Part shown: positions 1 through 64,000 of the stretch, piece by piece | Layout of the letters: each line of letters starts with the position of its first letter | Position numbering within the stretch: position 1 is the stretch's first letter | From: Bradyrhizobium sp. PSBB068 | GTDB lineage: Bacteria > Pseudomonadota > Alphaproteobacteria > Rhizobiales > Xanthobacteraceae | Direction of reading: 5' to 3' | DNA length: 64,000 nt | NCBI GenBank assembly: GCA_016839165.1 | Contig: CP069300.1 | Location: 2,170,001-2,234,000 of the forward strand | Made by a program: the position numbers and the translations under genes | Notes under the pieces: model-generated | Database searches by the model: none | Seen by the model: only the letters and a program-made list of their open reading frames with translations | What the model was told of the DNA's origin: nothing

Positions 1-1
1 C

Positions 2-238
2 GGCAGCGATTTCACCGACGTCGAGCAGCGGCTGATCCCGGCGCTGCAGATCCTGCAGCGGGCGCAGCGAACGCCGCTGCAACTCGCCGGCCTGCTGTGG
101 CAGGGGATGCGGCATCCGCCCGATGCCGCCGACCGCGAATGCCTGGCGCGGCTCGGCCTCGACAAGCCGACGCACGTCGCCGAGCGCGCCTATCGCGCGC
201 TCGTCACCGCGGCATTGCAGAGGAGCCGAAGGAGTTAG
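2..238 (+). CDS. C-terminal end of an unidentified protein (5' end outside window)
   Basis: Frame 2 is open from the window edge to a TAG at 236-238 and gives 78 residues, rich in Leu, Arg and Ala and mostly helical in character. I do not recognise the family. It converges on the enoyl-CoA hydratase gene, and the two stop codons share the tetranucleotide ttag at 235-238, so there is no intergenic space. Its open frame, its codon use like that of its neighbours and this tight convergent junction make it a credible gene end. The start and most of the protein lie outside the window. Confidence 0.55.
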
Positions 239-1014
239 CGATTCTTGTTGACCGGCTTGCGCTTCTCGATGAAGGCCGCCATGCCCTCGGAGCGATCCTC
301 GAGCGCGAAGGTCGAGTGGAACAGGTTGCGCTCGACATTCATGCCTTCCGACAGCGGCGTCTCGAAGGCGCGGTTGACGGCTTCCTTGGCCATCGCTGCG
401 GCCGGACGCGACATCGAGGCGATCTTCTCGGCCGCGGCGAGCGCCTCTTCCATCAGCTTGTCGGCCGGTATGATCCGCGACACCAGGCCCGAGCGCTCGG
501 CTTCCGCTGCGTCCATCATCCGTCCGGTGAGGCAGAGGTCCATCGCCTTCGACTTGCCGATCGCACGGGTCAGGCGCTGCGTGCCGCCGATGCCGGGAAT
601 GGTGCCGAGGGTGATTTCCGGCTGGCCGAACTTGGCATTGTCGGCGGCGAGGATGATGTCGCACATCATCGCGAGCTCACAGCCGCCGCCGAGCGCGTAA
701 CCCGCGACCGCTGCAATGGTCGGCTTGCGGCAACGCGCGACGCGGTCGCCGCCGATCGCGGTGAAGTCGCTGTTGAACATGTCGATGAAGCCCTTCGGCT
801 GCATCTCCTTGATGTCGGCGCCGGCCGCGAAGGCCTTCTCGCTGCCGGTGATCAGGATGCAGCCGATCTTGTCGTCGGCCTCGAGATCGTCGACCGCCGC
901 GGCGATCTCGCGGAACACGCCGAACGAGAGCGCATTCAGCATTTTCGGCCGGTTCAGCGTGATGACGCCGACCGGTCCCTTGCTTTCGACGATGATGAAT
1001 TCGAACGTAGCCAT
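235..1014 (-). CDS. enoyl-CoA hydratase (crotonase family)
   Basis: A 259-residue protein, the usual length for a bacterial enoyl-CoA hydratase, which adds water to trans-2-enoyl-CoA in beta-oxidation. The crotonase fold signs are in order: an ITLNRP segment near residue 19, the oxyanion-hole AAGADIKEM at 63-71, [15 protein letters not shown] at 105-119 with catalytic Glu113, and GQPEITLG at 130-137 with catalytic Glu133. Both acid residues are present, so a true hydratase is more likely than an isomerase or a Glu-poor relative. It looks monocistronic in the window. It could equally be called PaaF- or Crt-like, because substrate chain length cannot be read from the sequence. Confidence 0.93.
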
Positions 1015-1127
1015 GACGCAAACCCCGTGCCTGATTTGGCGGGCAATGTGCCCGCTGGCGGGATGCGCTTCAAGTGGCTGAAACGAGGCTTCGGGCCGCG
1101 GTGCGGCGCTACCCTGCGCCGCAGCCG

Positions 1128-1799
1128 CTAGGCCATGAACATGCGCGCGGCGGAAGCCACCGTGAGCAGGGCGCCGAACCCGATGAAGATCTTCCCGATC
1201 AGCGAGGTCTGGTCCAGGCTCGCGCTGTCGCTGCTCGCGAGGACCGGGGCCGGCTTGGGCGCTGCGACGGCGGCGGGCGGCGACGACGCGGGCGCCTCCT
1301 GCTGGGCGGTCTGCGGCTGAGCCGGTTGCGGCTGCTCCTGCTGCAGGGCCCGGTCGAGGTCGTTGAGCTGGTCCGATGCGACCACGCTGCCGTCGGGCTG
1401 CGCGTCGGCGGGCTTGTCGGAGGCGGCCATCACCGGATTGACGCTGGCGGGCGGGGGGCTCGCATTGCCGTCGCCGGAGGTCAGCTCCGCATTGGCATTG
1501 GCGACCGTGGCCGGCATGCCGACCGACGTCACGCTGCCGGCATCCTTGCCGGCGGCCTTCTTGCTCTCGGATTTGTCGGCCGGCCTGTCAGCGGATTTGG
1601 AGGAGCTGTGACGCGCGTGGCGCCGGACATGCCGCGAACTCTGCTGTGCGGACTTGTCGGTCGTTGCGTTGTCGGATTTCGCTGCGGATGCGTCCGAACC
1701 GGCCGCATGCGCCGGCAATGGAATGGCAAGACAGATAGCGAACCCGGTCAGCCCCGTCGCAACCATCAAGGCCAAGTGCCGGCTGGCTTTGATCTTCAT
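1128..1799 (-). CDS. secreted or membrane-anchored Ala/Pro/Ser-rich protein of unknown function
   Basis: The start at 1799 is chosen because it opens a clear signal peptide (MKIK, then a hydrophobic stretch ending in PAHA-A) and has a GGGGAG ribosome site; the open frame itself runs further upstream. The 223-residue product has a low-complexity middle rich in Ala, Ser, Lys, Gln and Pro, including a histidine/arginine patch around residues 55-65. It ends in one hydrophobic segment ([18 protein letters not shown]) that could be a membrane anchor. No enzymatic motif is visible. It is divergent from the ECF sigma gene across a 326-bp gap. The function is unknown; an envelope location is inferred from the signal peptide and C-terminal segment. 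Confidence 0.75.
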
Positions 1800-2125
1800 T
1801 CTGATGATCTCCCCATTTCGCCCGTTCCAAAGCCGAAATGAGACCCTGCTGCGTGTCCACACCGGGGCAAAAAAAGGGAATCTTCGGGCCTCAAGGGGCA
1901 AAAGCTGGGCAATTTCCGTCCCGGCGGGTGATCGGTGGCAGCTCCCCGATGCTTGTCGGACCGATCGGTGTTATGAGCCGTGGCGTCTGGGAAACCCGCC
2001 GGAATGATTCTGGGGCCGATCTCCCGGCGCGGCCTAGCCGGAGATCGCGATCACGTGTTCGTGATGTCCTCGGTTGGTCGCGTAACGAACTGAAAGATCG
2101 GCCGAATTGCTATTCAGGAGCCTGC
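1800..2125. other. divergent intergenic region, secreted protein / ECF sigma gene
   Basis: No coding sequence is supported here. The region carries the leader of the secreted-protein gene on the minus strand. On the plus strand it has a candidate ECF promoter (2082-2106) and a CAGGAG ribosome site (2115-2120). The open frame of the sigma gene continues upstream through this region, but its translation is arginine/proline-rich and lacks sigma-factor features, so I treat it as non-coding. Confidence 0.5.
2082..2106 (+). promoter_or_regulatory. candidate SigF-type ECF promoter of the sigma/NrsF operon
   Basis: GTAACG at 2082-2087 and CGAA at 2103-2106 are separated by 15 bases, 20 bases upstream of the GTG start. 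The motif described for Caulobacter SigF is GTAACC-N16-CGAA, so this is one base off in both spacing and sequence. The placement suggests autoregulation. This is inference from similarity only. Confidence 0.4.
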
Positions 2126-2671
2126 GTGCGCGAACGTGAGGATGAATGGACCGACCTGATGCGGTTGGCCATTTCTGGCGATGACGCAGCATATCATCGG
2201 CTGCTCAAGGCCATCACGCCGGTCCTCCGCGCCGCAGCGCGACGTGGCCTGGCGCGCGCGGGACAACCGGTCGATCAGTCCGAGGACATCGTGCAGGACA
2301 TCTTGTTGGCGGTGCATTTGAAGCGACAGACTTGGGACACCAGCGCGCCGTTCGCGCCGTGGCTGTTCGCGATCGCGCGCAACAAGCTGATCGACGCGCT
2401 GCGCCGTCGCGGCAAGCGCATCTTCGTCAATATCGATGACTTCGCCGAGACGCTGCCGGGGGAAACGCCGGAGCCGACGGCATCGCCCGGTGAGGTCACC
2501 GCCCAGTTGCAGGCCTTGCCCGCGCGTCAGCGCGACGTGCTGCAATCGATCGCGGTCGACAGCGCCTCGATCAAGGACACCGCGGCGAAATTCTCGATGA
2601 CCGAAGGTGCGGTGCGGGTCGCGCTGCATCGTGGACTTGCGAGCCTCACCGAGAAATTACGGGATCGTTGA
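2126..2671 (+). CDS. ECF-family RNA polymerase sigma factor, SigF-like (partner of NrsF)
   Basis: I place the start at GTG 2126, with CAGGAG five bases upstream, giving 181 residues, the typical ECF length. Region 2 is recognised from the DIVQDILLAVH and PWLFAIARNKLIDALRRR segments. Region 4 is the C-terminal helix-turn-helix around PARQRDVL to EGAVRVALHRGLASL. The next gene, two bases downstream, encodes a six-helix NrsF-type membrane protein. This pairing is known from the Caulobacter SigF-NrsF system, which responds to heavy-metal and oxidative stress. The role here is inferred from that pairing, and the inducing signal is unknown. A candidate self-type promoter lies just upstream. Confidence 0.9.
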   Translation: MREREDEWTDLMRLAISGDDAAYHRLLKAITPVLRAAARRGLARAGQPVDQSEDIVQDILLAVHLKRQTWDTSAPFAPWLFAIARNKLIDALRRRGKRIFVNIDDFAETLPGETPEPTASPGEVTAQLQALPARQRDVLQSIAVDSASIKDTAAKFSMTEGAVRVALHRGLASLTEKLRDR

Positions 2672-2673
2672 GC

Positions 2674-3312
2674 ATGGATACCGATCAACTCATTCGAACC
2701 CTTGCCGCCGACAATGCCTATCGCGCGCGCCCGATCGGTCTTGCGCTGATGCTGGCGCTGCTGGCGGCGGCGCCGGTCTCGCTCTTGATCTTCTTCGCCG
2801 AACTCGGCGTGCGGCCCGACGTGATGACCGCAATGCATAATCCGTTCTTCGACCTGAAGTTCGCGGTGACGCTGGCGCTCGCCGCCTCGGCGATCGCGGT
2901 CAGCCTGCATCTGTCGCGGCCGGAAGCCTCGCTGCGCAGCTTCGGCTGGTGGCTGCTGATTCCCGCCGGCATCCTCGTTGCCGCGATCAGCGGCGAGATG
3001 ATGATGCCGCAGCGCACGCCGATGATGACGCGCCTGATCGGCAAGAATTCGATGGCGTGCATGACCGCGATCCCCGCGATGTCGTTGCCGTTGCTGATCG
3101 GCGCGCTGTACGGGCTCAGACAAGGTGCGCCGGCGCGGCCGGCGGTCGCCGGCGCGGTGGCCGGCTTGCTCTCGGCAGGGCTCGCGGCAACCGTCTATGC
3201 GTCGCATTGCACGGATGACTCGCCGCTGTTCGTCGCCACCTGGTACACGTTGGCGACCGCGATCGTCGCGAGCGTCGGCGCGCTGATGGGAAAGCGGGCG
3301 CTCAGGTATTGA
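2674..3312 (+). CDS. NrsF-family (DUF1109) membrane anti-sigma factor
   Basis: A 212-residue polytopic protein with about six hydrophobic segments, beginning MDTDQLIRTLAADN, the usual N-terminus of the NrsF/DUF1109 family. These inner-membrane proteins hold a partner ECF sigma factor inactive. The ATG at 2674 follows the sigma gene's stop by two bases. A TTG overlapping that stop (2668) is an alternative start. Cysteines near residues 129 and 177 (SMACMTAIP and ASHCTDDS) fall at positions where the family carries redox- or metal-sensing cysteines; that role is inferred. It converges on the DUF2336 gene with a 16-base gap. Confidence 0.88.
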   Translation: MDTDQLIRTLAADNAYRARPIGLALMLALLAAAPVSLLIFFAELGVRPDVMTAMHNPFFDLKFAVTLALAASAIAVSLHLSRPEASLRSFGWWLLIPAGILVAAISGEMMMPQRTPMMTRLIGKNSMACMTAIPAMSLPLLIGALYGLRQGAPARPAVAGAVAGLLSAGLAATVYASHCTDDSPLFVATWYTLATAIVASVGALMGKRALRY

Positions 3313-3328
3313 CCGATTGGAGCCCGGA

Positions 3329-4435
3329 TCAGGCCGCGGGCGCGGATTGCTGCATGCGATGGAAGCGCAGCACCTGCTGCGCGGTCGATGGCCGCAGCCG
3401 CTCATAGGTATCCTTGCAGGCCTGCAAGTCGGTCGGCTCGCCGCCCGAGATGTCGTCGCGCAGATTGATGATCGATCGCACCGTCGACCATGACAGGCCC
3501 GACACCTTGGCCAGGATCATCACGCCCTCGGCGCGGGTTTCGATCATCATGTTCTCGGCGACGCTGACCGAGACATTGGCGAGCGCGGCAAGCGAGGCAT
3601 TGGTCTCGTCGAACTTGCCGGCCTCGGCGAAGGCCGCAAGCTGGAACTCGTCGAGCCGGCCGTCCTGGTAGAGCGACTTGACCAGCGCATGTGCGATCGT
3701 GGTGTCCGGCGTGACGCCGGCGGGCGCCGAGCGCGCGCGCCGCGTCGCTTCCTTCACCGCGATCGGAATCTCCTTGGCCTGCTGCGGATTGGCGGCCTCG
3801 AGCCGCTGCCTGACGGCGTCCGAGGCCTTGGCGACCAGCTTGAGATAGAGATGTCGCGGGATGTTCGGGCGCAGGCCGACGCAGGTCGACAGATTGTCGT
3901 CGCCCTCGGCGCGGCTGACCAGACGGGTGAAACCGCGCTCGGTGAACTCCGCGCCGGGATTGTTGACCGCGCTCTGGATCACCTCGTCGTTGCCGCGCAA
4001 CACAAGCACGTCGGTGACGGCGCCGCTCAGCGTCTTCCGGTTCGAAATCGCGAGCAGGTGCGCCTGACTCTTGCTGCGCGCCGTCTCGATCAGGGTGTCG
4101 TCGTCGAGCCGCGGCGACAGCGTCAGCACGGGGCCTGCGACCTCGATCAGGTCGTCGAATGCCAGGGTGCGGATGGTCTGCGGGGGCGCGGTGTCGATCG
4201 GGGCGAGGCGGTTGGCGAGCAGCGCCTTGGCCGAGTTTTCGATGTGTTCGAGCAGGCATTGGAACACGTCGTCGAACAGCACGATCTGCTCGTTCGAATA
4301 GTTCACCGAGCCGTTGATGAAGAGGTCGGTCACCCGGCGCAGCGTCTCGACACGGCGTGCGACGGTGCCGTGCGCGAGCGTCGTCTGCAACTCGTCGAGC
4401 AGGCTTTCGGGTGCGGTCTCGGGCTTCAAACTCAT
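3329..4435 (-). CDS. DUF2336 domain protein
   Basis: The 368-residue product from ATG 4435 begins MSLKPETAPESLL, and AGGACA lies upstream. The frame extends further upstream, but those residues look non-coding. It is soluble, with no signal or membrane segment, and is built of short helices with repeated patterns of the kind found in DUF2336 proteins. Many alphaproteobacteria carry several of these, and none has a well-established biochemical role. It lies on the same strand as the diguanylate cyclase gene, 61 bases away, and the two are probably co-transcribed, which hints at a signalling role. A second family member lies at 39327-40298. Confidence 0.75.
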   Translation of the reverse strand: MSLKPETAPESLLDELQTTLAHGTVARRVETLRRVTDLFINGSVNYSNEQIVLFDDVFQCLLEHIENSAKALLANRLAPIDTAPPQTIRTLAFDDLIEVAGPVLTLSPRLDDDTLIETARSKSQAHLLAISNRKTLSGAVTDVLVLRGNDEVIQSAVNNPGAEFTERGFTRLVSRAEGDDNLSTCVGLRPNIPRHLYLKLVAKASDAVRQRLEAANPQQAKEIPIAVKEATRRARSAPAGVTPDTTIAHALVKSLYQDGRLDEFQLAAFAEAGKFDETNASLAALANVSVSVAENMMIETRAEGVMILAKVSGLSWSTVRSIINLRDDISGGEPTDLQACKDTYERLRPSTAQQVLRFHRMQQSAPAA

Positions 4436-4496
4436 GACTCTGTCCTGGAGCGGTGGCGACGGATTCTCCGGCGCCGAATATGAAAATGAAAGGGTG

Positions 4497-5645
4497 TCAG
4501 GCGCTGGCGATGCGGTTGCGTCCTCTCGCCTTGGCCGCGTAAAGCGCGCCATCGGCGCGGGCGAGCAATGTGTCGGAGTTTTCGTGCGGCTTGAGCGTCG
4601 TGACGCCTGCGGAGATCGTCACCCGCATGCCCGGCGAAAATGCGCTCCAGTCGAGATCGGCGATGATCGCGCGCAGCCGCTCGAGCGCGCGCATCGCCTG
4701 ATCCTGCGACAGGTCGGGCAGCACCAGCAGGAATTCCTCGCCGCCATAGCGGCCGAAGCGGTCGATGCTGCGGAGATTGGCGAACATGCCGATGGCGAAG
4801 GTGCGCAGCGCCTCGTCGCCGATCGGATGACCGTAGATGTCGTTGATGCGCTTGAAATGGTCGAGGTCGATCAACGCCACGGCGCAGGAACTGCCGTTGC
4901 GGGCGCAGCGCGCGATCTCGTCCTCGAGGGTGCGCATGATGCTGCGGCGATTGGAGGTGCCGGTCAGCTCGTCGAGCTCGGCGAGCTCCTCGATGCGCCG
5001 ATAGGCCTCCTTCAGCTTCTTTCCGCCCTGGTACAGTGACTGCTGCATCGAGCTCGACAAGATGCCGAGATACATGCAGCGCCCGATCGTCAGCGCGAAT
5101 ACCAGCATGGTGGCGAGACGGTCGATCCGGGAGCCGGTCGGCATCCCGATCTCCTTGTCGGTTCCGAGGAACAGCGCGGCGAGGCCCAGCACCATGATGG
5201 TCCAGACGACAGCGGTTTGCCGCGCCGAGGTACGCAGCGCACCGAAGCTGAACACCACGAACAGGTTGCAGAGGAACAGCACGCCGACTTCCGGCGCGAT
5301 GTAGGTGAACACCAGCAGGTTCACCATGTTGACGGCCGATTGCGGCGCGACCAGATAGTGGTCGCGGAAGCGCTCGTGAAAGCCGCGCTCCGAGAGCAGG
5401 ACATAGACCGCGACGAGGGAGAGGCCGGTCAGGGCATAGCTCGCCGCCACCAGGATCGACGTGGTGCCGGCATGCGCGTAGATCATCAGGACGACGGCAT
5501 CGAGCACGAAGCAGGCGCCGATCATTGATTGGATCTGGCGGCGCTGCCTCGCTCGGCGCGCCAGGCGCTCGACCGTCAACCTGGGACGGCCGCTTTCCGA
5601 TGCGCCCGCGGTCTGGCTGGGAAGTGAAGACGCAGCGCTGCCCAT
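4497..5645 (-). CDS. membrane-bound diguanylate cyclase (GGDEF)
   Basis: A 382-residue protein starting at ATG 5645; the longer frame upstream is arginine-rich and unlikely to be coding. After a basic N-terminus there are about six membrane helices (roughly residues 35-215), a short linker helix, then a C-terminal GGDEF domain. The active-site motif is GGEEF at 301-305, a catalytically competent variant. An RxxD inhibitory site (RSID, 292-295) stands five residues before it, so product inhibition by cyclic di-GMP is expected. The N-terminal helices probably sense a membrane or periplasmic cue. It is followed on the same strand by the DUF2336 gene. Confidence 0.93.
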   Translation of the reverse strand: MGSAASSLPSQTAGASESGRPRLTVERLARRARQRRQIQSMIGACFVLDAVVLMIYAHAGTTSILVAASYALTGLSLVAVYVLLSERGFHERFRDHYLVAPQSAVNMVNLLVFTYIAPEVGVLFLCNLFVVFSFGALRTSARQTAVVWTIMVLGLAALFLGTDKEIGMPTGSRIDRLATMLVFALTIGRCMYLGILSSSMQQSLYQGGKKLKEAYRRIEELAELDELTGTSNRRSIMRTLEDEIARCARNGSSCAVALIDLDHFKRINDIYGHPIGDEALRTFAIGMFANLRSIDRFGRYGGEEFLLVLPDLSQDQAMRALERLRAIIADLDWSAFSPGMRVTISAGVTTLKPHENSDTLLARADGALYAAKARGRNRIASA

Positions 5646-6063
5646 GGTCTCGCCATTGGTGAAATCCGGCGAAAATCTACGTGGGAAAGCCTTTAGGTTT
5701 GGTATCTTTTGAAACCGAATCTGCTCCGATGGAACCCGGTCATCACCCTTGTTTCGTAAGGGAAATCCGCTCGCCGATCGGGGGCGGGAGCGAGCGCGTC
5801 GGGGGCTTGCGCCGACGCCGGCTGCGCAACGGCGCTGGCGTGCCGGCAAAGCCTTGGTATGGTCGCGCAGCATGGCGCGAGTCCGCGAGAGTTTTCGCTA
5901 TTATGATACCGTTTGTCGAGCCTCCGGCGATTTTTCCTCCTTGGGATCGCCGACTGTGTCATAGGTCACACATGCGGTCCGCACATTGCCGTAATGTGAA
6001 GAATCTTGGCTCTCGCGTCGAACCACGCACCACCCCCCTCAGACCAACTTTGCGAGACGGCCA
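5646..6063. other. divergent intergenic region, diguanylate cyclase / second ECF sigma gene
   Basis: No gene is supported in these 418 bases; the overlapping frames are arginine-rich shadows. A possible ECF-type promoter sits at 5996-6023. An 11-base palindrome TGCGGTCCGCA lies just before it at about 5974-5984. Confidence 0.4.
5996..6023 (+). promoter_or_regulatory. possible ECF promoter of the sigma/anti-sigma/protease operon
   Basis: GTGAAG (5996-6001) and TCGAAC (6018-6023) are separated by 16 bases and lie about 40 bases before the TTG start. The -10-like TCGAA resembles RpoE-type elements. The -35 part is a weak match, so this is only a candidate. Confidence 0.22.
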
Positions 6064-6633
6064 TTGAGCGCGACACAGGCGGCTTCAGACGAGGTTCTGA
6101 TCGCTCGGATCGCTCAAGGCGACCGGCTCGCCATGCAGGTGCTGTACGGACGGCATCATGTCAGGGTGTACCGCTTCGGGCTTCGGCTCGTGCGGGACGA
6201 ACAGGTGGCGGAGGACCTCATCAGCGAGGTCTTTCTGGACGTGTGGCGTCAGGCGGGCAAGTTTGAGGGACGATCCGCCGTTTCAACCTGGCTTCTGGCG
6301 ATTACCCGGTTCAAGGCGTTGTCTTCGCTACGGCGAAGGAAAGACGCCGAACTGGACGATGAGGCCGCGAACGCGATCGAGGATACGTCCGACGATCCGG
6401 AAACGGTAGTGCAGAAGAAGGACACCGGCGCGACGCTGCGTAAGTGCCTGACGGGACTATCAGCGGAACACCGGGAGATCGTCGACCTTGTCTACTATCA
6501 CGAGAAATCCGTGGAAGACGTCGCTGAGATCGTCGGGATTCCGGAGAACACCGTGAAGACGCGCCTGTTCTATGCACGCAAGAAACTTGCCGAGTTGCTG
6601 AAGGCAGCCGGTGTCGAGCGAGGTTGGCCATGA
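6064..6633 (+). CDS. ECF-family RNA polymerase sigma factor (RpoE-like)
   Basis: A 189-residue protein from TTG 6064, preceded by GAGACGG; no better start lies upstream, and the next ATG would cut into region 2. Region 2 shows the EDLISEVFLDVWRQAGKFEG and STWLLAITRFKALSSLRRRK segments. Region 4 shows LSAEHREIVDLVYYHEKS followed by a PENTVKTRLFYARKKLAELL helix-turn-helix. The stop overlaps the start of the anti-sigma gene (ATGA, 6630-6633), so the two are translationally coupled. A secreted protease follows. The three genes look like one envelope-responsive operon; the stimulus is unknown. Confidence 0.92.
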   Translation: MSATQAASDEVLIARIAQGDRLAMQVLYGRHHVRVYRFGLRLVRDEQVAEDLISEVFLDVWRQAGKFEGRSAVSTWLLAITRFKALSSLRRRKDAELDDEAANAIEDTSDDPETVVQKKDTGATLRKCLTGLSAEHREIVDLVYYHEKSVEDVAEIVGIPENTVKTRLFYARKKLAELLKAAGVERGWP

Positions 6634-7385
6634 TGGCTGCGAGCAACAAGAAAGTGCAGGGTCAAGAACCTGACGATGTCGAGATGCTGCTGCCCTGGTA
6701 TGCGGCCGGCACGCTCAACGCGCGCGACGCGCGCCGCGTCGAGGATGCACTCGCTTCCGATCCGGAACTGGCCCGGCAATATGCCGTCATCCGCGACGAA
6801 TATGCCGAGACCATCGGCCTCAATGAGAGCCTCGGTGCGCCCTCGGCGCGCGCCATGCAGAAGCTGTTTGCCGCGATCGATGCCGAGCCGGAGCGCAAGC
6901 CGTCCGCAGGTGCACGCATGTCGGCCTCGATCTCGGAGTTCTTTTCCAAATTGTCGCCGCGGACGCTCGCCTGGTCGTCCAGCCTCGGCGCGCTCGTGGT
7001 GCTGTTGCAGGCGGGCGTGATCGGCGCGGTGCTGATGCGCAGCCCGCCCGCCTCGTTCCAGACCGCGTCGCTCGATGTCGCCGAACAACGCAGCGCGCCG
7101 AGTGCGGCCATTGCACCATCCAGCCCGGCACCCAGTGCGCCGATCACTCGCGACCTTGGTGCCAGCATATCGGCCGCGCCGACGCGGCTGTTGGTGCGCT
7201 TCACGCCGGATGCCCGAATCTCCGACATCACGTCGCTGCTCGACAATTACCAGGCCTCGATCGTCGACGGTAAGGCCGGCATGTTCCGATTGCAGTTCCG
7301 CGCGATGGACAAGGACGGCGTCGCGGCGCTGATCGCCCGTTTGCAGAGAGAGAAGATCGTCAGCCTCGCGGTGGAGACGCCGTAA
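6630..7385 (+). CDS. membrane anti-sigma factor with a periplasmic pro-domain-like C-terminus
   Basis: A 251-residue protein starting at the ATG that overlaps the sigma gene's stop. The N-terminal 80 residues form a short helical anti-sigma domain (EMLLPWYAAGTLN and ARRVEDALASDPELARQY). Next comes one transmembrane helix near residues 110-132 (SSLGALVVLLQAGVIGAVLM), then a Ser/Ala/Pro-rich linker. The C-terminal 70 residues (from RLLVRFTPDARISDI) have the beta-alpha-beta pattern of subtilisin propeptide/inhibitor-I9 domains. The next gene encodes a subtilisin-like protease with a comparable pro-region. Inference: it holds the sigma factor at the membrane and senses protease or envelope state through this outer domain. 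Confidence 0.85.
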   Translation: MMAASNKKVQGQEPDDVEMLLPWYAAGTLNARDARRVEDALASDPELARQYAVIRDEYAETIGLNESLGAPSARAMQKLFAAIDAEPERKPSAGARMSASISEFFSKLSPRTLAWSSSLGALVVLLQAGVIGAVLMRSPPASFQTASLDVAEQRSAPSAAIAPSSPAPSAPITRDLGASISAAPTRLLVRFTPDARISDITSLLDNYQASIVDGKAGMFRLQFRAMDKDGVAALIARLQREKIVSLAVETP

Positions 7386-7423
7386 AACAGGCGGCTGACG
7401 ATCTGCGCCGATTTGAGGTCATC

Positions 7424-9082
7424 ATGACCGCCAACGGCCGGACCCGATCAACGAACCGAGCGACCGTCGCGGCCGCGGCGTTGCTGCTGGTCTGTGTTGC
7501 CGGTTCGGCCTACGCCCAAAGTTTCATGCGATCACCGATCGGCGGCGGGGTCTCGGCTGGGCCGCGGATCAATCCGGGCATCGGCAGGCCCGGTGGCAGC
7601 GCCGCCGGCGGGCCGCCGCTCTCGGCGGACCGTGGCCCGCCTGCGTCCTGGACCGACGAGGGCCCACGATCGGGAATGCGACCGCCCGATGCACGCTACG
7701 CACCCCGCCTCTCCTCCGGCTGCGACAATGCTGACCGCGGCCAATGCGCCGACCGGCCGGTTGCCAGCAACGGCAGCGGCAAGGGCGCCGCGAGGAAGGG
7801 CAGGGCCGGCGGTGGCGGCATCCGCGCACAGGACGTGGCGGGCACGCGAACCGTGCCGAACGAACTCGTGGCGGAAATCGACGGCATCCTGACCGAGGCC
7901 CAAGCCGACGCGCTGGCGCGCCGCCACGGCCTGAGACGGATCGCCTCGCAGAACATCCCGCTGCTGGGGGCGACCATCGGCCTGTTCCGCATCGCCGGCA
8001 ATCGCTCGGCCGATGCCGTGAGCCGCGAATTCGCAAACGATGGCAGCGTCCGCTCGGTGCAGCCGAACTACCGGTACGCGCTGCAGGACCAGCGCGCGGC
8101 ATCAGGCGGCAATGATCCGGCGCAATATGCGCAGGCGAAGCTGCATCTGCCCGAGGCGCACAGGCTGGCGCGCGGGATGAATGTGACTATTGCCGTCATC
8201 GACTCCGGCATCGACGCAGCCCATCCGGAATTGGCCAACACCGTCGCGGATACATTTGATGCGCTCGGCAGCAAGGATGGCCCACATGCCCACGGCACCG
8301 CCATCGCCGGCGCAATTGCCGCGCGGGTCAGGCTGACGGGAAGCGCGCCGGAAGTGCGGATCCTGGCGATCCGCGCCTTTGGCGTGGTTGGCGGCGGCGC
8401 CGAGAGCACCTCCTATGTGATCCTCAGGAGCCTCGACTACGCGGTGGCGCATGGCGCGCAGATCGTGAACATGAGCTTTGCCGGGCCGAAAGACGCACTT
8501 GTCGGGCGCGCGGTGGCCGCCGCTGCGGCGAAGGACGTCATGCTGGTCGCCGCGGCCGGCAATGCCGGCCCGACATCGCCGCCGCTGTATCCGGCCGCTT
8601 ATCCCGACGTGATCGCGGTGAGCGGTATCGATGCCGGCGACCGACTGATGGCGGCGTCGAACCGCGGCAGCCATATCGCGCTGGCGGCGCCGGGCGCGGA
8701 CATCCTCGTGCCGGTGCCGGACGGCAAATATCAGCTGATGTCGGGCACTTCCTTTTCGGCCGCGTTCGTCAGCGGCATCGCGGCGCTGGTGCTGGAGCGT
8801 GGTCCGGCATTGAAGCCCGCCGAGGTGCGACGGATCCTGACCGGCACGGCCCGCGATCTCGGGGCGCCTGGACGCGACGATCTGTTCGGGGCCGGGGAGG
8901 CCGACGCGCTCGCCGCGGTGATGGCCGCGGCCAATGCTCCGGTTGCAGCGGCCACGGACAAACTGCCGCAGCCCGCGCCGACGCCGGACGGCAATAACAC
9001 TTCCGTGAGCCGCGCGTTGAATGAAGCCGCGCCCTCGATCGCATCGGAGTTTTCCGCTGCAAATCGCGGCGCCGCACGGTGA
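7424..9082 (+). CDS. secreted subtilisin-like S8 serine protease
   Basis: A 552-residue pre-pro-protease. A signal peptide ends near AYAQ (residues 29-32), then comes a Gly/Pro-rich segment, then a pro-domain-like region (about 145-220). The catalytic domain carries Asp260 (AVIDSGIDAAHPEL), His290 (HAHGTAIAG), the oxyanion Asn380 (AAGNAG) and Ser443 (SGTSFSAAFVSG), so the triad is complete. A low-complexity tail follows. The start has GAGG seven bases upstream. It lies 38 bases after the anti-sigma gene and is probably in the same operon. Expected location is periplasm or outside the cell; the substrate is unknown. Confidence 0.93.
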   Translation: MTANGRTRSTNRATVAAAALLLVCVAGSAYAQSFMRSPIGGGVSAGPRINPGIGRPGGSAAGGPPLSADRGPPASWTDEGPRSGMRPPDARYAPRLSSGCDNADRGQCADRPVASNGSGKGAARKGRAGGGGIRAQDVAGTRTVPNELVAEIDGILTEAQADALARRHGLRRIASQNIPLLGATIGLFRIAGNRSADAVSREFANDGSVRSVQPNYRYALQDQRAASGGNDPAQYAQAKLHLPEAHRLARGMNVTIAVIDSGIDAAHPELANTVADTFDALGSKDGPHAHGTAIAGAIAARVRLTGSAPEVRILAIRAFGVVGGGAESTSYVILRSLDYAVAHGAQIVNMSFAGPKDALVGRAVAAAAAKDVMLVAAAGNAGPTSPPLYPAAYPDVIAVSGIDAGDRLMAASNRGSHIALAAPGADILVPVPDGKYQLMSGTSFSAAFVSGIAALVLERGPALKPAEVRRILTGTARDLGAPGRDDLFGAGEADALAAVMAAANAPVAAATDKLPQPAPTPDGNNTSVSRALNEAAPSIASEFSAANRGAAR

Positions 9083-9225
9083 TTTTCGTCGCCGGACGCC
9101 TGCAGCGGTGCGATGGAACCGGGCGGCGAAAAGGTTAAAAAAATCGCCGGCGATTTGAACGTCCGCCTTGCTCTCACGACTTATGTGTGTGGGAGCGGTT
9201 TATCCCTCCCCGGCTATATCAGGCG

Positions 9226-9299
9226 CGAGCGCCCATCCACCCCAAGCGCCCATATGGCTTTGACCCGTCCGGTTGTCCCCCCGGACGGGTCTTTCATTT
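9226..9299 (+). ncRNA. possible small RNA ending in a Rho-independent terminator
   Basis: A consensus-like alphaproteobacterial -10 (CTATAT, 9214-9219) stands 7 bases before the proposed 5' end. The stretch then contains GGGC/GCCC-type pairings and ends with a perfect 11-bp stem and a T-rich tail. No -35 close to consensus was found, and no known RNA family was recognised. The alternative is that only a protease-operon terminator is present. Confidence 0.3.
9262..9299 (+). terminator. Rho-independent terminator
   Basis: GACCCGTCCGG (9262-9272) pairs perfectly with CCGGACGGGTC (9281-9291) across an 8-base loop, followed by TTTCATTT. It ends either the possible small RNA or the protease operon. 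Confidence 0.75.
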
Positions 9300-9612
9300 G
9301 TGGGGTACCTTGCACGACCGACCGGCCGAGCGTGGTCCCGGCACTGCGCGATCGCGACAGCTGCGATCGTTTGCTGTGGATGATTTGGCTGCGCCGCGTC
9401 CGCCAGCGATGCGCATCGCCGTCATGCAAGTCGATGACTTGACGACGGTTCGAGCAAGAAACTCCGTAGTAGAGCGGACTTCTCCCATCGCCCGTCGCCG
9501 ATTAAGAATTTAGTTAGACTTTATTTACCTTTTCCACAGAATATCAGCGTCACGTCCAGTTGATTCGGTTCGGTTGCGTCTGCGTCCGTTTCTTTCCCTG
9601 CGGGCAAGTTCA

Positions 9613-10107
9613 ATGACACATCGGACCGACGTGGCCAGAGGCCAGGAGATCGTTGCACGCTGGTGCAACCTCGCCGAGCAAAGGCTGGAACACCTTACCG
9701 AACTTTTCGAGACCGGACGTTGGCGCCGCTATCACAGCGAGCAGGCCTTCCTCGAGAACATCAGGGAAGCCCGGGCCGCGGTCGATATCTGGCGGGAATT
9801 GCTGACCCGCGAAGCCTCGCTCGACAATTCGCCAATCGACCTGTCCTGGCTCGGCCGTGGCAAGTCGAAGCTGCCGCCGCCCGATCTCTCGCCGATGCCT
9901 CAGCGCCGCGCGGAAGCCGCGACCTTGGCGCAGGCCGCGATGACCGCAGTCGCGGCCGCGCTGGAAACCGCCGCCGAGGTGCTCGAGCAGCCGCCCGTTG
10001 TCGCCGACGCGCCGTCGCTGGAGATGCCCCCTCCGGTGATGCCGCCGCCGGTGCTTGATCTCGACACCATCCAGCGACGCTACCCGCTGCTGCGCAACGC
10101 GCTGTAG
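9613..10107 (+). CDS. TIGR03809 family protein
   Basis: A 164-residue soluble protein from ATG 9613 (MTHRTDVARGQEIVARW). An N-terminal helical region of about 85 residues is rich in aromatic and charged residues (RLEHLTELFETGRWRRYHSE). A middle follows rich in Ala, Glu and Pro, and it ends DLDTIQRRYPLLRNAL. This matches what I recall of TIGR03809, a family known only from Bradyrhizobium-type genomes and defined by standing beside TIGR03808 genes. A TIGR03808 gene does lie next door, convergent, across a palindromic repeat. No biochemical function is established. Confidence 0.75.
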   Translation: MTHRTDVARGQEIVARWCNLAEQRLEHLTELFETGRWRRYHSEQAFLENIREARAAVDIWRELLTREASLDNSPIDLSWLGRGKSKLPPPDLSPMPQRRAEAATLAQAAMTAVAAALETAAEVLEQPPVVADAPSLEMPPPVMPPPVLDLDTIQRRYPLLRNAL

Positions 10108-10114
10108 GTATTTG

Positions 10115-10186
10115 GCATGATCTCCGCGCAAACGCGTTCCGCGTTTGTCGCGCGGGAAAACCGCTTCGCGTTTTTCCGGATCATGC
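10115..10186. repeat. palindromic intergenic repeat (GCATGATC-bounded)
   Basis: The element is bounded by GCATGATC (10115-10122) and its reverse complement GATCATGC (10179-10186). Inside are two further hairpins: CAAACGCG-TTC-CGCGTTTG, and one pairing GGAAAACCGC with GCGTTTTTCC around TTC. It lies in the gap between two convergent genes. It shares its ends and the GGAAAA/TTTTCC arms with the element at 39249-39291, so it belongs to a dispersed repeat family and may also act as a bidirectional terminator. Confidence 0.75.
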
Positions 10187-10187
10187 T

Positions 10188-11558
10188 CTAGCGCCGCACC
10201 GCGTTGGCGCCGACCACGAGCTGCGCATATTGCTGGGCGCCGCCAGCCGACAGGTCTGAGGTAACGGGGCGGGCATGGTCGAGCCCGACCACTGCGCCGC
10301 CCGGGGTTTCCGAGATCATGTTGTTGTTGATCAGCGCGGAGCCTGCGCCCGGCACCACCGAGACGCCGATCCCGACGAAAGCCTTGCGCACGACATTGCC
10401 CGATATCGCGACGTCGCGCAGGTACTTGCCCCAGCCGGCGACGATGCCGAAAGTCGGCGCGTTCTCGATCACATTGCCGGTGACGGTGCTGTCCGCCTCG
10501 ACATAGATGCCGATGCCGGCGCCGTCGTTCGGGTCGGTGCCGACAGGGCGCTTCGGCAACAAATTGCGGATGATGTTGCCCTGGACCACCGCGATGCGCC
10601 CGCCCTCGTTGAAATTGCATACGGAGACGCCGATCGCGGCGCCGTCGACCGTGTTGTTGGCGATGACAGCGGCCTCGAACGAGAACTCCGAATAGAGCGC
10701 GACCTCGCGCACATTGCTGACGCTGTTGTCCGTGATGTGGATGTTGGAGGCCGAATTGCCGCGCACCGCCGAGAAGTCGCAATTGCTGATGCGGTTGCCG
10801 CGCACGATCACATTGCCGGCGCGGAAGGCGTTGATGGCATTGCCGTACTGTCCGGAGCCGCCGGGGCCGGCCTTGATGTCCTCGATGCGGTTGTCGGCGA
10901 CGATCGAGCCGTCGTCGCCGATCGCGCTGCGCAGGATCTCGATGCCGTTGTCGTTGGTGCCCTTGATGGTGTTGCGCGCGACCATCAGGCCGAGCGCGTC
11001 GAACGACACCAGTGCAGTCGACGCGATGCCGGTGAAGACATTGTTGCTGACGTCGCCCGACATCTGCTCGAACCAGATGCCGCTGCCGCCGCTGGCCATG
11101 AACTGGCAATCAGTGATGCGGATGTCGCGGCCGGCCAGGCAATGCACGAGGCCGCGCCGCGTCGGCAGCGGGACGTTGCCGCCGTCGAAGGACAGGCCCA
11201 TCAGGACGATGCCGCCGGCGCCTTCGGCCTCCAGCAGCGAGGCACCGCCGTTGAACACCAGCCGGCTGGCGCCGCGCACGCCGATCAACTGGCTGCCGGG
11301 CGCCAGTCGCAACAGCCCGGTGCGGTAGACCCCGGGCGGGAACGCGAGCGGCACCTGCGCGCGCGCGGCGTCATCGATCGCGCGCTGCAGGTTGCGGGTC
11401 TGGTCCTCGGGGCTGCCGGGGCGAACGCCGTAGTGCGTGACGTCGCGGCCGAGCGAGCCTGTGGATTGCGCGGCAGGCGCAGCGTCCGGCGACAACGCAA
11501 GCGCGCCGGCGACGCCGGCGGCGGATGCTCCGATCAGATGACGGCGGTTGACGTCCAT
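10188..11558 (-). CDS. TIGR03808 family Tat-exported parallel beta-helix protein
   Basis: A 456-residue protein. The start at 11558 places GAGGG eight bases upstream and opens a twin-arginine signal (NRRHLIGASAAG, then a hydrophobic stretch ending PAAQ). ATG 11564 is an alternative. The body is made of repeated turns with N-x-I/V patterns (VADNRIED, VRGNRISN, ITDNSVSN, IANNTVDG, VQGNIIRN, VTGNVIEN, ISGNVVRK), the mark of a right-handed parallel beta-helix as in pectate lyases and other polysaccharide-acting proteins. This is the TIGR03808 family, found next to TIGR03809 genes. The substrate is unknown; a periplasmic carbohydrate-related role is inferred. Confidence 0.88.
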   Translation of the reverse strand: MDVNRRHLIGASAAGVAGALALSPDAAPAAQSTGSLGRDVTHYGVRPGSPEDQTRNLQRAIDDAARAQVPLAFPPGVYRTGLLRLAPGSQLIGVRGASRLVFNGGASLLEAEGAGGIVLMGLSFDGGNVPLPTRRGLVHCLAGRDIRITDCQFMASGGSGIWFEQMSGDVSNNVFTGIASTALVSFDALGLMVARNTIKGTNDNGIEILRSAIGDDGSIVADNRIEDIKAGPGGSGQYGNAINAFRAGNVIVRGNRISNCDFSAVRGNSASNIHITDNSVSNVREVALYSEFSFEAAVIANNTVDGAAIGVSVCNFNEGGRIAVVQGNIIRNLLPKRPVGTDPNDGAGIGIYVEADSTVTGNVIENAPTFGIVAGWGKYLRDVAISGNVVRKAFVGIGVSVVPGAGSALINNNMISETPGGAVVGLDHARPVTSDLSAGGAQQYAQLVVGANAVRR

Positions 11559-11899
11559 GGGCATGGCCCTCGCAACATTCGCGAGCGGTGACGTTCGCGC
11601 CCGATACGTACCGCGAAACGCGGCGCGGCATGGTGAACACGCCGACGCAGCAAGGCGATTGTTGGCGGTAGGGTTAACTCCCGGTGCAGCCGGCTCAAAT
11701 TGTCAAACGGCGATCGCGATTGGGGATGGGGAACAGTTCCGTATCCTCGCGACATGTCCGAAGCGTCGCGTCGCCTCGTCCAAAGCCATGCAGAAGACGC
11801 AGCGTGCCGCGCGGACACGAACTGTCTCGCGCGGTTGCCACGGGCCGCTCCCCGGCCGATGATCCGCAAAACAAGTCAGAGCCGATCGAGAGGAAACGA
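11559..11899. other. divergent intergenic region, TIGR03808 gene / ThDP enzyme gene
   Basis: No gene is supported in these 341 bases. A GTTAAC palindrome lies near 11670. A strong AGAGGA ribosome site just before 11900 serves the ThDP enzyme gene. I see no clear promoter. Confidence 0.35.
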
Positions 11900-13564
11900 A
11901 TGCGCGGGCGTCGTGTACTGATGGAATCGTTCGTGTCGCATGGCGTGCGTCATATCTTCGGCAATCCCGGCACCACGGAAACACCGCTGCTCGACAGCCT
12001 GCCGGCATTTCCGCAACTCGAATACATCATGGCGCTGCATGAAGGCGTCGCCGTCAGCGCCGCCAGTTTCTACGCGCAGGCGGCGAGGCGCGTCACCGTT
12101 GCCAATTTGCACGTCGCTCCCGGCCTTGGCAACGGCATCGGCTCGCTCTACGGCGCGTTGAAGGCAGGTTCGCCCGTGGTGGTGACAGCGGGCCAGCAGG
12201 ACACGCGGATGCGGCTCAAGAACCCGCTGCTCGGCCACGATCTCGTGGCAATGGCGGCACCGGTGACCAAGTGGAGCGTGCAGATCGAGCGCGCCGACGA
12301 GATCGCACCGATCATGCGGCGCGCGTTCAAGGTCGCGACCGACGCGCCGCAGGGGCCGGTATTCGTGTCGCTGCCGATCGACGTCCTGGAACAGGAAACC
12401 GTGGTCGACGCCTCGACGCCGGACAATCTATGGCGATCGACGCGTCCTGATCCGGCAGGCATCGATGCGCTGGTCGCGCTGCTGCTGAAGTCGAAAAATC
12501 CGGCCATCGTCGCCGGGGACGACGTGGCGCGATCCGGCGGCGAAGAGGCGTTGGTGGCGCTGGCGGAGGCGATCGGCGCCACTGTCTGGTTCGAAGGGCT
12601 GCGCCATCACGCGCCGTTCCCGACCAGCCATCCGAGCTACCGTCAGTCGGTCCCGGGCGATGCCCGCCAGGTGCGGAAGGCGCTCGGCGATACCGATCTC
12701 GTGCTGCTGATCGGCGGTCCGTTCTTCGAGGACATCTGGTTTGCGCCGGGCGGCCACATTCCCGACGGCGCGGCCTTGCTGCAGATCGAGGCGTCGGCCG
12801 AGCGGCTCGCGCTCAACAACCGGCTCGATGCCGGCATCGTCGGTGACATCGCCGTCAGCCTCGGCGCGTTGACGGACGCGTTGCGCGCAAAGGCTGGCGC
12901 GGCGTTCAGGGATGCCGCGCAAGGCCGCAATGCCATGCTGGCCGAATTGCAGCGGAAAGAGAAAGACGCCTATCGCGCCCGCGTCGAGAAAGGCTGGGAC
13001 CGCGAGCCGAGCTCGATGCCGCGCGTCACCGCGGAACTCCGTCGCGGACTTCCGGATGATGTCGTGATCGTCGATGAAAGCATCACGGCCAGTCTCGATC
13101 TCGCGCGGGCCTTCGACTATCGCGGCTTCGGCGATTATTTCGGCGGCCGCGGCGTCGGCATCGGGCAGGGCCTCGCCGGCGCGATCGGCGTCAAGGTCGC
13201 GATGCCGGACCGTCCGGTTGTCGCCATCTCCGGCGACGGCTCGGCGATGTACGCGATCCAGGCACTGTGGACGGCCGCGCACCACAAGCTTGCGATCGTG
13301 TTCGTGGTGCTCGCGAACCGCGAGTACCGCATTCTCAAGCACAATGTGGACGTCTGGCGTCAGAATTTCGAAGCCAGCACCCAGCATCCCTATCAGAACA
13401 TGGATATCACCGGTCCGGCGCTCGACTTCGTGCATCTTGCCGCCGGGATGGGCGTCGAGGCCGTCAGGGTCGAGAAGGCCGACGAGATCGCCGCCGCAGT
13501 TGCCAAGGCTGTCGCGACCCGGCGGCCGTACCTCGTCGAGATCGCAATCGAGGGAAAGCGCTAG
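11900..13564 (+). CDS. thiamine-diphosphate-dependent enzyme, benzoylformate decarboxylase/acetolactate synthase-like
   Basis: A 554-residue protein from ATG 11900, with AGAGGA six bases upstream; the longer frame is discarded. The three-domain ThDP fold is visible. The N-terminal Pyr domain has Glu48 (MALHEGVAVSAAS), which activates the cofactor. A central domain follows, then a C-terminal PP domain with the GDGS motif (SGDGSAMYAIQALW) that ends in an Asn-containing segment (VLANREYR). The FGNPGTTE start is typical of benzoylformate decarboxylase-type enzymes. A short-chain dehydrogenase follows 11 bases downstream, suggesting a two-step pathway that converts a 2-keto acid to an aldehyde and then oxidises or reduces it. 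The substrate is not determined. Confidence 0.85.
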   Translation: MRGRRVLMESFVSHGVRHIFGNPGTTETPLLDSLPAFPQLEYIMALHEGVAVSAASFYAQAARRVTVANLHVAPGLGNGIGSLYGALKAGSPVVVTAGQQDTRMRLKNPLLGHDLVAMAAPVTKWSVQIERADEIAPIMRRAFKVATDAPQGPVFVSLPIDVLEQETVVDASTPDNLWRSTRPDPAGIDALVALLLKSKNPAIVAGDDVARSGGEEALVALAEAIGATVWFEGLRHHAPFPTSHPSYRQSVPGDARQVRKALGDTDLVLLIGGPFFEDIWFAPGGHIPDGAALLQIEASAERLALNNRLDAGIVGDIAVSLGALTDALRAKAGAAFRDAAQGRNAMLAELQRKEKDAYRARVEKGWDREPSSMPRVTAELRRGLPDDVVIVDESITASLDLARAFDYRGFGDYFGGRGVGIGQGLAGAIGVKVAMPDRPVVAISGDGSAMYAIQALWTAAHHKLAIVFVVLANREYRILKHNVDVWRQNFEASTQHPYQNMDITGPALDFVHLAAGMGVEAVRVEKADEIAAAVAKAVATRRPYLVEIAIEGKR

Positions 13565-13575
13565 AGGAGCTTTTG

Positions 13576-14346
13576 ATGACAGGCATGCTGGACGGCAAGG
13601 CCGCGTTGGTCACGGGTGGTGGGTCTGGCATCGGCCGGGCAACGGCGATTGCGATGGCGCGCGAAGGCGCGCGCGTGGCGGTGTCCGATCTCTCTAAGGA
13701 GGGCATCGACGAGACGGTCGCGCTGATCAACGCCGCCGGCGGCCAGTCGATCGCGATCCAGGGCGACGTGACCGACGAGGCCGATGTCGCGAACATGGTG
13801 GCGCGCACGGTGTCGGCGTTCGGGCGCATCGACTGCGCGTTCAACAATGCCGGCGTTGCCGGGCGCTCGGTCGGCCCGCCCGGCCAGCGCATCCATGAGC
13901 TCACGCAGCCCTCGGTGGCGAAGATGTTTTCGGTGAATCTGATGGGCGTGTTCCTGTGCCTGAAATACGAGATCGCGCAGATGCTGAAGCAGGGTGACGG
14001 CGGCGCGATCGTCAACACGGCCTCGATCGCCGGGCTGGTCGGCCTCGCCACCTCGGCCCACTATGTCGCGACCAAGCACGGCGTCGTCGGGCTGACCAAG
14101 TCTGCGGCGATCGAGTACGCCCAGGACGGTATTCGCGTGAACTGCGTCAATCCCGGATACATCAAAACGCCCATGACCAGGGAGACGATGGACGAACGCT
14201 ACGACGAGATCATCGCCAAGGTCCCCGTGCGTCGCCTGGGCGTGCCCGAGGAAATCGCCGAAGCGGTCGTCTGGATGTGCTCGGACAAGGCCTCTTTCAT
14301 GACCGGCGCATCGCATGTGATCGACGGCGGCTACAGCGCTGCCTGA
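13576..14346 (+). CDS. short-chain dehydrogenase/reductase (classical SDR)
   Basis: A 256-residue oxidoreductase with the classical layout: TGGGSGIG cofactor loop at 13-20, an Asp at the end of beta-2 (VSDLS, 36-40) favouring NAD(H), NNAG at 90-93, and the catalytic Ser150, Tyr163 and Lys167 (YVATK). The ribosome site AGAGGAG overlaps the stop codon of the upstream ThDP enzyme gene, so the two are co-transcribed and probably coupled. The 3' end overlaps the convergent pyroglutamyl peptidase gene by 16 bases. It is probably a cytoplasmic alcohol or hydroxy-acid dehydrogenase acting with its neighbour. The substrate cannot be read from the sequence. Confidence 0.92.
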   Translation: MTGMLDGKAALVTGGGSGIGRATAIAMAREGARVAVSDLSKEGIDETVALINAAGGQSIAIQGDVTDEADVANMVARTVSAFGRIDCAFNNAGVAGRSVGPPGQRIHELTQPSVAKMFSVNLMGVFLCLKYEIAQMLKQGDGGAIVNTASIAGLVGLATSAHYVATKHGVVGLTKSAAIEYAQDGIRVNCVNPGYIKTPMTRETMDERYDEIIAKVPVRRLGVPEEIAEAVVWMCSDKASFMTGASHVIDGGYSAA

Positions 14347-15020
14347 TACGCGCGAGCAGTCCGATCCGCATCGCTCACGCGCGTGGCCTGCCGGGTCAGT
14401 TTCACCAGCTCCAGCAGCATGGCCTCGCCGGCATCGACCAGCTGCTCCAGCGTGATGGATGACCTTCCGGTCGCCGCCGTGCCATCATGGGCCAGCGGCG
14501 GAACGTGGATGAATTGCGCGAGGCGGAGGTCGTTGCTGCCGTTCACGGCCTCGATCGCGCGCCAGCTCAGATAGTTGCAGAGATAGCTGCCGGCATCGCG
14601 CGACAGCCGCGCATCGATGCCTGTGGCCAGCGCCGCGCGCAGCAGTCTTTCGCTGTGCGGCCCGAACATCATCGCGTCGGCGCCGCCAGCGATCGATCCC
14701 GTGCGTGCATGCTGGCGGCCGGCATCGGGAAAGCGTGTGGTCACCGCGTTGCGGGCGCGGCTTTCGATCCGTAGATGCGCGGTGCGGCCGGCGAGGCCGA
14801 ACATCAACAGCGCCTGCGGGCGACGCGTTGCGATCAGCTCCGGCAATTCTCGATCGACGGCCGCGTAGGTGACATCGAAGATATGGCTGGTCAGCGCAAT
14901 GTCGTCGAAGGCGGGGCGGCGCAGGGCGGTCAGCCGCTTCACCAGCGGCATGGTCGGATTGAATGGCGCGCCCGGGAACGGGCCGAAGCCCGTGAGCAGG
15001 ATGCGCGGCTTGCCGCTCAA
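14331..15020 (-). CDS. pcp: pyroglutamyl-peptidase I (pyrrolidone-carboxylate peptidase)
   Basis: A 229-residue C15 cysteine peptidase that removes N-terminal pyroglutamate. The family opening RILLTGFGPFPGAPFNPT is present. The catalytic triad is Glu86 (AHLRIESRARN), Cys148 (GSYLCNYLSW) and His172 (FIHVPPL). The start is a TTG at 15018-15020 overlapping the stop of meaB (TTGA), because the recognisable domain begins immediately after it and the upstream frame is meaB shadow. It is therefore translationally coupled to meaB, an unrelated function. It overlaps the SDR gene tail to tail. Confidence 0.87.
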   Translation of the reverse strand: MSGKPRILLTGFGPFPGAPFNPTMPLVKRLTALRRPAFDDIALTSHIFDVTYAAVDRELPELIATRRPQALLMFGLAGRTAHLRIESRARNAVTTRFPDAGRQHARTGSIAGGADAMMFGPHSERLLRAALATGIDARLSRDAGSYLCNYLSWRAIEAVNGSNDLRLAQFIHVPPLAHDGTAATGRSSITLEQLVDAGEAMLLELVKLTRQATRVSDADRTARAYQAAL

Positions 15021-16009
15021 TGCAGCATCTCCGCGATCTGTTCGGCGGCGACCGCGGGCGAGATGCGGCCGGCGGCGACCTCGGCCTCCATCTTCTTCAC
15101 CTTGGCGCGGATCGCGGCGTCCGAGCGTAGCCGCGCCATCATCCGGCTCTCCAGCATCGACCACATCCATTTCACCTGCTGCTCCCTGCGGCGGGCCGCG
15201 AACTCGCCCGAGGCGTTCATCGCGGTGCGGTGATCGAGGATCTTCTGCCAGAGCCTGTCGAGCCCGGCGCCGGTCAGCGCGGAATAGGTCTCGACCGGCG
15301 GATGCCAGTGCTCGGAGCGCGGCGCGAGGATATGCAGCGCGCTGCGATAGTCGGCGGCGGCGAGGTTGGCGCGCTTGAGGTTGTCGCCATCGGCCTTGTT
15401 GATCGCGATCATGTCGGCGAGCTCGACGAGGCCCTTCTTGATGCCCTGCAACTCGTCGCCGGCTCCCGGCAGCATCAGCGCCAAAAAGAAGTCGGTCATG
15501 TCGCAGACAGCGGTCTCGGACTGGCCGATGCCGACGGTCTCGACCAGCACGACGTCGAAGCCGGCGGCCTCGCAGAGCAGCATCGCCTCGCGGGTCTTCG
15601 CCGCGACGCCGCCGAGCGTACCCGAGGACGGCGAGGGCCGGATAAAAGCCTGATCGGAGACGGCAAGCCGCGCCATCCGGGTCTTGTCGCCGAGGATCGA
15701 GCCGCCGGTGCGCGCCGAGGAGGGATCGACCGCCAGCACCGCAACCTTGTGGCCGCGCTCGATCAGGAACATGCCGAGCGCATCGATGGTGGTGGACTTG
15801 CCAACCCCGGGCGAGCCGGTGATGCCGACCCGCACCGCCTTGCCGGTGTCGGGCAGCAGCGCCTGCACCAGCTCGCGCGCGGAGGCCTGGTGATCGCCGC
15901 GCCGGCTCTCCACCAGCGTGATCGCCCGCGCCAGCGCGGCGCGGTGGCCGGCGCGGAGGTCCTTGGCGAGGGCGGCGATGTCGGGAGAGGCGGGCTTCGA
16001 GGCGATCAT
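15017..16009 (-). CDS. meaB: methylmalonyl-CoA mutase-associated GTPase MeaB
   Basis: A 330-residue G3E-type P-loop GTPase (MeaB/ArgK family) that protects and repairs the cobalamin cofactor of methylmalonyl-CoA mutase. Walker A is GITGSPGVGKST near residues 62-73. The family segments AVDPSSARTGGSILGDKTRM, VLVETVGIGQSE and INKADG follow. The start at 16009 is chosen because family proteins begin shortly before the AALAKDLRAG segment; the longer frame upstream looks non-coding. The mutase genes lie 1.5-4 kb away on the same strand, consistent with its role. The pcp gene is coupled downstream. Confidence 0.94.
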   Translation of the reverse strand: MIASKPASPDIAALAKDLRAGHRAALARAITLVESRRGDHQASARELVQALLPDTGKAVRVGITGSPGVGKSTTIDALGMFLIERGHKVAVLAVDPSSARTGGSILGDKTRMARLAVSDQAFIRPSPSSGTLGGVAAKTREAMLLCEAAGFDVVLVETVGIGQSETAVCDMTDFFLALMLPGAGDELQGIKKGLVELADMIAINKADGDNLKRANLAAADYRSALHILAPRSEHWHPPVETYSALTGAGLDRLWQKILDHRTAMNASGEFAARRREQQVKWMWSMLESRMMARLRSDAAIRAKVKKMEAEVAAGRISPAVAAEQIAEMLH

Positions 16010-16174
16010 GGGCCTTGGTTTACAACGGCCGGCGGTTGCAGGCGAGGGCCGTGTCCCGGTCATCCCGTACCGATTGCGCGATCGGAAATCGGGTGGGCGG
16101 TCCCGGCGCGTTGCGCGATATCCGGGGCATGTTCCGCCACCATCGCGGACCAGATTTTCCTTCCGGAGCCTGCC

Positions 16175-16654
16175 ATGAGCCAAGCCTACTACAGCGCCGT
16201 CCTTGATCATCCGCTCGATACCGTGTGGTCGTTGATCCGCGACTTCAACAATTATCCCGCCTATATCGAGGGCGTCAGCGAAAGCGTGATCGAGGACGAC
16301 AAACGCGGCGACGAGGTCGGCGCGGTCAGGCGCTTCTGTTATCTCGGGCTCTGGGTCAGGCAACGCCTTGCCGGTCACTCGGACACGCAGCATTCGCTAA
16401 CCTATGCCAGCATCGAGCCGCTGCCATTTTTGGCGGAGGTTAGTTCGGACGCGCCGCAGCCGACCCACTACGAGGGCACGATGCATCTGCTGCCGGTCGT
16501 TGAGGGCAACCGCACCTTCATCGAATGGTCGGTCAAGCTCGACACCGCGCCTGGTGACGCGGATCGCTGGCAGGTTCAGTTCCAGGACTGGATTCCGGAT
16601 TGGACCAATTCATTGGTGAGGGCGCTGGCGCGCCATCAGGCCGAAGCGCGTTGA
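16175..16654 (+). CDS. SRPBCC-family protein (START-like, polyketide cyclase/dehydrase type)
   Basis: A 159-residue protein starting at ATG 16175, with GGAG six bases upstream. The helix-grip fold is suggested by an N-terminal strand (YYSAVLDHPLDTVWSLIRDF), the typical SRPBCC opening, a run of predicted beta strands, and a long C-terminal helix (WTNSLVRALARHQ). Members bind hydrophobic ligands; no catalytic residues can be assigned. It is the only plus-strand gene between meaB and the DUF3298 gene, and converges on the latter with a 6-base gap. Confidence 0.8.
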   Translation: MSQAYYSAVLDHPLDTVWSLIRDFNNYPAYIEGVSESVIEDDKRGDEVGAVRRFCYLGLWVRQRLAGHSDTQHSLTYASIEPLPFLAEVSSDAPQPTHYEGTMHLLPVVEGNRTFIEWSVKLDTAPGDADRWQVQFQDWIPDWTNSLVRALARHQAEAR

Positions 16655-16660
16655 AACCCG

Positions 16661-17461
16661 TTACTGCGGTTCGTCCGCATCGCCCTTCGGCCGGGCGCCT
16701 GTAAAAATCCTTGTGCCTTCCGGTGTAAGATAAGGCTTCAGCGCCTCCCACGGCACGAAGATCACGTACTGGCCCTCGGCATAGGGACCGACGGCATAGG
16801 GTGGGTAGTGAAAGGTGAGGCCGGAGCTCTTGCCGGCTTCAGTCGACGGCGCCAGCGTGACGGCGCCGATCTTGAGCAGGGTCGGCTTCAGCTCCTTGTA
16901 CCATTCGGCGGTTGCGGTCTCGCCGGTGCCGCGCCGCTTTTTCTCGGCGTTCAGCGCAGCGACGATGGCCTTGCGCATCGCCGTCAGGGTCGGGCCGTTG
17001 TCCGCGGTCTCGGTGAAGAAGGGACGGATGCTGATGCGCTTCTTCTCCGTTGTATCCCACAGGATGGTGTTGACGTCGGAGTTCGGATGCGCGCCCAGCG
17101 TGTTCACGTAGTCGTCGCGCAGCACGCTGACATAGCGGCCGTCGACGACCGAGCGCACCGAATATTTGCGCTCGAATGAATAGCCGCCGCGCTCCTTGAA
17201 CAGCTCGGGCTCCTGCTTGCGATCGGTCGCCGCCTCCGCGGCGTTCTTGTCGATCCACTTCCTGCCCTCGGCGAGGCAATCGGCCGCCAGCGCGCCATCG
17301 GCCTTGATCTTGTCGTCGAGATAGACGCTGGCCTCGATGCTCGGATTCTTGATCGTGGCGTCGGGCTTCGGATCGGCGGCACGCGCCGTAAGGCAGAGGC
17401 AAGCCAGCAGGCCGGCAAGACCAATGATGCGGACAGGCGTCATCAAGCGAGCGGCGCGCAT
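16661..17461 (-). CDS. DUF3298/RsiV-like periplasmic protein
   Basis: A 266-residue exported protein. A signal peptide of about 28 residues ends ARA-AD, and GGAG stands six bases before the ATG. The mature part contains the pattern of DUF3298 proteins: a segment with SVRSVVDGRYVSVLRDDYV, GAHPNSDVNTILWD, then ISIRPFF and a final AVGPYAEGQYVIFVPWEAL. RsiV of Bacillus, a lysozyme-sensing anti-sigma factor, contains this domain, but this protein has no anti-sigma part, so only the fold is transferred. It lies 37 bases downstream of the large mutase subunit on the same strand. A link with that enzyme is not evident. Confidence 0.75.
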   Translation of the reverse strand: MRAARLMTPVRIIGLAGLLACLCLTARAADPKPDATIKNPSIEASVYLDDKIKADGALAADCLAEGRKWIDKNAAEAATDRKQEPELFKERGGYSFERKYSVRSVVDGRYVSVLRDDYVNTLGAHPNSDVNTILWDTTEKKRISIRPFFTETADNGPTLTAMRKAIVAALNAEKKRRGTGETATAEWYKELKPTLLKIGAVTLAPSTEAGKSSGLTFHYPPYAVGPYAEGQYVIFVPWEALKPYLTPEGTRIFTGARPKGDADEPQ

Positions 17462-17498
17462 GGAAAACTCCAGGTGGGAGAGGGCAGGCGCGGCAGCG

Positions 17499-19651
<2,153 letters not shown>

Positions 19652-19655
<4 letters not shown>

Positions 19656-19801
19656 TCCTTGGCTTCCTCAAGCTTGCGATTGCGTTCGATCAGTCGCTGT
19701 AGATTCTTCTCGGCGGCATTGCGGTGGCAGACGCCGACAAGAAGGTGCATCAATGCCTCGCCGAATATCTGAAGAAGAAATTCGAGGAGAATTTGCAACA
19801 T
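19652..19801 (-). CDS. 49-residue micro-ORF translationally coupled to mutB
   Basis: ATG 19801 with AGGA seven bases upstream opens a 49-codon frame whose TGA overlaps the mutB start (ATGA). The first half is strongly hydrophobic ([20 protein letters not shown]), like a membrane or amphipathic helix. The second half is charged and helical ([17 protein letters not shown]). It is too short for routine gene calling. The ribosome site and exact overlap argue that it is translated, either as a small protein or as a leader that sets mutB translation. A TTGACA-like element lies just upstream, over the stop of the GFA gene. Function unknown. Confidence 0.6.
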
Positions 19802-19850
19802 GGGCCAATCCTAGCATGATTGGAGCCGGTGATAAGGCAGCGCTACATTG

Positions 19851-20321
19851 TCAATCATGATCCGGATGCTGGTGGCTGACGATGGTCGCCATCTGCTCCG
19901 GTCCGTAATTTTGCATCGTGGTCTGGCTCGGCAGATTGGCGATGCCGACCACCCAGCCGTGGCGGGACTCGGTTCCGAATTGCTGCGTCGGGATCACCCG
20001 GTCGGGCCGGTCGAACGCGCCGGTCATGATCTCGATGCGCGGGCCGTCGATCCGGCGGAAGCTGAGCGGCGTGCCGCAGGCGGCGCAGAAGTCGCGCTCG
20101 GCGATCGAGGAGGACTTGAACGCCGCCGGCTTGCCGCGGGTCCAGGCGAAATCCTCCTTGTTGATGTCGGCAAAGGAGGCGAACGGCGCGCCGGACGCCT
20201 TCTGGCACATCCGGCAGTGACAGATGCTGACGCGGTTCGGCGCCGCGGACACCGCGAAGCGCACGGCGCCGCACTGGCAGCCGCCGGTCAGAACGGGTTT
20301 TGCTGGTGCCTCTGCCGTCAT
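19851..20321 (-). CDS. GFA-family (CENP-V/glutathione-dependent formaldehyde-activating-like) zinc protein
   Basis: A 156-residue protein with the cysteine pattern of the GFA family: C15 and C17 (GGCQCGAVRF), C34, C36 and C39 (CHCRMCQKASG), and C79 and C82 (DFCAACGTPLSFR). These bind the zinc ions. The family fold is certain enough, but most members have no proven formaldehyde activity. The ATG overlaps the stop of the small mutase subunit (ATGA at 20318-20321), so it is translated in the same operon. Its place between the two mutase subunit genes is unusual. It may be a stray insertion into the operon or may have a partner role. Confidence 0.9.
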   Translation of the reverse strand: MTAEAPAKPVLTGGCQCGAVRFAVSAAPNRVSICHCRMCQKASGAPFASFADINKEDFAWTRGKPAAFKSSSIAERDFCAACGTPLSFRRIDGPRIEIMTGAFDRPDRVIPTQQFGTESRHGWVVGIANLPSQTTMQNYGPEQMATIVSHQHPDHD

Positions 20322-22192
20322 GACTGCTCCATCCGCCGATAGGCGTCGCGCAATGTCGCTAGCGCATCACCGCCGGCGAAGACGAACTCACCGATGCCGG
20401 CCGCCCGCAGCGCCGCTTCCTGGTCGCCGGGCCGTCCAGCCAGATAGATATGCCTTGCGCCGGCGCCGTGAAGGGCCTTGGCGGCCTCAGCGGCGCTGGC
20501 GGCATAGACCTTGTCGGAGGAACAAATGCACGCCATCGCGGCGCCCGAGGCCTTGAACGCCGCGGCCAGCGCCGCCGCGTCGGCAAAGCCCTCGCTGTCG
20601 ATGGCCTCGATCCCGCCGGTCTCGAAGAAGCTCTTCGCAAAGGTCGCGCGGGCGGTGAAATCCGCCGGCGTGCCGAGATTGGCGAGGAAAATCTTCGGCC
20701 GCGCGCCGCGTGCCTTCAGCGCGGCATCCGACTTGTCGCGCAGCGCCTCGAACGGCTCGGCGAGCCGCATCGGTGCGAGGGCGTCGAACCTGATCTTGGC
20801 ATCGGCCGTCGATCTCGGTGCCGACGGCTTGACGTCAAGCACCGCGAGGATTTCCTCGTGCAAGTTCGGGAATTCACTGGCGCCGGTCAGCACGTCGCGG
20901 CGCTTCGCCACGTTGGTCTCGCGCTGCGCCCGCGTCGCCGCGACTTTCGTCTGCAGCAGGCCCTGCTCGAGCGCCGGGAAGATGCCACCAGCCTTCTCGA
21001 TCTCCTGGAACAGCGTCCACGCCGCCTCGCAGAGCTGCGAAGTCAACGTTTCGATGCCGCCGGCGCCGGCCGCGGGATCTGAGACCTTGGCGAGGTTGGA
21101 CTCATCGAGCAGCACGAGCTGCGTGTTGCGCGCCACGCGCCGGGCGAAATCGTCGGGCAAGCCCAGCGCCAGCGTGTGCGGCAGCACGGTGATCGCGTTA
21201 GCGCCGCCAAGTCCGGCCGCAAACGTTGCGATCGTCGCGCGCAGCATGTTCACGTTGGGGTCGCGCTGGGTCAGCATTCGCCAGGCGGTCTGCGCGTTGA
21301 CGAAGATCGGCTTCGGCGCGAGGCCGCAGGCCTGTTCGACCCTTGCCGACAAGAGCCGTAGCGCGCGGAATTTTGCCATGGTCAGGAACTGGTCGGCATC
21401 GGCGCTGAGCCGGAACGAGATCGCTGCACGTGCCGCGTCGAGATCGAGCCCTGAGGCCTCCAGCATGCGCAGATAGGCCAGCGCCAGCGCCAGCGTGAAG
21501 GCGAGTTCCTGCACCTCGGAGCCGCCGGCATCATGCACCGGCCGGCCGTCGGCCAGCACGAACGGCCCCTTGAAGCCGCGCTTGATCAGGCCGTTGACCA
21601 CCTGCCCGAACGACTTCTCGTAATTGGGCCAGGCGATGGCCGCGGCGCCGCGCACGGCCATGGTGCTGAGCGCCTGATAGTTGAAATGCAGATCGAGCTT
21701 GGCCGGGTCGAGCTTGCGGGCCTCGATCATGTCGGCAAACGTCTCGCCGGCGTTCTCGCGCCCGATCACCGGATTGAGCGCGATCATGATGCCGGCGTCG
21801 AGATGGACGCCGCCGCAGGCGCGCGCCAGCGTCTTCTTGCTGGCATCAGCCAGACCGAAGCCGCGCGTGCCGGGACCGCCGGCGAATTCGAATTCAAGGC
21901 CGGTCGCGCCGTTCTCGAGATCTTCCAGCGCCTGCGCATTGGCTTGCGCGGCATCGGGATGATCGACCCGTTGCAGGATCTGCCAGGGGGTCGCGGCGGC
22001 GCGACCCGGAAGCGGACTGGCGTTGGTGGCGCGGCGATAGATCGGATCGATCCTCAGGCCGTCATAGGTCTTGCCGACCAGCTTCTCGAACGGCGCGCCC
22101 TTCAGCACGCCGTCGACCAGCTTGCGCCAGTCGTCATAGGTCGCAGCTGGAAAATCCGAAGCCAGAGCCAAATCGTCAGTCGTGGTCGTCAT
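20318..22192 (-). CDS. mutA: methylmalonyl-CoA mutase small subunit
   Basis: A 624-residue protein starting at ATG 22192 (MTTTTDDLALASDFP); the upstream extension is not family-like. It follows the mutase fold, with the YDGLRIDPIYRR, FHFNYQ-type and GGANAITVLPHTLALGLPDD segments. It lacks the D-x-H-x-x-G cobalamin motif at the C-terminal domain (FLANLGTPADFTARATF there instead), as expected for the non-catalytic beta subunit that pairs with MutB. Its stop overlaps the GFA gene start. It is separated from folK by about 107 bases with no recognised cobalamin riboswitch. Confidence 0.93.
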   Translation of the reverse strand: MTTTTDDLALASDFPAATYDDWRKLVDGVLKGAPFEKLVGKTYDGLRIDPIYRRATNASPLPGRAAATPWQILQRVDHPDAAQANAQALEDLENGATGLEFEFAGGPGTRGFGLADASKKTLARACGGVHLDAGIMIALNPVIGRENAGETFADMIEARKLDPAKLDLHFNYQALSTMAVRGAAAIAWPNYEKSFGQVVNGLIKRGFKGPFVLADGRPVHDAGGSEVQELAFTLALALAYLRMLEASGLDLDAARAAISFRLSADADQFLTMAKFRALRLLSARVEQACGLAPKPIFVNAQTAWRMLTQRDPNVNMLRATIATFAAGLGGANAITVLPHTLALGLPDDFARRVARNTQLVLLDESNLAKVSDPAAGAGGIETLTSQLCEAAWTLFQEIEKAGGIFPALEQGLLQTKVAATRAQRETNVAKRRDVLTGASEFPNLHEEILAVLDVKPSAPRSTADAKIRFDALAPMRLAEPFEALRDKSDAALKARGARPKIFLANLGTPADFTARATFAKSFFETGGIEAIDSEGFADAAALAAAFKASGAAMACICSSDKVYAASAAEAAKALHGAGARHIYLAGRPGDQEAALRAAGIGEFVFAGGDALATLRDAYRRMEQS

Positions 22193-22299
22193 CCGCCCAA
22201 ATCGTCCTTCGCCGGCCCCGCCAGGGAGCCACTTGATTTGGCCGGAAATTGCCACGGGCGGGCGGCCAAGCCAAACTTTTGTTTGCGGTGGATCGGCGA

Positions 22300-22791
22300 T
22301 TAATCGAGGTCCGCAAGGCGGAAAATACCGTCGGTCGAGACGTTTGCCAGCGCATCCGCGACGCGGCGGCCGGCAATGACGCGGTCGGGAACGATCTCGG
22401 CCAGCGGCACCAGCACGAAGGCGCGCTCGAACAGCCGCGGGTGCGGCAGCGTCAGTTCCGGCTTGTCGAGTGTGACGTCGTCATAGGCGATCAGGTCGAG
22501 GTCGAGGGTGCGCGGCCCCCAGCGCTGCTCGGTCTTGCGGTCGCGGCCGAATTTGGTTTCGATCTTGTGCAGCGTGAACAGCAGCGCATGCGGATCGAGG
22601 CTGGTCTCGATCTCGATGCAGGCATTGATGAAGCTGTCCTGCTGCTGATCGCCCCAGGGCGGCGTCGAATAATCCGACGAGCGCGCCACGAGTGCGGCCT
22701 GCGTCATGCCGCAGATATTGGCGATCGCCTTGCGAAAGGTCGTGCGGACATCGCCGACATTGCCGCCGAGTGCGATCAGGACGTCGGCCAT
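22300..22791 (-). CDS. folK: 2-amino-4-hydroxy-6-hydroxymethyldihydropteridine pyrophosphokinase
   Basis: A 163-residue HPPK that transfers pyrophosphate from ATP to 6-hydroxymethyl-7,8-dihydropterin in folate synthesis. The motifs ALGGNVGD near the N-terminus, the YSTPPWGDQQQDSFINA loop, and RWGPRTLDLDLIAYDD with the two metal-binding aspartates are all present. It starts four bases after the folB stop, third in a folP-folB-folK operon. Confidence 0.95.
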   Translation of the reverse strand: MADVLIALGGNVGDVRTTFRKAIANICGMTQAALVARSSDYSTPPWGDQQQDSFINACIEIETSLDPHALLFTLHKIETKFGRDRKTEQRWGPRTLDLDLIAYDDVTLDKPELTLPHPRLFERAFVLVPLAEIVPDRVIAGRRVADALANVSTDGIFRLADLD

Positions 22792-22795
22792 CAGG

Positions 22796-23176
22796 TCAAC
22801 CGTGAGGCAGCGGGTGGCGCGAGCGGGTCAGCACCACGCCGACATCGTCGAAGATCGCGGCGATCGGCGCGTGCGGCTTGTGCACCGTGACCTTGACCGC
22901 CCGGACGCGCGGGAAGGTCGCCAGGATGTCCTCGGCCACCGCACCGGCGGCGCGCTCGAGCAGCTTGTAATTGGTGTTCTTGAATGCCGACGTCGCGGTC
23001 GCCACCACATTGGAATAGGAGACCGTGTCGGAGAGGCGGTCGGTGCGCGAGGATTCCGAGAGATCGGTGTAGAGCTCGAGGTCGATGACGAAGCGCTGCC
23101 CGACCTCGGTCTCGTGTTCCATCACACCGTGGCGAGCATGGATGACGATCCCGGTGATGAAGATCGTGTCGGTCAT
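22796..23176 (-). CDS. folB: dihydroneopterin aldolase
   Basis: A 126-residue FolB that cleaves dihydroneopterin to hydroxymethyldihydropterin and glycolaldehyde. The GIVIHARHGVMEHE opening with its catalytic-site Glu, the SDTVSYSNV segment, and a lysine-bearing VKVTVHKPHAPI strand match the family. The ATG overlaps the folP stop (ATGA), and folK follows four bases later, so three consecutive folate-pathway steps are co-translated. Confidence 0.95.
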   Translation of the reverse strand: MTDTIFITGIVIHARHGVMEHETEVGQRFVIDLELYTDLSESSRTDRLSDTVSYSNVVATATSAFKNTNYKLLERAAGAVAEDILATFPRVRAVKVTVHKPHAPIAAIFDDVGVVLTRSRHPLPHG

Positions 23177-24030
23177 TGCTTTCCCTCGATTGCCGCGGCG
23201 ACCCGCAGCGCCTGAACGGTTTCGGCGACGTCATGCGCGCGGATGATGCGGGCGCCGTTCCTTGCCGCGATCAGGTGCGCGGCGAGCGAGCCGCCGATCC
23301 GCTGTTGCGGCTCCGAGGGCACGACCGTGCTGATGAAACGCTTGCGCGAGGCGCCGACCAGCACCGGCAGGCGGAACGCGTCGAGCTCGGAGAGCCGCGC
23401 CAGTGCGATCATGCTCTGCTCCGGCGTCTTGCCGAAGCCGATGCCGGGATCGAGCACGATCCGGTCGGACGCAATGCCGGCGCGCGCCGCGATCTCAAGC
23501 GAGCGTTCGAAGAACGCCGTGATGTCCCGCATGATGTCGATCGAAGGATCGGCACTCTCGCGATTGTGCATGACGATCACCGGCGCGCCGCGTGCAGCGA
23601 CGACCGGCGCCATGTCGGGGTCGCGTTGCAGGCCCCAGACGTCGTTGGCGATCACGGCGCCCTGGTCGAGCGCCCAGGCCACCACCTCGGATTTCATGCT
23701 GTCGATCGAGACCGGCACGCCGAGTGCGATCACCTCGGCCAGCACCGGCTTCAGCCGCGCCAGTTCATCGTCGGCGGTGACCGGCTGCGAGCCATAGGGG
23801 CGGGTCGATTCCGCGCCGATATCGATGATGTCGGCGCCCTCGGCAACCAGCCTGCGGGCCTGCGTCAGCGCCTGTTCGGGCGCGACGAACCGGCCGCCGT
23901 CGGAGAACGAGTCCGGCGTCACGTTCAGGATGCCCATCACGGCCGGATAGGGCCGCGACAGCAGCGTCGGCAGCACCGCCGATGCGGCCGGGCCGGTCAC
24001 AACAGATGCTATGGGCTTGGTCGCCGTCAT
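23173..24030 (-). CDS. folP: dihydropteroate synthase
   Basis: A 285-residue enzyme from ATG 24030; an upstream TTG at 24060 is less likely. It condenses hydroxymethyldihydropterin pyrophosphate with p-aminobenzoate and is the sulfonamide target. Motifs: MGILNVTPDSFSDGG, GADIIDIGAESTRP, VPVSIDSMKSEV, NDVWGLQRD, a DPGIGFGKTPEQ loop and VLVGASRKRFI. It is the first gene of the folP-folB-folK operon. Confidence 0.95.
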   Translation of the reverse strand: MTATKPIASVVTGPAASAVLPTLLSRPYPAVMGILNVTPDSFSDGGRFVAPEQALTQARRLVAEGADIIDIGAESTRPYGSQPVTADDELARLKPVLAEVIALGVPVSIDSMKSEVVAWALDQGAVIANDVWGLQRDPDMAPVVAARGAPVIVMHNRESADPSIDIMRDITAFFERSLEIAARAGIASDRIVLDPGIGFGKTPEQSMIALARLSELDAFRLPVLVGASRKRFISTVVPSEPQQRIGGSLAAHLIAARNGARIIRAHDVAETVQALRVAAAIEGKQ

Positions 24031-24129
24031 GCGCTGGCTTTGCGCTGGCCGTAACGCCAAGTCAAGGTGTCGCGATGATGGCCGGCCCCGGCAGTGCTGA
24101 ATGCCGTTAAGGCAGGCTAATGGGGGATG

Positions 24130-24537
24130 CTAATAGGTGATTTTGGGAGGCAGCTTGCGTGCCTCTTCGATCAGCAACTCGACCGACTTCTCCGATGGCA
24201 TCACGCGGACGAGCTTTCGGCGCACATTGGCGTCCTTCATGCTCTGTGCCAGCCGCGACGGGTTGCGGTGGGCGAGCTCGCGCACCGTGGTAACGCCGGC
24301 GGCGCGGACCAGGCCGACCTTCGCCTTACCCATTCCGGGAATCCGCATATAGTCGGAGATGTTGGCCCATTCGAGCAGTTGTTGTTCGCTGATCCCGGTC
24401 TTGGCGGCGAGCGCCTTGCGTCCCTTGACGGTGCGGGCGGCTTCTAGCAGCGCGTCGGTCGTGCGGATTCCCTGTGATTTCAGTTTGGTGGCGCAATAGG
24501 CGGACAGGCCTTCGATCTCGGAGAGGGGGTATGTCAT
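24130..24537 (-). CDS. DUF4332 (helix-hairpin-helix-like) protein
   Basis: A 135-residue soluble protein from ATG 24537 (MTYPLSEIEGLSAYC). It contains two helix-hairpin-helix-like units: IEGLSAYCATKLKSQGIRTT, then ISDYMRIPGMGKAKVGLVRAAG, the second with a PGMGKAK hairpin typical of DNA-binding or tight-turn HhH folds. This is the layout of DUF4332. No enzymatic residues are seen. It is separate from its neighbours by 55-100 bases. A nucleic-acid-related role is possible but unproven. Confidence 0.72.
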   Translation of the reverse strand: MTYPLSEIEGLSAYCATKLKSQGIRTTDALLEAARTVKGRKALAAKTGISEQQLLEWANISDYMRIPGMGKAKVGLVRAAGVTTVRELAHRNPSRLAQSMKDANVRRKLVRVMPSEKSVELLIEEARKLPPKITY

Positions 24538-24592
24538 GATACTCGTATGCAGGTAGAAGGGAGCGCGCGTGCAAGGGCGTGGGGAGAGTGCT

Positions 24593-24958
24593 TCAGGCAA
24601 ACTGGCTGAGGCCCGGCGTCCCCGAGATGATCTCGCCCATTTGATCCGCTCCGATTTTGTCGCGACCGAACCTGAAAAGTTCACGCGCGACGTTCTGAAT
24701 TTCACTCATGCTCAGGCCAAGCGCCATCAGCCGGGTGCCGACAGCCATCAACCCGCCGCCCATCAACCGCGATAGACCACCGCTGTTGTTGGATGCGGCG
24801 ATTGCCGCTTCGGCGCCGGGGATTTGGTCGATCAGAACCTGGACTTTGTCGGAAGGTCCCTCGTTACGGAGGAAACCCAGAACGATGCCGATGGTTTTTT
24901 CAGCGACAGCGCCGTCGATGCCGGCCTTCGCGGCCAGCTGTCCAACCAGTTCGTCCAT
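24593..24958 (-). CDS. small helical protein, probably DUF2267-type
   Basis: The start at ATG 24958 (MDELVGQLAAKAGID) follows GAGGCGGGG; upstream codons in the frame look non-coding. The 121 residues are helical, with a Gly-rich centre (GGLSRLMGGGLMAVGTRLMALG) and a C-terminal MSEIQNVARELFRFGRDKIG helix. The DELV..AEKTI.IVLGFLRNEGP pattern resembles DUF2267 proteins, often linked to stress or stationary phase. It is on the same strand as the DUF4332 gene. The family assignment is tentative. Confidence 0.65.
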   Translation of the reverse strand: MDELVGQLAAKAGIDGAVAEKTIGIVLGFLRNEGPSDKVQVLIDQIPGAEAAIAASNNSGGLSRLMGGGLMAVGTRLMALGLSMSEIQNVARELFRFGRDKIGADQMGEIISGTPGLSQFA

Positions 24959-25331
24959 CTTGCCCCGCCTCAACCGGACTTTGCCGGATCGTTCTTGAGG
25001 ATTTATCTTGAGCGCCTGTGTCACGAAATACAAGCGATCCGCGCATTTCAGTTCGTATTCTTTTTCGATCGCGCCGTGACTGTGGCCTCGCTGCAAGAGT
25101 GAGCGGCGGATTCACACCATCTTGTCGCAATGCGCAATGCCTTTCGTCACTTTGACGGGAATAAAATATGAGGAACTGGTGCAGCGACGATATACGTCGG
25201 CATCGGCTGACGGTTTCAATCGGTCCTCAACATGCAATATGATGGCAGCCATTCGGTACCGAACCGGGGTGTGACGTCGAACCCGGTGCGATGATCGAAA
25301 CGATCTAAAATCTGCGCGAAGAGGCGAGACG
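24959..25331. other. divergent intergenic region, DUF2267-type gene / HerA-like gene
   Basis: No gene is supported in these 373 bases. Base composition is clearly more AT-rich around 25160-25300, as expected for promoters. I see no repeat or clear consensus promoter. GAGGCGAG before 25332 is the ribosome site of the ATPase gene. Confidence 0.35.
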
Positions 25332-26936
25332 ATGGCGACCTCCGACAACAAGTTGGCCGATACGGACGAGAAAATTTTTATCGGCAAGGGCGAGGAGACA
25401 GCCTGGCTGACGCTGGCGCTGGCCAACCGGCATGGCCTCGTTACCGGCGCGACCGGAACCGGCAAGACGGTCTCGTTGCAAGTGATGGCCGAGGGATTTG
25501 CGCGCGCCGGCGTTCCGGTTTTCGCAGCCGACATCAAGGGCGATCTCTCCGGTATCTCGGAAGTCGGCGAGGCCAAGGACTTTATCCTGAAGCGCGCCAA
25601 GGAGATGGGGCTGACCTTCCAGCCAGATCAGTTCTCGACCGTGTTCTGGGACGTGTTCGGCGAGCAGGGCCATCCGGTGCGCGCCACCATCACCGAGATG
25701 GGGCCGCTGTTGCTGTCGCGGATGCTCGATCTGAACGACGTGCAGGAGGGCGTGCTCAATGTTGCCTTCCGTGTCGCCGACGAGAATGGCCTCGCGCTGA
25801 TCGACATGAAGGATCTGCGCGCGCTGCTGGATGCGATCGCGCCCGACGGCAGCAAGAAGGGAGCCGATGAGGGCGAAGATCCGCTGGCGTCGATCCGCAA
25901 GGCCGCGCAGAGCTATGGCAACGTGTCCAAGGCCACCGTTGGAACGATCCAGCGCCAGCTGCTGGTGCTCGAGAACCAGGGCGGCGCGAAATTCTTCGGC
26001 GAGCCGGCGCTGACGCTGAAGGATTTCATGCGGACCGACCGCGACGGCCGCGGCATGGTTAACATCCTCGTCGCCGACAAGCTGATGCAGAGCCCGCGGC
26101 TTTACGCCACGTTCCTGCTCTGGATGCTCTCGGAATTGTTCGAGGAATTGCCGGAGGCCGGCGACCTGCCGAAGCCGAAGCTGGTGTTCTTCTTCGACGA
26201 GGCGCACCTTTTGTTCAACGACGCGCCGAAGGCGTTGATGGACAAGATCGAGCAGGTGGTGCGGCTGATCCGCTCCAAGGGCGTCGGCGTCTACTTCGTC
26301 ACGCAGAATCCGATCGACGTGCCGGACAAGGTGCTGGCGCAGCTCGGCAACCGCGTGCAGCATGCGCTGCGCGCCTTCACGCCGCGCGACCAGAAGGCGG
26401 TCGCCGCCGCCGCGCAGACCTTCCGGCCCAATCCGAAGCTCGACACCGCGCGGGTGATCATGGAGCTCGCCAAGGGCGAGGCCCTGGTGTCGTTCCTCGA
26501 GGGTGGCGGCACGCCGTCGATGGTCGAGCGGGTCATGGTGCGGCCCCCGTCAGCGCGGATCGGGCCGATCACGCCGGAAGAGCGCAAGGCCATCATGGAT
26601 GCGAGCCCGGTGAAGGGCAAATACGACACCGCGATCGACGCTGAATCCGCCTACGAGATCATCCAGAAGCGTTTGTCAGGCGCTGCGGCGCCGGCCGCTG
26701 GTGGCGGTGGCGGCATCCTCGGCCAGATCGGCGCGATCGCCGCCACGATCTTCGGCACCAAGCGTGGCCGGCTCTCGACCGGACAGGTGATCGCGCGCAA
26801 CGTCACGCGCTCGGTGACCGACAAGGTGGTCGGCGGCGTGGTCGCAGATCTCGGCAAGTCGGTCGGCGGTTCGGTCGGCGGCTCGATCGGTCGCGCATTG
26901 GTGCGCGGCGCGCTCGGCGGAATCCTGCGCAGGTAG
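25332..26936 (+). CDS. HerA-like ATPase/helicase, DUF853 family
   Basis: A 534-residue protein with a FtsK/HerA-type P-loop: Walker A GATGTGKT at 39-46, and a Walker B segment [13 protein letters not shown] near residue 290. Conserved pieces typical of DUF853 follow ([52 protein letters not shown]). The tail is Gly/Ala-rich and ends in a repeated [16 protein letters not shown] stretch. The ribosome site GAGGCGAG precedes the ATG. It is probably a cytoplasmic hexameric ATPase acting on DNA. No nuclease partner gene (NurA-type) is present nearby, so the role is unknown. Confidence 0.88.
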
Positions 26937-27034
26937 CATCGCGACGCTCCAGGCTGGAACGGGCAACCGGCCTTGCCTCGCGCGGCCGGCGCGCTACAAC
27001 TTGGCATAACGTCCAAACAAAAAGGATATCCGCG

Positions 27035-28435
27035 ATGTCCAACGCCAAGCTGCAGCCCGTCCTCGACCGCATCGATGCCGATTTCGACAACAGTCTCGAG
27101 CGGCTGTTCACGCTGCTGCGGATCAAATCGATCTCGGCCGACCCGGCCTTCGCCAAAGACTGCAGGGCGGCTGCCGATCATCTCGCCAAGGATATCGCAA
27201 CCCTCGGCTTCAAGACCGAGGTGCGGCCGACCGCCGGCCATCCGGCCGTGGTCGGCAAGCTGAACGGCTCGACCGACGGGCGTCCGCACGTGCTGTTCTA
27301 CGGCCACTATGACGTGCAGCCGGTCGATCCCTTGAATCTCTGGCACCGTCCGCCGTTCGAGCCCGTGGTGACCGACCATGCCGACGGGCGCAAGATCATC
27401 GTCGCGCGCGGAGCCGAGGACGACAAGGGTCAGCTGATGACCTTCGTCGAGGCCTGCCGCGCCTGGAAGAATGTCACGGGATCGCTGCCGGTCGACATCA
27501 CCATCGTCATCGAGGGCGAGGAGGAAATCGGTTCGAAGAATTTCGTGCCGTTCCTCGAGGCGAACAAGGCCGAGCTCAAGGCCGACTTCGCGCTGGTCTG
27601 CGACACCGGCATGTGGGACCCCAACACGCCGGCGATCACCACCTCGCTGCGCGGCCTGGTCTATGACGAGGTCAAGATCAAGGCCGCCAATCGCGACCTG
27701 CATTCCGGCGTGTTCGGCGGCGGCGCGCAGAACCCGATCCGCGTGCTGACGCGGATCCTCGGCGGCCTGCATGACGACAACGGCCACATCACCATCCCCG
27801 GCTTCTATGACGGCGTGAAGGATCTGCCGCCGGATATCCTGGCGCAGTGGAAGCAGCTCAATCTGACGCCGGAAAGTTTCCTCAAGCCGATCGGCCTCTC
27901 GGTGCCCGCAGGCGAAAAGGATCGGCTCCTGATCGAGCAGGTCTCCTCGCGGCCGACCTGCGACATCAACGGCATCGTCGGCGGCTATACCGGCGAGGGC
28001 TCGAAGACGGTGATCGCGGCCGAGGCGTCGGCGAAGGTCTCGTTCCGCCTCGTCGAGGGACAGGATCCCGAGAAGATCCGCAAGGCGTTCCGGGATTACG
28101 TGACGGCGCGCCTGCCCGCCGACTGCAAGGCCGAGTTCATCGATCATTCCGGTGCGCCGGCGATCGCGCTCGACTGGAACATGAAGCCGCTGGCGGCCGC
28201 CCGCCGCGCGCTGACCGATGAGTGGGGCAAGGAGGCGCTGCTGATCGGCTCCGGCGCGTCGATCCCGATCGTCGCCGACTTCAAGCGCACGCTCGGCCTC
28301 GACAGCGTGCTGATCGGCTTCGGCCTCGACGACGACAACATCCATTCGCCGAACGAGAAGTACGATCTCAAGAGCTACCACAAGGGGATCCGCTCGTGGG
28401 CGCGGATCCTGGCGGCCTTCGCCGACGCCAAATAG
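27035..28435 (+). CDS. M20-family metallopeptidase (dipeptidase-like)
   Basis: A 466-residue cytoplasmic di-zinc peptidase; AAGGA lies eight bases before the ATG. The metal ligands and catalytic residues of family M20 are visible: His91 and Asp93 (GHYDVQP), the bridging Asp in RGAEDDKGQ (125-132), and the Glu pair in EGEEEIGS (160-167), followed by the dimerisation lid domain with SGVFGGGAQNP. The length and RGAEDDKG form fit the CNDP/dipeptidase subgroup (M20.006-like). The substrate could be dipeptides or N-acyl amino acids. It is apparently monocistronic and ends at a strong terminator. Confidence 0.92.
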   Translation: MSNAKLQPVLDRIDADFDNSLERLFTLLRIKSISADPAFAKDCRAAADHLAKDIATLGFKTEVRPTAGHPAVVGKLNGSTDGRPHVLFYGHYDVQPVDPLNLWHRPPFEPVVTDHADGRKIIVARGAEDDKGQLMTFVEACRAWKNVTGSLPVDITIVIEGEEEIGSKNFVPFLEANKAELKADFALVCDTGMWDPNTPAITTSLRGLVYDEVKIKAANRDLHSGVFGGGAQNPIRVLTRILGGLHDDNGHITIPGFYDGVKDLPPDILAQWKQLNLTPESFLKPIGLSVPAGEKDRLLIEQVSSRPTCDINGIVGGYTGEGSKTVIAAEASAKVSFRLVEGQDPEKIRKAFRDYVTARLPADCKAEFIDHSGAPAIALDWNMKPLAAARRALTDEWGKEALLIGSGASIPIVADFKRTLGLDSVLIGFGLDDDNIHSPNEKYDLKSYHKGIRSWARILAAFADAK

Positions 28436-28454
28436 GCGGGATGCCCCGAACGTA

Positions 28455-28484
28455 AAAACGCCGCCCGGAATTGGGCGGCGTTTT
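28455..28484. terminator. bidirectional Rho-independent terminator
   Basis: AAAACGCCGCCC (28455-28466) and GGGCGGCGTTTT (28473-28484) pair perfectly over a 6-base loop, giving an A-run on one side and a T-run on the other. It sits between the convergent peptidase and aldolase genes and can stop both. Confidence 0.88.
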
Positions 28485-28539
28485 GATTCAGGTAGTGCAG
28501 AGGGTGTTGACGGGCAGCTTACCCCAGGATTGTGAAATT

Positions 28540-29319
28540 TCAATCACGGTAGCCGGGATTGACCCGGTCGAGCTTGCGCAGCAGCGGCGGCCAGACCAGC
28601 TGGGTCGAGCGCAGCTCGGCACGGTCCGGATTGGAGAGCAGCTCGGTGTTCTTGTCGATCGCGAGCTGGTCGACCGGATAGGCGATCGGTCCGAGCGTGC
28701 GGGTCGCGACCTGCATCGAGCAGGCGCGCTCCAGATGGTACATCCGCTCGAAGGCGGAGGCGACGGAGCGGCCGACCGTCAGCGTGCCGTGATTGCGCAG
28801 CAGCATGTGGTTCTTGGTGCCGAGATCGCGCTGCAGGCGCGGGCGCTCGTCATGGTCGAGCGCGATGCCTTCATAGTCGTGATAGGCGAGATCGTGGGTG
28901 ACGAGCTGCGCGGTCTGGTTCAGCGGCAGCAGCCCCTCGGGGCCGCTCGACACCGCGGTGCCGTCGATCGTGTGCAGATGAAGCACGCAGCCGGCGTCCT
29001 CGCGCACCTCATGGATCGCCGAATGGATGGTGAAGCCGGCCGGGTTGATGCTGTAGTCGCTCTGCGAGAGCTGGTTGCCGTCGAGGTCGACCTTGACGAG
29101 GCTCGAGGCGGTGATCTCGTCGAACATCAGCCCGTAAGGGTTGATCAGGAAGTGATGCTCGGGGCCGGGCACGCGGGCCGAGATATGGGTATCGACCAGA
29201 TCGTCCCAGCCATAGAGCGCCACCAGCCGGTAGCAGGCGGCGAGATTGATCCGCTGCTCCCATTCCGCCGCACTCATGTTCGATGGCACTTCCTTGAGAC
29301 GCGCTTCCGCTGGCGACAT
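28540..29319 (-). CDS. class II aldolase/adducin-family protein
   Basis: A 259-residue protein from ATG 29319, with GGAG eight bases upstream; the frame extends upstream without support. The class II aldolase signs are present: HISARVPGPEHHFLINPYG near residue 45, the zinc site H114-x-H116 (CVLHLHTIDG) with a further His at 177 (LLRNHGTLTVG), and the HDLAYHDYEG segment. The subgroup is the adducin-like one, which often lacks a proven substrate. It could be a sugar-phosphate aldolase or a decarboxylase relative. It is isolated, with a terminator downstream and a 166-base gap upstream. Confidence 0.88.
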   Translation of the reverse strand: MSPAEARLKEVPSNMSAAEWEQRINLAACYRLVALYGWDDLVDTHISARVPGPEHHFLINPYGLMFDEITASSLVKVDLDGNQLSQSDYSINPAGFTIHSAIHEVREDAGCVLHLHTIDGTAVSSGPEGLLPLNQTAQLVTHDLAYHDYEGIALDHDERPRLQRDLGTKNHMLLRNHGTLTVGRSVASAFERMYHLERACSMQVATRTLGPIAYPVDQLAIDKNTELLSNPDRAELRSTQLVWPPLLRKLDRVNPGYRD

Positions 29320-29485
29320 GGCGATTGCTCCATTGATCGTTGTTGCTTGGTTCAAGCCTAGCGCCGTCGCCCTAGCGCAGCAAGGCAGCATACCAGCGTG
29401 ACAGTCATGTCGGCATGCGGCCCACGATCCGAACGGCGATCGTCGGTGGGCAACCGCGCGATGGATCTTCTGAGATCGTGTCGCG

Positions 29486-31135
29486 CTACGGCGCCGGGAT
29501 CGCCAGCAGGCTCGAAATGCTGCGGCCGCGGATGTCGTAGACGCGGGCGAACACGACGTCGTCGCGCTTGATCTCCACCATCACGGGTGCGGCAAGGCCC
29601 TTGCAGTAGAACTCGCCGAGCGTCATCGCGAAGTCGGCCGCATTGCTGTCCCAGCCGATCGTGAAGTCGGGGCCGAGCGCGACCTGCGCGGGACGCTGCG
29701 GTCCGCAGACCGCGACCTTCCACTTGCGATGCTGCGGCGGCACTTCCTGCCGCTCCGCCAGCTGCTCGCGCAAGCCGTCGGAGGCCTGCTTCAGCGCCAG
29801 GCCCCAATAGTCCAGCATGAAGAGATTGTCGGCGGTCCGCACCGTGCCGGCGATGTGGTTGAAGTGGGTGTACTGGTACGGATGCAAACGGATCATCTCG
29901 CTGAGCGGCAGCAGCAGGCCGAACGCGAACACCGCGAGCGCCGCCGGCTGCCAGGCGCGGCGGTTCTCGCCGAGCCAGTCCATGCCGCGGGCGAATGCGA
30001 CGCCGGCGAGCACCGCCATCGGCGGGATCACGAAGATGAAGTGGCGGATTCCGTTGTAGAGCGCCGGCCGCTTCACCATCGCGATCACCAGCGGCAGGGT
30101 CGCCGCCAGCGTCAGCATCAGCATGATCGTCTTGCGCTTCGCGGTCACATCGTTGCGCGACAGCGACATGAAGGTGGCGACCACGGCCGCGGTGAGCAGC
30201 GCCAGCAGCACTTCGGGAAGCTGCAGCGCGAACAGCGTGGGCAGATAGGACCACGGCATGTCCGGCACCGACACCAGCGCGCCGTCGAACATCTCCTTCC
30301 ACGGCTTTTCGAAGAAGTGCGAGAAATAGGTCACCGCTTCCAGCGGATGCCCGGGCTCCATGATCGACCACGGCCAGATCAGGCCCATCACGAGATAGCC
30401 GAGAGCGAGCCCTGGCAGCAGCACATAGACGACGTGGGCAAAGCGGTGGGTCGCCTCGCGCGCACCCTGCTTGCGGACTTCCTCGATCCAGAGCGGGATG
30501 AAGCCGATCACGGCGTAGATCAAAGCGAGGCCGCCAAGCACGCGGCAGCCGATCGCCAAGCCGGCACCCAGGCCCACGATCAGGATCGTGCGCGGCGAGG
30601 GGGCCGGATATTCCTCGATCAGGCGCACGAGGCCGAGGATCAGCACCACCATCGCCACGGCGAACGGTGCATCCTTCGGGTTCATGAACATGTGGCCGTA
30701 GAAGGTCGGGCACAGCGCCAGCAGCAGCAGCGCCGCCAGCCCCGCCAGCGGGCCGCCGACACGGCGTGCCAGGCGCCAGGTTACGGCGAGCCCGATAACG
30801 CCGACAACCGCGCCGAGCAGGCGGCGGGTCTCGAACAATTCGAGCGGAACGACCTTGTGCAGCAGGGCGGCAGCCATATCGAAGCCGCCGCCGTACATAT
30901 AGAGATTGGCGAACGACAGCGCGCCGGTGTCCTTGAACCCGGACCCGTACATCCGCAGCAGGAGGTCGGCATATTCAGCGTGGGTGTAATCGTCCCAGCC
31001 CAGCCCATAATCGCGGAAAGTGAGCCCTGCGACCACGGCGACCACGCCGAGGACGAGGAATGCGAGATCGTCGCAGGTCTTCTCCACGGAGCGCCGCGCA
31101 GGCGCCTCGATGGCGGACGTCGTAATCGATGACAT
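29486..31135 (-). CDS. polytopic glycosyltransferase (GT39/ArnT-like, GT-C fold)
   Basis: A 549-residue membrane protein with about eleven hydrophobic helices. The first periplasmic loop carries acidic residues (GLGWDDYTHAEYADLL), the site where GT-C enzymes have their catalytic Asp. HMFMNPKDAPF marks a second conserved loop. A soluble C-terminal part (about residues 450-549) follows. These enzymes transfer a sugar from a polyprenyl-phosphate donor onto lipid or protein in the periplasm. Acceptor and donor cannot be told. It stands alone. The start context has no strong ribosome site, but no other start fits. Confidence 0.8.
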   Translation of the reverse strand: MSSITTSAIEAPARRSVEKTCDDLAFLVLGVVAVVAGLTFRDYGLGWDDYTHAEYADLLLRMYGSGFKDTGALSFANLYMYGGGFDMAAALLHKVVPLELFETRRLLGAVVGVIGLAVTWRLARRVGGPLAGLAALLLLALCPTFYGHMFMNPKDAPFAVAMVVLILGLVRLIEEYPAPSPRTILIVGLGAGLAIGCRVLGGLALIYAVIGFIPLWIEEVRKQGAREATHRFAHVVYVLLPGLALGYLVMGLIWPWSIMEPGHPLEAVTYFSHFFEKPWKEMFDGALVSVPDMPWSYLPTLFALQLPEVLLALLTAAVVATFMSLSRNDVTAKRKTIMLMLTLAATLPLVIAMVKRPALYNGIRHFIFVIPPMAVLAGVAFARGMDWLGENRRAWQPAALAVFAFGLLLPLSEMIRLHPYQYTHFNHIAGTVRTADNLFMLDYWGLALKQASDGLREQLAERQEVPPQHRKWKVAVCGPQRPAQVALGPDFTIGWDSNAADFAMTLGEFYCKGLAAPVMVEIKRDDVVFARVYDIRGRSISSLLAIPAP

Positions 31136-31472
31136 AGCTAGTGATACCGGCGTGCCTGTGGCCCAGTTTGGCGCTTTAGGGCCTCATTCCCCGGCATCCA
31201 TAGCGCAGTTCAGTTTCCGAGTAATTGGGAATTGTGGCGTAATTTCCCAGATGCGTTGCAATAAATTGGCAGCAATTCGTAGCCAGTAAATCTACGGAAG
31301 CGGGCGCCGGCGCAGTTGGTGAGGCCCGCGAGGCGGACACCTGTCCGTCGGTTAAGCGGGATTTTAGGGAACTCCGTCTACAATTGGCGGTTGGCGGTGT
31401 GGGCAATATGACGGTATCGTGGCGTTGGTGGCCCACACCGATTTTCGGTCGGGTCTCCCGGGGGTTAGTTCG
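31136..31472. other. divergent intergenic region, glycosyltransferase / proline-rich protein genes
   Basis: No gene is supported. The stretch 31190-31300 is AT-rich for this genome. It contains an imperfect inverted repeat, TGGGAATT (31226-31233) against AATTTCCCA (31241-31249), that could be an operator. A weak CtrA-like TTAA-N7-TTTA lies at 31352-31366. Confidence 0.35.
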
Positions 31473-32360
31473 ATGAAGGTTGGTCTGTTGGTCGTCGGCG
31501 CGGGCCTGGTTGTGGCGGGCTTGGCGGCGGTCGGCTTGGGAATCCCCTACAAGGAATTCAGCGTCGGCGGCACATTGATCACGACAGGCGTGACCGGCGT
31601 GTGCACGGGTGCGATCGTGCTGGCGCTTGCCGCGGTGGTTGGGGAACTCCAGGTCATCGCCGCGCGGCTCGAATCCGGTGCCGCGGCTGCCGGGGTCGAC
31701 GTCCCGTCGCCTGCAACTTCCCCGCGTAATGCCCCCGACGATACGGTGTTCCCTCCGCCGCGGCAAGCGAAGGTCGCTGCACCCCCGCCGGTCCCGTCAG
31801 CTACGCCGACGGCCGCGGCGCCGCCGCCCTGGCACGATGAAATCCCTGCACGCGGCGCGCCAGCTGAGGTCGCACCGCCCGTGCCGGGTGCAGCGGCCGC
31901 GGACGGCGGCGCGCCGCCGAAGCGGCGCAATCTGTTGTTCTCTTCCTCGCGGAAGGAGCGTGAACGGACCGAGGCACGGGCTGCCGAGCCGCTGACGCCG
32001 GATCTGCTGTCGCCGGAGCTGCGTCCAGGTCCTGCCACGGCGGCCGATCCCGCACCGGCAACGTTCGACGATGCGTGGCCGAAGGCGGATCGGCCGAGGC
32101 CGGTCGATGTCGCCCCGCGGCGTGGCCCACGGGCGCCATCGACCTTCGGCGAGGCGCAGTCGGCGGCCGTGGCGCCGTCGTCCGGTCATCCGCCGCCGCC
32201 GCAGGAACAGCCCCCGGTGACGGTACTCAAATCGGGCGTCGTCGACGGCATGGCCTATTCGCTCTATTCGGACGGATCCATCGAAGCGCAGATGCCGGAG
32301 GGCATGATGCGGTTTGCCTCGATCGACGAGCTTCGCTCGCATCTGGAGCAAAGGCCGTAA
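31473..32360 (+). CDS. membrane protein with proline/alanine-rich linker and conserved C-terminal cap, unknown function
   Basis: A 295-residue protein from ATG 31473, after GGGGG. Two hydrophobic helices open it (residues 3-24 and 32-58, VGLLVVGAGLVVAGLAAVGL and then ITTGVTGVCTGAIVLALA). A long Pro/Ala/Arg-rich, probably unstructured stretch follows (about 70-250), with a basic patch at KRRNLLFSSSRKER. The last 45 residues (SGVVDGMAYSLYSDGSIEAQ and on) form a compact strand-helix module. No enzyme motif is seen. It could tether a small sensing module to the membrane. The gene is followed by mucR, 187 bases on. Confidence 0.75.
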   Translation: MKVGLLVVGAGLVVAGLAAVGLGIPYKEFSVGGTLITTGVTGVCTGAIVLALAAVVGELQVIAARLESGAAAAGVDVPSPATSPRNAPDDTVFPPPRQAKVAAPPPVPSATPTAAAPPPWHDEIPARGAPAEVAPPVPGAAAADGGAPPKRRNLLFSSSRKERERTEARAAEPLTPDLLSPELRPGPATAADPAPATFDDAWPKADRPRPVDVAPRRGPRAPSTFGEAQSAAVAPSSGHPPPPQEQPPVTVLKSGVVDGMAYSLYSDGSIEAQMPEGMMRFASIDELRSHLEQRP

Positions 32361-32547
32361 ATCTACGGCAATACTTGCGAACGGCCGGCGCGAAGTCTAG
32401 AACACGGCAGTTCTTGTCAGATTTCTTGTAATCCGTTCATATTCGCGAAGTAGTACGCGATTCTGTTGATGTATTGTCGCGCACGGATACTGCGCAACGG
32501 CGTGCCGTGCCGCGCCGCGCCGTCGAGAGCACGGGGAAGGTAGAGCC

Positions 32548-32961
32548 ATGTCCGATACGTCAGGCAAAACGCCGGTCGAACTGACCGCCAACATCGTTTC
32601 GGCCTATCTCAGCAACAATCCGACGCCGGCCTCGGACATTCCGAACCTGATCGGCCAGGTCCACGCCGCCCTGCTGCGCGTGTCGAGCGGGCGCAGCGAT
32701 ACGCCGAGCGAGCCGGCCAAGCCCGCGGTGTCGATGAAGAAGTCGATCACGCCGGAATATCTGGTGTGTCTCGAGGACGGCAAGCGCTTCAAGTCGCTCA
32801 AGCGCCATCTGCGCACCCAGTACAACATGACCCCGGAGCAGTATCGCGACAAATGGGGGCTGCCGGCCGACTATCCGATGGTGGCGCCGAACTACGCGGT
32901 GGCGCGCTCTCAGCTCGCCAAGAAGATGGGCCTCGGCCAGCAGGCGCGGAAGCGGAAGTAG
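32548..32961 (+). CDS. mucR: Ros/MucR-family transcriptional regulator
   Basis: A 137-residue regulator of the Ros/MucR family, which controls exopolysaccharide, motility and symbiosis or virulence genes in rhizobia and relatives. The DNA-binding region shows VCLEDGKRFKSLKRHLRTQY at about 73-92, followed by the conserved TPEQYRDKWGLPADYPMVAP. Of the four zinc ligands of Agrobacterium Ros, only C74 and H87 remain. The second Cys is D77, and the last two positions are Gln91 and Tyr92. The N-terminal 50 residues should form the oligomerisation region. The upstream gap is AT-rich with short T-tracts, as in autoregulated mucR promoters. Confidence 0.92.
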   Translation: MSDTSGKTPVELTANIVSAYLSNNPTPASDIPNLIGQVHAALLRVSSGRSDTPSEPAKPAVSMKKSITPEYLVCLEDGKRFKSLKRHLRTQYNMTPEQYRDKWGLPADYPMVAPNYAVARSQLAKKMGLGQQARKRK

Positions 32962-33012
32962 CGTCTAAGGCGTTTCCGGTTCACGTGAGGACGGCGCGCC
33001 AAGCAAGAAGCT

Positions 33013-33456
33013 CTACGCGGCTGACGCCAGCGCCTCGCGTGCATCGTTGCGGATGCGATCGACCATCGAGCGCAGCCCGTTGGAGCGCTGCGGCGTCAGA
33101 TGGTCGCGGAAGCCGAATTCGTCGAACAGCGCGAGCGCGTCGGTGGCGAGGATATGCTGCGGCGTTTGCCCGGAAAACAGCGTCAGCACGATCGCGACCA
33201 GGCCGCGCACGATGTGGGCGTCGCTGTCGCCGAGATAGATCAGCCGCGGTTCGCCATTGGCATCGCGCTCGATCCGCTTCGACAGCCAGACCTGGCTGAC
33301 GCAGCCCTGCACCTTGTTCTCGGCCGAATGCTCCGCCTCCGACAACGGTTCCAGCGTGCGGCCGAGCTCGATGACGTAGCGGTAACGGTCGTCCCACTCG
33401 TCCAGCAGCGCAAAATTATCCCTGATTTCGTCGATCGTCGTCATCGTGGCCCGCAT
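33013..33456 (-). CDS. sufE: SufE-family Fe-S cluster sulfur-transfer protein
   Basis: A 147-residue sulfur acceptor that takes persulfide sulfur from the cysteine desulfurase SufS. The active Cys52 sits in KVQGCVSQVWL, with IYLGDSDAHIVRGLVAIVL following as in the family. ATG 33456 has AAGGA at good spacing; ATG 33444 (MTTIDEI) is the start used by many family members. No suf genes are adjacent, as is common for the SufE of this group. Confidence 0.92.
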   Translation of the reverse strand: MRATMTTIDEIRDNFALLDEWDDRYRYVIELGRTLEPLSEAEHSAENKVQGCVSQVWLSKRIERDANGEPRLIYLGDSDAHIVRGLVAIVLTLFSGQTPQHILATDALALFDEFGFRDHLTPQRSNGLRSMVDRIRNDAREALASAA

Positions 33457-33587
33457 CCTGTCCTTAACGGCTTATATAGGAAGGCGGGCCGCGAAAGCGA
33501 CGAAAATGGAACCGGTTCCGGGTTGTTGGCCGCGTTTTGTTGACGCGAACCGGATGCCACGTCACCCGGAAACGCGCTGGCTTGCAT

Positions 33588-33968
33588 TCACGGCGTCGGC
33601 GGCAGGCGGAACTCGATGGTCTGATCGTCCGCGGTCAGCGTGTCGCGCGACATGGTGGCCGAATCGATGTCGTCCCTGTCGATCGAGCCGGTGTGATCGG
33701 GCGGCTTCTTGTCGGTGATGATCTGGTAGAGCTTGCGCGCGCCGTCGGTCGCGCGCTGGCCGATCGCGGTCGCGGCCTGGCCGCCGACTTCGCAGGCGGA
33801 CGGCTGACGCTTGCAGAACTGACCCATGTCGTTGATCGTCGCGGTCGCGGCCGACACCGCGTCCGATGCGCTGATCTGCGGCGTCTTGTCCGCTTCAGGT
33901 GTTTTGTCTCTCGGCAGCAGCACGAGCACAAGCCCGAGCCAGAATGCCAAACGCAGCAGGAAGAACAT
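33588..33968 (-). CDS. DUF5330 domain protein, exported or membrane-anchored
   Basis: A 126-residue small protein. An N-terminal hydrophobic segment (MFFLLRLAFWLGLVLVLLP) acts as signal or anchor. It continues with ISASDAVSAATATINDMGQFCKRQPSACEVG, containing two cysteines nine positions apart that could form a disulfide. The last third is acidic. The layout is that of DUF5330 proteins of Bradyrhizobium-type bacteria. Its job is unknown. It is divergent from the histidine kinase across 431 bases. Confidence 0.78.
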   Translation of the reverse strand: MFFLLRLAFWLGLVLVLLPRDKTPEADKTPQISASDAVSAATATINDMGQFCKRQPSACEVGGQAATAIGQRATDGARKLYQIITDKKPPDHTGSIDRDDIDSATMSRDTLTADDQTIEFRLPPTP

Positions 33969-34399
33969 GGCGCGATCCCGGTCGTCTATCTTGTCTTTTG
34001 CTTCTTCGCGGTCGATGCCGCTCTTGTCCTCAGGGTTAGCATCGGTCGATAAATCGGAAGTATCTGCATTGAAGCAAATCCGCCGAAAAATCGCGGAAAA
34101 TTCGCCCGAATTGATTCGCCGTAAATATTCGATTGATGGCGGCTAGTGAGCGCGAGGACACCGGCTGCGCCGCGTCCACCATTTCGAAACCATAGACGGG
34201 CGCACCCGGAAACCAGCCGTTCACCATCCCTGACAAATGACCGGTGAATGGCAACCTCGAAGCCTCCCAATGCACGGTGTTTGGCAGCAGGCCACCCCGC
34301 CTTAGCGTTCGCTTAAGTTCGCTCTGACACGTTGACCTGCAATCACGAAGGAGGCGTTCCGGCGCGTCTAACTGACGATTGAGCCGAAGCGCGAGTGCT
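33969..34399. other. divergent intergenic region, DUF5330 / histidine kinase genes
   Basis: No gene is supported here. The stretch holds a CtrA-like site (34302-34316) and an AAGGAGG sequence (34348-34354) that has no start codon at usable distance. The 34050-34140 part is AT-rich. Confidence 0.4.
34302..34316 (+). promoter_or_regulatory. CtrA-like site, one mismatch
   Basis: TTAG (34302-34305), seven bases, then TTAA (34313-34316), against the CtrA consensus TTAA-N7-TTAA. It lies about 85 bases upstream of the histidine kinase start. Confidence 0.35.
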
Positions 34400-36200
<1,801 letters not shown>

Positions 36201-36208
<8 letters not shown>

Positions 36209-36974
36209 ACAGACTTTGGACGATGACGAAACGCCGCGGCGTCGCCGCGGCGCCAAGGCAGTGGCCATCGCGGCTGAGGAGGAGCGCGGCCTAGTGCTGC
36301 GACTGCTGCTGCACAGTCCGAAGGACCTCGTCGCGGGCGTGCTGGCAACGTCTGCCATTGTTGCGATTCTGATCAATGCGCTGTTCCTGCAGGCCGGCCG
36401 TCATCCGTCGCCGATGTTCGGCGGTTCGGTGGTGACGTTGCCGCCGCCGCCGGCTCCGGTTGCCGCGGTCACGAGCCCGATGCCGCGCCCGCGTCCAGCC
36501 GAGGCTGCCGCCCGATCGGTCGAGCCGGCCGGCGTGGAGCCGTCCAGGCCGGTCGACGTGAAGCCGGTGGAGACCAAGCCGGCCGAGACCAGGTCCGTTG
36601 AAGCCAAGCCGGAGCCGAAGCCGGTTCCGGTTGAGGCCAAGCAGGCCGATCCGATGGCCAACCTGGTGCTGAAGTCGACCGCCGCGCCGCCGGCGGCCGC
36701 ACCGGCCCCGGCCGCCGCTCCGTCCAGCGTCATGCGCCCGCCGGCGCCGATCCCGACGCAGCATCTGAGCCCGGCCGGCAAACGCATCGCCTCGGTCCAG
36801 CGCACGCTGACCGAATATGGCTACGGCCAGCTCAAGCCGACCGGCACGATCGGCGCCGACACCCAGCACGCGATCGCCAAGTTCGAGCGGGCCCGCAAGC
36901 TGCCCGTGACTGGCCAGATGTCCGATCGTCTGGTGCGCGAACTGGGCGCGATGATCGGGCACTCGATCGACTAG
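36201..36974 (+). CDS. peptidoglycan-binding-domain membrane protein
   Basis: A 257-residue protein from GTG 36201, inside the end of the kinase gene and preceded by AAGAAG, so the two are translationally coupled. A basic cytoplasmic N-terminus of about 35 residues leads into one membrane helix (LVAGVLATSAIVAILINALF). A long Pro/Ala/Lys linker follows with repeated VETKP/VEAKP units. A C-terminal PG_binding_1 module closes the protein (about 195-250; SVQRTLTEYGYGQLKPTGTI, then TQHAIAKFERARKLPVTGQ). It should bind peptidoglycan in the periplasm. The coupling suggests it reports cell-wall state to, or localises, the kinase. Confidence 0.88.
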
Positions 36975-36983
36975 TGCTTGTTC

Positions 36984-37008
36984 TGGCCGGGCTTGAGCCC
37001 GGCCATTT
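36984..37008 (+). terminator. Rho-independent terminator between convergent genes
   Basis: TGGCCGGGCT (36984-36993) and AGCCCGGCCA (36996-37005) form a perfect stem, with a 6-base loop once the inner pairs open. TTT follows. It ends the kinase operon. Confidence 0.7.
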
Positions 37009-37032
37009 CGCATCTGACACATTGACGCGCCG

Positions 37033-38676
37033 TCAGGCGGCTTCGCCGAGCAGAACGTCCCTGACATCGTCGGAGAACAGCTTCCTGCGGCCGGCCAGCA
37101 GCACCCATTCCGGATCGTCGCGATCCGGAGTGGCGCGCGGCATGCCGTGATCGAGCAGGGCCCGTGCGCAGCCCTCCCAATCGCCGCCACTGATCGGCTC
37201 ATTGCAGGAAGCCCACGCTAGGCTGCCGGAGACGTTGTCGCCGAAGCCGTGCTGCTCGGTCCACTCTGCGCCGTGCTCGAGCAGGAAGCGTGTCAGCCCG
37301 GCATTGCCGCGGAACACCGCATGATTGAGCGCCGACGCATCCCAGTCGCCGCCGCGCACCGCGATGGGCCAGCCGAGCTCGACCATCAGCCGCACCGCAT
37401 CGTCGCCGCCTGCCGCGGCGAGTTCGGGCAGCAACCGCAGCTGCTGGGGTGAAAGCGAAGCCGGGAGATCGGGCCGGCCGGCCTGGATCTGTCGCGCCTC
37501 GGTCGCATTGCCGCTGCTGCACGCCGCGACGAACCGCTCGTCGTCGGCGAGCGTCTCCTCGCCGATGCGCTCGCGCAGCAGTTCGGCAACTTCGGTCAGG
37601 CCGAACTGCAGCGCGTATCGATAGGCGCTCAATCCGTCCGGTGTCGTGATGCGCGGGTCAGCGCCGGCGTCGAGCAGGGTCGTAATGCATTTTCGCGACC
37701 GCCGTCGCCGGATCGCCCACATCAAGGGTGAACCGCAATCGGTCAGTGGCGCGTTGCGGGCGGGCTCGTTCGGGTTGCCGCCGTGCCGCAGCAGCAATTC
37801 GAGAGCCGCCACGTTCTCGTCGTCGAGCACCTTGTACATCGCGTTGGTGCCGGCGATCCGCGCGCCATGTTCGAGCAGCACGCCCGTCGTCACGGAACCT
37901 TCGAGCGAGTGGTACAGCGATTCATTGTCGTTCGGATTGGCGCCGGCCTCGAGCAACAGCCTGGTCAACCCGAGGTCGTGATTCTGCCCGGCGGCGCCGT
38001 ACAGGGCCGACAGCGGATTGCTGTCATCGGGTGCGTCGAGCGATCCGGGCGGCCAGCGGCTGCTGATGTGCTGGTCTGGGTCTGCGCCGGCCGCCAGCAG
38101 CAGGCGCGCGCAGCGATGCAGCCGCGCCTGAAATTCCGGAATCTGCAGCAGGCTGGAATGCGTGACCGCGACCAGCGGCGGCAGTTTCAGGGGACCGCCG
38201 GGTCGGTTGACCCATGCGGGATCGCTGGTCGCGATGCGCTGGATCGTGCTCTCGTCGCCGATGGCGCAGGCGAGATAGGGATCATCGCCGAAAAGGCCGG
38301 GATCCTCGCGGAGCATGCGCATTGCGACGCGCGGATTGGCGCGGTCGCTGGTGCCGGCGACATCTGCGGCGTAGACCAGTTGCAGCCATCGCCGCACACG
38401 ATCGGCCTTGCTCTTGCCTGGCGGCAATTGTGCTTCGACATAGCGCCGCAGGTCCGGCCATGAGGCGAAGCCGAGATCTCGCGCGACGCAGGACTGCGCG
38501 TCGTGGAGCCGCAGATCGAGTGCGGCGATCTGCACGTCGCTGCGCCCGGCCGCAGCCGGCAGCGCCTGCCGGAAACGGGCGTAAGCCTCCGGTGCCTGCC
38601 GCCGGTACAGGCGGATCAGCTCCTTGGCTTGCTTCTTCAGATGTTCGAGATTCAATCGCGCGGGCGATCGGTTCAT
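37033..38676 (-). CDS. ankyrin-repeat protein
   Basis: A 547-residue soluble protein with a GGAGG ribosome site five bases from the ATG. After an N-terminal helical region (LEHLKKQAKELIRLYRR and further), several ankyrin units can be read from their ends: LLLAAGADPDQH, LLLEAGANPNDN, VLLEHGARIAG, LLLRHGGNPNEP, LLDAGADPRIT and FLLEHGAEWTE. Ankyrin repeats bind proteins. No signal peptide or secretion signal is visible, so a cytoplasmic adaptor is likely. Eukaryote-like repeats are not rare in rhizobia. There is no neighbour on the same strand to suggest a partner. Confidence 0.88.
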   Translation of the reverse strand: MNRSPARLNLEHLKKQAKELIRLYRRQAPEAYARFRQALPAAAGRSDVQIAALDLRLHDAQSCVARDLGFASWPDLRRYVEAQLPPGKSKADRVRRWLQLVYAADVAGTSDRANPRVAMRMLREDPGLFGDDPYLACAIGDESTIQRIATSDPAWVNRPGGPLKLPPLVAVTHSSLLQIPEFQARLHRCARLLLAAGADPDQHISSRWPPGSLDAPDDSNPLSALYGAAGQNHDLGLTRLLLEAGANPNDNESLYHSLEGSVTTGVLLEHGARIAGTNAMYKVLDDENVAALELLLRHGGNPNEPARNAPLTDCGSPLMWAIRRRRSRKCITTLLDAGADPRITTPDGLSAYRYALQFGLTEVAELLRERIGEETLADDERFVAACSSGNATEARQIQAGRPDLPASLSPQQLRLLPELAAAGGDDAVRLMVELGWPIAVRGGDWDASALNHAVFRGNAGLTRFLLEHGAEWTEQHGFGDNVSGSLAWASCNEPISGGDWEGCARALLDHGMPRATPDRDDPEWVLLAGRRKLFSDDVRDVLLGEAA

Positions 38677-38901
38677 GGCAACCTCCGTGCATCATCGCCG
38701 ATGGTCCACAAAACCGGCTGCACAAAGGCTTGGTTGGCCGCGTATTCGGTGCAAGTGGGTTCGACCCTTCCCGTGGACCCGGGCGCGGCTTGCACCGCAG
38801 ATGGAAGGATATGAGCGAGGCCTGTATCGGTCAACCCGCCGCTGCGCGACGACATGCGTGACAATTGGACGTGGCCGCGCCGCTGGCCTATAGGTCGGCG
38901 C

Positions 38902-39246
38902 ATGCGATTGAAAACCAGTATTTGGGTTGCGGCCTATCTGCGCCGCTGCCAGACCGAAGGCGTGTTCGGTGCGGTCCGCAAGAAGGGTGCGGAAGAGGCC
39001 GGCGCCGTGTTCGTCAAGGTGGCGCTGATGGACGGCAACGCGATGCTGTATGCACCGGCGCCGCAGACGGTCTATGACGACAGCCGTCCGGCGGAACGGC
39101 TATTCGTGCCGACGGCGCCGCAGCCGGTATCCGAGCCGTCAGTCGAGGAGCGATTGACCAAGGAGCTGCGCTTCGATCCCGATGCCTGGATCGTCGAGAC
39201 CGAGGACCGCGCGGGGCGGCACTTCCTCGATCTGGCGAAGGGCTAG
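38902..39246 (+). CDS. DUF1491 family protein
   Basis: A 114-residue protein from ATG 38902 (MRLKTSIWVAAYLRRC); the frame extends upstream without support. The family signs are a WVAAYLRRCQTEGVFGAV opening, GAVFVKVALMDGNAMLYAPA, and a closing FDPDAWIVETEDRAGRHFLD. DUF1491 proteins are small, alphaproteobacterial and of unknown function; the alternation of strands suggests a compact beta fold. A palindromic repeat lies immediately after the stop. Confidence 0.82.
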   Translation: MRLKTSIWVAAYLRRCQTEGVFGAVRKKGAEEAGAVFVKVALMDGNAMLYAPAPQTVYDDSRPAERLFVPTAPQPVSEPSVEERLTKELRFDPDAWIVETEDRAGRHFLDLAKG

Positions 39247-39248
39247 GA

Positions 39249-39291
39249 CATGATCCGGAAAAGTGTGAAGCGGTTTTCCGGATAGATCATG
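39249..39291. repeat. palindromic intergenic repeat (CATGATC-bounded)
   Basis: CATGATC-CGGAAAA at the left pairs with TTTTCCG and GATCATG at the right, with a GATA interruption. It is related to the element at 10115-10186 by the same ends and arms. It lies three bases after the DUF1491 stop. Confidence 0.8.
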
Positions 39292-39302
39292 CCCAAGATG
39301 AA

Positions 39303-39333
39303 AAGCTAAGGCGCGATGATCGCGCCTTAGCTT
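39303..39333 (-). terminator. hairpin terminator overlapping the 3' end of the DUF2336 gene
   Basis: AAGCTAAGGCGCGA (39303-39316) and TCGCGCCTTAGCTT (39320-39333) are exact reverse complements around a 3-base loop. The right arm contains the stop codon of the minus-strand DUF2336 gene. The A-rich flank at 39299-39304 reads as U-rich on the minus strand, so it suits that gene. Confidence 0.65.
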
Positions 39334-40298
39334 CCGGATTTCTGGTTGCGGATCGCGGCTGCGCTGCCGGGCTGCACCGACGATCGCGTCTGCGTCGATG
39401 CGGCGCGCACGCGATGGCGCTCGTCGTCATAGAGCGCCGAGCGATACTTGGCGCGGGCCACCGCCATGGTCGAGCCGCGCCATGCCGCCAGCATCACCAG
39501 CGCCGAGCGCTCGCTGAGGCGATCGTAGAGCCGTGACAGCCGATAGACATAGTTGACCGACGAACCGGCTTCCGGATTGAGGAACATCAGGATGCGCTGG
39601 AACGCGGCGCTCGACACGTCGAGCGCCCGCATCGCGCAGGCGAGCGGCTCACCGCCGGGATCGTTGACCACGTCGGCGGCGATCCGTGACGGCAGGATCA
39701 GCGCTTCGCCGAGTTCGAGCGTGAAGTTGTCGAGGTCCTCGGCGAACGCCGCCATCTCCAGGATGTGGATCGCGCGCGCGGCGCGGGCTGGCGGAATCCG
39801 TGCCGCGGCCTTCAGCGGCGTCTCCTGCAGATTGTGCAGGATCTGCGCGCGCTCGCTGGCGCTGGCGGCAAAGAACATGTCGGAGATTTCGGCGGCATCG
39901 TTCGGCCGCATCGCAAGGCTCGCGGCCATCCGCTGTTCGGCCTCGGTCGGGGTCTTCGCCGGCGGCGTGGAGGATGCCGGCGCGGCAATCGGCGCGGCCG
40001 CCGGCATCGGCTGATCCGGACCGGCGCGCCGGAGCCCGAGTTTGTCCATGATCGGGGCGGGCGTTGCCGGATAGATCGCTAGCCGCGCGCGGACGGCGGC
40101 GCGGGTCGCGTCGTCGACCTCGTCGATCAGGCGCGACGTCAGCTCGACGAACTGGCGCTCTTCATCGGCGGAGTGCGCGCTCGCCTGCACATAGAGGTCG
40201 GTCAGGACGCGCAGCAAAGTGGGGCGGATGTCGACGCCCTCACGACGGGAGAGCCTCATCAGCCCATCAAAACCAGGAAATAGCGGAGCTGCGCTCAT
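39327..40298 (-). CDS. DUF2336-type protein (second copy)
   Basis: A 323-residue soluble helical protein. The opening LMRLSRREGVDIRPTLLRVL and the later ERAQILHNL, FTLELGEALILPSRIAADVV and FQRILMFLNPEAG segments are of the kind seen in DUF2336 proteins, the family also met at 3329-4435. A Pro/Ala-rich linker interrupts it at about 95-115. Two perfect CtrA-type sites lie in its upstream region, so cell-cycle control is likely. No enzymatic motif is found; a signalling or scaffold role is a guess. Confidence 0.68.
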   Translation of the reverse strand: MSAAPLFPGFDGLMRLSRREGVDIRPTLLRVLTDLYVQASAHSADEERQFVELTSRLIDEVDDATRAAVRARLAIYPATPAPIMDKLGLRRAGPDQPMPAAAPIAAPASSTPPAKTPTEAEQRMAASLAMRPNDAAEISDMFFAASASERAQILHNLQETPLKAAARIPPARAARAIHILEMAAFAEDLDNFTLELGEALILPSRIAADVVNDPGGEPLACAMRALDVSSAAFQRILMFLNPEAGSSVNYVYRLSRLYDRLSERSALVMLAAWRGSTMAVARAKYRSALYDDERHRVRAASTQTRSSVQPGSAAAIRNQKSGS

Positions 40299-40370
40299 CT
40301 CGGGCGTACGCGACTAGCCAGTAAGATTCGGTTTGAAAAACCCTGTGGCCGCGAGCCTACGCAGGCAGTT

Positions 40371-40385
40371 TTAAGACGCAGTTAA
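40371..40385. promoter_or_regulatory. perfect CtrA-type binding site
   Basis: TTAA (40371-40374), seven bases, TTAA (40382-40385), exactly the consensus of the alphaproteobacterial cell-cycle regulator CtrA. It lies 73 bases upstream of the DUF2336 start. Confidence 0.65.
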
Positions 40386-40472
40386 GGAAAACAAGCCGTG
40401 AAGGCGAACGCTCGAATTTGCGCGTGTCCATTAAGGCACAGCGCCATATCCGTAACCGTCCGTATCGGCAGC

Positions 40473-40487
40473 TTAAGATGTCATTAA
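40473..40487. promoter_or_regulatory. perfect CtrA-type binding site, second in the same gap
   Basis: TTAA (40473-40476), seven bases, TTAA (40484-40487), followed by CC as in strong sites. It is 68 bases before the small gene at 40555. Extra half-sites stand at 40431-40434 and 40500-40504. Confidence 0.65.
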
Positions 40488-40554
40488 CCATGCCCGTTCT
40501 TAACTCGGCGTGCGCGGGGCAAATCATGTCCGTGCGGGCCAGAGAGAACGGAAC

Positions 40555-40764
40555 ATGGGTACCATCGTTGAGTTTCCGGCGGATGCGGCTGCACGGCGGC
40601 CGAGCACGGCCGGTGCTGCCGGCGAAGGCATGAGGACCGAAGGCTTGGGGACCGTGCTGATCCTTCCCGTCGTGCGGATCGAACGAACGACGGAGGAGAC
40701 CGGCGGTGGTCGCGGACCGGAGCAGGGCACTGCGCAGGGGCGCCGTCGCCGCCGTCGCTCCTGA
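40555..40764 (+). CDS. 69-residue protein of unknown function (MGTIVEFP start)
   Basis: ATG 40555 follows GAGAGAACGGAAC and opens a 69-codon frame. The protein starts MGTIVEFPADAAARR, contains one hydrophobic strand (LGTVLILPVVRIERT), and ends in a very basic tail (GRRRRRRS). I recall short proteins with this opening in Bradyrhizobium-type genomes but no function. It lies just downstream of the CtrA-type sites and 16 bases before the lipoprotein gene, likely its operon partner. The Arg tail could bind nucleic acid or phospholipid. Confidence 0.6.
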   Translation: MGTIVEFPADAAARRPSTAGAAGEGMRTEGLGTVLILPVVRIERTTEETGGGRGPEQGTAQGRRRRRRS

Positions 40765-40780
40765 TCGCGGATAGCGTGCA

Positions 40781-41548
40781 ATGCCCGCGCCTGTGCAGCG
40801 GACCGCCGCTTGGCGGTCATTCCCGGCGCTGATCCTGCTGATCGCGGGCTCGGCGCTCGCGGGCTGCAGCGGCGGCGATTTCGGCCGCACCCGCGCCGAT
40901 TTCCGCAACGACGACATGCATCGCTGGATGGGCGCAGAGGCGACCGGCAGCATCGGCAAGAACGCCTCGCAATTCCAGCTCACCGAACACGAACGCCAGT
41001 TGCGCGATCTCGCCTATCAGTTCGTCGAGCCGCCGCTGTCGCGCCCGGCGTGGAAGAGCGTGTTCGGCGACTACCAGCCGCTGCCCTCGCCCTGGCGGCA
41101 GAAGGCGGTGTTCGATCGCACCGCCTATGGTCGCAATTTGATCGACGAGCCGCACCGCTCGTTCGCCTCGCGCTATTCGCTGCTGATCGACCAGGTGCGC
41201 GACGACATCACGCGGTTCGAGCCGTTCTTCGCCACCGCGATCCAGGTGATCGAGCTCGACCGCAAGCGCAGTGCCAGCCTCAACATGATCGCCGACGTGT
41301 CGCCGCGCGAGCGGGCCGATGCGGTGGCGCGGATGGAAGAGAACACGCTGATTGTGCAGTGGGTCCAGCAGGCCCTGGAACGGCGGATCTCGTCCTATCG
41401 CTGGGCGCTGGAGCGTTTGGTGATCCAGGCGCCCGACGGCATGGCCGCCGATGCCGAACGCCAGATCAACGAACTCGCCCGGCTCACCGCCAACGCGCCG
41501 CTGGTCTCCGGGCCGGTCACGGGCCAGGCCGTGGTGACCAAGGGCTAG
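40781..41548 (+). CDS. lipoprotein of unknown function
   Basis: A 255-residue protein with a type II signal peptide: a hydrophobic stretch ends LAGC, with lipidated Cys29. The mature part is helical and charged, with WMGAEATGSIGKNASQFQLT near the start and long helices (LDRKRSASLNMIADVSPRER, ERRISSYRWALERLV). It probably sits in the envelope, facing the periplasm. No known domain is recognised. It follows the small MGTIVEFP gene closely, so the CtrA-type sites may control both. Its stop shares the ctag tetranucleotide with the convergent LysR gene. Confidence 0.8.
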   Translation: MPAPVQRTAAWRSFPALILLIAGSALAGCSGGDFGRTRADFRNDDMHRWMGAEATGSIGKNASQFQLTEHERQLRDLAYQFVEPPLSRPAWKSVFGDYQPLPSPWRQKAVFDRTAYGRNLIDEPHRSFASRYSLLIDQVRDDITRFEPFFATAIQVIELDRKRSASLNMIADVSPRERADAVARMEENTLIVQWVQQALERRISSYRWALERLVIQAPDGMAADAERQINELARLTANAPLVSGPVTGQAVVTKG

Positions 41549-42405
41549 GCGCGCTTCACCTTCTTGATTGCGGACCTGACGCGGCGGCTGTTCGCCTGCC
41601 GCGGCAGGCTCGCAATGAATTCCTTCAGCGCATCGGATGGCGGATGGGCCGAGGGGTAGGCGAGGCCGACCTGGCGCGTGACGTCGACATCGATCGCGCG
41701 CACCGCGACATCAGGATTGCCGCGCGCCACGCCTTCGGGGACGATCGCGACGCCGACCCCGGCCGCGACCAGTGCCATCGCCCACTCCTCAAATTCTGCG
41801 ATCGCCACCGGCTTGCGCGGCGGCGCGGTGCGCTTGAAAAGCTCCTGCTGTTCGCAATGGCAACGATCGATCATCGGAACGCCGGCGAAGTCGCTGGTCC
41901 GCAGCGTCTCCTTGAGGGTGAGGGGATGCGACGGCGGCAGTGCCGCGACATAGCGCTCGCTCCAGAGCGGGATGAAGTGCTCGCCGGGCACGATCATGGT
42001 TCTCGCGACGATCCGCGCGTCGGACTTCTGGCTGGCGCCGACCAGCCGAAGCGCGAGATCGGCGTTGCCGGTCAGCGGCTTCAACAGGGCGATGGTCCGC
42101 GCCTGATCGAGCGTCCGCAACAGACCGAGCGTCAGCGTCTGTTTCGTCCGCGGTTTGCGAAACAGGTGTCGCGCCGCGTCCGCCTCGTCGATGATCTTGC
42201 GGGCGATGCCGTGGAACTGCGCGGCGGATTCCGTCGGGGCCATGCCCTTCTTGTGCCGGATGAACAGCGTGGTGCCGAGTTCGGCCTCGAGATTGGTGAT
42301 CGCCGCGGAGATCGACGGCTGCGAGATGAAACAGCGCTTCGCCGCAGCGGTGAGATTGCGCTCGCGGTAGACCGCGGCGAAATAGCGAAGTTCGCGGATA
42401 TCCAT
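41545..42405 (-). CDS. LysR-family transcriptional regulator
   Basis: A 286-residue regulator: an N-terminal winged helix-turn-helix (MDIRELRYFAAVYRERNLTAAAKRCFISQPSISAAI, residues 1-36) and a type 2 periplasmic-binding-like effector domain (about 90-270). It is divergent from a metallo-beta-lactamase-fold gene with 89 bases between them, the usual layout for a LysR that controls its neighbour and itself. An inverted repeat at 42415-42429 is a good operator candidate. The effector is unknown. It overlaps the lipoprotein gene by four bases tail to tail. Confidence 0.92.
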   Translation of the reverse strand: MDIRELRYFAAVYRERNLTAAAKRCFISQPSISAAITNLEAELGTTLFIRHKKGMAPTESAAQFHGIARKIIDEADAARHLFRKPRTKQTLTLGLLRTLDQARTIALLKPLTGNADLALRLVGASQKSDARIVARTMIVPGEHFIPLWSERYVAALPPSHPLTLKETLRTSDFAGVPMIDRCHCEQQELFKRTAPPRKPVAIAEFEEWAMALVAAGVGVAIVPEGVARGNPDVAVRAIDVDVTRQVGLAYPSAHPPSDALKEFIASLPRQANSRRVRSAIKKVKRA

Positions 42406-42414
42406 AGTCTGATC

Positions 42415-42429
42415 CTATCGTATCGATAG
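42415..42429. promoter_or_regulatory. probable LysR operator (CTATCG-TAT-CGATAG)
   Basis: A perfect 15-bp inverted repeat of the T-N11-A form used by LysR regulators. It lies 10 bases before the lysR start and 66 bases before the MBL gene. A second partial element, ATAG-N7-CTAT (42404-42418), overlaps it and the lysR start codon. Confidence 0.6.
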
Positions 42430-42494
42430 AGAGACAATATTTTACCTATGGAAACGCGAGTGGCAAGTCTGCGCAGGTCAGCGGAGGATTTGTC

Positions 42495-43337
42495 ATGCGG
42501 ATTCATCATCTCAACACCGGCACGATGTGCCCGATCGGACAACGGCTCGTGAACGGCAGCGGCAGCCTCTTCCGGCGGGCGCGAATGGTCTGCCACTGCC
42601 TGCTGGTCGAGAGCAATGACGGCCTCGTGCTGGTCGACACCGGTATCGGGCTTGGCGACATCGCAGACCCGCCGCGGCTCGGCCGCAAATGGGTGCGGCA
42701 GACCACGCCGCGGCTCGATCCAACCGAGACCGCCGTGCGGCAGGTCAAGGCGCTCGGCTTCTCGCCCGACGAGGTGCGTCACGTGCTGCTGACCCATCTC
42801 GATCGCGACCATGCCGGTGGCGTGCCGGACTTTCCGAAGGCCAAGGTGCACGTCCATCGCAAGGAGTACGACATGGCGGTGACCCATCAGGTCACACCGC
42901 CCGCGGGACGCTACATCACCACGCAGTGGAAGCACGGGCCGGACTGGGCGATCTACGGCGAAGGCGGCGAGGACTGGTTCGGCTTCGAGGGGGTGCGGGC
43001 GCTCGGCGATCACGAGCCTGATATCCTGATGATCCCGCTGCCGGGCCACACGCTTGGCCATTGCGGCATCGCAGTGCGCGACAAGGACAGATGGCTGCTG
43101 CACGCTGGCGATGCCTATTTCCACCATGCGCAGCTCGACGCCAGGCCCCGGATCCCGCTCGTGCTCGGCCTGTTCCAGCGCCGGGCCGACATGGATCGCG
43201 CGACGCGTATCCGGAACCAGGAGCGGCTGCGCCAGCTGAAGGCGGCGCATGGCTCTGATGTCACGATCGTCAACAGCCACGATCCCGTCGACTACGAGAG
43301 CTGCCGCTGCGGCCGGCACACGCCGGCTGCGCGTTAG
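42495..43337 (+). CDS. metallo-beta-lactamase-fold hydrolase (lactonase-like)
   Basis: A 280-residue MBL-fold enzyme with GGAGG upstream. Metal-site motifs: THLDRDHAGG (H101, D103, D105, H106), PLPGHTLGH (H185), HAGDAY (D206) and NSHDPVD (H262). In the first motif the usual second His (HxHxDH) is Asp103, giving HxDxDH, so the metal content may differ from typical lactonases. The size and layout resemble N-acyl-homoserine lactonase relatives, but quorum-quenching activity is not shown. It is divergent from a LysR gene that probably regulates it. It overlaps the DUF1254 gene by four bases tail to tail. Confidence 0.85.
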   Translation: MRIHHLNTGTMCPIGQRLVNGSGSLFRRARMVCHCLLVESNDGLVLVDTGIGLGDIADPPRLGRKWVRQTTPRLDPTETAVRQVKALGFSPDEVRHVLLTHLDRDHAGGVPDFPKAKVHVHRKEYDMAVTHQVTPPAGRYITTQWKHGPDWAIYGEGGEDWFGFEGVRALGDHEPDILMIPLPGHTLGHCGIAVRDKDRWLLHAGDAYFHHAQLDARPRIPLVLGLFQRRADMDRATRIRNQERLRQLKAAHGSDVTIVNSHDPVDYESCRCGRHTPAAR

Positions 43338-43954
43338 CGCTTACGGGCTGCAGGCGGTGGTGCCGGTGTAGGCAGCGGCGGCGGGGCCTCCTGCTTGGCC
43401 GCAGCCGGCTCGGCCTGCACCTTGCACGATGAGGCCGCGAGCGAGGCCTGCGCCTGGGGCATCAGGCCGGGCTCCGGCGCCAGCGCCTTCAAGAGGATCA
43501 GGCCGGTCGAGGTCGGCGAGTCGATGATCAGCCGGTCGGCGGCGGTGACTTCCTCGTCCTCCGGCAGCTCGTTGTGCTGCGCTTCCGTCATCAGGTCGAG
43601 CTCGATCACCTTCTTGCCGGCGGAGCGGTCGTTGATCGCGTAATAGGCGACCTCGTTGCGGGTGTAGAACGACACCGACGTATAGGCCTGGCTGACCGGC
43701 ACGGTGAGCTTGAGCGGCCCGGTCGAGAGATCGTAGCGGCAGATCGCGACTGCGAAGGCCGGATCCATCAGCGGCATCGGCGAGTGGCTGGGGTCGGCCA
43801 GCGGCAGCTGGGTCACCTCGTTGAGCTTGGTCATCGGCGTCAGCCGCGAATAAGCGTCCTGCGAGGCGATCCGCGGCAGCGCCAGCACGCTGACGAGATG
43901 CACCACGCCGCCGAGCAGCACGCCTGCGAGGATCGTGAGCAGCACGCGGATCAT
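43334..43954 (-). CDS. DUF1254-type membrane-anchored protein
   Basis: A 206-residue protein: an N-terminal membrane helix (MIRVLLTILAGVLLGGVVHL) precedes a domain with FAVAICRYDLSTGPLKLTVP, YTSVSFYTRNEVAYYAINDR and a Pro/Ala-rich tail. This is the N-terminal DUF1254 portion, which in many bacteria is fused to DUF1214; here the two are on separate genes. Its ATG overlaps the stop of the DUF1214 gene (ATGA), so they are made together, and PBP1A lies upstream. No catalytic function is established. An envelope role is suggested by the anchor and context. Confidence 0.78.
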   Translation of the reverse strand: MIRVLLTILAGVLLGGVVHLVSVLALPRIASQDAYSRLTPMTKLNEVTQLPLADPSHSPMPLMDPAFAVAICRYDLSTGPLKLTVPVSQAYTSVSFYTRNEVAYYAINDRSAGKKVIELDLMTEAQHNELPEDEEVTAADRLIIDSPTSTGLILLKALAPEPGLMPQAQASLAASSCKVQAEPAAAKQEAPPPLPTPAPPPAARKR

Positions 43955-44529
43955 GGGCAGCCCGTCGTCGTGATCGCGGGCATCGGCGCGTCGCGCTGGG
44001 TGCGGGTCGCGACCCCGACCGGCGTGTCGTAGAGCCGCAGCATCAGCGCGTAGCGTTCGATGCCGCCGGTCGGCAGCCAGTTGCCGGCGCGCGAGCGCGA
44101 GGCGATATGGATCTCGAACGTGCCGTCGGAGGCGCGCATGATCTCCTGGCTGGTGAAGCCGTAGCGTTGCAGCGAGTTCGCGACGAGGTGGCCCTTGCGG
44201 TCGAACAGCGTCAGCGTCCAGAACCGCGCCGCCGGCGTCACGCCGCTGACGACGACGTCGCAGCGGCCGTCGAGCGGCTTGTTCTTGTCGTCCGAGGTCG
44301 CCGAGAATGCGATGCCGTCGCCGGTGCCGATCGGCAGCTCGCCGCTGCGCGCGATGGTGGCGCGCGAATAGGGGTCGACGTCGGAGGTGCCGCTTTTCGG
44401 CCGCGCGGTCCAGGCGCCGATCTTCAGCGTGCCGAGATCGGTGCCGCGCGTCGCAGTCGCGTAGGTCAGCCCGAGGCCGACGGCGGTGGCGATGACGAGC
44501 GCCAGCAGGGTGGTGAGGAGGAGCCGCAC
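43951..44529 (-). CDS. DUF1214-type membrane-anchored protein
   Basis: A 192-residue protein from GTG 44529, one base after the PBP1A stop; the frame extends into PBP1A without support. One N-terminal membrane helix (LLLTTLLALVIATAVGLGLTY) is followed by a beta-rich domain with ARFWTLTLFDRKGHLVANSL and RSRAGNWLPTGGIERYALML, the DUF1214 pattern. The DUF1254 gene overlaps downstream. Position and topology place both in the periplasmic face of the inner membrane, in the same transcript as a peptidoglycan synthase. Confidence 0.82.
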   Translation of the reverse strand: MRLLLTTLLALVIATAVGLGLTYATATRGTDLGTLKIGAWTARPKSGTSDVDPYSRATIARSGELPIGTGDGIAFSATSDDKNKPLDGRCDVVVSGVTPAARFWTLTLFDRKGHLVANSLQRYGFTSQEIMRASDGTFEIHIASRSRAGNWLPTGGIERYALMLRLYDTPVGVATRTQRDAPMPAITTTGCP

Positions 44530-44530
44530 G

Positions 44531-46816
44531 TCAGTTCTTGCGTGGCACGGGGGGCGTCGCGCCGTCCGGGCCGGCCGCGGCAACGTAGTTTTCGGGGAAC
44601 GCCAGCGCGCTCGAGGACTCCGGCTTGCCGATCTTCGCGGGCTCGTTCAGCGTGGTCTTGCCGGTGGTCTTCTCAGCAGTTCTGGCAGCGTCATCGAGCA
44701 GCTTCTCGACCCGTACCAGGATATCCGCGCCGCGCTTGGTCAGCACCGGCGGCGGACCCGGCTTGGTTTCCAGCACGCGCGGCGCCGCGTTGGCCTGGGC
44801 ATTGGCCTGCGCCGGCTGCGGCGGCAGCTTCTGGCCCATGCCGACGCCGTTGAGCTCGCGTACCTCCACGCCCTGATGCGCGGCGACCATGATGTCGTGC
44901 CAGGTCTGCGCCGGCAGCGAGCCGCCGGTCATGCGGTTGGTCGGCGAATAGTCGTCATTGCCGTACCACACCGCGCAGGTGAAGTTGCCGGTGTAGCCGA
45001 CGAACCAGGCGTCGCGATAGGCATTGGTGGTGCCGGTCTTGCCCGCGGTCGGAATGCCGTCGAGCGCGGCGCGGCGCGCGGTGCCTTCACTGACCACGTG
45101 GCTCATCATGCCGGCCATGTCGGCGGCGATATTCGGCGGGATCGCCTGCCGCGGCTTCGGCCCGTCGCGGTCCCAGCGCCAGACGAGATCGCCGGCGCCG
45201 GTGCGCACCTCGAGCACCGAATGCGGCGTCACCGCCTTGCCGCGGTTCGGGAAGGTCGCATAGGCCACCGCGTGCTCCAGCACGGTGACTTCGTCGGAGC
45301 CGATCGGCAGCGACGGCGTATCCGGCAGCGGTGCCTTGAGGCCGAAGCGGCGCGCCACCTCGACGATCTTGGCGCGGCCGGCCTTCGGGCCTTCCTTGCC
45401 GCCGAGCATGATCGAGAGCTTGACCGGCACCACGTTGATCGAACGCGTGATGGCCTGGGTCAGCGTGACCTGGCCCGAATAGGAGTGGCCATAGTTCTGC
45501 GGGCACCAATTGCCGATGCAGACCGGGCCGTCCACGACCTTCGAGTTCGGCGTGAAGCCGTTCAGCAGCGCGGTGGTGTAGACATACGGCTTGAACGACG
45601 AGCCCGGCTGCCGGTAGGCGTCGGTGGCGCGGTTGAACTGGCTCGCGCCGTAATCGCGGCCGCCGACCATGGCACGGATGCCGCCGTCGAGATCGGACAC
45701 CACGGTCGCGGCCTGCGTCGCGTGATAGTCGCGGCCGAACTGGCGGAGCTGGTTCTCGATCGCTTCCTCGGCCGCCTTCTGCACGTTGATGTCGATCGCG
45801 GTGCGGACCACGAAGACGCGCTCGGTGTAGGATTTCGGGAAGGTGTCGACCAGCTTGCGCATCTCGTCGAAGGCGTAGTCGAGATAGTAGTTCGGCGAGT
45901 TCTCGTCGCGCCGGTCGACCGCGACCGCCGGATTGCGGCGGGCACCGAACACCTGGCCCTCGGTCATGAAGCCGGCATCGACGAGGTTGTCGAGCACGAC
46001 GTTGGCGCGGGCGCGCGCGGCGGGCAGGTTGATGTGCGGGGCGTATTTGGTCGGCGCCTTGAACAGGCCGGCGAGCATCGCGGCCTCCGCGAGGTTCACG
46101 TCGCGCACCGACTTGTTGAAGTAGAAATGCGCCGCGCCGTCGACGCCGAAGGTGCCGCCGCCCATATAGGCGCGGTCGAGATAGAGCTTCAGGATCTCGT
46201 TCTTGGTGAGGCGCGTCTCCAGCCAGATCGCGAGGAAGGCTTCCTTCACCTTGCGCTCGATGGTGCGCTCGTTGTTCAGGAACAGGTTCTTGGCGAGCTG
46301 CTGGGTGATCGACGAACCGCCCTGGCGGACGCCGCCGGCCTGCGCGTTGGTGACGAGCGCGCGGGCGAGGCCGGGCACGTCGATGCCGAAATGGTCGTAG
46401 AAGCGGCGGTCTTCGGTCGCGAGCGTCGCCTTGATCAGATTGTCCGGAAAATCTTCCAGCGGGATCGAGTCATTATGCTTGATGCCGCGGCTGCCGATCG
46501 GGTTGCCGTAACGGTCGAGGAAGGTCACCGCGAGGTCGGACTTCTTCAGCCAGTCCTCGTCAGCGGTCTCGCGGAAGGCCGGAATCGCGAGCGTCAGCAT
46601 CAGGATCATGCCGCCGAGCCCGAGCGTTGCGGCTTCCGACAGCGGCTCGATGAACACCCAGCGCTTCCAGCGGCCGACATAGAAGCGGTCCATGAAGGTG
46701 GAATAGCGCTCGTAGAGCTCGCGCAGGCCCTTGCCCGACGAGAACAGCGTCGAGTCGATACGCGCATCGAGGTCCAGGAAGAAATTCCGGACCTTCTGTT
46801 TCCAATGCGACGGCAC
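44531..46816 (-). CDS. class A penicillin-binding protein (PBP1A-type)
   Basis: A 761-residue bifunctional peptidoglycan synthase. A cytoplasmic N-terminus of about 60 residues leads to one membrane helix (about 63-82). The GT51 glycosyltransferase domain has catalytic Glu135 (ATEDRRFYDHFG) and QGGSSITQQLAKN. The transpeptidase domain has S406-x-x-K409 (PGSSFKP), S459-I-N461 and K593-T-G-T (AGKTGTT). A Pro/Ala-rich periplasmic tail of about 100 residues ends the protein. Both activities look intact. DUF1214 and DUF1254 genes follow with one-base and overlapping junctions. Naming it mrcA or ponA is reasonable but not proven. Confidence 0.95.
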   Translation of the reverse strand: MPSHWKQKVRNFFLDLDARIDSTLFSSGKGLRELYERYSTFMDRFYVGRWKRWVFIEPLSEAATLGLGGMILMLTLAIPAFRETADEDWLKKSDLAVTFLDRYGNPIGSRGIKHNDSIPLEDFPDNLIKATLATEDRRFYDHFGIDVPGLARALVTNAQAGGVRQGGSSITQQLAKNLFLNNERTIERKVKEAFLAIWLETRLTKNEILKLYLDRAYMGGGTFGVDGAAHFYFNKSVRDVNLAEAAMLAGLFKAPTKYAPHINLPAARARANVVLDNLVDAGFMTEGQVFGARRNPAVAVDRRDENSPNYYLDYAFDEMRKLVDTFPKSYTERVFVVRTAIDINVQKAAEEAIENQLRQFGRDYHATQAATVVSDLDGGIRAMVGGRDYGASQFNRATDAYRQPGSSFKPYVYTTALLNGFTPNSKVVDGPVCIGNWCPQNYGHSYSGQVTLTQAITRSINVVPVKLSIMLGGKEGPKAGRAKIVEVARRFGLKAPLPDTPSLPIGSDEVTVLEHAVAYATFPNRGKAVTPHSVLEVRTGAGDLVWRWDRDGPKPRQAIPPNIAADMAGMMSHVVSEGTARRAALDGIPTAGKTGTTNAYRDAWFVGYTGNFTCAVWYGNDDYSPTNRMTGGSLPAQTWHDIMVAAHQGVEVRELNGVGMGQKLPPQPAQANAQANAAPRVLETKPGPPPVLTKRGADILVRVEKLLDDAARTAEKTTGKTTLNEPAKIGKPESSSALAFPENYVAAAGPDGATPPVPRKN

Positions 46817-47093
46817 CGGGTCCCTTGATCAGTTCGACAGCGCTGCGGGCGCCCGAAATGGGCACAGGCCAGCGTCTTGCTTCGATGTTGCGGCAATCCC
46901 AAGGCGCTTTTGCGTCGTTGGGGACTCGTTCCACGTTCTATCCGAGCGGCTGCCATAAACCAATGGCGCGGCTGGTGAATTTAATGAAAGGCCTAACGCT
47001 GCCCACCGGCTTTTGCGACCCCGCAATCGCACCCCCTTGCGGAGCCGGCGCCGGCGTCCCAAGAAGGGTTGCACCGCCATTTCCAGGGACATC

Positions 47094-47615
47094 ATGACCG
47101 CACCGCCCAAGCGCCCGTCGGACCAGGAGGGATTCTTCTGGAAAACCAAGACGTTGGAGGAGATGTCCAACGCCGAATGGGAAAGCCTGTGTGACGGCTG
47201 CGCGCGGTGCTGCCTGGAGAAGCTCGAGGACGAGGACACCGGCAAGATCTACTTCACCCATATCTCCTGCAAGCTGCTAGATGCCGGTCTGTGCGCCTGC
47301 AAGGACTATCCGAACCGCTCCGAGCAGGTTCCGGATTGCGTCCGTCTCACCCCCGAAAATGTCCGCACCCTGAACTGGCTGCCGCCGAGCTGCGGCTACC
47401 GCCTCGTGGCCGAGGGGCGGGACCTCTATTGGTGGCATCCCCTCATCTCGGGCGATCCCAACACCGTTCACGAAGCCGGGGTCTCGGTGCGCGGCCGGGT
47501 CGAGGGTACCGAGATCGATGTCAACGACGCCGATCTCGAGGATCACATCGTACGTTGGCCGGCCTTGCTGCCGAAACGAGCCCAATTGAAGAAGCGCCCG
47601 AAGGCCTCCAAGTAG
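47094..47615 (+). CDS. YcgN/UPF0260-type cysteine-cluster protein
   Basis: A 173-residue protein from ATG 47094, with AGGGA upstream. Cysteines at 33, 36, 39, 40 ([14 protein letters not shown]), 59, 67, 69, 82 and 100 form the CxxCxxCC cluster typical of the family, which is assumed to bind a metal or Fe-S centre. The [12 protein letters not shown] and [20 protein letters not shown] segments are diagnostic. Cytoplasmic, function unknown. It is divergent from the PBP1A gene across 277 bases that hold no supported gene. Confidence 0.9.
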
Positions 47616-47807
47616 ATTTTCAGGACGTGGCGATGCCGTCGCCGGAACTGGTGCCGGCGCTGCCGCGATCACGTCATCGCGAGAACATCGCTGCGGGATG
47701 CACCCATGCGCTGGGGTGGCTGCCTCAGCAGGCAATTGCTGCATAAATTGCGAAACAGAGAATGATTCCATCGCGGGACGCGCCCGCGCAGCAGCATTAC
47801 GCCCCAA

Positions 47808-49400
47808 ATGAACAAGTATGAACGGCAGAGCCCGTGTCCTGCCGACCAATCCACATTGCCTGACGATATTGCCGAAGAGCTGTCTCACCTCCCGAGCGAG
47901 GTGATCGAACTCAGCGACGCGCCGCCGCTGGCGCCGCCGGCACCGCTCAATCCGGATGAAGTCCGCACCATCGTGATCAGCCTGATGCTGACGATGTTCC
48001 TGGCCGCGCTCGACCAGACCATCGTCGCGACCGCGCTGCCGACGATCGGACGCCAGTTTCACGATGTCACCAATCTTTCCTGGGTGATCACGGCCTATCT
48101 GCTGGCCTCGACCGCGGTGGCGCCGGTGTTCGGCACGCTGAGCGACATCTATGGCCGCCGCGTCATGATCATCACCTCGCTCAGCCTGTTCGTAGTCGGC
48201 TCGGTGCTGTGCGCGATCGCGCCCAGCATGACGATGCTGATCATTGCCCGCGGCCTGCAGGGGCTCGGCGGCGGCGGCATCATGCCGGTGGTCCAGACCG
48301 TGATCTCCGACGTCGTCACCCCGCGCGAGCGTGGACGCTATCAGGCCTATTTCTCCAGCGTCTGGATGGCCGGCGGCATTCTCGGCCCGGTGGTCGGCGG
48401 CGTGTTCGCCGAGCATCTGCACTGGTCGATGATCTTCTGGATCAACCTGCCGCTTGCAGCCGCCGCGCTCGCGCTGCTGCTGCCGAAGATGGGCAAGATC
48501 CCGGTGTTCCACCGCAAGCGCAAGGTCGACTGGCTCGGCGGCGTGCTGCTGATGGCCTCGGCCGTGGTGCTGATGCTGGTGCTGACCTGGGGCGGCACGC
48601 GTCTCTCGTGGCTGTCGCCGACCATCACCGCGATGATCGGCACCTCGATCGCGCTCGCCGGCGGCTTCGTCTGGCATGCGCGCCGCGCCGACGAGCCGTT
48701 CCTGCCGCTGTCGCTGCTCGGCGGCTCGGTGGTGCCGTTCGCGATGGGCGCGGGCGGCTGCGCGCTCGGCGCCATGGTCGGGCTCACCGTGCATCTGCCG
48801 CTCTATTACGAGGTGGTCTACCACCTCACCGCCAGCGAGGCCGGCCTGGCGCTGATTCCGCTCGCGGCGATCTCGACCTTCGGCGCGGCAATCGCCGGCC
48901 GGACCATGGCGAAGGCCAAGCACTACAAGCGGGTCGCAATCGTCGGCACCTCGGTTGCGGCAATCTGCGCCGTCGGCATGGCGATGACGACGCTGCCGCT
49001 CTGGGGATTGCTGCTTGTGATGAGCGTGTTCGCGCTCGGGCTCGGCACCACATTCCCGATCAGCGTGGTGTCGCTGCAGAACGCGGTGGCGCGGCCGCAG
49101 GTCGGCACCGTGACCGGCGCGATGAATTTCTTCCGGGCGATGATGGCGTCCTTCACGGTTGCCGCCTTCACCACGATCCTGCTGATGACGCTCGGCACCG
49201 ACATCTCGCTCGCCGGCGAGCATCAGGCCGCGGCGGCGAGCACGGTCAGCGCAATCCCGATGGCCGACATGATCCATGCGTTCCGCTACGTGTTCGGCGC
49301 CGCCGCCGTGCTGCTGACCACCGCCTCGATCTGCATGATCACGATGGAAGAGCGCCCGCTCGCCGGCCCCGCCGCGCAGCCGGTGGAGATGGCGGAGTAG
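47808..49400 (+). CDS. MFS multidrug exporter (DHA2, EmrB/QacA type)
   Basis: A 530-residue transporter with an N-terminal cytoplasmic extension of about 50 residues and thirteen to fourteen hydrophobic helices. The family motifs are LDQTIVATALPTIGRQF (motif D1-like, residues 68-84) and GTLSDIYGRRVMI (motif A). A conserved motif C-type stretch, GGILGPVVGGVFAEHLHW, lies near 190. DHA2 transporters export drugs and other amphipathic compounds using the proton gradient. There is no adjacent membrane-fusion or regulator gene, so it likely acts alone. Confidence 0.92.
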   Translation: MNKYERQSPCPADQSTLPDDIAEELSHLPSEVIELSDAPPLAPPAPLNPDEVRTIVISLMLTMFLAALDQTIVATALPTIGRQFHDVTNLSWVITAYLLASTAVAPVFGTLSDIYGRRVMIITSLSLFVVGSVLCAIAPSMTMLIIARGLQGLGGGGIMPVVQTVISDVVTPRERGRYQAYFSSVWMAGGILGPVVGGVFAEHLHWSMIFWINLPLAAAALALLLPKMGKIPVFHRKRKVDWLGGVLLMASAVVLMLVLTWGGTRLSWLSPTITAMIGTSIALAGGFVWHARRADEPFLPLSLLGGSVVPFAMGAGGCALGAMVGLTVHLPLYYEVVYHLTASEAGLALIPLAAISTFGAAIAGRTMAKAKHYKRVAIVGTSVAAICAVGMAMTTLPLWGLLLVMSVFALGLGTTFPISVVSLQNAVARPQVGTVTGAMNFFRAMMASFTVAAFTTILLMTLGTDISLAGEHQAAAASTVSAIPMADMIHAFRYVFGAAAVLLTTASICMITMEERPLAGPAAQPVEMAE

Positions 49401-49836
49401 GGGCGGGCTTACGTCGCAGCGCAAGTTGCAGGCGGGACTCGTCGTTCGTCGTCCTGGCGAAAGCCAGGACCCATAACCACCGCCCTTCGGTGATGAGCGG
49501 GATCGCGGCCCCAGCGTCGCGCAGCAATTGAGATTTTGGGTAATGGGTCCTGGCTTTCGCCAGGACGACGGCGCGTATGTTGCCCGGTCATGCAGCTTGT
49601 TCGGTGTCATCGCCCGGTCGAGCCGGGCAGCGACGCGAGGAGAGATCGTCGCCCACGACTCTCATTTATTCCCGCTCTGCCTCATATTTATTCAGCCCGC
49701 CGGCGCCGACCCACTACTTTAGTTGCCGTCCGCGCATGGCGATCTGCGCGCAGTTTCACTTGCTGCGCATTTTGTCGCAGCTATAGTCCCGCCCCAAGAG
49801 CTCGAAGCAGCCGAACAAAAAGAGGAGAGAAACAGG
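49401..49836. other. intergenic region between MFS gene and liv-type operon
   Basis: It holds the inverted-repeat element 49447-49570 and, near 49611-49629, a smaller hairpin (GCCCGG-TCGA-CCGGGC type). No gene is supported. The 49630-49820 part probably carries the promoter of the transport operon; no clear consensus is seen. AGGAGAG at 49823-49829 is the ribosome site of the next gene. Confidence 0.45.
49447..49570. repeat. paired inverted-repeat element (32-bp arms)
   Basis: The arms 49447-49478 and 49539-49570 are reverse complements with one mismatch in 32 bases. Each arm is itself a hairpin, GTCCTGGC-GAAA-GCCAGGAC, with a GAAA tetraloop. Sixty bases separate them. This resembles the REP-pair or MITE-like elements of Bradyrhizobium-type genomes. 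There is no transposase gene inside. Confidence 0.85.
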
Positions 49837-51093
49837 GTGAAGAGAACATCGCGACTGCCTGTTCATGCGATGCAGCAACTTGCCGGAGCGGCCGTGTTGG
49901 GTCTTTTGGCAGCCAGTCCCAGCGGAGCGCTGGCGGCTGACACCCTCAAGATCGGCGTGATTGCCGAAGCGCAGGCAATCGCCGGCGCATCGATCCCGCA
50001 GGCGGCGCAGCTCGCCGCCGACGAGATCAATGCCAAGGGCGGCATCGACGGCCGCAAGATCGAAATCGTTTCTTACGACAATCACTCGTCCTCGGCGGAT
50101 TCGGTGCGCGCATTCCAGCGCGCGGTCAACGAGGACAAGGTCAATGTCGTCATCTCGAGCTACATCAGCGAGGTGGTGCTGGCGCTCGAGCCCTGGGCCT
50201 CGCGGCTGAAGACGCCGTTCGTCACGCCCGGCGCCGCCTCGAACGAGATCAGCAAGAGCGTCCACGCCGACTACGAGAAGAACAAGTACACCTTCCACGG
50301 CTACCTGACCTCGGCGGCGCTGGCGCTGTCGGTCTGCGACGCCGCCAAGGAGCTTTTGGTCGATCAGAAGCACATGAAGACCGCGGTCATCATGAGCGAG
50401 GACGCGGCCTGGACCAAGCCGCTCGACGTCGGCTACGAGGAGTGCCTGCCGAAGATCGGGCTCAAGGTCGTCGACCATATCCGCTTCTCGCCCGACACCA
50501 CCGACTTCACGCCGATCTTCAACAAGGTCGAAGCCGCCAAGCCCGACGTGATCATCACTGGCATCTCGCATGTCGGCGTGCAGCCGACCGTGCAATGGAA
50601 GAACCAGCAGGTGCCGATCCCGATGTTCGGCATTTCCTCGCAGGCGACCAACGAGACCTTCGGCAAGGACACCAATGATGCGGCGGAAGGCGTGCTGTAT
50701 CAGGGCGTGTCGGGCCCGAACGTCGCGGTGACGCCGAAGTCGGTCCCGTTCGCGGAAGACTTCAAGAAGCGCTACGGCAACTATCCGTCGTATGCAGGCT
50801 ACACCGCCTATGACGAGGTCTACTACATCGCCGATGCGGTGAAGCGCGCCGGTTCGGTCGAGGCCGACAAGGTGGTCGATGCGCTCGAGAAGACCGATTG
50901 GGAAGGCACCATCGGACGCGTCCAGTTCTACGGCAAGGACGATCCGTTCACCCATTCCATCAAGTACGGCAAGGGCCTGATCACCGGACTGATGCTGCAG
51001 TGGCAGGGCGGCAAGCAGGTCGCGGTCTGGCCGAAGGAGGTCGCCAAGAGCGATCTCAAGTTCCCGAGCTTCATCAAGCTCACCACGAACTGA
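49837..51093 (+). CDS. branched-chain amino acid-type ABC transporter substrate-binding protein (copy 1)
   Basis: A 418-residue exported protein from GTG 49837, nine bases after AGGAG. The signal peptide ends ALA-AD. The mature part begins with the family pattern TLKIGVIAEAQAIAGASIPQ, then AADEINAKGGIDGRKIEIV, and has the SSADSVRAFQRAV and FSPDTTDFTPIFNKVEAAKP segments of the LivJ/LivK (type I periplasmic binding) fold. It is the first gene of a transport operon and is clearly paralogous to the last gene (54512-55753). The ligand is not determinable; amino acids, amides or aromatic compounds are all possible for this family. Confidence 0.92.
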   Translation: MKRTSRLPVHAMQQLAGAAVLGLLAASPSGALAADTLKIGVIAEAQAIAGASIPQAAQLAADEINAKGGIDGRKIEIVSYDNHSSSADSVRAFQRAVNEDKVNVVISSYISEVVLALEPWASRLKTPFVTPGAASNEISKSVHADYEKNKYTFHGYLTSAALALSVCDAAKELLVDQKHMKTAVIMSEDAAWTKPLDVGYEECLPKIGLKVVDHIRFSPDTTDFTPIFNKVEAAKPDVIITGISHVGVQPTVQWKNQQVPIPMFGISSQATNETFGKDTNDAAEGVLYQGVSGPNVAVTPKSVPFAEDFKKRYGNYPSYAGYTAYDEVYYIADAVKRAGSVEADKVVDALEKTDWEGTIGRVQFYGKDDPFTHSIKYGKGLITGLMLQWQGGKQVAVWPKEVAKSDLKFPSFIKLTTN

Positions 51094-51102
51094 CTGATGA
51101 TC

Positions 51103-51129
51103 ATGCTCCCGGGCCGGTCCCGGGAGCAT
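51103..51129 (+). promoter_or_regulatory. stable intercistronic hairpin between binding protein and permease genes
   Basis: ATGCTCCCGGG (51103-51113) pairs with CCCGGGAGCAT (51119-51129) over a 5-base loop. No T-run follows, so it is more likely an mRNA-stabilising or attenuating element that keeps binding-protein levels above those of the membrane parts. Confidence 0.6.
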
Positions 51130-51187
51130 CGCTATTCAGTTCCGCATCCTCCACAACAGGCAGCCCTGCTGCCGCGGCCGATATGAG

Positions 51188-52063
51188 ATGCTTGCCTTAC
51201 AAATCCTGATCGATGGTTTTGCCATCAGTGCGCTCTATGCACTCGGCGCGACCGGCTTCACCCTGATCTTCGGTGTTTCCGGCGTCCTCAACCTCTCCCA
51301 CGGTGCCATCATGGTGGCCGCAGCGGTCGCGGCCTGGGCCGCGGCCAGCGTGTTGCACCTCGACATCTACTCAGGTGCGCTGTTCGGGGTCGGCGTCGCG
51401 CTGATAGTCTCTTTCGCGACCTATTTCGCGGTCGTGAAGCCGATCCAGAATTCGACCCGGATCCCCAACGAGGAGAAGGAGATCTTCGTCCTCACCGGCA
51501 CCCTGCTGTGGGGCATCATGATCCAGGAGCTGATCGCCTATTTCTTCACCAACAACGCCAAGACGGTGCTGCCGATCGTCGAGGGCGTCGTCGACATCTT
51601 CGGCAACCGCACGCCGCGCAACAACATCTTCACCGCGCTGGTGTGCTGCCTCGCGATCGGCCTGCTCTGGCTGCTGGTGAACCGCACCCGGACCGGCAAG
51701 GCGGTGTTGGCGGCCTCGATGAACCCGCGCGGCGTCACGCTGCTCGGGCTCGAGCTCACCCAGATCTACATTGTGGTGTGGGGCATCTACGGCATCCTCG
51801 CCGGCATCGCCGGTGTGCTGCTCGGCATGTTCTTGGGCGTCAGCTCCTACAGCGTCGGGCCGCTGACCGCGAGCGCGTTCTCGATCGTGGTGCTCGGCGG
51901 CCTCGGCAGCGTCTCCGGCTCGCTGATCGCGGCCTTCGTGGTCGGTTATCTCGAGACCATCACGGCCTACATGATCTCGCCGGCCTACCGCACCATTCCG
52001 GCGCTGCTGCTCTTGGTGTTCGTGATGTACATCCGGCCCCAGGGCCTCTTGGGGAGGCGCTGA
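51188..52063 (+). CDS. livH: ABC transporter permease, LivH type
   Basis: A 291-residue permease with about eight membrane helices. It begins LALQILIDGFAISALYALGA and contains the LNLSHGAIMVAAAVAAW segment and the cytoplasmic EAA-like loop (ASMNPRGVTLLGLELTQIYI), as in LivH. It pairs with LivM, encoded one base downstream, to form the channel. The name reflects family only, since the substrate may not be leucine. Confidence 0.92.
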   Translation: MLALQILIDGFAISALYALGATGFTLIFGVSGVLNLSHGAIMVAAAVAAWAAASVLHLDIYSGALFGVGVALIVSFATYFAVVKPIQNSTRIPNEEKEIFVLTGTLLWGIMIQELIAYFFTNNAKTVLPIVEGVVDIFGNRTPRNNIFTALVCCLAIGLLWLLVNRTRTGKAVLAASMNPRGVTLLGLELTQIYIVVWGIYGILAGIAGVLLGMFLGVSSYSVGPLTASAFSIVVLGGLGSVSGSLIAAFVVGYLETITAYMISPAYRTIPALLLLVFVMYIRPQGLLGRR

Positions 52064-52064
52064 G

Positions 52065-52991
52065 ATGGCCAACTTCTTCACCTCGCGCCTGTTCTTCATC
52101 TCGCTGGTCTGCGTGGCGGTTGCGGCGACGCTGCCGCTCTACGTCTCGGGCTACATCCTCGGGCTCCTCACCGTCGCGTTCTATTTCGGCGTGTTCGCGA
52201 TGGCCTGGGACCTGCTGTTCGGCTTCGCCGGCGAGGTCAATTTCGGCCCGACCTTCCTGATCGGCACCGGCGCCTACACCGCCGGAATCCTCAACAACCA
52301 GTACGGCTGGTCGGTCTATGTCTGCATCCTGCTCGGCGCGCTCGCCTCTGTTGTCGCGGGCTTCGTGCTGGCGCTGCCGGCGCTGCGGGTGAGGGGGCCG
52401 TATTTCGGCCTCACCACGCTGGTCGCGGTGCTGATGTTGCAGAATTTTGTGGTCGTTTTCGCCGATCTCACCGGCGGCGAGATCGGGCTGACGATCCCTG
52501 ACGTCATCACCATCAATGCCGGCGCCAATTACTGGATCGCGCTCGGCTTCATGACCATCAGCGCCGCGATCCTGTACGGGCTGTCGCAATCGCCGGTTGG
52601 ACTCGTGCTGCAGGCGAGCGGGCAGGACCCTGTGCAGGCGGGCGCGCTCGGCTTCAACATCGTCAAGCACAAGCTCGCAGCCTTCATCGTCAGCGCGTTC
52701 TTCTCCGGCCTGTCGGGCGCGCTGCTGGTGTTCTACTTCGGCACCGCCTCGGTCGGCACCGTGGTCGACGTCGCGGTCGGCGTCAACGTGATCGTCTCCG
52801 CCGTGCTCGGCGGCCGGCGCACCGTGCTGGGCGCGGCGTTAGGCGCGATCTTCCTGATCGTGGCCGGCGAGTTCCTGCGCCCGACCGGCGAGCTTGCCAC
52901 CTTCATCGTTTCGGCGGTGGCGCTGCTCGTTGTCCTGTTCTTCCCCGGCGGTTTCCTCGGAGCGGCCCTGTCACGCGAGGCGCGCTCTTAA
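52065..52991 (+). CDS. livM: ABC transporter permease, LivM type
   Basis: A 308-residue permease with about nine helices. FGFAGEVNFGPTFLIGTGAY and LALPALRVRGPYFGLTTLVA are typical LivM segments, and the coupling loop is ASGQDPVQAGALGFNIVKHK. The ATG lies one base after the livH stop. The stop abuts directly on the start of the fused ATPase gene, so the three are co-translated. Confidence 0.92.
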   Translation: MANFFTSRLFFISLVCVAVAATLPLYVSGYILGLLTVAFYFGVFAMAWDLLFGFAGEVNFGPTFLIGTGAYTAGILNNQYGWSVYVCILLGALASVVAGFVLALPALRVRGPYFGLTTLVAVLMLQNFVVVFADLTGGEIGLTIPDVITINAGANYWIALGFMTISAAILYGLSQSPVGLVLQASGQDPVQAGALGFNIVKHKLAAFIVSAFFSGLSGALLVFYFGTASVGTVVDVAVGVNVIVSAVLGGRRTVLGAALGAIFLIVAGEFLRPTGELATFIVSAVALLVVLFFPGGFLGAALSREARS

Positions 52992-54470
52992 ATGGATCAG
53001 ACCGTGACCACAGCAACGCTCACCGTCCGCGGACTGACCAAGAGATTCGGCGGCTTGACCGCCGTGAAGAACCTCTCGTTCGACCTGCACCCGGGCGAGA
53101 TCCTCGGTCTGATCGGGCCGAACGGCTCGGGCAAGTCGACCGCGATGAAGAGCGTGATGGGCATCGAGCGCCCGACCGCGGGAGAGGTGATCTTCGACGG
53201 CGAGAACGTCGCTGGCCTTCCCGCGCACAAGATCGCGCGCAAGGGCTTCGGCATGGTGTTCCAGCACTCGCGGCCGCTGAACCGGCAGACCGTGCTGGAA
53301 AACATCATGGTCGCGCTGCTGCCCGACAGCCTGTTCATGCTGTTTCCCGACAAGGCACTGACCGAGCGCGCCAAATGGATCGCCGAGCGCGTCGGGCTCG
53401 GCGCGGTGATGGATCGCCGTCCGCCGACGCTGCCGTTCGCCGATCTGCGCCGGCTGGAATTGGCGAAGGCGATCGCGCGCGATCCGAAGGTGGTACTGGT
53501 CGACGAACCCTTTGCGGGCCTCACCAGCGCCGAAGTCGGCACCTTCTCCGCCCTGATCCGCAGCTTCCGCGACGAGGGACGCGCGGTGATGCTGGTCGAC
53601 CACAACGTCAAGAGCGTCGCGGCCCTGGTCGACCGCGTACTCGCGATGTATCTCGGCGAGGAGATCACGACCGGCCGCGCCGAGGACGTGATGAAGAACG
53701 AGACCGTGCGCCGGGTCTATCTCGGCGGCGCGATCGAGACCCACGCGCGACCCGAGACCTCGTTCAAGGACAAGGTGCCGCTGCTGCAGGTCGAGAATGT
53801 CAGCGTGCATTACGGCAAGGCGCAGGCGCTGGAGAACGTCTCGATCCACGTCCATGAGGGCGAGTTCGTCTCGATCGTCGGCCTCAACGGCGCCGGCAAG
53901 ACCACGCTGTTCAACACGATCTCCGGCTTCCTGCCCTATACCGGCGAGATCCTGCGCGGCGGGCAGCCACTGCGCGGCACCGGGCCTGCCAAGATCGCCC
54001 GCTCCGGCCTCGTGCAGTGCCCGGAATCGCGCGAACTGTTCGGCGAGATGACGGTGCGGGAAAACCTCGATCTCGGCGGTCAGCATCTCGACGACGCGGC
54101 GCGGGCCAGGCAGCTCGCCTGGCTGTTCGAGCTGTTCCCGATCCTGAAGGAACGCCAGGGCCAGATGGCCCAGACGCTGTCCGGCGGCGAGCAGCAGATG
54201 CTGGCGATCGGCCGCGCGCTGATGATGCAGCCGCAGATCCTGATCCTCGACGAGCCGACGCTGGGACTTGCACCGGTCATCCTCGAACTGTTGTCGAAGG
54301 CGCTGGAGAAGCTGCGCCAGACCACCAAGATCACGGTGTTGCTCGGCGAGCAGAACGTGACCTTCGCGCTTCCGCATGCCGACCGCGTCTATGTGCTGGA
54401 GCACGCGCGGATCGTCTGGGAGGGCGATCCGGGCCGGTTCGCCGCGGAGGCCGGCAAGGACTTTCTCTGA
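52992..54470 (+). CDS. fused LivG-LivF ABC transporter ATPase
   Basis: A single 492-residue protein with two complete nucleotide-binding domains, normally separate LivG and LivF proteins. NBD1 (about 8-249): Walker A GPNGSGKST at 42-50, signature replaced by PFADLRRLELAKA (148-160), Walker B ending D171-E172, and His204. NBD2 (about 263-490): Walker A GLNGAGKTT at 297-305, canonical LSGGE at 396-400, and D420-E421. The linker is about 250-262 (THARPETSFKDK). The degenerate first signature is common in LivG-type domains. The frame is uninterrupted, so the fusion is real in this sequence. The two ATPase halves are locked in 1:1 order. Confidence 0.93.
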   Translation: MDQTVTTATLTVRGLTKRFGGLTAVKNLSFDLHPGEILGLIGPNGSGKSTAMKSVMGIERPTAGEVIFDGENVAGLPAHKIARKGFGMVFQHSRPLNRQTVLENIMVALLPDSLFMLFPDKALTERAKWIAERVGLGAVMDRRPPTLPFADLRRLELAKAIARDPKVVLVDEPFAGLTSAEVGTFSALIRSFRDEGRAVMLVDHNVKSVAALVDRVLAMYLGEEITTGRAEDVMKNETVRRVYLGGAIETHARPETSFKDKVPLLQVENVSVHYGKAQALENVSIHVHEGEFVSIVGLNGAGKTTLFNTISGFLPYTGEILRGGQPLRGTGPAKIARSGLVQCPESRELFGEMTVRENLDLGGQHLDDAARARQLAWLFELFPILKERQGQMAQTLSGGEQQMLAIGRALMMQPQILILDEPTLGLAPVILELLSKALEKLRQTTKITVLLGEQNVTFALPHADRVYVLEHARIVWEGDPGRFAAEAGKDFL

Positions 54471-54511
54471 CGTTCAACGATTGAAAAATAACAAAGCAAA
54501 GGGAGACGACC

Positions 54512-55753
54512 ATGTCAGGATATTCAACCGCCGCCCGCACGAGCCTGTTGGCTACCGCGCTGGCGCTCTGCCTCGCGGCACCGGCCTATGCGCAGTCCAA
54601 GGATCCGATCAAGATCGGCGTGATTGCCGAGGTGCAGTCGATCGCCGGTGCGGCAACCCCGGGCGGCGCGCAGATCGCGGCCGACGAGATCAACGCCAAG
54701 GGCGGCGTGATGGGCCGCAAGATCGAGATCGTCACCTACGACAACAAGAGCTCGTCGGCGGACTCGGTGCGTGCGTTCCAGCGCGCAGTCAGCGAGGACA
54801 AGGTCTCCGCGGTGATCGCGAGCTACATCAGCGAGGTCGTGCTGGCGCTCGAGCCGTGGGCATCGCGGTTGAAGATGCCGCTGATCACGCCGGGCGCCGC
54901 CTCGAACGAGATCACCAAGGCGGTTCACAACGACTATGAGAAGAACAAGTACACCTTCCACGGCTACCTGACCTCGGCAGCGCAGGCGCAGCTCGTCTGC
55001 GACGCCGCCAAGGATCTCCTCGTCGATAACCTCAAGTTCAAATCGGTGGCGATCATGAGCGAGGACGCCGCGTGGACCAAACCGCTCGACGCCGGGTACG
55101 AGGCCTGCCTGCCGAAGGCCGGCCTGAAGGTGGTCGAGCACATCCGCTTCTCGCCCGACACCACCGACTTCACGCCGATCTTCAACAAGATGGAAGCCGC
55201 CAAGCCCGACGTGATCGTCACCGGCATCTCCCATGTCGGCGTGCAGCCGACGGTGCAGTGGAAGAACCAGCAGGTGCCGATCCCGATGTTCGGCATCAGC
55301 GCGCAGGCGTTGAGCCCGACCTTCTGGGGCGACACCAACGGCGCCGCCGAAGGCGTGCCCTCGCTCGCGGTGGCGACACCGGACGTTGCGGTGACACCGA
55401 AGACAAAGCCGTTCGCTGCGGCCTTCAAGGCCAAGTTCGGCACGCCGCCGGCCTATACCGGCTACACCGCCTATGACGAGGTCTACATCATCGCCGAAGC
55501 GATCCAGCGCGCCGGCTCGACCGATCCGGACAAGATGGTCGCCGAGCTCGAGAAGACCGACTTCGAGGGCACGATCGGCAAGATCCAGTTCTACGGCAAG
55601 AACGACGAGTTCACCCACGGCATCAAGTCCGGCCCGGGCGCCGTCACCGGTCTCGTGTTCCAGTGGCAGAACGGCAAGCAGATCACGGTCTGGCCGAAGG
55701 CGATCGCGGAAGGGAAGCTGAAGTTTCCTGATTTCGTGAAGCTGTCGCAGTAA
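54512..55753 (+). CDS. branched-chain amino acid-type ABC transporter substrate-binding protein (copy 2)
   Basis: A 413-residue exported protein with GGGAGACGACC before the ATG and a signal peptide ending AYAQ. It aligns along its whole length with the first binding protein of the operon: both share SSADSVRAFQRAV, SYISEVVLALEPWASRLK and KNQQVPIPMFGIS. Differences concentrate in the region after residue 285 (ALSPTFWGDTNGAAEGVPSL against ATNETFGKDTNDAAEGVLYQ), near the expected ligand cleft and hinge. It is likely a duplicate with a different ligand preference sharing one permease. It ends at a hairpin terminator. Confidence 0.92.
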   Translation: MSGYSTAARTSLLATALALCLAAPAYAQSKDPIKIGVIAEVQSIAGAATPGGAQIAADEINAKGGVMGRKIEIVTYDNKSSSADSVRAFQRAVSEDKVSAVIASYISEVVLALEPWASRLKMPLITPGAASNEITKAVHNDYEKNKYTFHGYLTSAAQAQLVCDAAKDLLVDNLKFKSVAIMSEDAAWTKPLDAGYEACLPKAGLKVVEHIRFSPDTTDFTPIFNKMEAAKPDVIVTGISHVGVQPTVQWKNQQVPIPMFGISAQALSPTFWGDTNGAAEGVPSLAVATPDVAVTPKTKPFAAAFKAKFGTPPAYTGYTAYDEVYIIAEAIQRAGSTDPDKMVAELEKTDFEGTIGKIQFYGKNDEFTHGIKSGPGAVTGLVFQWQNGKQITVWPKAIAEGKLKFPDFVKLSQ

Positions 55754-55780
55754 TCGCGGCGCGAGCCAGCGCGAGATGGG

Positions 55781-55811
55781 GAGGGGCGGTCACGCGGGGG
55801 GCCGCCCCCTC
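55781..55811 (+). terminator. terminator of the liv-type operon
   Basis: GAGGGGCGG (55781-55789) pairs with CCGCCCCCTC (55802-55811) with one bulged C. The downstream TGCTATTT is only partly T-rich, so it is weaker than the terminators at 28455 and 9262. Confidence 0.5.
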
Positions 55812-55813
55812 TG

Positions 55814-57028
55814 CTATTTGCGCGTTGGTGGCGCGGTCTGGATCGTCGGCGCGGCGGCCGCGAGCAGCGCCGCGCGGTCACCGTTGCGCGGCGGATAGAT
55901 GCGCTGCTGGTTGATGGTCTGTTTGGTGAGTTTGGCGGCGGCTCCTGTGGTGTGCACCTCGCGGTCCCAGCCGGTGGTGTAGAGCGCGCCCCAGGCCCCG
56001 AGATCGAGCACCGTCACATACCAGTCGATATTGAGCGGCAGCAGCTTTTCTCCGAACAGATCGGCGACCACGTTGTGTCCGGCAAAGCGGCCCATCGGAC
56101 GCGCGAACTGGCACGACATCACGGTCGGGTGCTCGCCGTCGATCAGGCAGGACGCGACGTCGCCTGCGGCGAACACGCCGGGAAGGCCTTCGACGCGCAT
56201 GCAATGATCCACCGCGAGGCGGCCGAGCGCGTCGCGCCTGGCCGGCAGCATCGCGGCGAGGGGGCTCGCGTGCATCCCGCCGCACCACACCACGGTCGCC
56301 GCCGGAATGATCTCGCCCGAGCTTAACGTGATGCTGTCGGCGCCGACGGCGCCAACCCTGACGTTCAGCCGTGTCTCGACGCCGAGCGCTGACAGCGCCT
56401 CGTTGATGACCGGGCGGCCATGCGCGCCGAATGTCGCGCCGACGACGGGATTGGGATCGATCAAGATGACGCGATGATGGCCCGCAATGCCGGCGGCCGC
56501 CAGCTTGGCCGACATTTCGGCGGCGACCTCGATTCCGGTGAAGCCGGCGCCGACGACTGCCACCGTCGAACGTGCCGGCGACGCCGGCTCCTTGCCGAGC
56601 GCCGCCAGATGCGCGTCGAGCCGCATCGCCGCTTCATGGGTGTCGACATCGAAGCCATGCGCGGCAAGGCCAGGAATGGCGGGGCGGACCAGCTCGCTGC
56701 CGGTCGTCAGCACCAGCCGGTCATAGGTCAAGGTCTCCGCGCCGGAGCTCGTCTTGACCACGACCTCGCGCTTTGCCGGATCGATCGCCGCGACTTCGGC
56801 CACCTCGTGCTCGACGCCGACCGGATCGAGCAGCCCGTCGAGCGGCAGCGCGACATCGGCGAGGTCGACCTCGTAATTGCGCACCCGGATGTTGTGATAG
56901 GCGTTGCGATCGATGACGAGGATCTCGGTATCTGCCGCCCGCGCGCCGATCTCGTCGCGCTTGCGGGCTGCGCCGAGCGCGGCCCACAGCCCCGCAAAGC
57001 CGGCCCCCAGCACCAGGATGCGCGCCAT
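55814..57028 (-). CDS. FAD-dependent NADH dehydrogenase/oxidoreductase (NDH-2-like)
   Basis: A 404-residue flavoprotein with GGAGGGAG before the ATG. The FAD fold opens ILVLGAGFAGLWAALGA (GxGxxG). The NAD fold is VAVVGAGFTGIEVAAEMS near 155-172. The second FAD site is VFAAGDVAS near 300. The layout is that of type II NADH:quinone oxidoreductases and related enzymes, which pass electrons from NADH to quinone without pumping. No C-terminal membrane helix stands out, so it may instead be a soluble NAD(P)H-dependent reductase. It converges on the liv-type operon. Confidence 0.88.
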   Translation of the reverse strand: MARILVLGAGFAGLWAALGAARKRDEIGARAADTEILVIDRNAYHNIRVRNYEVDLADVALPLDGLLDPVGVEHEVAEVAAIDPAKREVVVKTSSGAETLTYDRLVLTTGSELVRPAIPGLAAHGFDVDTHEAAMRLDAHLAALGKEPASPARSTVAVVGAGFTGIEVAAEMSAKLAAAGIAGHHRVILIDPNPVVGATFGAHGRPVINEALSALGVETRLNVRVGAVGADSITLSSGEIIPAATVVWCGGMHASPLAAMLPARRDALGRLAVDHCMRVEGLPGVFAAGDVASCLIDGEHPTVMSCQFARPMGRFAGHNVVADLFGEKLLPLNIDWYVTVLDLGAWGALYTTGWDREVHTTGAAAKLTKQTINQQRIYPPRNGDRAALLAAAAPTIQTAPPTRK

Positions 57029-57116
57029 CGCTCCCTCCGATCTTCTCGCGGAGGGAGCTTGCCCGCGCAGGCGAGCTCAAATCAAGTGGGAAGGGCGCGA
57101 GCCGCTGCGTGATGCC

Positions 57117-58751
57117 TCACGTGCCCGGCCGCGATACCTCGGTCTCCTTGCTGGTGATGAACTCCAGCAGCACCGGCACGCCCTCCTTGGTCTTCTGGAT
57201 GCCGCGCTTGATCGCGGGGATGATGTCCTCGGGCTTGGTCACCCGCTCGCCATAGCCGCCGAAGGCGCGGGCCATCGCGGCGTAATCGCCGGAGATGTCG
57301 GTCGAGCGGTATTTCTCGGTCGAGATCGGCATCACCTTCAATTCGATCGCCATCGAGAAATTGTTCAGCAGGATCGACATGATCGGAATCCGCTCGCGCA
57401 CCGCGGTCTCGAAATCCATGCCCGTAAAGCCGATCGCGGCGTCGCCCCAGACGTTGATGCAGAGCTTGTCCGGTTTTGCCAGCTTCGCGCCCATCGCAAG
57501 ACCGAGGCCGTAGCCGAGCTGCGTCGTCTTGCCCCAGCCGATATAGGACAACGGCTCGACCGACTTCCAGAACGGCGAGAGCTGGTCGCGCGGGCTGCCG
57601 GCGTCGTGGGTGATGATGGTGTTGTGGATGTCGACGGTGTGCTGCAGGTCCCACAGCACGCGATAGGGATTGAGCGGCGCGTCGTTGTGCGTCAGCTTCG
57701 GCATCCACTTGGCAAGCCACTCGTTGTGGGAGGCGGCGATCTCCTCGGCGACCACGCTCGCGTTGCGGTCCGCGGTCACGGTCTTGCCGATCTCCTCCAG
57801 CAGTGCGTCGAGCACGAGGCCGGCGTCGCCGACGAGGCCGATCTTGGCCTCGACATCCTTGTTGATGTGGTTCGGGTCGAGCGTCGAATGAATGATGGTC
57901 TTGCCCTTCGGCATCGCGATGCCGAACGATGTTTCGGTGAAGGAGCAGCCGATGCCGAAGATCAAATCGGTCTCGGCGAGGAATTTCGGCACCGCGCGCG
58001 GCACCGCAAGGCCGCCGGAGCCGAGCGACAGCGGATGCGTCTCCGGGAATGACGACTTGCCGCCGAGGCTCGTGGTGACGGGGATCGCAAGCCGCTCGGC
58101 AAGGCGCTTCAGCTGCGGCCAGGCCTTGGCGTAATGCACGCCCTGGCCGGCATAGATCACCGGACGCTTGGCGTTGACGAGCAGGGCGGCCGCTTCCTTG
58201 ATGTGAACGGGATCGGCGCCGTAGCGGGTGCGCAGCACCGGCGTGTAGTTCAAGGGCTCCGGCACCTCCTCGTTCCACATGTCGGCGGGGATCTCGACGA
58301 TCACAGGGCCACCGCGGCCGTTCTTCAATCGGGTGAAGGCGCGGCGAAAGATGTTGCCGACTTCGGCCGCGATGTTGATCGGCTCCGAGGATTTCAAGAA
58401 CGCCTTCATCGCCTGGCTGGAATTGAAGTTCGGATCGATGTTGGCGAGCCTGCGCGCATAGCCCATCGGCAGCACCAGCACGGGCACGGATTCGCCGTAG
58501 CACTGCGCGACGCCGCCCATCGCGTTCTCGGCGCCCGGGCCGTGCTGCATGCAGAACGCGCCGATCTTCTCGCCCGAGGTGAGGCGCGAGATCGCGTCCG
58601 CCATGTGCACGCCGATGCGCTCCTGCCGCACCATCACGGGGCGGATATCGGCGGCGGCGGCGTATTCGATCAAATGGTTGACCGGGTAGCCCGTGAGGAT
58701 CTCGATCCCCTCGCGCTTCATGATTTCCGCGATCGCGGTGCCGAGCTTCAT
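57117..58751 (-). CDS. thiamine-diphosphate-requiring enzyme (acetolactate synthase-like)
   Basis: A 544-residue protein from ATG 58751 with AGGGAG nine bases upstream; the frame extends further without support. Pyr domain: ILTGYPVNHLIEYAAAADIR, then RPVMVRQERIGVHMADA with the cofactor-activating Glu in RQERIG. PP domain: NVWGDAAIGFTGMDFETAVR with the metal-binding Asp, continuing to ILLNNFSMA. It is not close to the first ThDP enzyme of the window (11900-13564), which has a GDGS core. The substrate could be a 2-keto acid, glyoxylate or oxalyl-type compound. It is apparently monocistronic. Confidence 0.87.
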   Translation of the reverse strand: MKLGTAIAEIMKREGIEILTGYPVNHLIEYAAAADIRPVMVRQERIGVHMADAISRLTSGEKIGAFCMQHGPGAENAMGGVAQCYGESVPVLVLPMGYARRLANIDPNFNSSQAMKAFLKSSEPINIAAEVGNIFRRAFTRLKNGRGGPVIVEIPADMWNEEVPEPLNYTPVLRTRYGADPVHIKEAAALLVNAKRPVIYAGQGVHYAKAWPQLKRLAERLAIPVTTSLGGKSSFPETHPLSLGSGGLAVPRAVPKFLAETDLIFGIGCSFTETSFGIAMPKGKTIIHSTLDPNHINKDVEAKIGLVGDAGLVLDALLEEIGKTVTADRNASVVAEEIAASHNEWLAKWMPKLTHNDAPLNPYRVLWDLQHTVDIHNTIITHDAGSPRDQLSPFWKSVEPLSYIGWGKTTQLGYGLGLAMGAKLAKPDKLCINVWGDAAIGFTGMDFETAVRERIPIMSILLNNFSMAIELKVMPISTEKYRSTDISGDYAAMARAFGGYGERVTKPEDIIPAIKRGIQKTKEGVPVLLEFITSKETEVSRPGT

Positions 58752-59074
58752 GACGGTCACTCCCTTTGGATGCGGCCGGTTCGCTCCGGCCTCGTTGTCG
58801 TCCTGTCCGATAAAGGAACAGGATTCCGCCGACCGGTAAAGCCGAGCGGCGGGCCGGATCGGGTAGTCCTGATATGCGTTTACGCCCAATCGCGGCTGGT
58901 CGCCGCGCGGGGCGAGGTCAGGATGCAGGCAAAACTAGCAGGGAGTTTCTCTGCAACCCTTAAGCGATCGTTCATCCTGTCCCTCAATGGGCCGTCAACC
59001 AATGTGGCCTAGTTTTGCTGGCATATTACAACGGCGCGGGACAAAACGCCGCGAGCGTCGGACAGGAGCTTTTC
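58752..59074. other. divergent intergenic region, ThDP enzyme / Flp pilin genes
   Basis: No gene is supported in these 323 bases. A CtrA-like site lies at 58960-58974. AGGAG at 59064-59068 serves the pilin gene. Confidence 0.4.
58960..58974 (+). promoter_or_regulatory. CtrA-like site, one mismatch, upstream of the pilin gene
   Basis: TTAA (58960-58963), seven bases, TTCA (58971-58974). In Caulobacter the pilA promoter is bound by CtrA. Here the match is imperfect and lies 100 bases from the start. Confidence 0.3.
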
Positions 59075-59239
59075 ATGCGCGCGTTGCTAGCAAGGTTTCT
59101 GCGTGACGAGGTCGGGGCGACCGCGATCGAGTACGCCGTCATTGCCGGTGGCATCAGCATCGTGATCGTCGCCGGCGTCAAAGGCATCGGCACCAGTGTG
59201 AGCGGCCAGTTCAGCGCCGTCGGCGCGGCATTCAAGTAA
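59075..59239 (+). CDS. Flp/Fap-type pilin
   Basis: A 54-residue Flp pilin; AGGAG stands six bases before ATG 59075. A short basic leader (MRALLARFLRDEVG) ends in Gly14, followed by ATAIEYAVIAGGISIVIVAG with the Glu at +5 and Tyr at +6 required for prepilin peptidase cleavage. The mature pilin is about 40 residues, mostly one hydrophobic helix. Flp pili (tad/cpa system) mediate surface attachment. No tad or cpa genes are in the window, so this is an orphan pilin whose export machinery must be elsewhere. Confidence 0.92.
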   Translation: MRALLARFLRDEVGATAIEYAVIAGGISIVIVAGVKGIGTSVSGQFSAVGAAFK

Positions 59240-59249
59240 GCGTTGCCGG

Positions 59250-59498
59250 TTACGCTTCCGCTTCAGCCGCCTTCGCAGCTCCGTTCCACGCGCGCAGAAC
59301 CGCGATGCGCGCGAATATCAGCCTGCTGGCCCCCTCGTTTCGCGGCGTTGATCAGATGCTCGATCGCGATCTTCCGGCGTGCTTCCTGCTGGCGTCGTCC
59401 GATAATGTCATGATGTAGTCGGCGGCCTACTGCAGCGTCAGCAGCGTTCCGCCGCGATGTAGTGCGACCGGTTCGTCAGGCGGCGTCGACCAAGGCAT
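59250..59498 (-). pseudogene. broken small gene, MPWSTPPDEPVAL family of unknown function
   Basis: Read on the minus strand from ATG 59498, the frame gives MPWSTPPDEPVALHRGG, then LLTLQ, then a TAG stop (59427-59429) and continues AADYIMTLSDDASRKH. The middle, KIAIEHLINAAKRGG, is only readable in a second frame, and the end, RLIFARIAVLRAWNG, returns to the first frame and stops at TAA 59250-59252. Together these pieces look like one protein of about 80 residues, resembling small Bradyrhizobium-type proteins with a similar opening and an ...FARIG.LRALN-like ending. One nonsense change and two compensating frameshifts are needed, so the gene is dead. Confidence 0.6.
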
Positions 59499-59562
59499 CT
59501 TGACGAGGACGTCTCAGGCGCGGCGGCTCGAGGTCATCCGGCGACTGCCGGGGGAGGCCTCG

Positions 59563-60540
59563 TCAGCCGGCCTTCTTCCGCGCCGCAGTGCCCTGCGCCC
59601 GCGTCGCCTTCTCGGCCTTCTTCGGCTCGGGCTTGGTGGCTTCCTTGGGCTCGCGCTTGCCGCTGCCCGAGATCGGCAGCAGCATCTCGCGCTGGCCCTC
59701 GATGCGCTTCTTCGGCTTCTTGCCCTTCGCTGCCTTTGCATCGGCTTTCGCCGGCGCGGCCTGCTTCTCGTTGGCGAGGCTCTTCTTCAGCGCGTCCATC
59801 AGGTTGATGACGTTGCCGCTGGCCTTCGCCGCGGGCTTTGCGATCTTGATGCCGTTGCGCTTCTGGTTGATCAGGTCGATCAGCGCCTGCTCGTAGCGGT
59901 CCTCGAACTCCTCCGGATCGAACTCGGCGGACTTCTGCTCGACGATGTGCTTGGCGAGATCCAGCATGTCCTTGGTGATCTTCACGTCCTGGATGTCGTC
60001 GAAATATTCCTTTTCGCTGCGCACCTCATAGGGGTAGCGCAACAGCGTGCCCATCAGCCCGTTGTCGAGCGGCTCGAGCGCGATGATGTGCTCGCGGTTG
60101 GTCAGCACCACGCGGCCGATCGCGACCTTGTCCATGCTGCGGATGGTCTCGCGGATCACCGCGAAGGCGTCGTGGCCGACCTTGCCGTCGGGAACGAGAT
60201 AATAGGGGCGGATCAGATAGCGGCTGTCGATCTCGGACCGCGGCACGAATTCGTCGATCTCGATGGTGCGGGTCGAATCCAGCGCGATGTCGTCGAGCTC
60301 TTCCTTCGTGACCTCGATATAGGTGTCGGTGTCGACCTTGTAGCCCTTCATGATGTCTTCGGATGAGACTTCCTCGCCGGTCTCCGCATCGACCTTGGCG
60401 TATTTGATCCGGTGGCCGGTCTTGCGGTTGATCTGGTTGAAGGAGACCTTCTCGGTATCCGACGTCGCCGGGTACAGGGCAACCGGGCAGGTCACGAGCG
60501 AAAGGCGCAAAAAGCCCTTCCAATTGGCGCGAGGGGCCAT
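59563..60540 (-). CDS. ku: non-homologous end-joining protein Ku
   Basis: A 325-residue bacterial Ku from ATG 60540 (MAPRANWKGFLRLSLV), GGAG eight bases upstream. The core shows YKVDTDTYIEVTKEELDDIA, SRYLIRPYYLVPDGK, LDNGLMGTLLRYPYEVR and AKHIVEQKSAEFDPEEFEDR. A lysine-rich tail (from about 250 to the end) probably binds DNA and ligase. Ku homodimers bind double-strand breaks and recruit LigD; no ligD is in the window. Several rhizobia carry more than one ku. Confidence 0.95.
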   Translation of the reverse strand: MAPRANWKGFLRLSLVTCPVALYPATSDTEKVSFNQINRKTGHRIKYAKVDAETGEEVSSEDIMKGYKVDTDTYIEVTKEELDDIALDSTRTIEIDEFVPRSEIDSRYLIRPYYLVPDGKVGHDAFAVIRETIRSMDKVAIGRVVLTNREHIIALEPLDNGLMGTLLRYPYEVRSEKEYFDDIQDVKITKDMLDLAKHIVEQKSAEFDPEEFEDRYEQALIDLINQKRNGIKIAKPAAKASGNVINLMDALKKSLANEKQAAPAKADAKAAKGKKPKKRIEGQREMLLPISGSGKREPKEATKPEPKKAEKATRAQGTAARKKAG

Positions 60541-60783
60541 AGGGAAAACTCCGATTACGCAACCGACGGAACGGTCAAGGATAACACCGGGAACCCCAGT
60601 TTGAAACAACATGGCCCGTTGAATCTGGCAACGGCGTTAACCGTGGCTTCAGCCTGCGCCGGTTTGACGCGGTGACCGCAACGGCCGCCAGGCGCACCGG
60701 AACATCGCTCCGGGTCCCGCGTTGGCCTTTCGAACGGGAGCGGCAATCGCCGGAATCACAGACACTTAAGCAAAGAGGTCGCC

Positions 60784-60936
60784 ATGGCCAGGGAACGACA
60801 CGGTCAGATCATCGAAACCCCGACCGAGGCGCGCCAGGCCGAGCCCGGACCCTCGGTTCTCGCACTGCTCTCGGCCTCGACGGGGCTCGCGGTCCTGATC
60901 CTCGGTCTCATCTGGTTCGCCTTCTTCCGGGGGTGA
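60784..60936 (+). CDS. 50-residue single-span membrane protein
   Basis: ATG 60784 with AGAGG five bases upstream opens 50 codons. The N-terminal half is polar (MARERHGQIIETPTEARQAE), then one hydrophobic helix (SVLALLSASTGLAVLILGLI) and a short FFRG end. Such small proteins are often subunits or regulators of larger membrane complexes. No family is recognised, and the gene is too short for standard calling. Confidence 0.55.
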   Translation: MARERHGQIIETPTEARQAEPGPSVLALLSASTGLAVLILGLIWFAFFRG

Positions 60937-61329
60937 CGCTGCCAGCGCCGGTTTCCCGCGTGCGAGGCGTTCATTGTTAGATCGAGACGCAACCAGCGCC
61001 ACCCTGCGCTTGCAACGCTGTGGGCGGACGATCACGTCTGTGCCTCTGGCCCGCGCCGCGCACGCGGCCGTGTGGATCCTCGGTCTTGAGGATCGTCTGG
61101 ATGCGTCACGCGCGTCTGCGGCGCGCGGTGCATGCTGCCGTGACCGCTGAAGTCAAAGCCCGGACCATGTCGCGCAGAATTTTTTGAACCAGGAATCTTC
61201 TCGATCGACGGCGCGCGACGTCACGAGATTTTGCACCCGGAATCTCTGATGCACGCTGCCCGTGGCGCGTCACGAGATCATCGAAATTGACTGCTAGCTG
61301 ATTTGAATCAGATACGCCTCGAGCTTGAG
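60937..61329. other. 393-base region without a recognised gene
   Basis: It contains a GATCCTC-GGTCTT-GAGGATC hairpin near 61075-61096, with no T-run. The short sequence GTCACGAGAT occurs twice, at about 61223 and 61270, in similar surroundings. No open frame with family features was found on either strand. Confidence 0.35.
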
Positions 61330-61488
61330 ATGTTCTTTCCGCGCGAAGAGAAAAACCCGTTGCTGGCGCGCCTCAAAGAGAAGAGCGTTTCAGGTGTCTT
61401 CGTCGGGCTGACGGTGCTGGCCATGGCGGGATGGATCTATCTGCTCAGCTCGATGTTCCTGAAATTCATGCTGTGGTGGTTCTCCTGA
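61330..61488 (+). CDS. small single-span membrane protein, 52 residues
   Basis: ATG 61330 (MFFPREEKNPLLARLK) or an upstream TTG at 61303 would start it. A charged N-terminus leads to one helix (GVFVGLTVLAMAGWIYLLSS) and an aromatic end (MLWWFS). No clear strong ribosome site, but its structure is of a real small membrane protein and the region lies among other such genes. Function unknown. Confidence 0.45.
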   Translation: MFFPREEKNPLLARLKEKSVSGVFVGLTVLAMAGWIYLLSSMFLKFMLWWFS

Positions 61489-61650
61489 GGCGCTTCGCGC
61501 GCGAGGCCAACCGGCGTCGGCGCCTGATCATTGTTGCGCCGTTTGCTTGCACAAGAATTCCAGCGGTTGAGCATTCTTTCGGCGCGCCCCATCATGATGT
61601 TGTCACAAGTCTGAATGTTAATAACATCACGGCTAACGTGGACGATTGTG

Positions 61651-61848
61651 ATGGTCTCTTCTGTTTTCATTCTCGCGACGGTATTCGTCGCAGGCTTCTT
61701 CTCCGGCTTTGCCGCGCGCTCATGGCGGTCGCACAAGCGCCGCGCGCAGTATCAGATCCATGCGCCCTATGTGGCGCCGTCAGCCGCCAGATCGCCGCGG
61801 CGGGACCAGCCGCTCAGCGCGTTCGGCCACATGCGGCGCGCGTTCTAA
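61651..61848 (+). CDS. small membrane protein with basic tail, 65 residues
   Basis: ATG 61651; a GTG just before it is also possible. A hydrophobic helix (SSVFILATVFVAGFFSGFAA) is followed by a strongly basic cytoplasmic tail (RSWRSHKRRAQYQ, then PSAARSPRRDQ). No family is recognised. The ribosome site is weak, so translation is uncertain. Confidence 0.4.
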   Translation: MVSSVFILATVFVAGFFSGFAARSWRSHKRRAQYQIHAPYVAPSAARSPRRDQPLSAFGHMRRAF

Positions 61849-62027
61849 GCGTGGAACGTTTGGCGGGCACCCGGAGGTCGGGTGGAGCGGCGGATGAGTT
61901 GGGGTTTGGCGGGCAACATGCAATCGATCGTCTTGTCTCCGTCCATTGCGGCAGCCGGACTGGTCGTGTGCCAGCCCTGGATTGACCTCGCGGAAGGATG
62001 CGCCGATCGCGAGGGAACTTGCGCAGC

Positions 62028-62318
62028 ATGAGTGATCTCAGGGGGCACTCGCCGAGGCGGTATGTCGTTGACGTCAGTGGCCGGCGTGTGCTGGTCGGCC
62101 TCACGCTTGAAGAGACCTCGGAATTTGAGGGATTGGACACCTCTCTGCCGGTACTGGATGGGCCAGCCCCCGCCGGGGAGACCTTGGGCGCCGAGACGAT
62201 GCCGTCGGCAGTCGAGGGACAGTGGCTCGAACTCTATGACAAGCACGGCAAGGCCTGGATCAAGTGGAAGGCCGACCTGAGGGCCGGGCAAGGGCGCGAT
62301 TCACCCTTTTTTAACTAA
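62028..62318 (+). CDS. hypothetical protein, 96 residues
   Basis: ATG 62028 (MSDLRGHSPRRYVVDVSGR) has GAGGGA about eleven bases upstream; ATG 61998 is an alternative with worse spacing. The sequence alternates strands (RRVLVGLTLEETSEFEGLD) and ends with a helix-like WLELYDKHGKAWIKWKADL. It is soluble, and no known family is recognised. Its composition is like that of real proteins of this genome. Confidence 0.55.
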   Translation: MSDLRGHSPRRYVVDVSGRRVLVGLTLEETSEFEGLDTSLPVLDGPAPAGETLGAETMPSAVEGQWLELYDKHGKAWIKWKADLRAGQGRDSPFFN

Positions 62319-62372
62319 GACCGGGCGATTTTGAGCGATACTGCCTGAATGGCCCGAACCGGATACTGACAG

Positions 62373-62789
62373 ATGTTTCAGCTGTTTTTGCGGGCTCGCG
62401 CGCATGACCTGATCCGGTCGCGGCGTAGCGAGGAAGGTTTCAAGGCACGCTCGGCCGAGCGCGACGCCGAGACCGATCGCGCCCGGATCGGATCGATCAT
62501 GGCCGCAATCGAGGCCGCGCTACAGGCAGCCGAAAGCGAGCAATCCGGCCTCGGCCGTCGTGTCGACGACGTTCTGGCCCGCGCCGCGGTGACTCTCGGC
62601 AACGGCACCGACGAATATCTGGAACGCGAGGCGCTTGACAATTATCATCAGGACCTGTTTGACGCCGAGATCTCCAACGGCCAGCGTCGGCTGAAGGAAC
62701 TGGCGACCGAGATTGCGCACTTCAAGTTCATGAAGGCCGCGGTGCTGAGCCGCTTCCCGGACTATAAACCTGCGGCCGCCGGCAACTGA
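62373..62789 (+). CDS. hypothetical helical protein, 138 residues
   Basis: A soluble protein dominated by charged helices, likely coiled-coil (FKARSAERDAETDRARIGSI, IEAALQAAESEQSGLGRRVD and NGQRRLKELATEIAHFKFMK). Gly and Pro are few. No signal peptide. Lies 54 bases after the previous hypothetical gene and about 100 before the epimerase gene, on the same strand. It could be a structural or flagellar-type accessory protein; nothing specific can be said. Confidence 0.65.
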   Translation: MFQLFLRARAHDLIRSRRSEEGFKARSAERDAETDRARIGSIMAAIEAALQAAESEQSGLGRRVDDVLARAAVTLGNGTDEYLEREALDNYHQDLFDAEISNGQRRLKELATEIAHFKFMKAAVLSRFPDYKPAAAGN

Positions 62790-62886
62790 CGCACCCTGCG
62801 GCCGGAACGCGAAGGCAGAAGCTGCGGCCCGCGCTCGATCGCGTGTGCGGCTTGGCCCAGCGCAAGGCGAAAGGCACAGGCGAAAC

Positions 62887-63915
62887 GTGGTGATCGCAGG
62901 CAATCTACTCGTCACGGGCTGCGCCGGCTTCATCGGCTTCCATCTGGCGGAGTATTTGCTGCGGGCAGGGCAGCCGGTCGTCGGCATCGACAATCTGAAC
63001 CAATATTACGACCCGGCGCTCAAGCATGCACGGCTCGATCTGCTCAAGCAGCACCATGGTTTCACCTTCCTGCAACTCGATCTCGCCGATCGTGCCGGGA
63101 TGAAGGCGCTGTTCGAGCGCTATCGCTTCGAGGTCGTGGTGCATCTCGCCGCCCAGGCCGGCGTGCGCTACTCCCTGCAGAACCCGCATGCCTATGTGGA
63201 TTCCAATCTGGAGGGCTTCCTCAACATTCTCGAGGGCTGCCGACATACCGCATGCCGGCATTTGCTGTTTGCGTCCTCATCGTCGGTCTATGGCGCCAAC
63301 ACCAAGCTGCCGTTCTCGGTCCACGACAACGTCGATCATCCGATCAGCCTGTACGCCGCGACGAAGAAGGCCAACGAGCTGCTCGCGCATTCCTATAGCC
63401 ACCTCTATCGGATCCCGACGACGGGGCTGCGGTTCTTTACCGTGTATGGGGCCTGGTATCGGCCGGACATGGCGCTCTTCGCGTTCGCGGATGCGATCAC
63501 CAAAGGGAAGCCGATCCAACTGTTCAACAACGGCAACATGCGGCGCGACTTCACCTATGTCGATGACGTGGTCGAAGCGATGGTGCGGCTGATCGGCCGG
63601 GTCCCCGAGGGCGACGTCAACTGGTCGGGAGCGCATCCCGATCCGGGATCGAGCAAGGCGCCGTGGCGGATCTACAATATCGGCAACAGCAGGCCCGAAG
63701 ACCTGATGCATGTGGTCGCGCTGCTCGAGCGCGGCTTCGGCCGACAGGCCGAAAAGCAGTTGTTGCCGATGCAACCTGGAGATGTCCTTGAGACATCGGC
63801 AGATGTCTCCGATCTGGAGCGTGACATCGGCTTTCGGCCGCAGACGCGGATCGAGGACGGCATTGCCAAGTTTGTTGCCTGGTATCAGGCATATCACAAC
63901 GTCGATCGGACGTAG
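62887..63915 (+). CDS. NAD-dependent UDP-sugar epimerase (UDP-glucuronate 4-epimerase-like)
   Basis: A 342-residue extended SDR. The start is GTG 62887 or the next GTG at 62890, because the cofactor fold begins immediately after. Motifs: VTGCAGFIGFHLAEYLL (Gly-rich loop, with Cys where Ala is usual), D-N-L-N-Q-Y-Y-D typical of glucuronate epimerases, the active SSSSVYG, and YAATKK with catalytic Tyr and Lys. It also has GLRFFTVYGAWYRPDMALFAF and DFTYVDDVVEAM. The LNQYYDPALKHARLDLL and YRPDMA features point to UDP-glucuronate 4-epimerase, which supplies galacturonate for surface polysaccharide. Confidence 0.93.
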   Translation: MVIAGNLLVTGCAGFIGFHLAEYLLRAGQPVVGIDNLNQYYDPALKHARLDLLKQHHGFTFLQLDLADRAGMKALFERYRFEVVVHLAAQAGVRYSLQNPHAYVDSNLEGFLNILEGCRHTACRHLLFASSSSVYGANTKLPFSVHDNVDHPISLYAATKKANELLAHSYSHLYRIPTTGLRFFTVYGAWYRPDMALFAFADAITKGKPIQLFNNGNMRRDFTYVDDVVEAMVRLIGRVPEGDVNWSGAHPDPGSSKAPWRIYNIGNSRPEDLMHVVALLERGFGRQAEKQLLPMQPGDVLETSADVSDLERDIGFRPQTRIEDGIAKFVAWYQAYHNVDRT

Positions 63916-63977
63916 TGCGCTCCTCGCGAATCCAGGCGCGAGAAAAAACCTGGCCAAGCTTGGAATGGAGTCTGGCA

Positions 63978-64000
63978 ATGCGAGTTATCAATCGTTTTGC
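63978..64000 (+). CDS. possible start of a further gene, cut by the window edge
   Basis: ATG 63978 with GGAG (63967-63970) seven bases upstream; only seven codons are inside the window (MRVINRF). The ribosome site and spacing are good, but nothing can be said of the product. Confidence 0.3.

What the first reader, a model, noticed from the sequence alone, without database searches (positions are those of the whole stretch)
6064..9082. Sigma/anti-sigma/protease cassette in which the anti-sigma factor's outer domain resembles the protease pro-domain
Seen: three genes in a row, with an ATGA overlap between sigma and anti-sigma. The anti-sigma factor ends in a 70-residue periplasmic part (RLLVRFTPDARISDI, later GMFRLQFR and a final VSLAVETP). 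Its pattern matches the protease region at residues 145-220 (ELVAEIDGILTEAQ, later TIGLFRIAG and VRSVQPNY). Known: subtilisin pro-domains bind and inhibit their own catalytic domain. Inference: the anti-sigma factor may bind the secreted protease by pro-domain mimicry, so that free or misfolded protease, or loss of it, changes sigma release. That would be an envelope sensor using a protease as ligand. I know of no described example.
Basis: partly seen in the sequence, partly recalled or inferred. Interest (0 to 1): 0.7.

Follow-up and report, generated by a model that had tools for sequence, protein, structure and literature searches.

The report
Anti-sigma factor carrying subtilase propeptide-like sensor domain
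A soil bacterium's stress-switch protein carries, outside the inner membrane, a relative of the small "safety cap" domain that normally folds and restrains a secreted protein-cutting enzyme, and the gene for such an enzyme usually lies next door in relatives, which suggests that the enzyme itself flips the switch.

Summary
Window 6064-9082 (Bradyrhizobium type) encodes an ECF sigma factor, an anti-sigma factor (ATGA overlap) and an S8 subtilase with intact triad, likely signal peptide and fervidolysin-type propeptide. The anti-sigma's last 71 residues form a confident beta-alpha-beta-beta-alpha-beta model (pLDDT 93.5). Its profile matches the subtilase propeptide (hhalign 88-95%), not ACT or RAM domains of the same fold (0.2-7%). 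Among 236 distinct domain-bearing anti-sigmas, an S8 gene or fragment lies within 3 kb in 207, a caspase-like C14 peptidase in 7, neither in 16; 6 end at contig ends. The domain usually stops short of the propeptide's active-site tail. A juxtamembrane [FY]xTAS-like motif (defined after looking) occurs in 171 of 207 S8-paired and 0 of 7 C14-paired members. The sigma's promoter marks a small envelope-type regulon.

Best reading: a tail-less, membrane-tethered propeptide module docks the exported protease, which cuts the anti-sigma near the membrane. Homology and linkage are shown; docking and cleavage are inferred. Against it: protease-less lineages keep the domain (Rhodopseudomonas dN/dS 0.03), and S. 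meliloti RpoE6 pairs an S8 target with an anti-sigma in which no such domain was found. New variant of a known kind.

The parts
5955..5970 (.). CRP/FNR-like palindrome TGTG-N8-CACA upstream of the operon
   Evidence: Seen in most of 19 aligned upstream regions; sequence; the CRP/FNR label is recalled, function not tested
6018..6047 (+). Predicted autoregulatory ECF promoter TCGAACC-N17-GACCAA
   Evidence: TCGAACC and GACC, with 17 bases between, kept in all 19 aligned upstream regions, including protease-less ones; 40 exact matches in 15 genomes against 1 for the reversed pattern
6064..6633 (+). ECF sigma factor (189 aa, TTG start)
   Evidence: Sigma70_r2 and r4; NCBIfam PRK12515 347 bits, cut-off 236
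6630..7385 (+). Anti-sigma factor (251 aa), ATGA overlap with sigma
   Evidence: NCBIfam anti-sigma similarity below cut-off
6981..7037 (+). Transmembrane segment, about residues 118-136
   Evidence: Hydropathy scan (row L004 = the window's gene)
7056..7070 (+). Juxtamembrane motif FQTAS (residues 143-147), candidate protease recognition or cleavage site
   Evidence: T145 and A146 at least 90% conserved in the 53-sequence alignment; looser pattern in 171 of 207 S8-paired and 0 of 7 C14-paired anti-sigmas, 93 of 128 outside the Bradyrhizobium-type set
7170..7382 (+). Propeptide-like extracytoplasmic domain (residues 181-251)
   Evidence: AlphaFold pLDDT 93.5, E-H-E-E-H-E; hhalign to propeptide; Pfam PF22148 on 16 of 54 aligned domains at E up to 1
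7424..9082 (+). S8 subtilase (552 aa), probably exported
   Evidence: PF00082 1e-45; D260, H290 and S443 invariant in 31 aligned sequences
7424..7516 (+). Likely signal peptide (residues 1-31, ...SAYA)
   Evidence: Read from the sequence; no signal-peptide program run
7841..8086 (+). Protease propeptide (about residues 140-221)
8177..8896 (+). Subtilase catalytic domain
   Evidence: PF00082 match

Best explanation
The operon is an envelope-stress switch in which an exported subtilase is the partner, and probably the site-1 protease, of a membrane anti-sigma factor. The anti-sigma holds the ECF sigma factor in the cytoplasm. Its extracytoplasmic part is a membrane-tethered module related to subtilase propeptides. 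SHOWN: the domain, its relation to propeptides, the conserved neighbourhood, the intact protease triad. INFERRED: the exported protease, after losing its own propeptide, docks on the tethered propeptide-like domain. Because this domain usually lacks the tail that plugs the active site, it positions the enzyme rather than inhibiting it. The protease then cuts the anti-sigma in the juxtamembrane [FY]xTAS-like motif, and intramembrane and cytosolic proteolysis release sigma. Sigma then transcribes its own operon and a small set of envelope genes.
Against: No binding or cleavage was tested; no complex could be predicted here. Eleven Bradyrhizobium/Rhodopseudomonas loci lack the protease but keep sigma, anti-sigma and domain. 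In the genomes searched behind such loci only distant S8s (34-41% identical) or fragments were found elsewhere. Between two protease-less Rhodopseudomonas the domain has dN/dS 0.03. S. meliloti SMa0142 is an S8 under RpoE6 control whose anti-sigma gave no hit to this domain. L232 has a divergent S8 beside an anti-sigma without the domain. Co-variation of domain and catalytic domain beyond sigma and anti-sigma N-domain is weak (partial r 0.147, reached by 4 of 500 permutations; anti-sigma N-domain 0.075, 43 of 500). The juxtamembrane pattern was defined after looking, a stricter form fits only 67 of 128 outside the Bradyrhizobium-type set, and it also survives in 9 of 11 protease-less Bradyrhizobium/Rhodopseudomonas loci. 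Profile searches of PDB sequences with the domain found no propeptide.
Confidence: 0.4

Rival explanations
1. Inhibitor/sequestration: the domain captures or inhibits the protease as a ligand, and occupancy rather than cleavage changes sigma release.
For: Propeptides bind and inhibit their own enzyme (general knowledge); stand-alone relatives that inhibit exist: ORF2 (PMC5638518 passages) and a Plasmodium SUB1 propeptide-like inhibitor (PMC6993865, title and start of abstract in the listing). Domain homology.
Against: The tail that makes propeptides inhibitory is absent in most members: 193 of 236 have 5 or fewer residues after the match; the window's protein ends about 6 residues short.
Confidence: 0.2
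2. The protease is only an output of the sigma factor, and the anti-sigma domain senses something else (another protease, a folding intermediate, a small ligand); it was recruited from a propeptide but no longer binds the neighbouring enzyme.
For: RpoE6 of S. meliloti activates SMa0142, an S8, with an anti-sigma that gave no hit to the domain (PMC6180224 section 7). The domain stays constrained without the neighbouring protease. Seven loci pair it with a C14 peptidase.
Against: Near-constant pairing, persistence across gene-order changes (S8 upstream of sigma in L051, L052, L129, L133, L135, L138, L145, L150), and the specific sequence relation between the two partners.
Confidence: 0.31
3. The resemblance is only a shared common fold (ferredoxin-like), without common descent.
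For: Foldseek and VIA rank ribosomal S6, ACT and Lrp-type domains as high as or above propeptides for the anti-sigma domain. PDB sequence-profile searches gave no propeptide.
Against: Profile-profile score is specific: 91-95% against propeptides, 0.2-7% against RAM and ACT. Pfam's own propeptide model hits 16 of 54 domains. In 524 genomes the hits at E up to 1e-3 outside anti-sigmas were three subtilase propeptides or propeptide-like ORFs, one TusA and one small membrane protein with the domain.
Confidence: 0.08

Closest known systems
Subtilase propeptides (Fervidolysin_NPro-like PF22148 / Inhibitor I9 type)
   Same: Fold and profile
   Different: Lies in a membrane anti-sigma factor, not N-terminal to a protease; usually lacks the active-site tail
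Aeromonas sobria ASP and its chaperone ORF2 (PMC5638518, passages; PDB 3wqb)
   Same: Separately encoded S8 chaperone next to its S8 protease, acting in trans
   Different: ORF2 inhibits through its C-terminal end; the passages tell of no membrane tether and no transcription link
Sinorhizobium meliloti RpoE6-EcfR6 with serine protease SMa0142, group ECF26 (PMC6180224, section 7 and passages)
   Same: ECF sigma and anti-sigma beside an S8 gene that is a sigma target (S8 assignment is mine)
   Different: Protease divergent; promoter GGAATA/GT; the anti-sigma gave no hit to the propeptide-like profile
RseA-DegS regulated proteolysis (passages of PMC10028731 and PMC8103513)
   Same: Extracytoplasmic protease triggers destruction of a membrane anti-sigma factor
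   Different: DegS is an HtrA-family protease with a PDZ domain; encoded elsewhere and without a propeptide-like module in RseA (recalled)
Csx29-Csx30-CASP-sigma (PMC10028731, passages) and CalpL-CalpT-CalpS (recalled)
   Same: Dedicated protease, anti-sigma and sigma encoded together; Csx29 is a TPR-CHAT protease
   Different: Cytosolic, CRISPR-triggered, no propeptide-like domain (recalled)

Membership tests
Subtilase propeptide / Fervidolysin_NPro-like (anti-sigma C-domain) | beta-alpha-beta-beta-alpha-beta fold | tested here: met
   (pLDDT 93.5); propeptide itself
Subtilase propeptide / Fervidolysin_NPro-like (anti-sigma C-domain) | Sequence-profile similarity above same-fold controls | tested here: met
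Subtilase propeptide / Fervidolysin_NPro-like (anti-sigma C-domain) | Pfam model hit over the curated cut-off | tested here: inconclusive
   16 of 54 aligned domains hit PF22148 at E up to 1, best 3.6e-5, bit scores against the cut-off not shown; the window's domain does not hit it
Subtilase propeptide / Fervidolysin_NPro-like (anti-sigma C-domain) | N-terminal to a subtilase catalytic domain in one polypeptide | tested here: not met
   Separate gene
Subtilase propeptide / Fervidolysin_NPro-like (anti-sigma C-domain) | C-terminal tail reaching the active site | tested here: not met
   Window protein ends about 6 residues short; 193 of 236 have 5 or fewer residues after the match
Subtilase propeptide / Fervidolysin_NPro-like (anti-sigma C-domain) | Binds the cognate subtilase | not testable with these tools
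   No complex prediction offered
Class I ECF anti-sigma factor | Anti-sigma domain, one TM, gene coupled to an ECF sigma | tested here: met
   domain similarity is below the curated cut-offs
Class I ECF anti-sigma factor | Zinc ligands (Cys) | tested here: not met
   No Cys in the window protein; distant relatives such as L216 have CxxC
S8 subtilase | Catalytic domain and D-H-S triad | tested here: met
T7SS mycosin (TIGR03921) | Score over curated cut-off | tested here: not met
   191 against 278.75 bits
ECF26 (RpoE6 type) | Promoter GGAATA/GT | tested here: not met
   TCGAACC-N17-GACCAA; consensus
NCBIfam PRK12515 sigma subfamily | Score over curated cut-off | tested here: met
   347 against 236 bits

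The most novel reading that the evidence does not exclude
A class of anti-sigma factors spread through the Proteobacteria uses a tail-less, membrane-tethered subtilase propeptide as a receptor that recruits a co-encoded exported protease to cut the anti-sigma itself, so that arrival or activation of the protease is the signal; the same receptor module has been re-paired with caspase-like peptidases, with the juxtamembrane motif changing along with the partner.
Probability: 0.35. Interest if true: 0.82.

Novelty: new variant of a known kind. Interest (0 to 1): 0.66.

Why it matters
For many membrane anti-sigma factors the ligand of the sensor domain is unknown (general knowledge). Here the sensor's likely origin names its likely ligand, the protease encoded next door, so the signalling step can be tested directly. 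It would show a propeptide, normally a folding aid and inhibitor, reused as a docking receptor in signal transduction, and would give a large set of uncharacterised sigma/anti-sigma/subtilase operons a testable function.

Tried and rejected
Chance fold match: disfavoured by specificity controls, although fold searches alone did not separate propeptides from ACT, Lrp and S6. PDB sequence-profile searches with the domain found no propeptide; with the protease propeptide alignment only two weak subtilisin-type hits, E about 1. Mycosin membership: below cut-off. Anti-phage defence: PADLOC matched generic subtilase and IetS models for the protease, a caspase model for the two C14 proteins given, and nothing for sigma or anti-sigma. 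Co-evolution test: weak. dN/dS in recently protease-less Bradyrhizobium pairs: no clear relaxation, few pairs, simple method; in the Rhodopseudomonas pair dS of the domain is high (1.24). The first tally preferred short loci when removing duplicates and undercounted S8 neighbours; one search replaces it. One row (L366, a serine hydroxymethyltransferase by its sequence) was a false hit and is left out of the 236. Loci L259 and L271 gave no hit to any of my profiles and were dropped. In L220, L225, L228, L230, L312 and L313 my sigma profile found no sigma gene. The S8 count includes broken or contig-cut genes, e.g. L062, L065, L071, L098. 'Near' means within 3 kb; for C14 five of seven are adjacent, L220 and L228 are about 2-2.6 kb away, L220 on the other strand. 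One search covered 11 handles (two loci not held; two handles give the same coordinates and look like one genome; one, behind L164, is a contig-cut locus); one distant S8 there covers propeptide and catalytic parts (34% identity over residues 161-504) and could be a substitute partner. Prior print: ten queries and passages of PMC8999054, PMC7406223, PMC8103513, PMC5638518, PMC10028731, PMC3420878, PMC8195603, PMC6180224; none that I saw describes a propeptide-like anti-sigma domain. The 2021 ECF re-classification paper is not held, so a listing of S8 context there cannot be excluded.
Full report
WHAT IS THERE. The window lies in a Bradyrhizobium-type genome of 7.67 Mb (named relatives). At 6064-9082 three genes run on the + strand: an ECF sigma factor, an anti-sigma factor whose ATG overlaps the sigma stop (ATGA at 6630-6633), and an S8 subtilase with a likely signal peptide.

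THE NEIGHBOURHOOD. Among 236 distinct domain-bearing anti-sigmas, an S8 gene or fragment lies within 3 kb in 207, a C14 caspase-like peptidase in 7 (five adjacent, two about 2-2.6 kb away; all seven confirmed by Pfam), neither in 16, and 6 loci end at a contig end (false row L366 removed). The set was collected by searches with the anti-sigma and with the domain alone, so it is not a random sample. Gene order varies, with S8 upstream of sigma in several lineages, yet the link persists. Four anti-sigma relatives without the domain have no S8 in the fetched stretch; a fifth, L232, has one on the opposite strand.

LOSSES. Eleven Bradyrhizobium and Rhodopseudomonas loci have no S8 gene. Some keep only fragments of it (L068, L075, L084, L100, L117); the others show no trace (L077, L090, L121, L122, L126, L127). 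Genome searches behind such loci (11 handles, see Tried and rejected) found, elsewhere, only S8s 34-41% identical or short matches, and none at all in one genome. The domain is nevertheless kept, and between two Rhodopseudomonas its dN/dS is 0.03 against 0.21 for the N-terminal part (a simple pairwise estimate). This is the strongest evidence that the domain has a role beyond the neighbouring protease.

ANATOMY THAT POINTS TO A MECHANISM. The profile alignment ends at propeptide residue 76, and the subtilisin prosegment's last residue (77) aligns with residue 82 of our propeptide model. The anti-sigma thus stops about six residues before the point that, in propeptides, sits in the active site. 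In 193 of 236 sequences five or fewer residues follow the domain match. A docking module without the plug is more consistent with presenting a substrate than with inhibition; this is inference. Between membrane and domain sits a short motif, FQTAS in the window, with T145 and A146 at least 90% conserved in the 53-sequence alignment. A looser pattern occurs in 171 of 207 S8-paired members (93 of 128 outside the Bradyrhizobium-type set; a stricter [FY]xT[AL][SAG] form in 67 of those 128) and in none of 7 C14-paired members, where every juxtamembrane stretch instead holds an Arg, in five of seven after T or V. Among the 16 protease-less loci it is kept in the 9 Bradyrhizobium ones, absent in the 2 Rhodopseudomonas ones and in the 5 outside this group. 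The pattern was defined after looking, and Arg or Lys as such is not discriminating (182 of 207 S8-paired also have one).

REGULON. Upstream of sigma TCGAACC-N17-GACC is kept in all 19 aligned loci, protease-less ones included. Exact matches of TCGAACC-N17-GACCWA number 40 in 15 genomes against 1 for the reversed pattern; in 60 genomes the table sums to 173 (added up) against 12 (my addition). Of the 40 matches 30 came as loci; of these 13 precede the sigma gene itself, 5 an unnamed protein of about 315 aa, 3 a DUF805-type protein, 2 a DUF350 gene (followed, in the window's genome, by a glutathionylspermidine-synthase-like gene), 2 a DUF898-type protein, 2 a small membrane protein, and 3 are single cases, one of them doubtful as a gene (Pfam on one member of each group, the rest by similarity). 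This looks like an envelope regulon; expression was not tested.

WHAT IS KNOWN. The ECF review PMC8999054 (passages) mentions subtilases in the context of ECF54, proposed to act without an anti-sigma. PMC6180224 (section 7 and passages) reports RpoE6 activating the divergent serine protease SMa0142 and calls the arrangement widely conserved in ECF26. I find that SMa0142 is an S8 peptidase, 34% identical to the window's over 254 aligned positions of the catalytic region, and that its anti-sigma gave no hit to the domain profile (gene identity inferred from position in pSymA, as the record came without annotation). A sigma/subtilase neighbourhood is therefore not new; the propeptide-like sensor and the two-protease pairing are what I could not find in print.

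VERDICT. The resemblance and the trio are real and widespread. Docking and cleavage are the most likely use, at about 0.40; I lowered this slightly from 0.42, and raised the output-only rival from 0.30 to 0.31, because the recount showed the juxtamembrane motif to be less uniform outside the Bradyrhizobium-type set. The inhibitor form and the output-only form remain open.

Noticed in passing
L224, L230, L328, L330, L346 (adjacent); L220, L228 (2-2.6 kb away): Anti-sigmas with the propeptide-like domain beside caspase-like C14 peptidases instead of subtilases, most with a signal-peptide-like stretch by eye; the juxtamembrane stretch carries an Arg instead of [FY]xTAS.
   Followed up: partly
L220:2945-3358 (-), L228:3411-4082 (-): Small membrane proteins with the same domain but no anti-sigma domain, near the anti-sigma, a sulfate permease and a C14 gene.
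   Followed up: partly
L348:3931-4344 (-): 137-aa propeptide-like ORF (PF22148, 20.5 bits, cut-off 21) next to an S8 gene: possibly an ORF2-type chaperone or a split protease.
   Followed up: partly
window 5955-5970: CRP/FNR-like palindrome conserved upstream of the sigma promoter.
   Followed up: partly
L391 (own genome C1:5624143): Second exact sigma-promoter match, in front of a DUF350 gene and a glutathionylspermidine-synthase-like gene.
   Followed up: yes
L409, L414, L419, L424, L431: Unnamed protein of about 315 aa with no Pfam hit (L409 scanned), recurring behind the sigma promoter in five genomes.
   Followed up: partly
L065, L071, L098, L119: Protease gene broken or rearranged while the anti-sigma stays intact: repeated decay of the protease (in L098 the sigma ORF is also split).
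   Followed up: partly
L333, L334: Sigma/anti-sigma pair with the domain but no protease seen in about 3.3-4 kb on either side; a carbamoyl-phosphate synthase gene is near.
   Followed up: partly
L232: S8 gene divergent from a sigma/anti-sigma pair without the domain, resembling the RpoE6-SMa0142 arrangement.
   Followed up: partly
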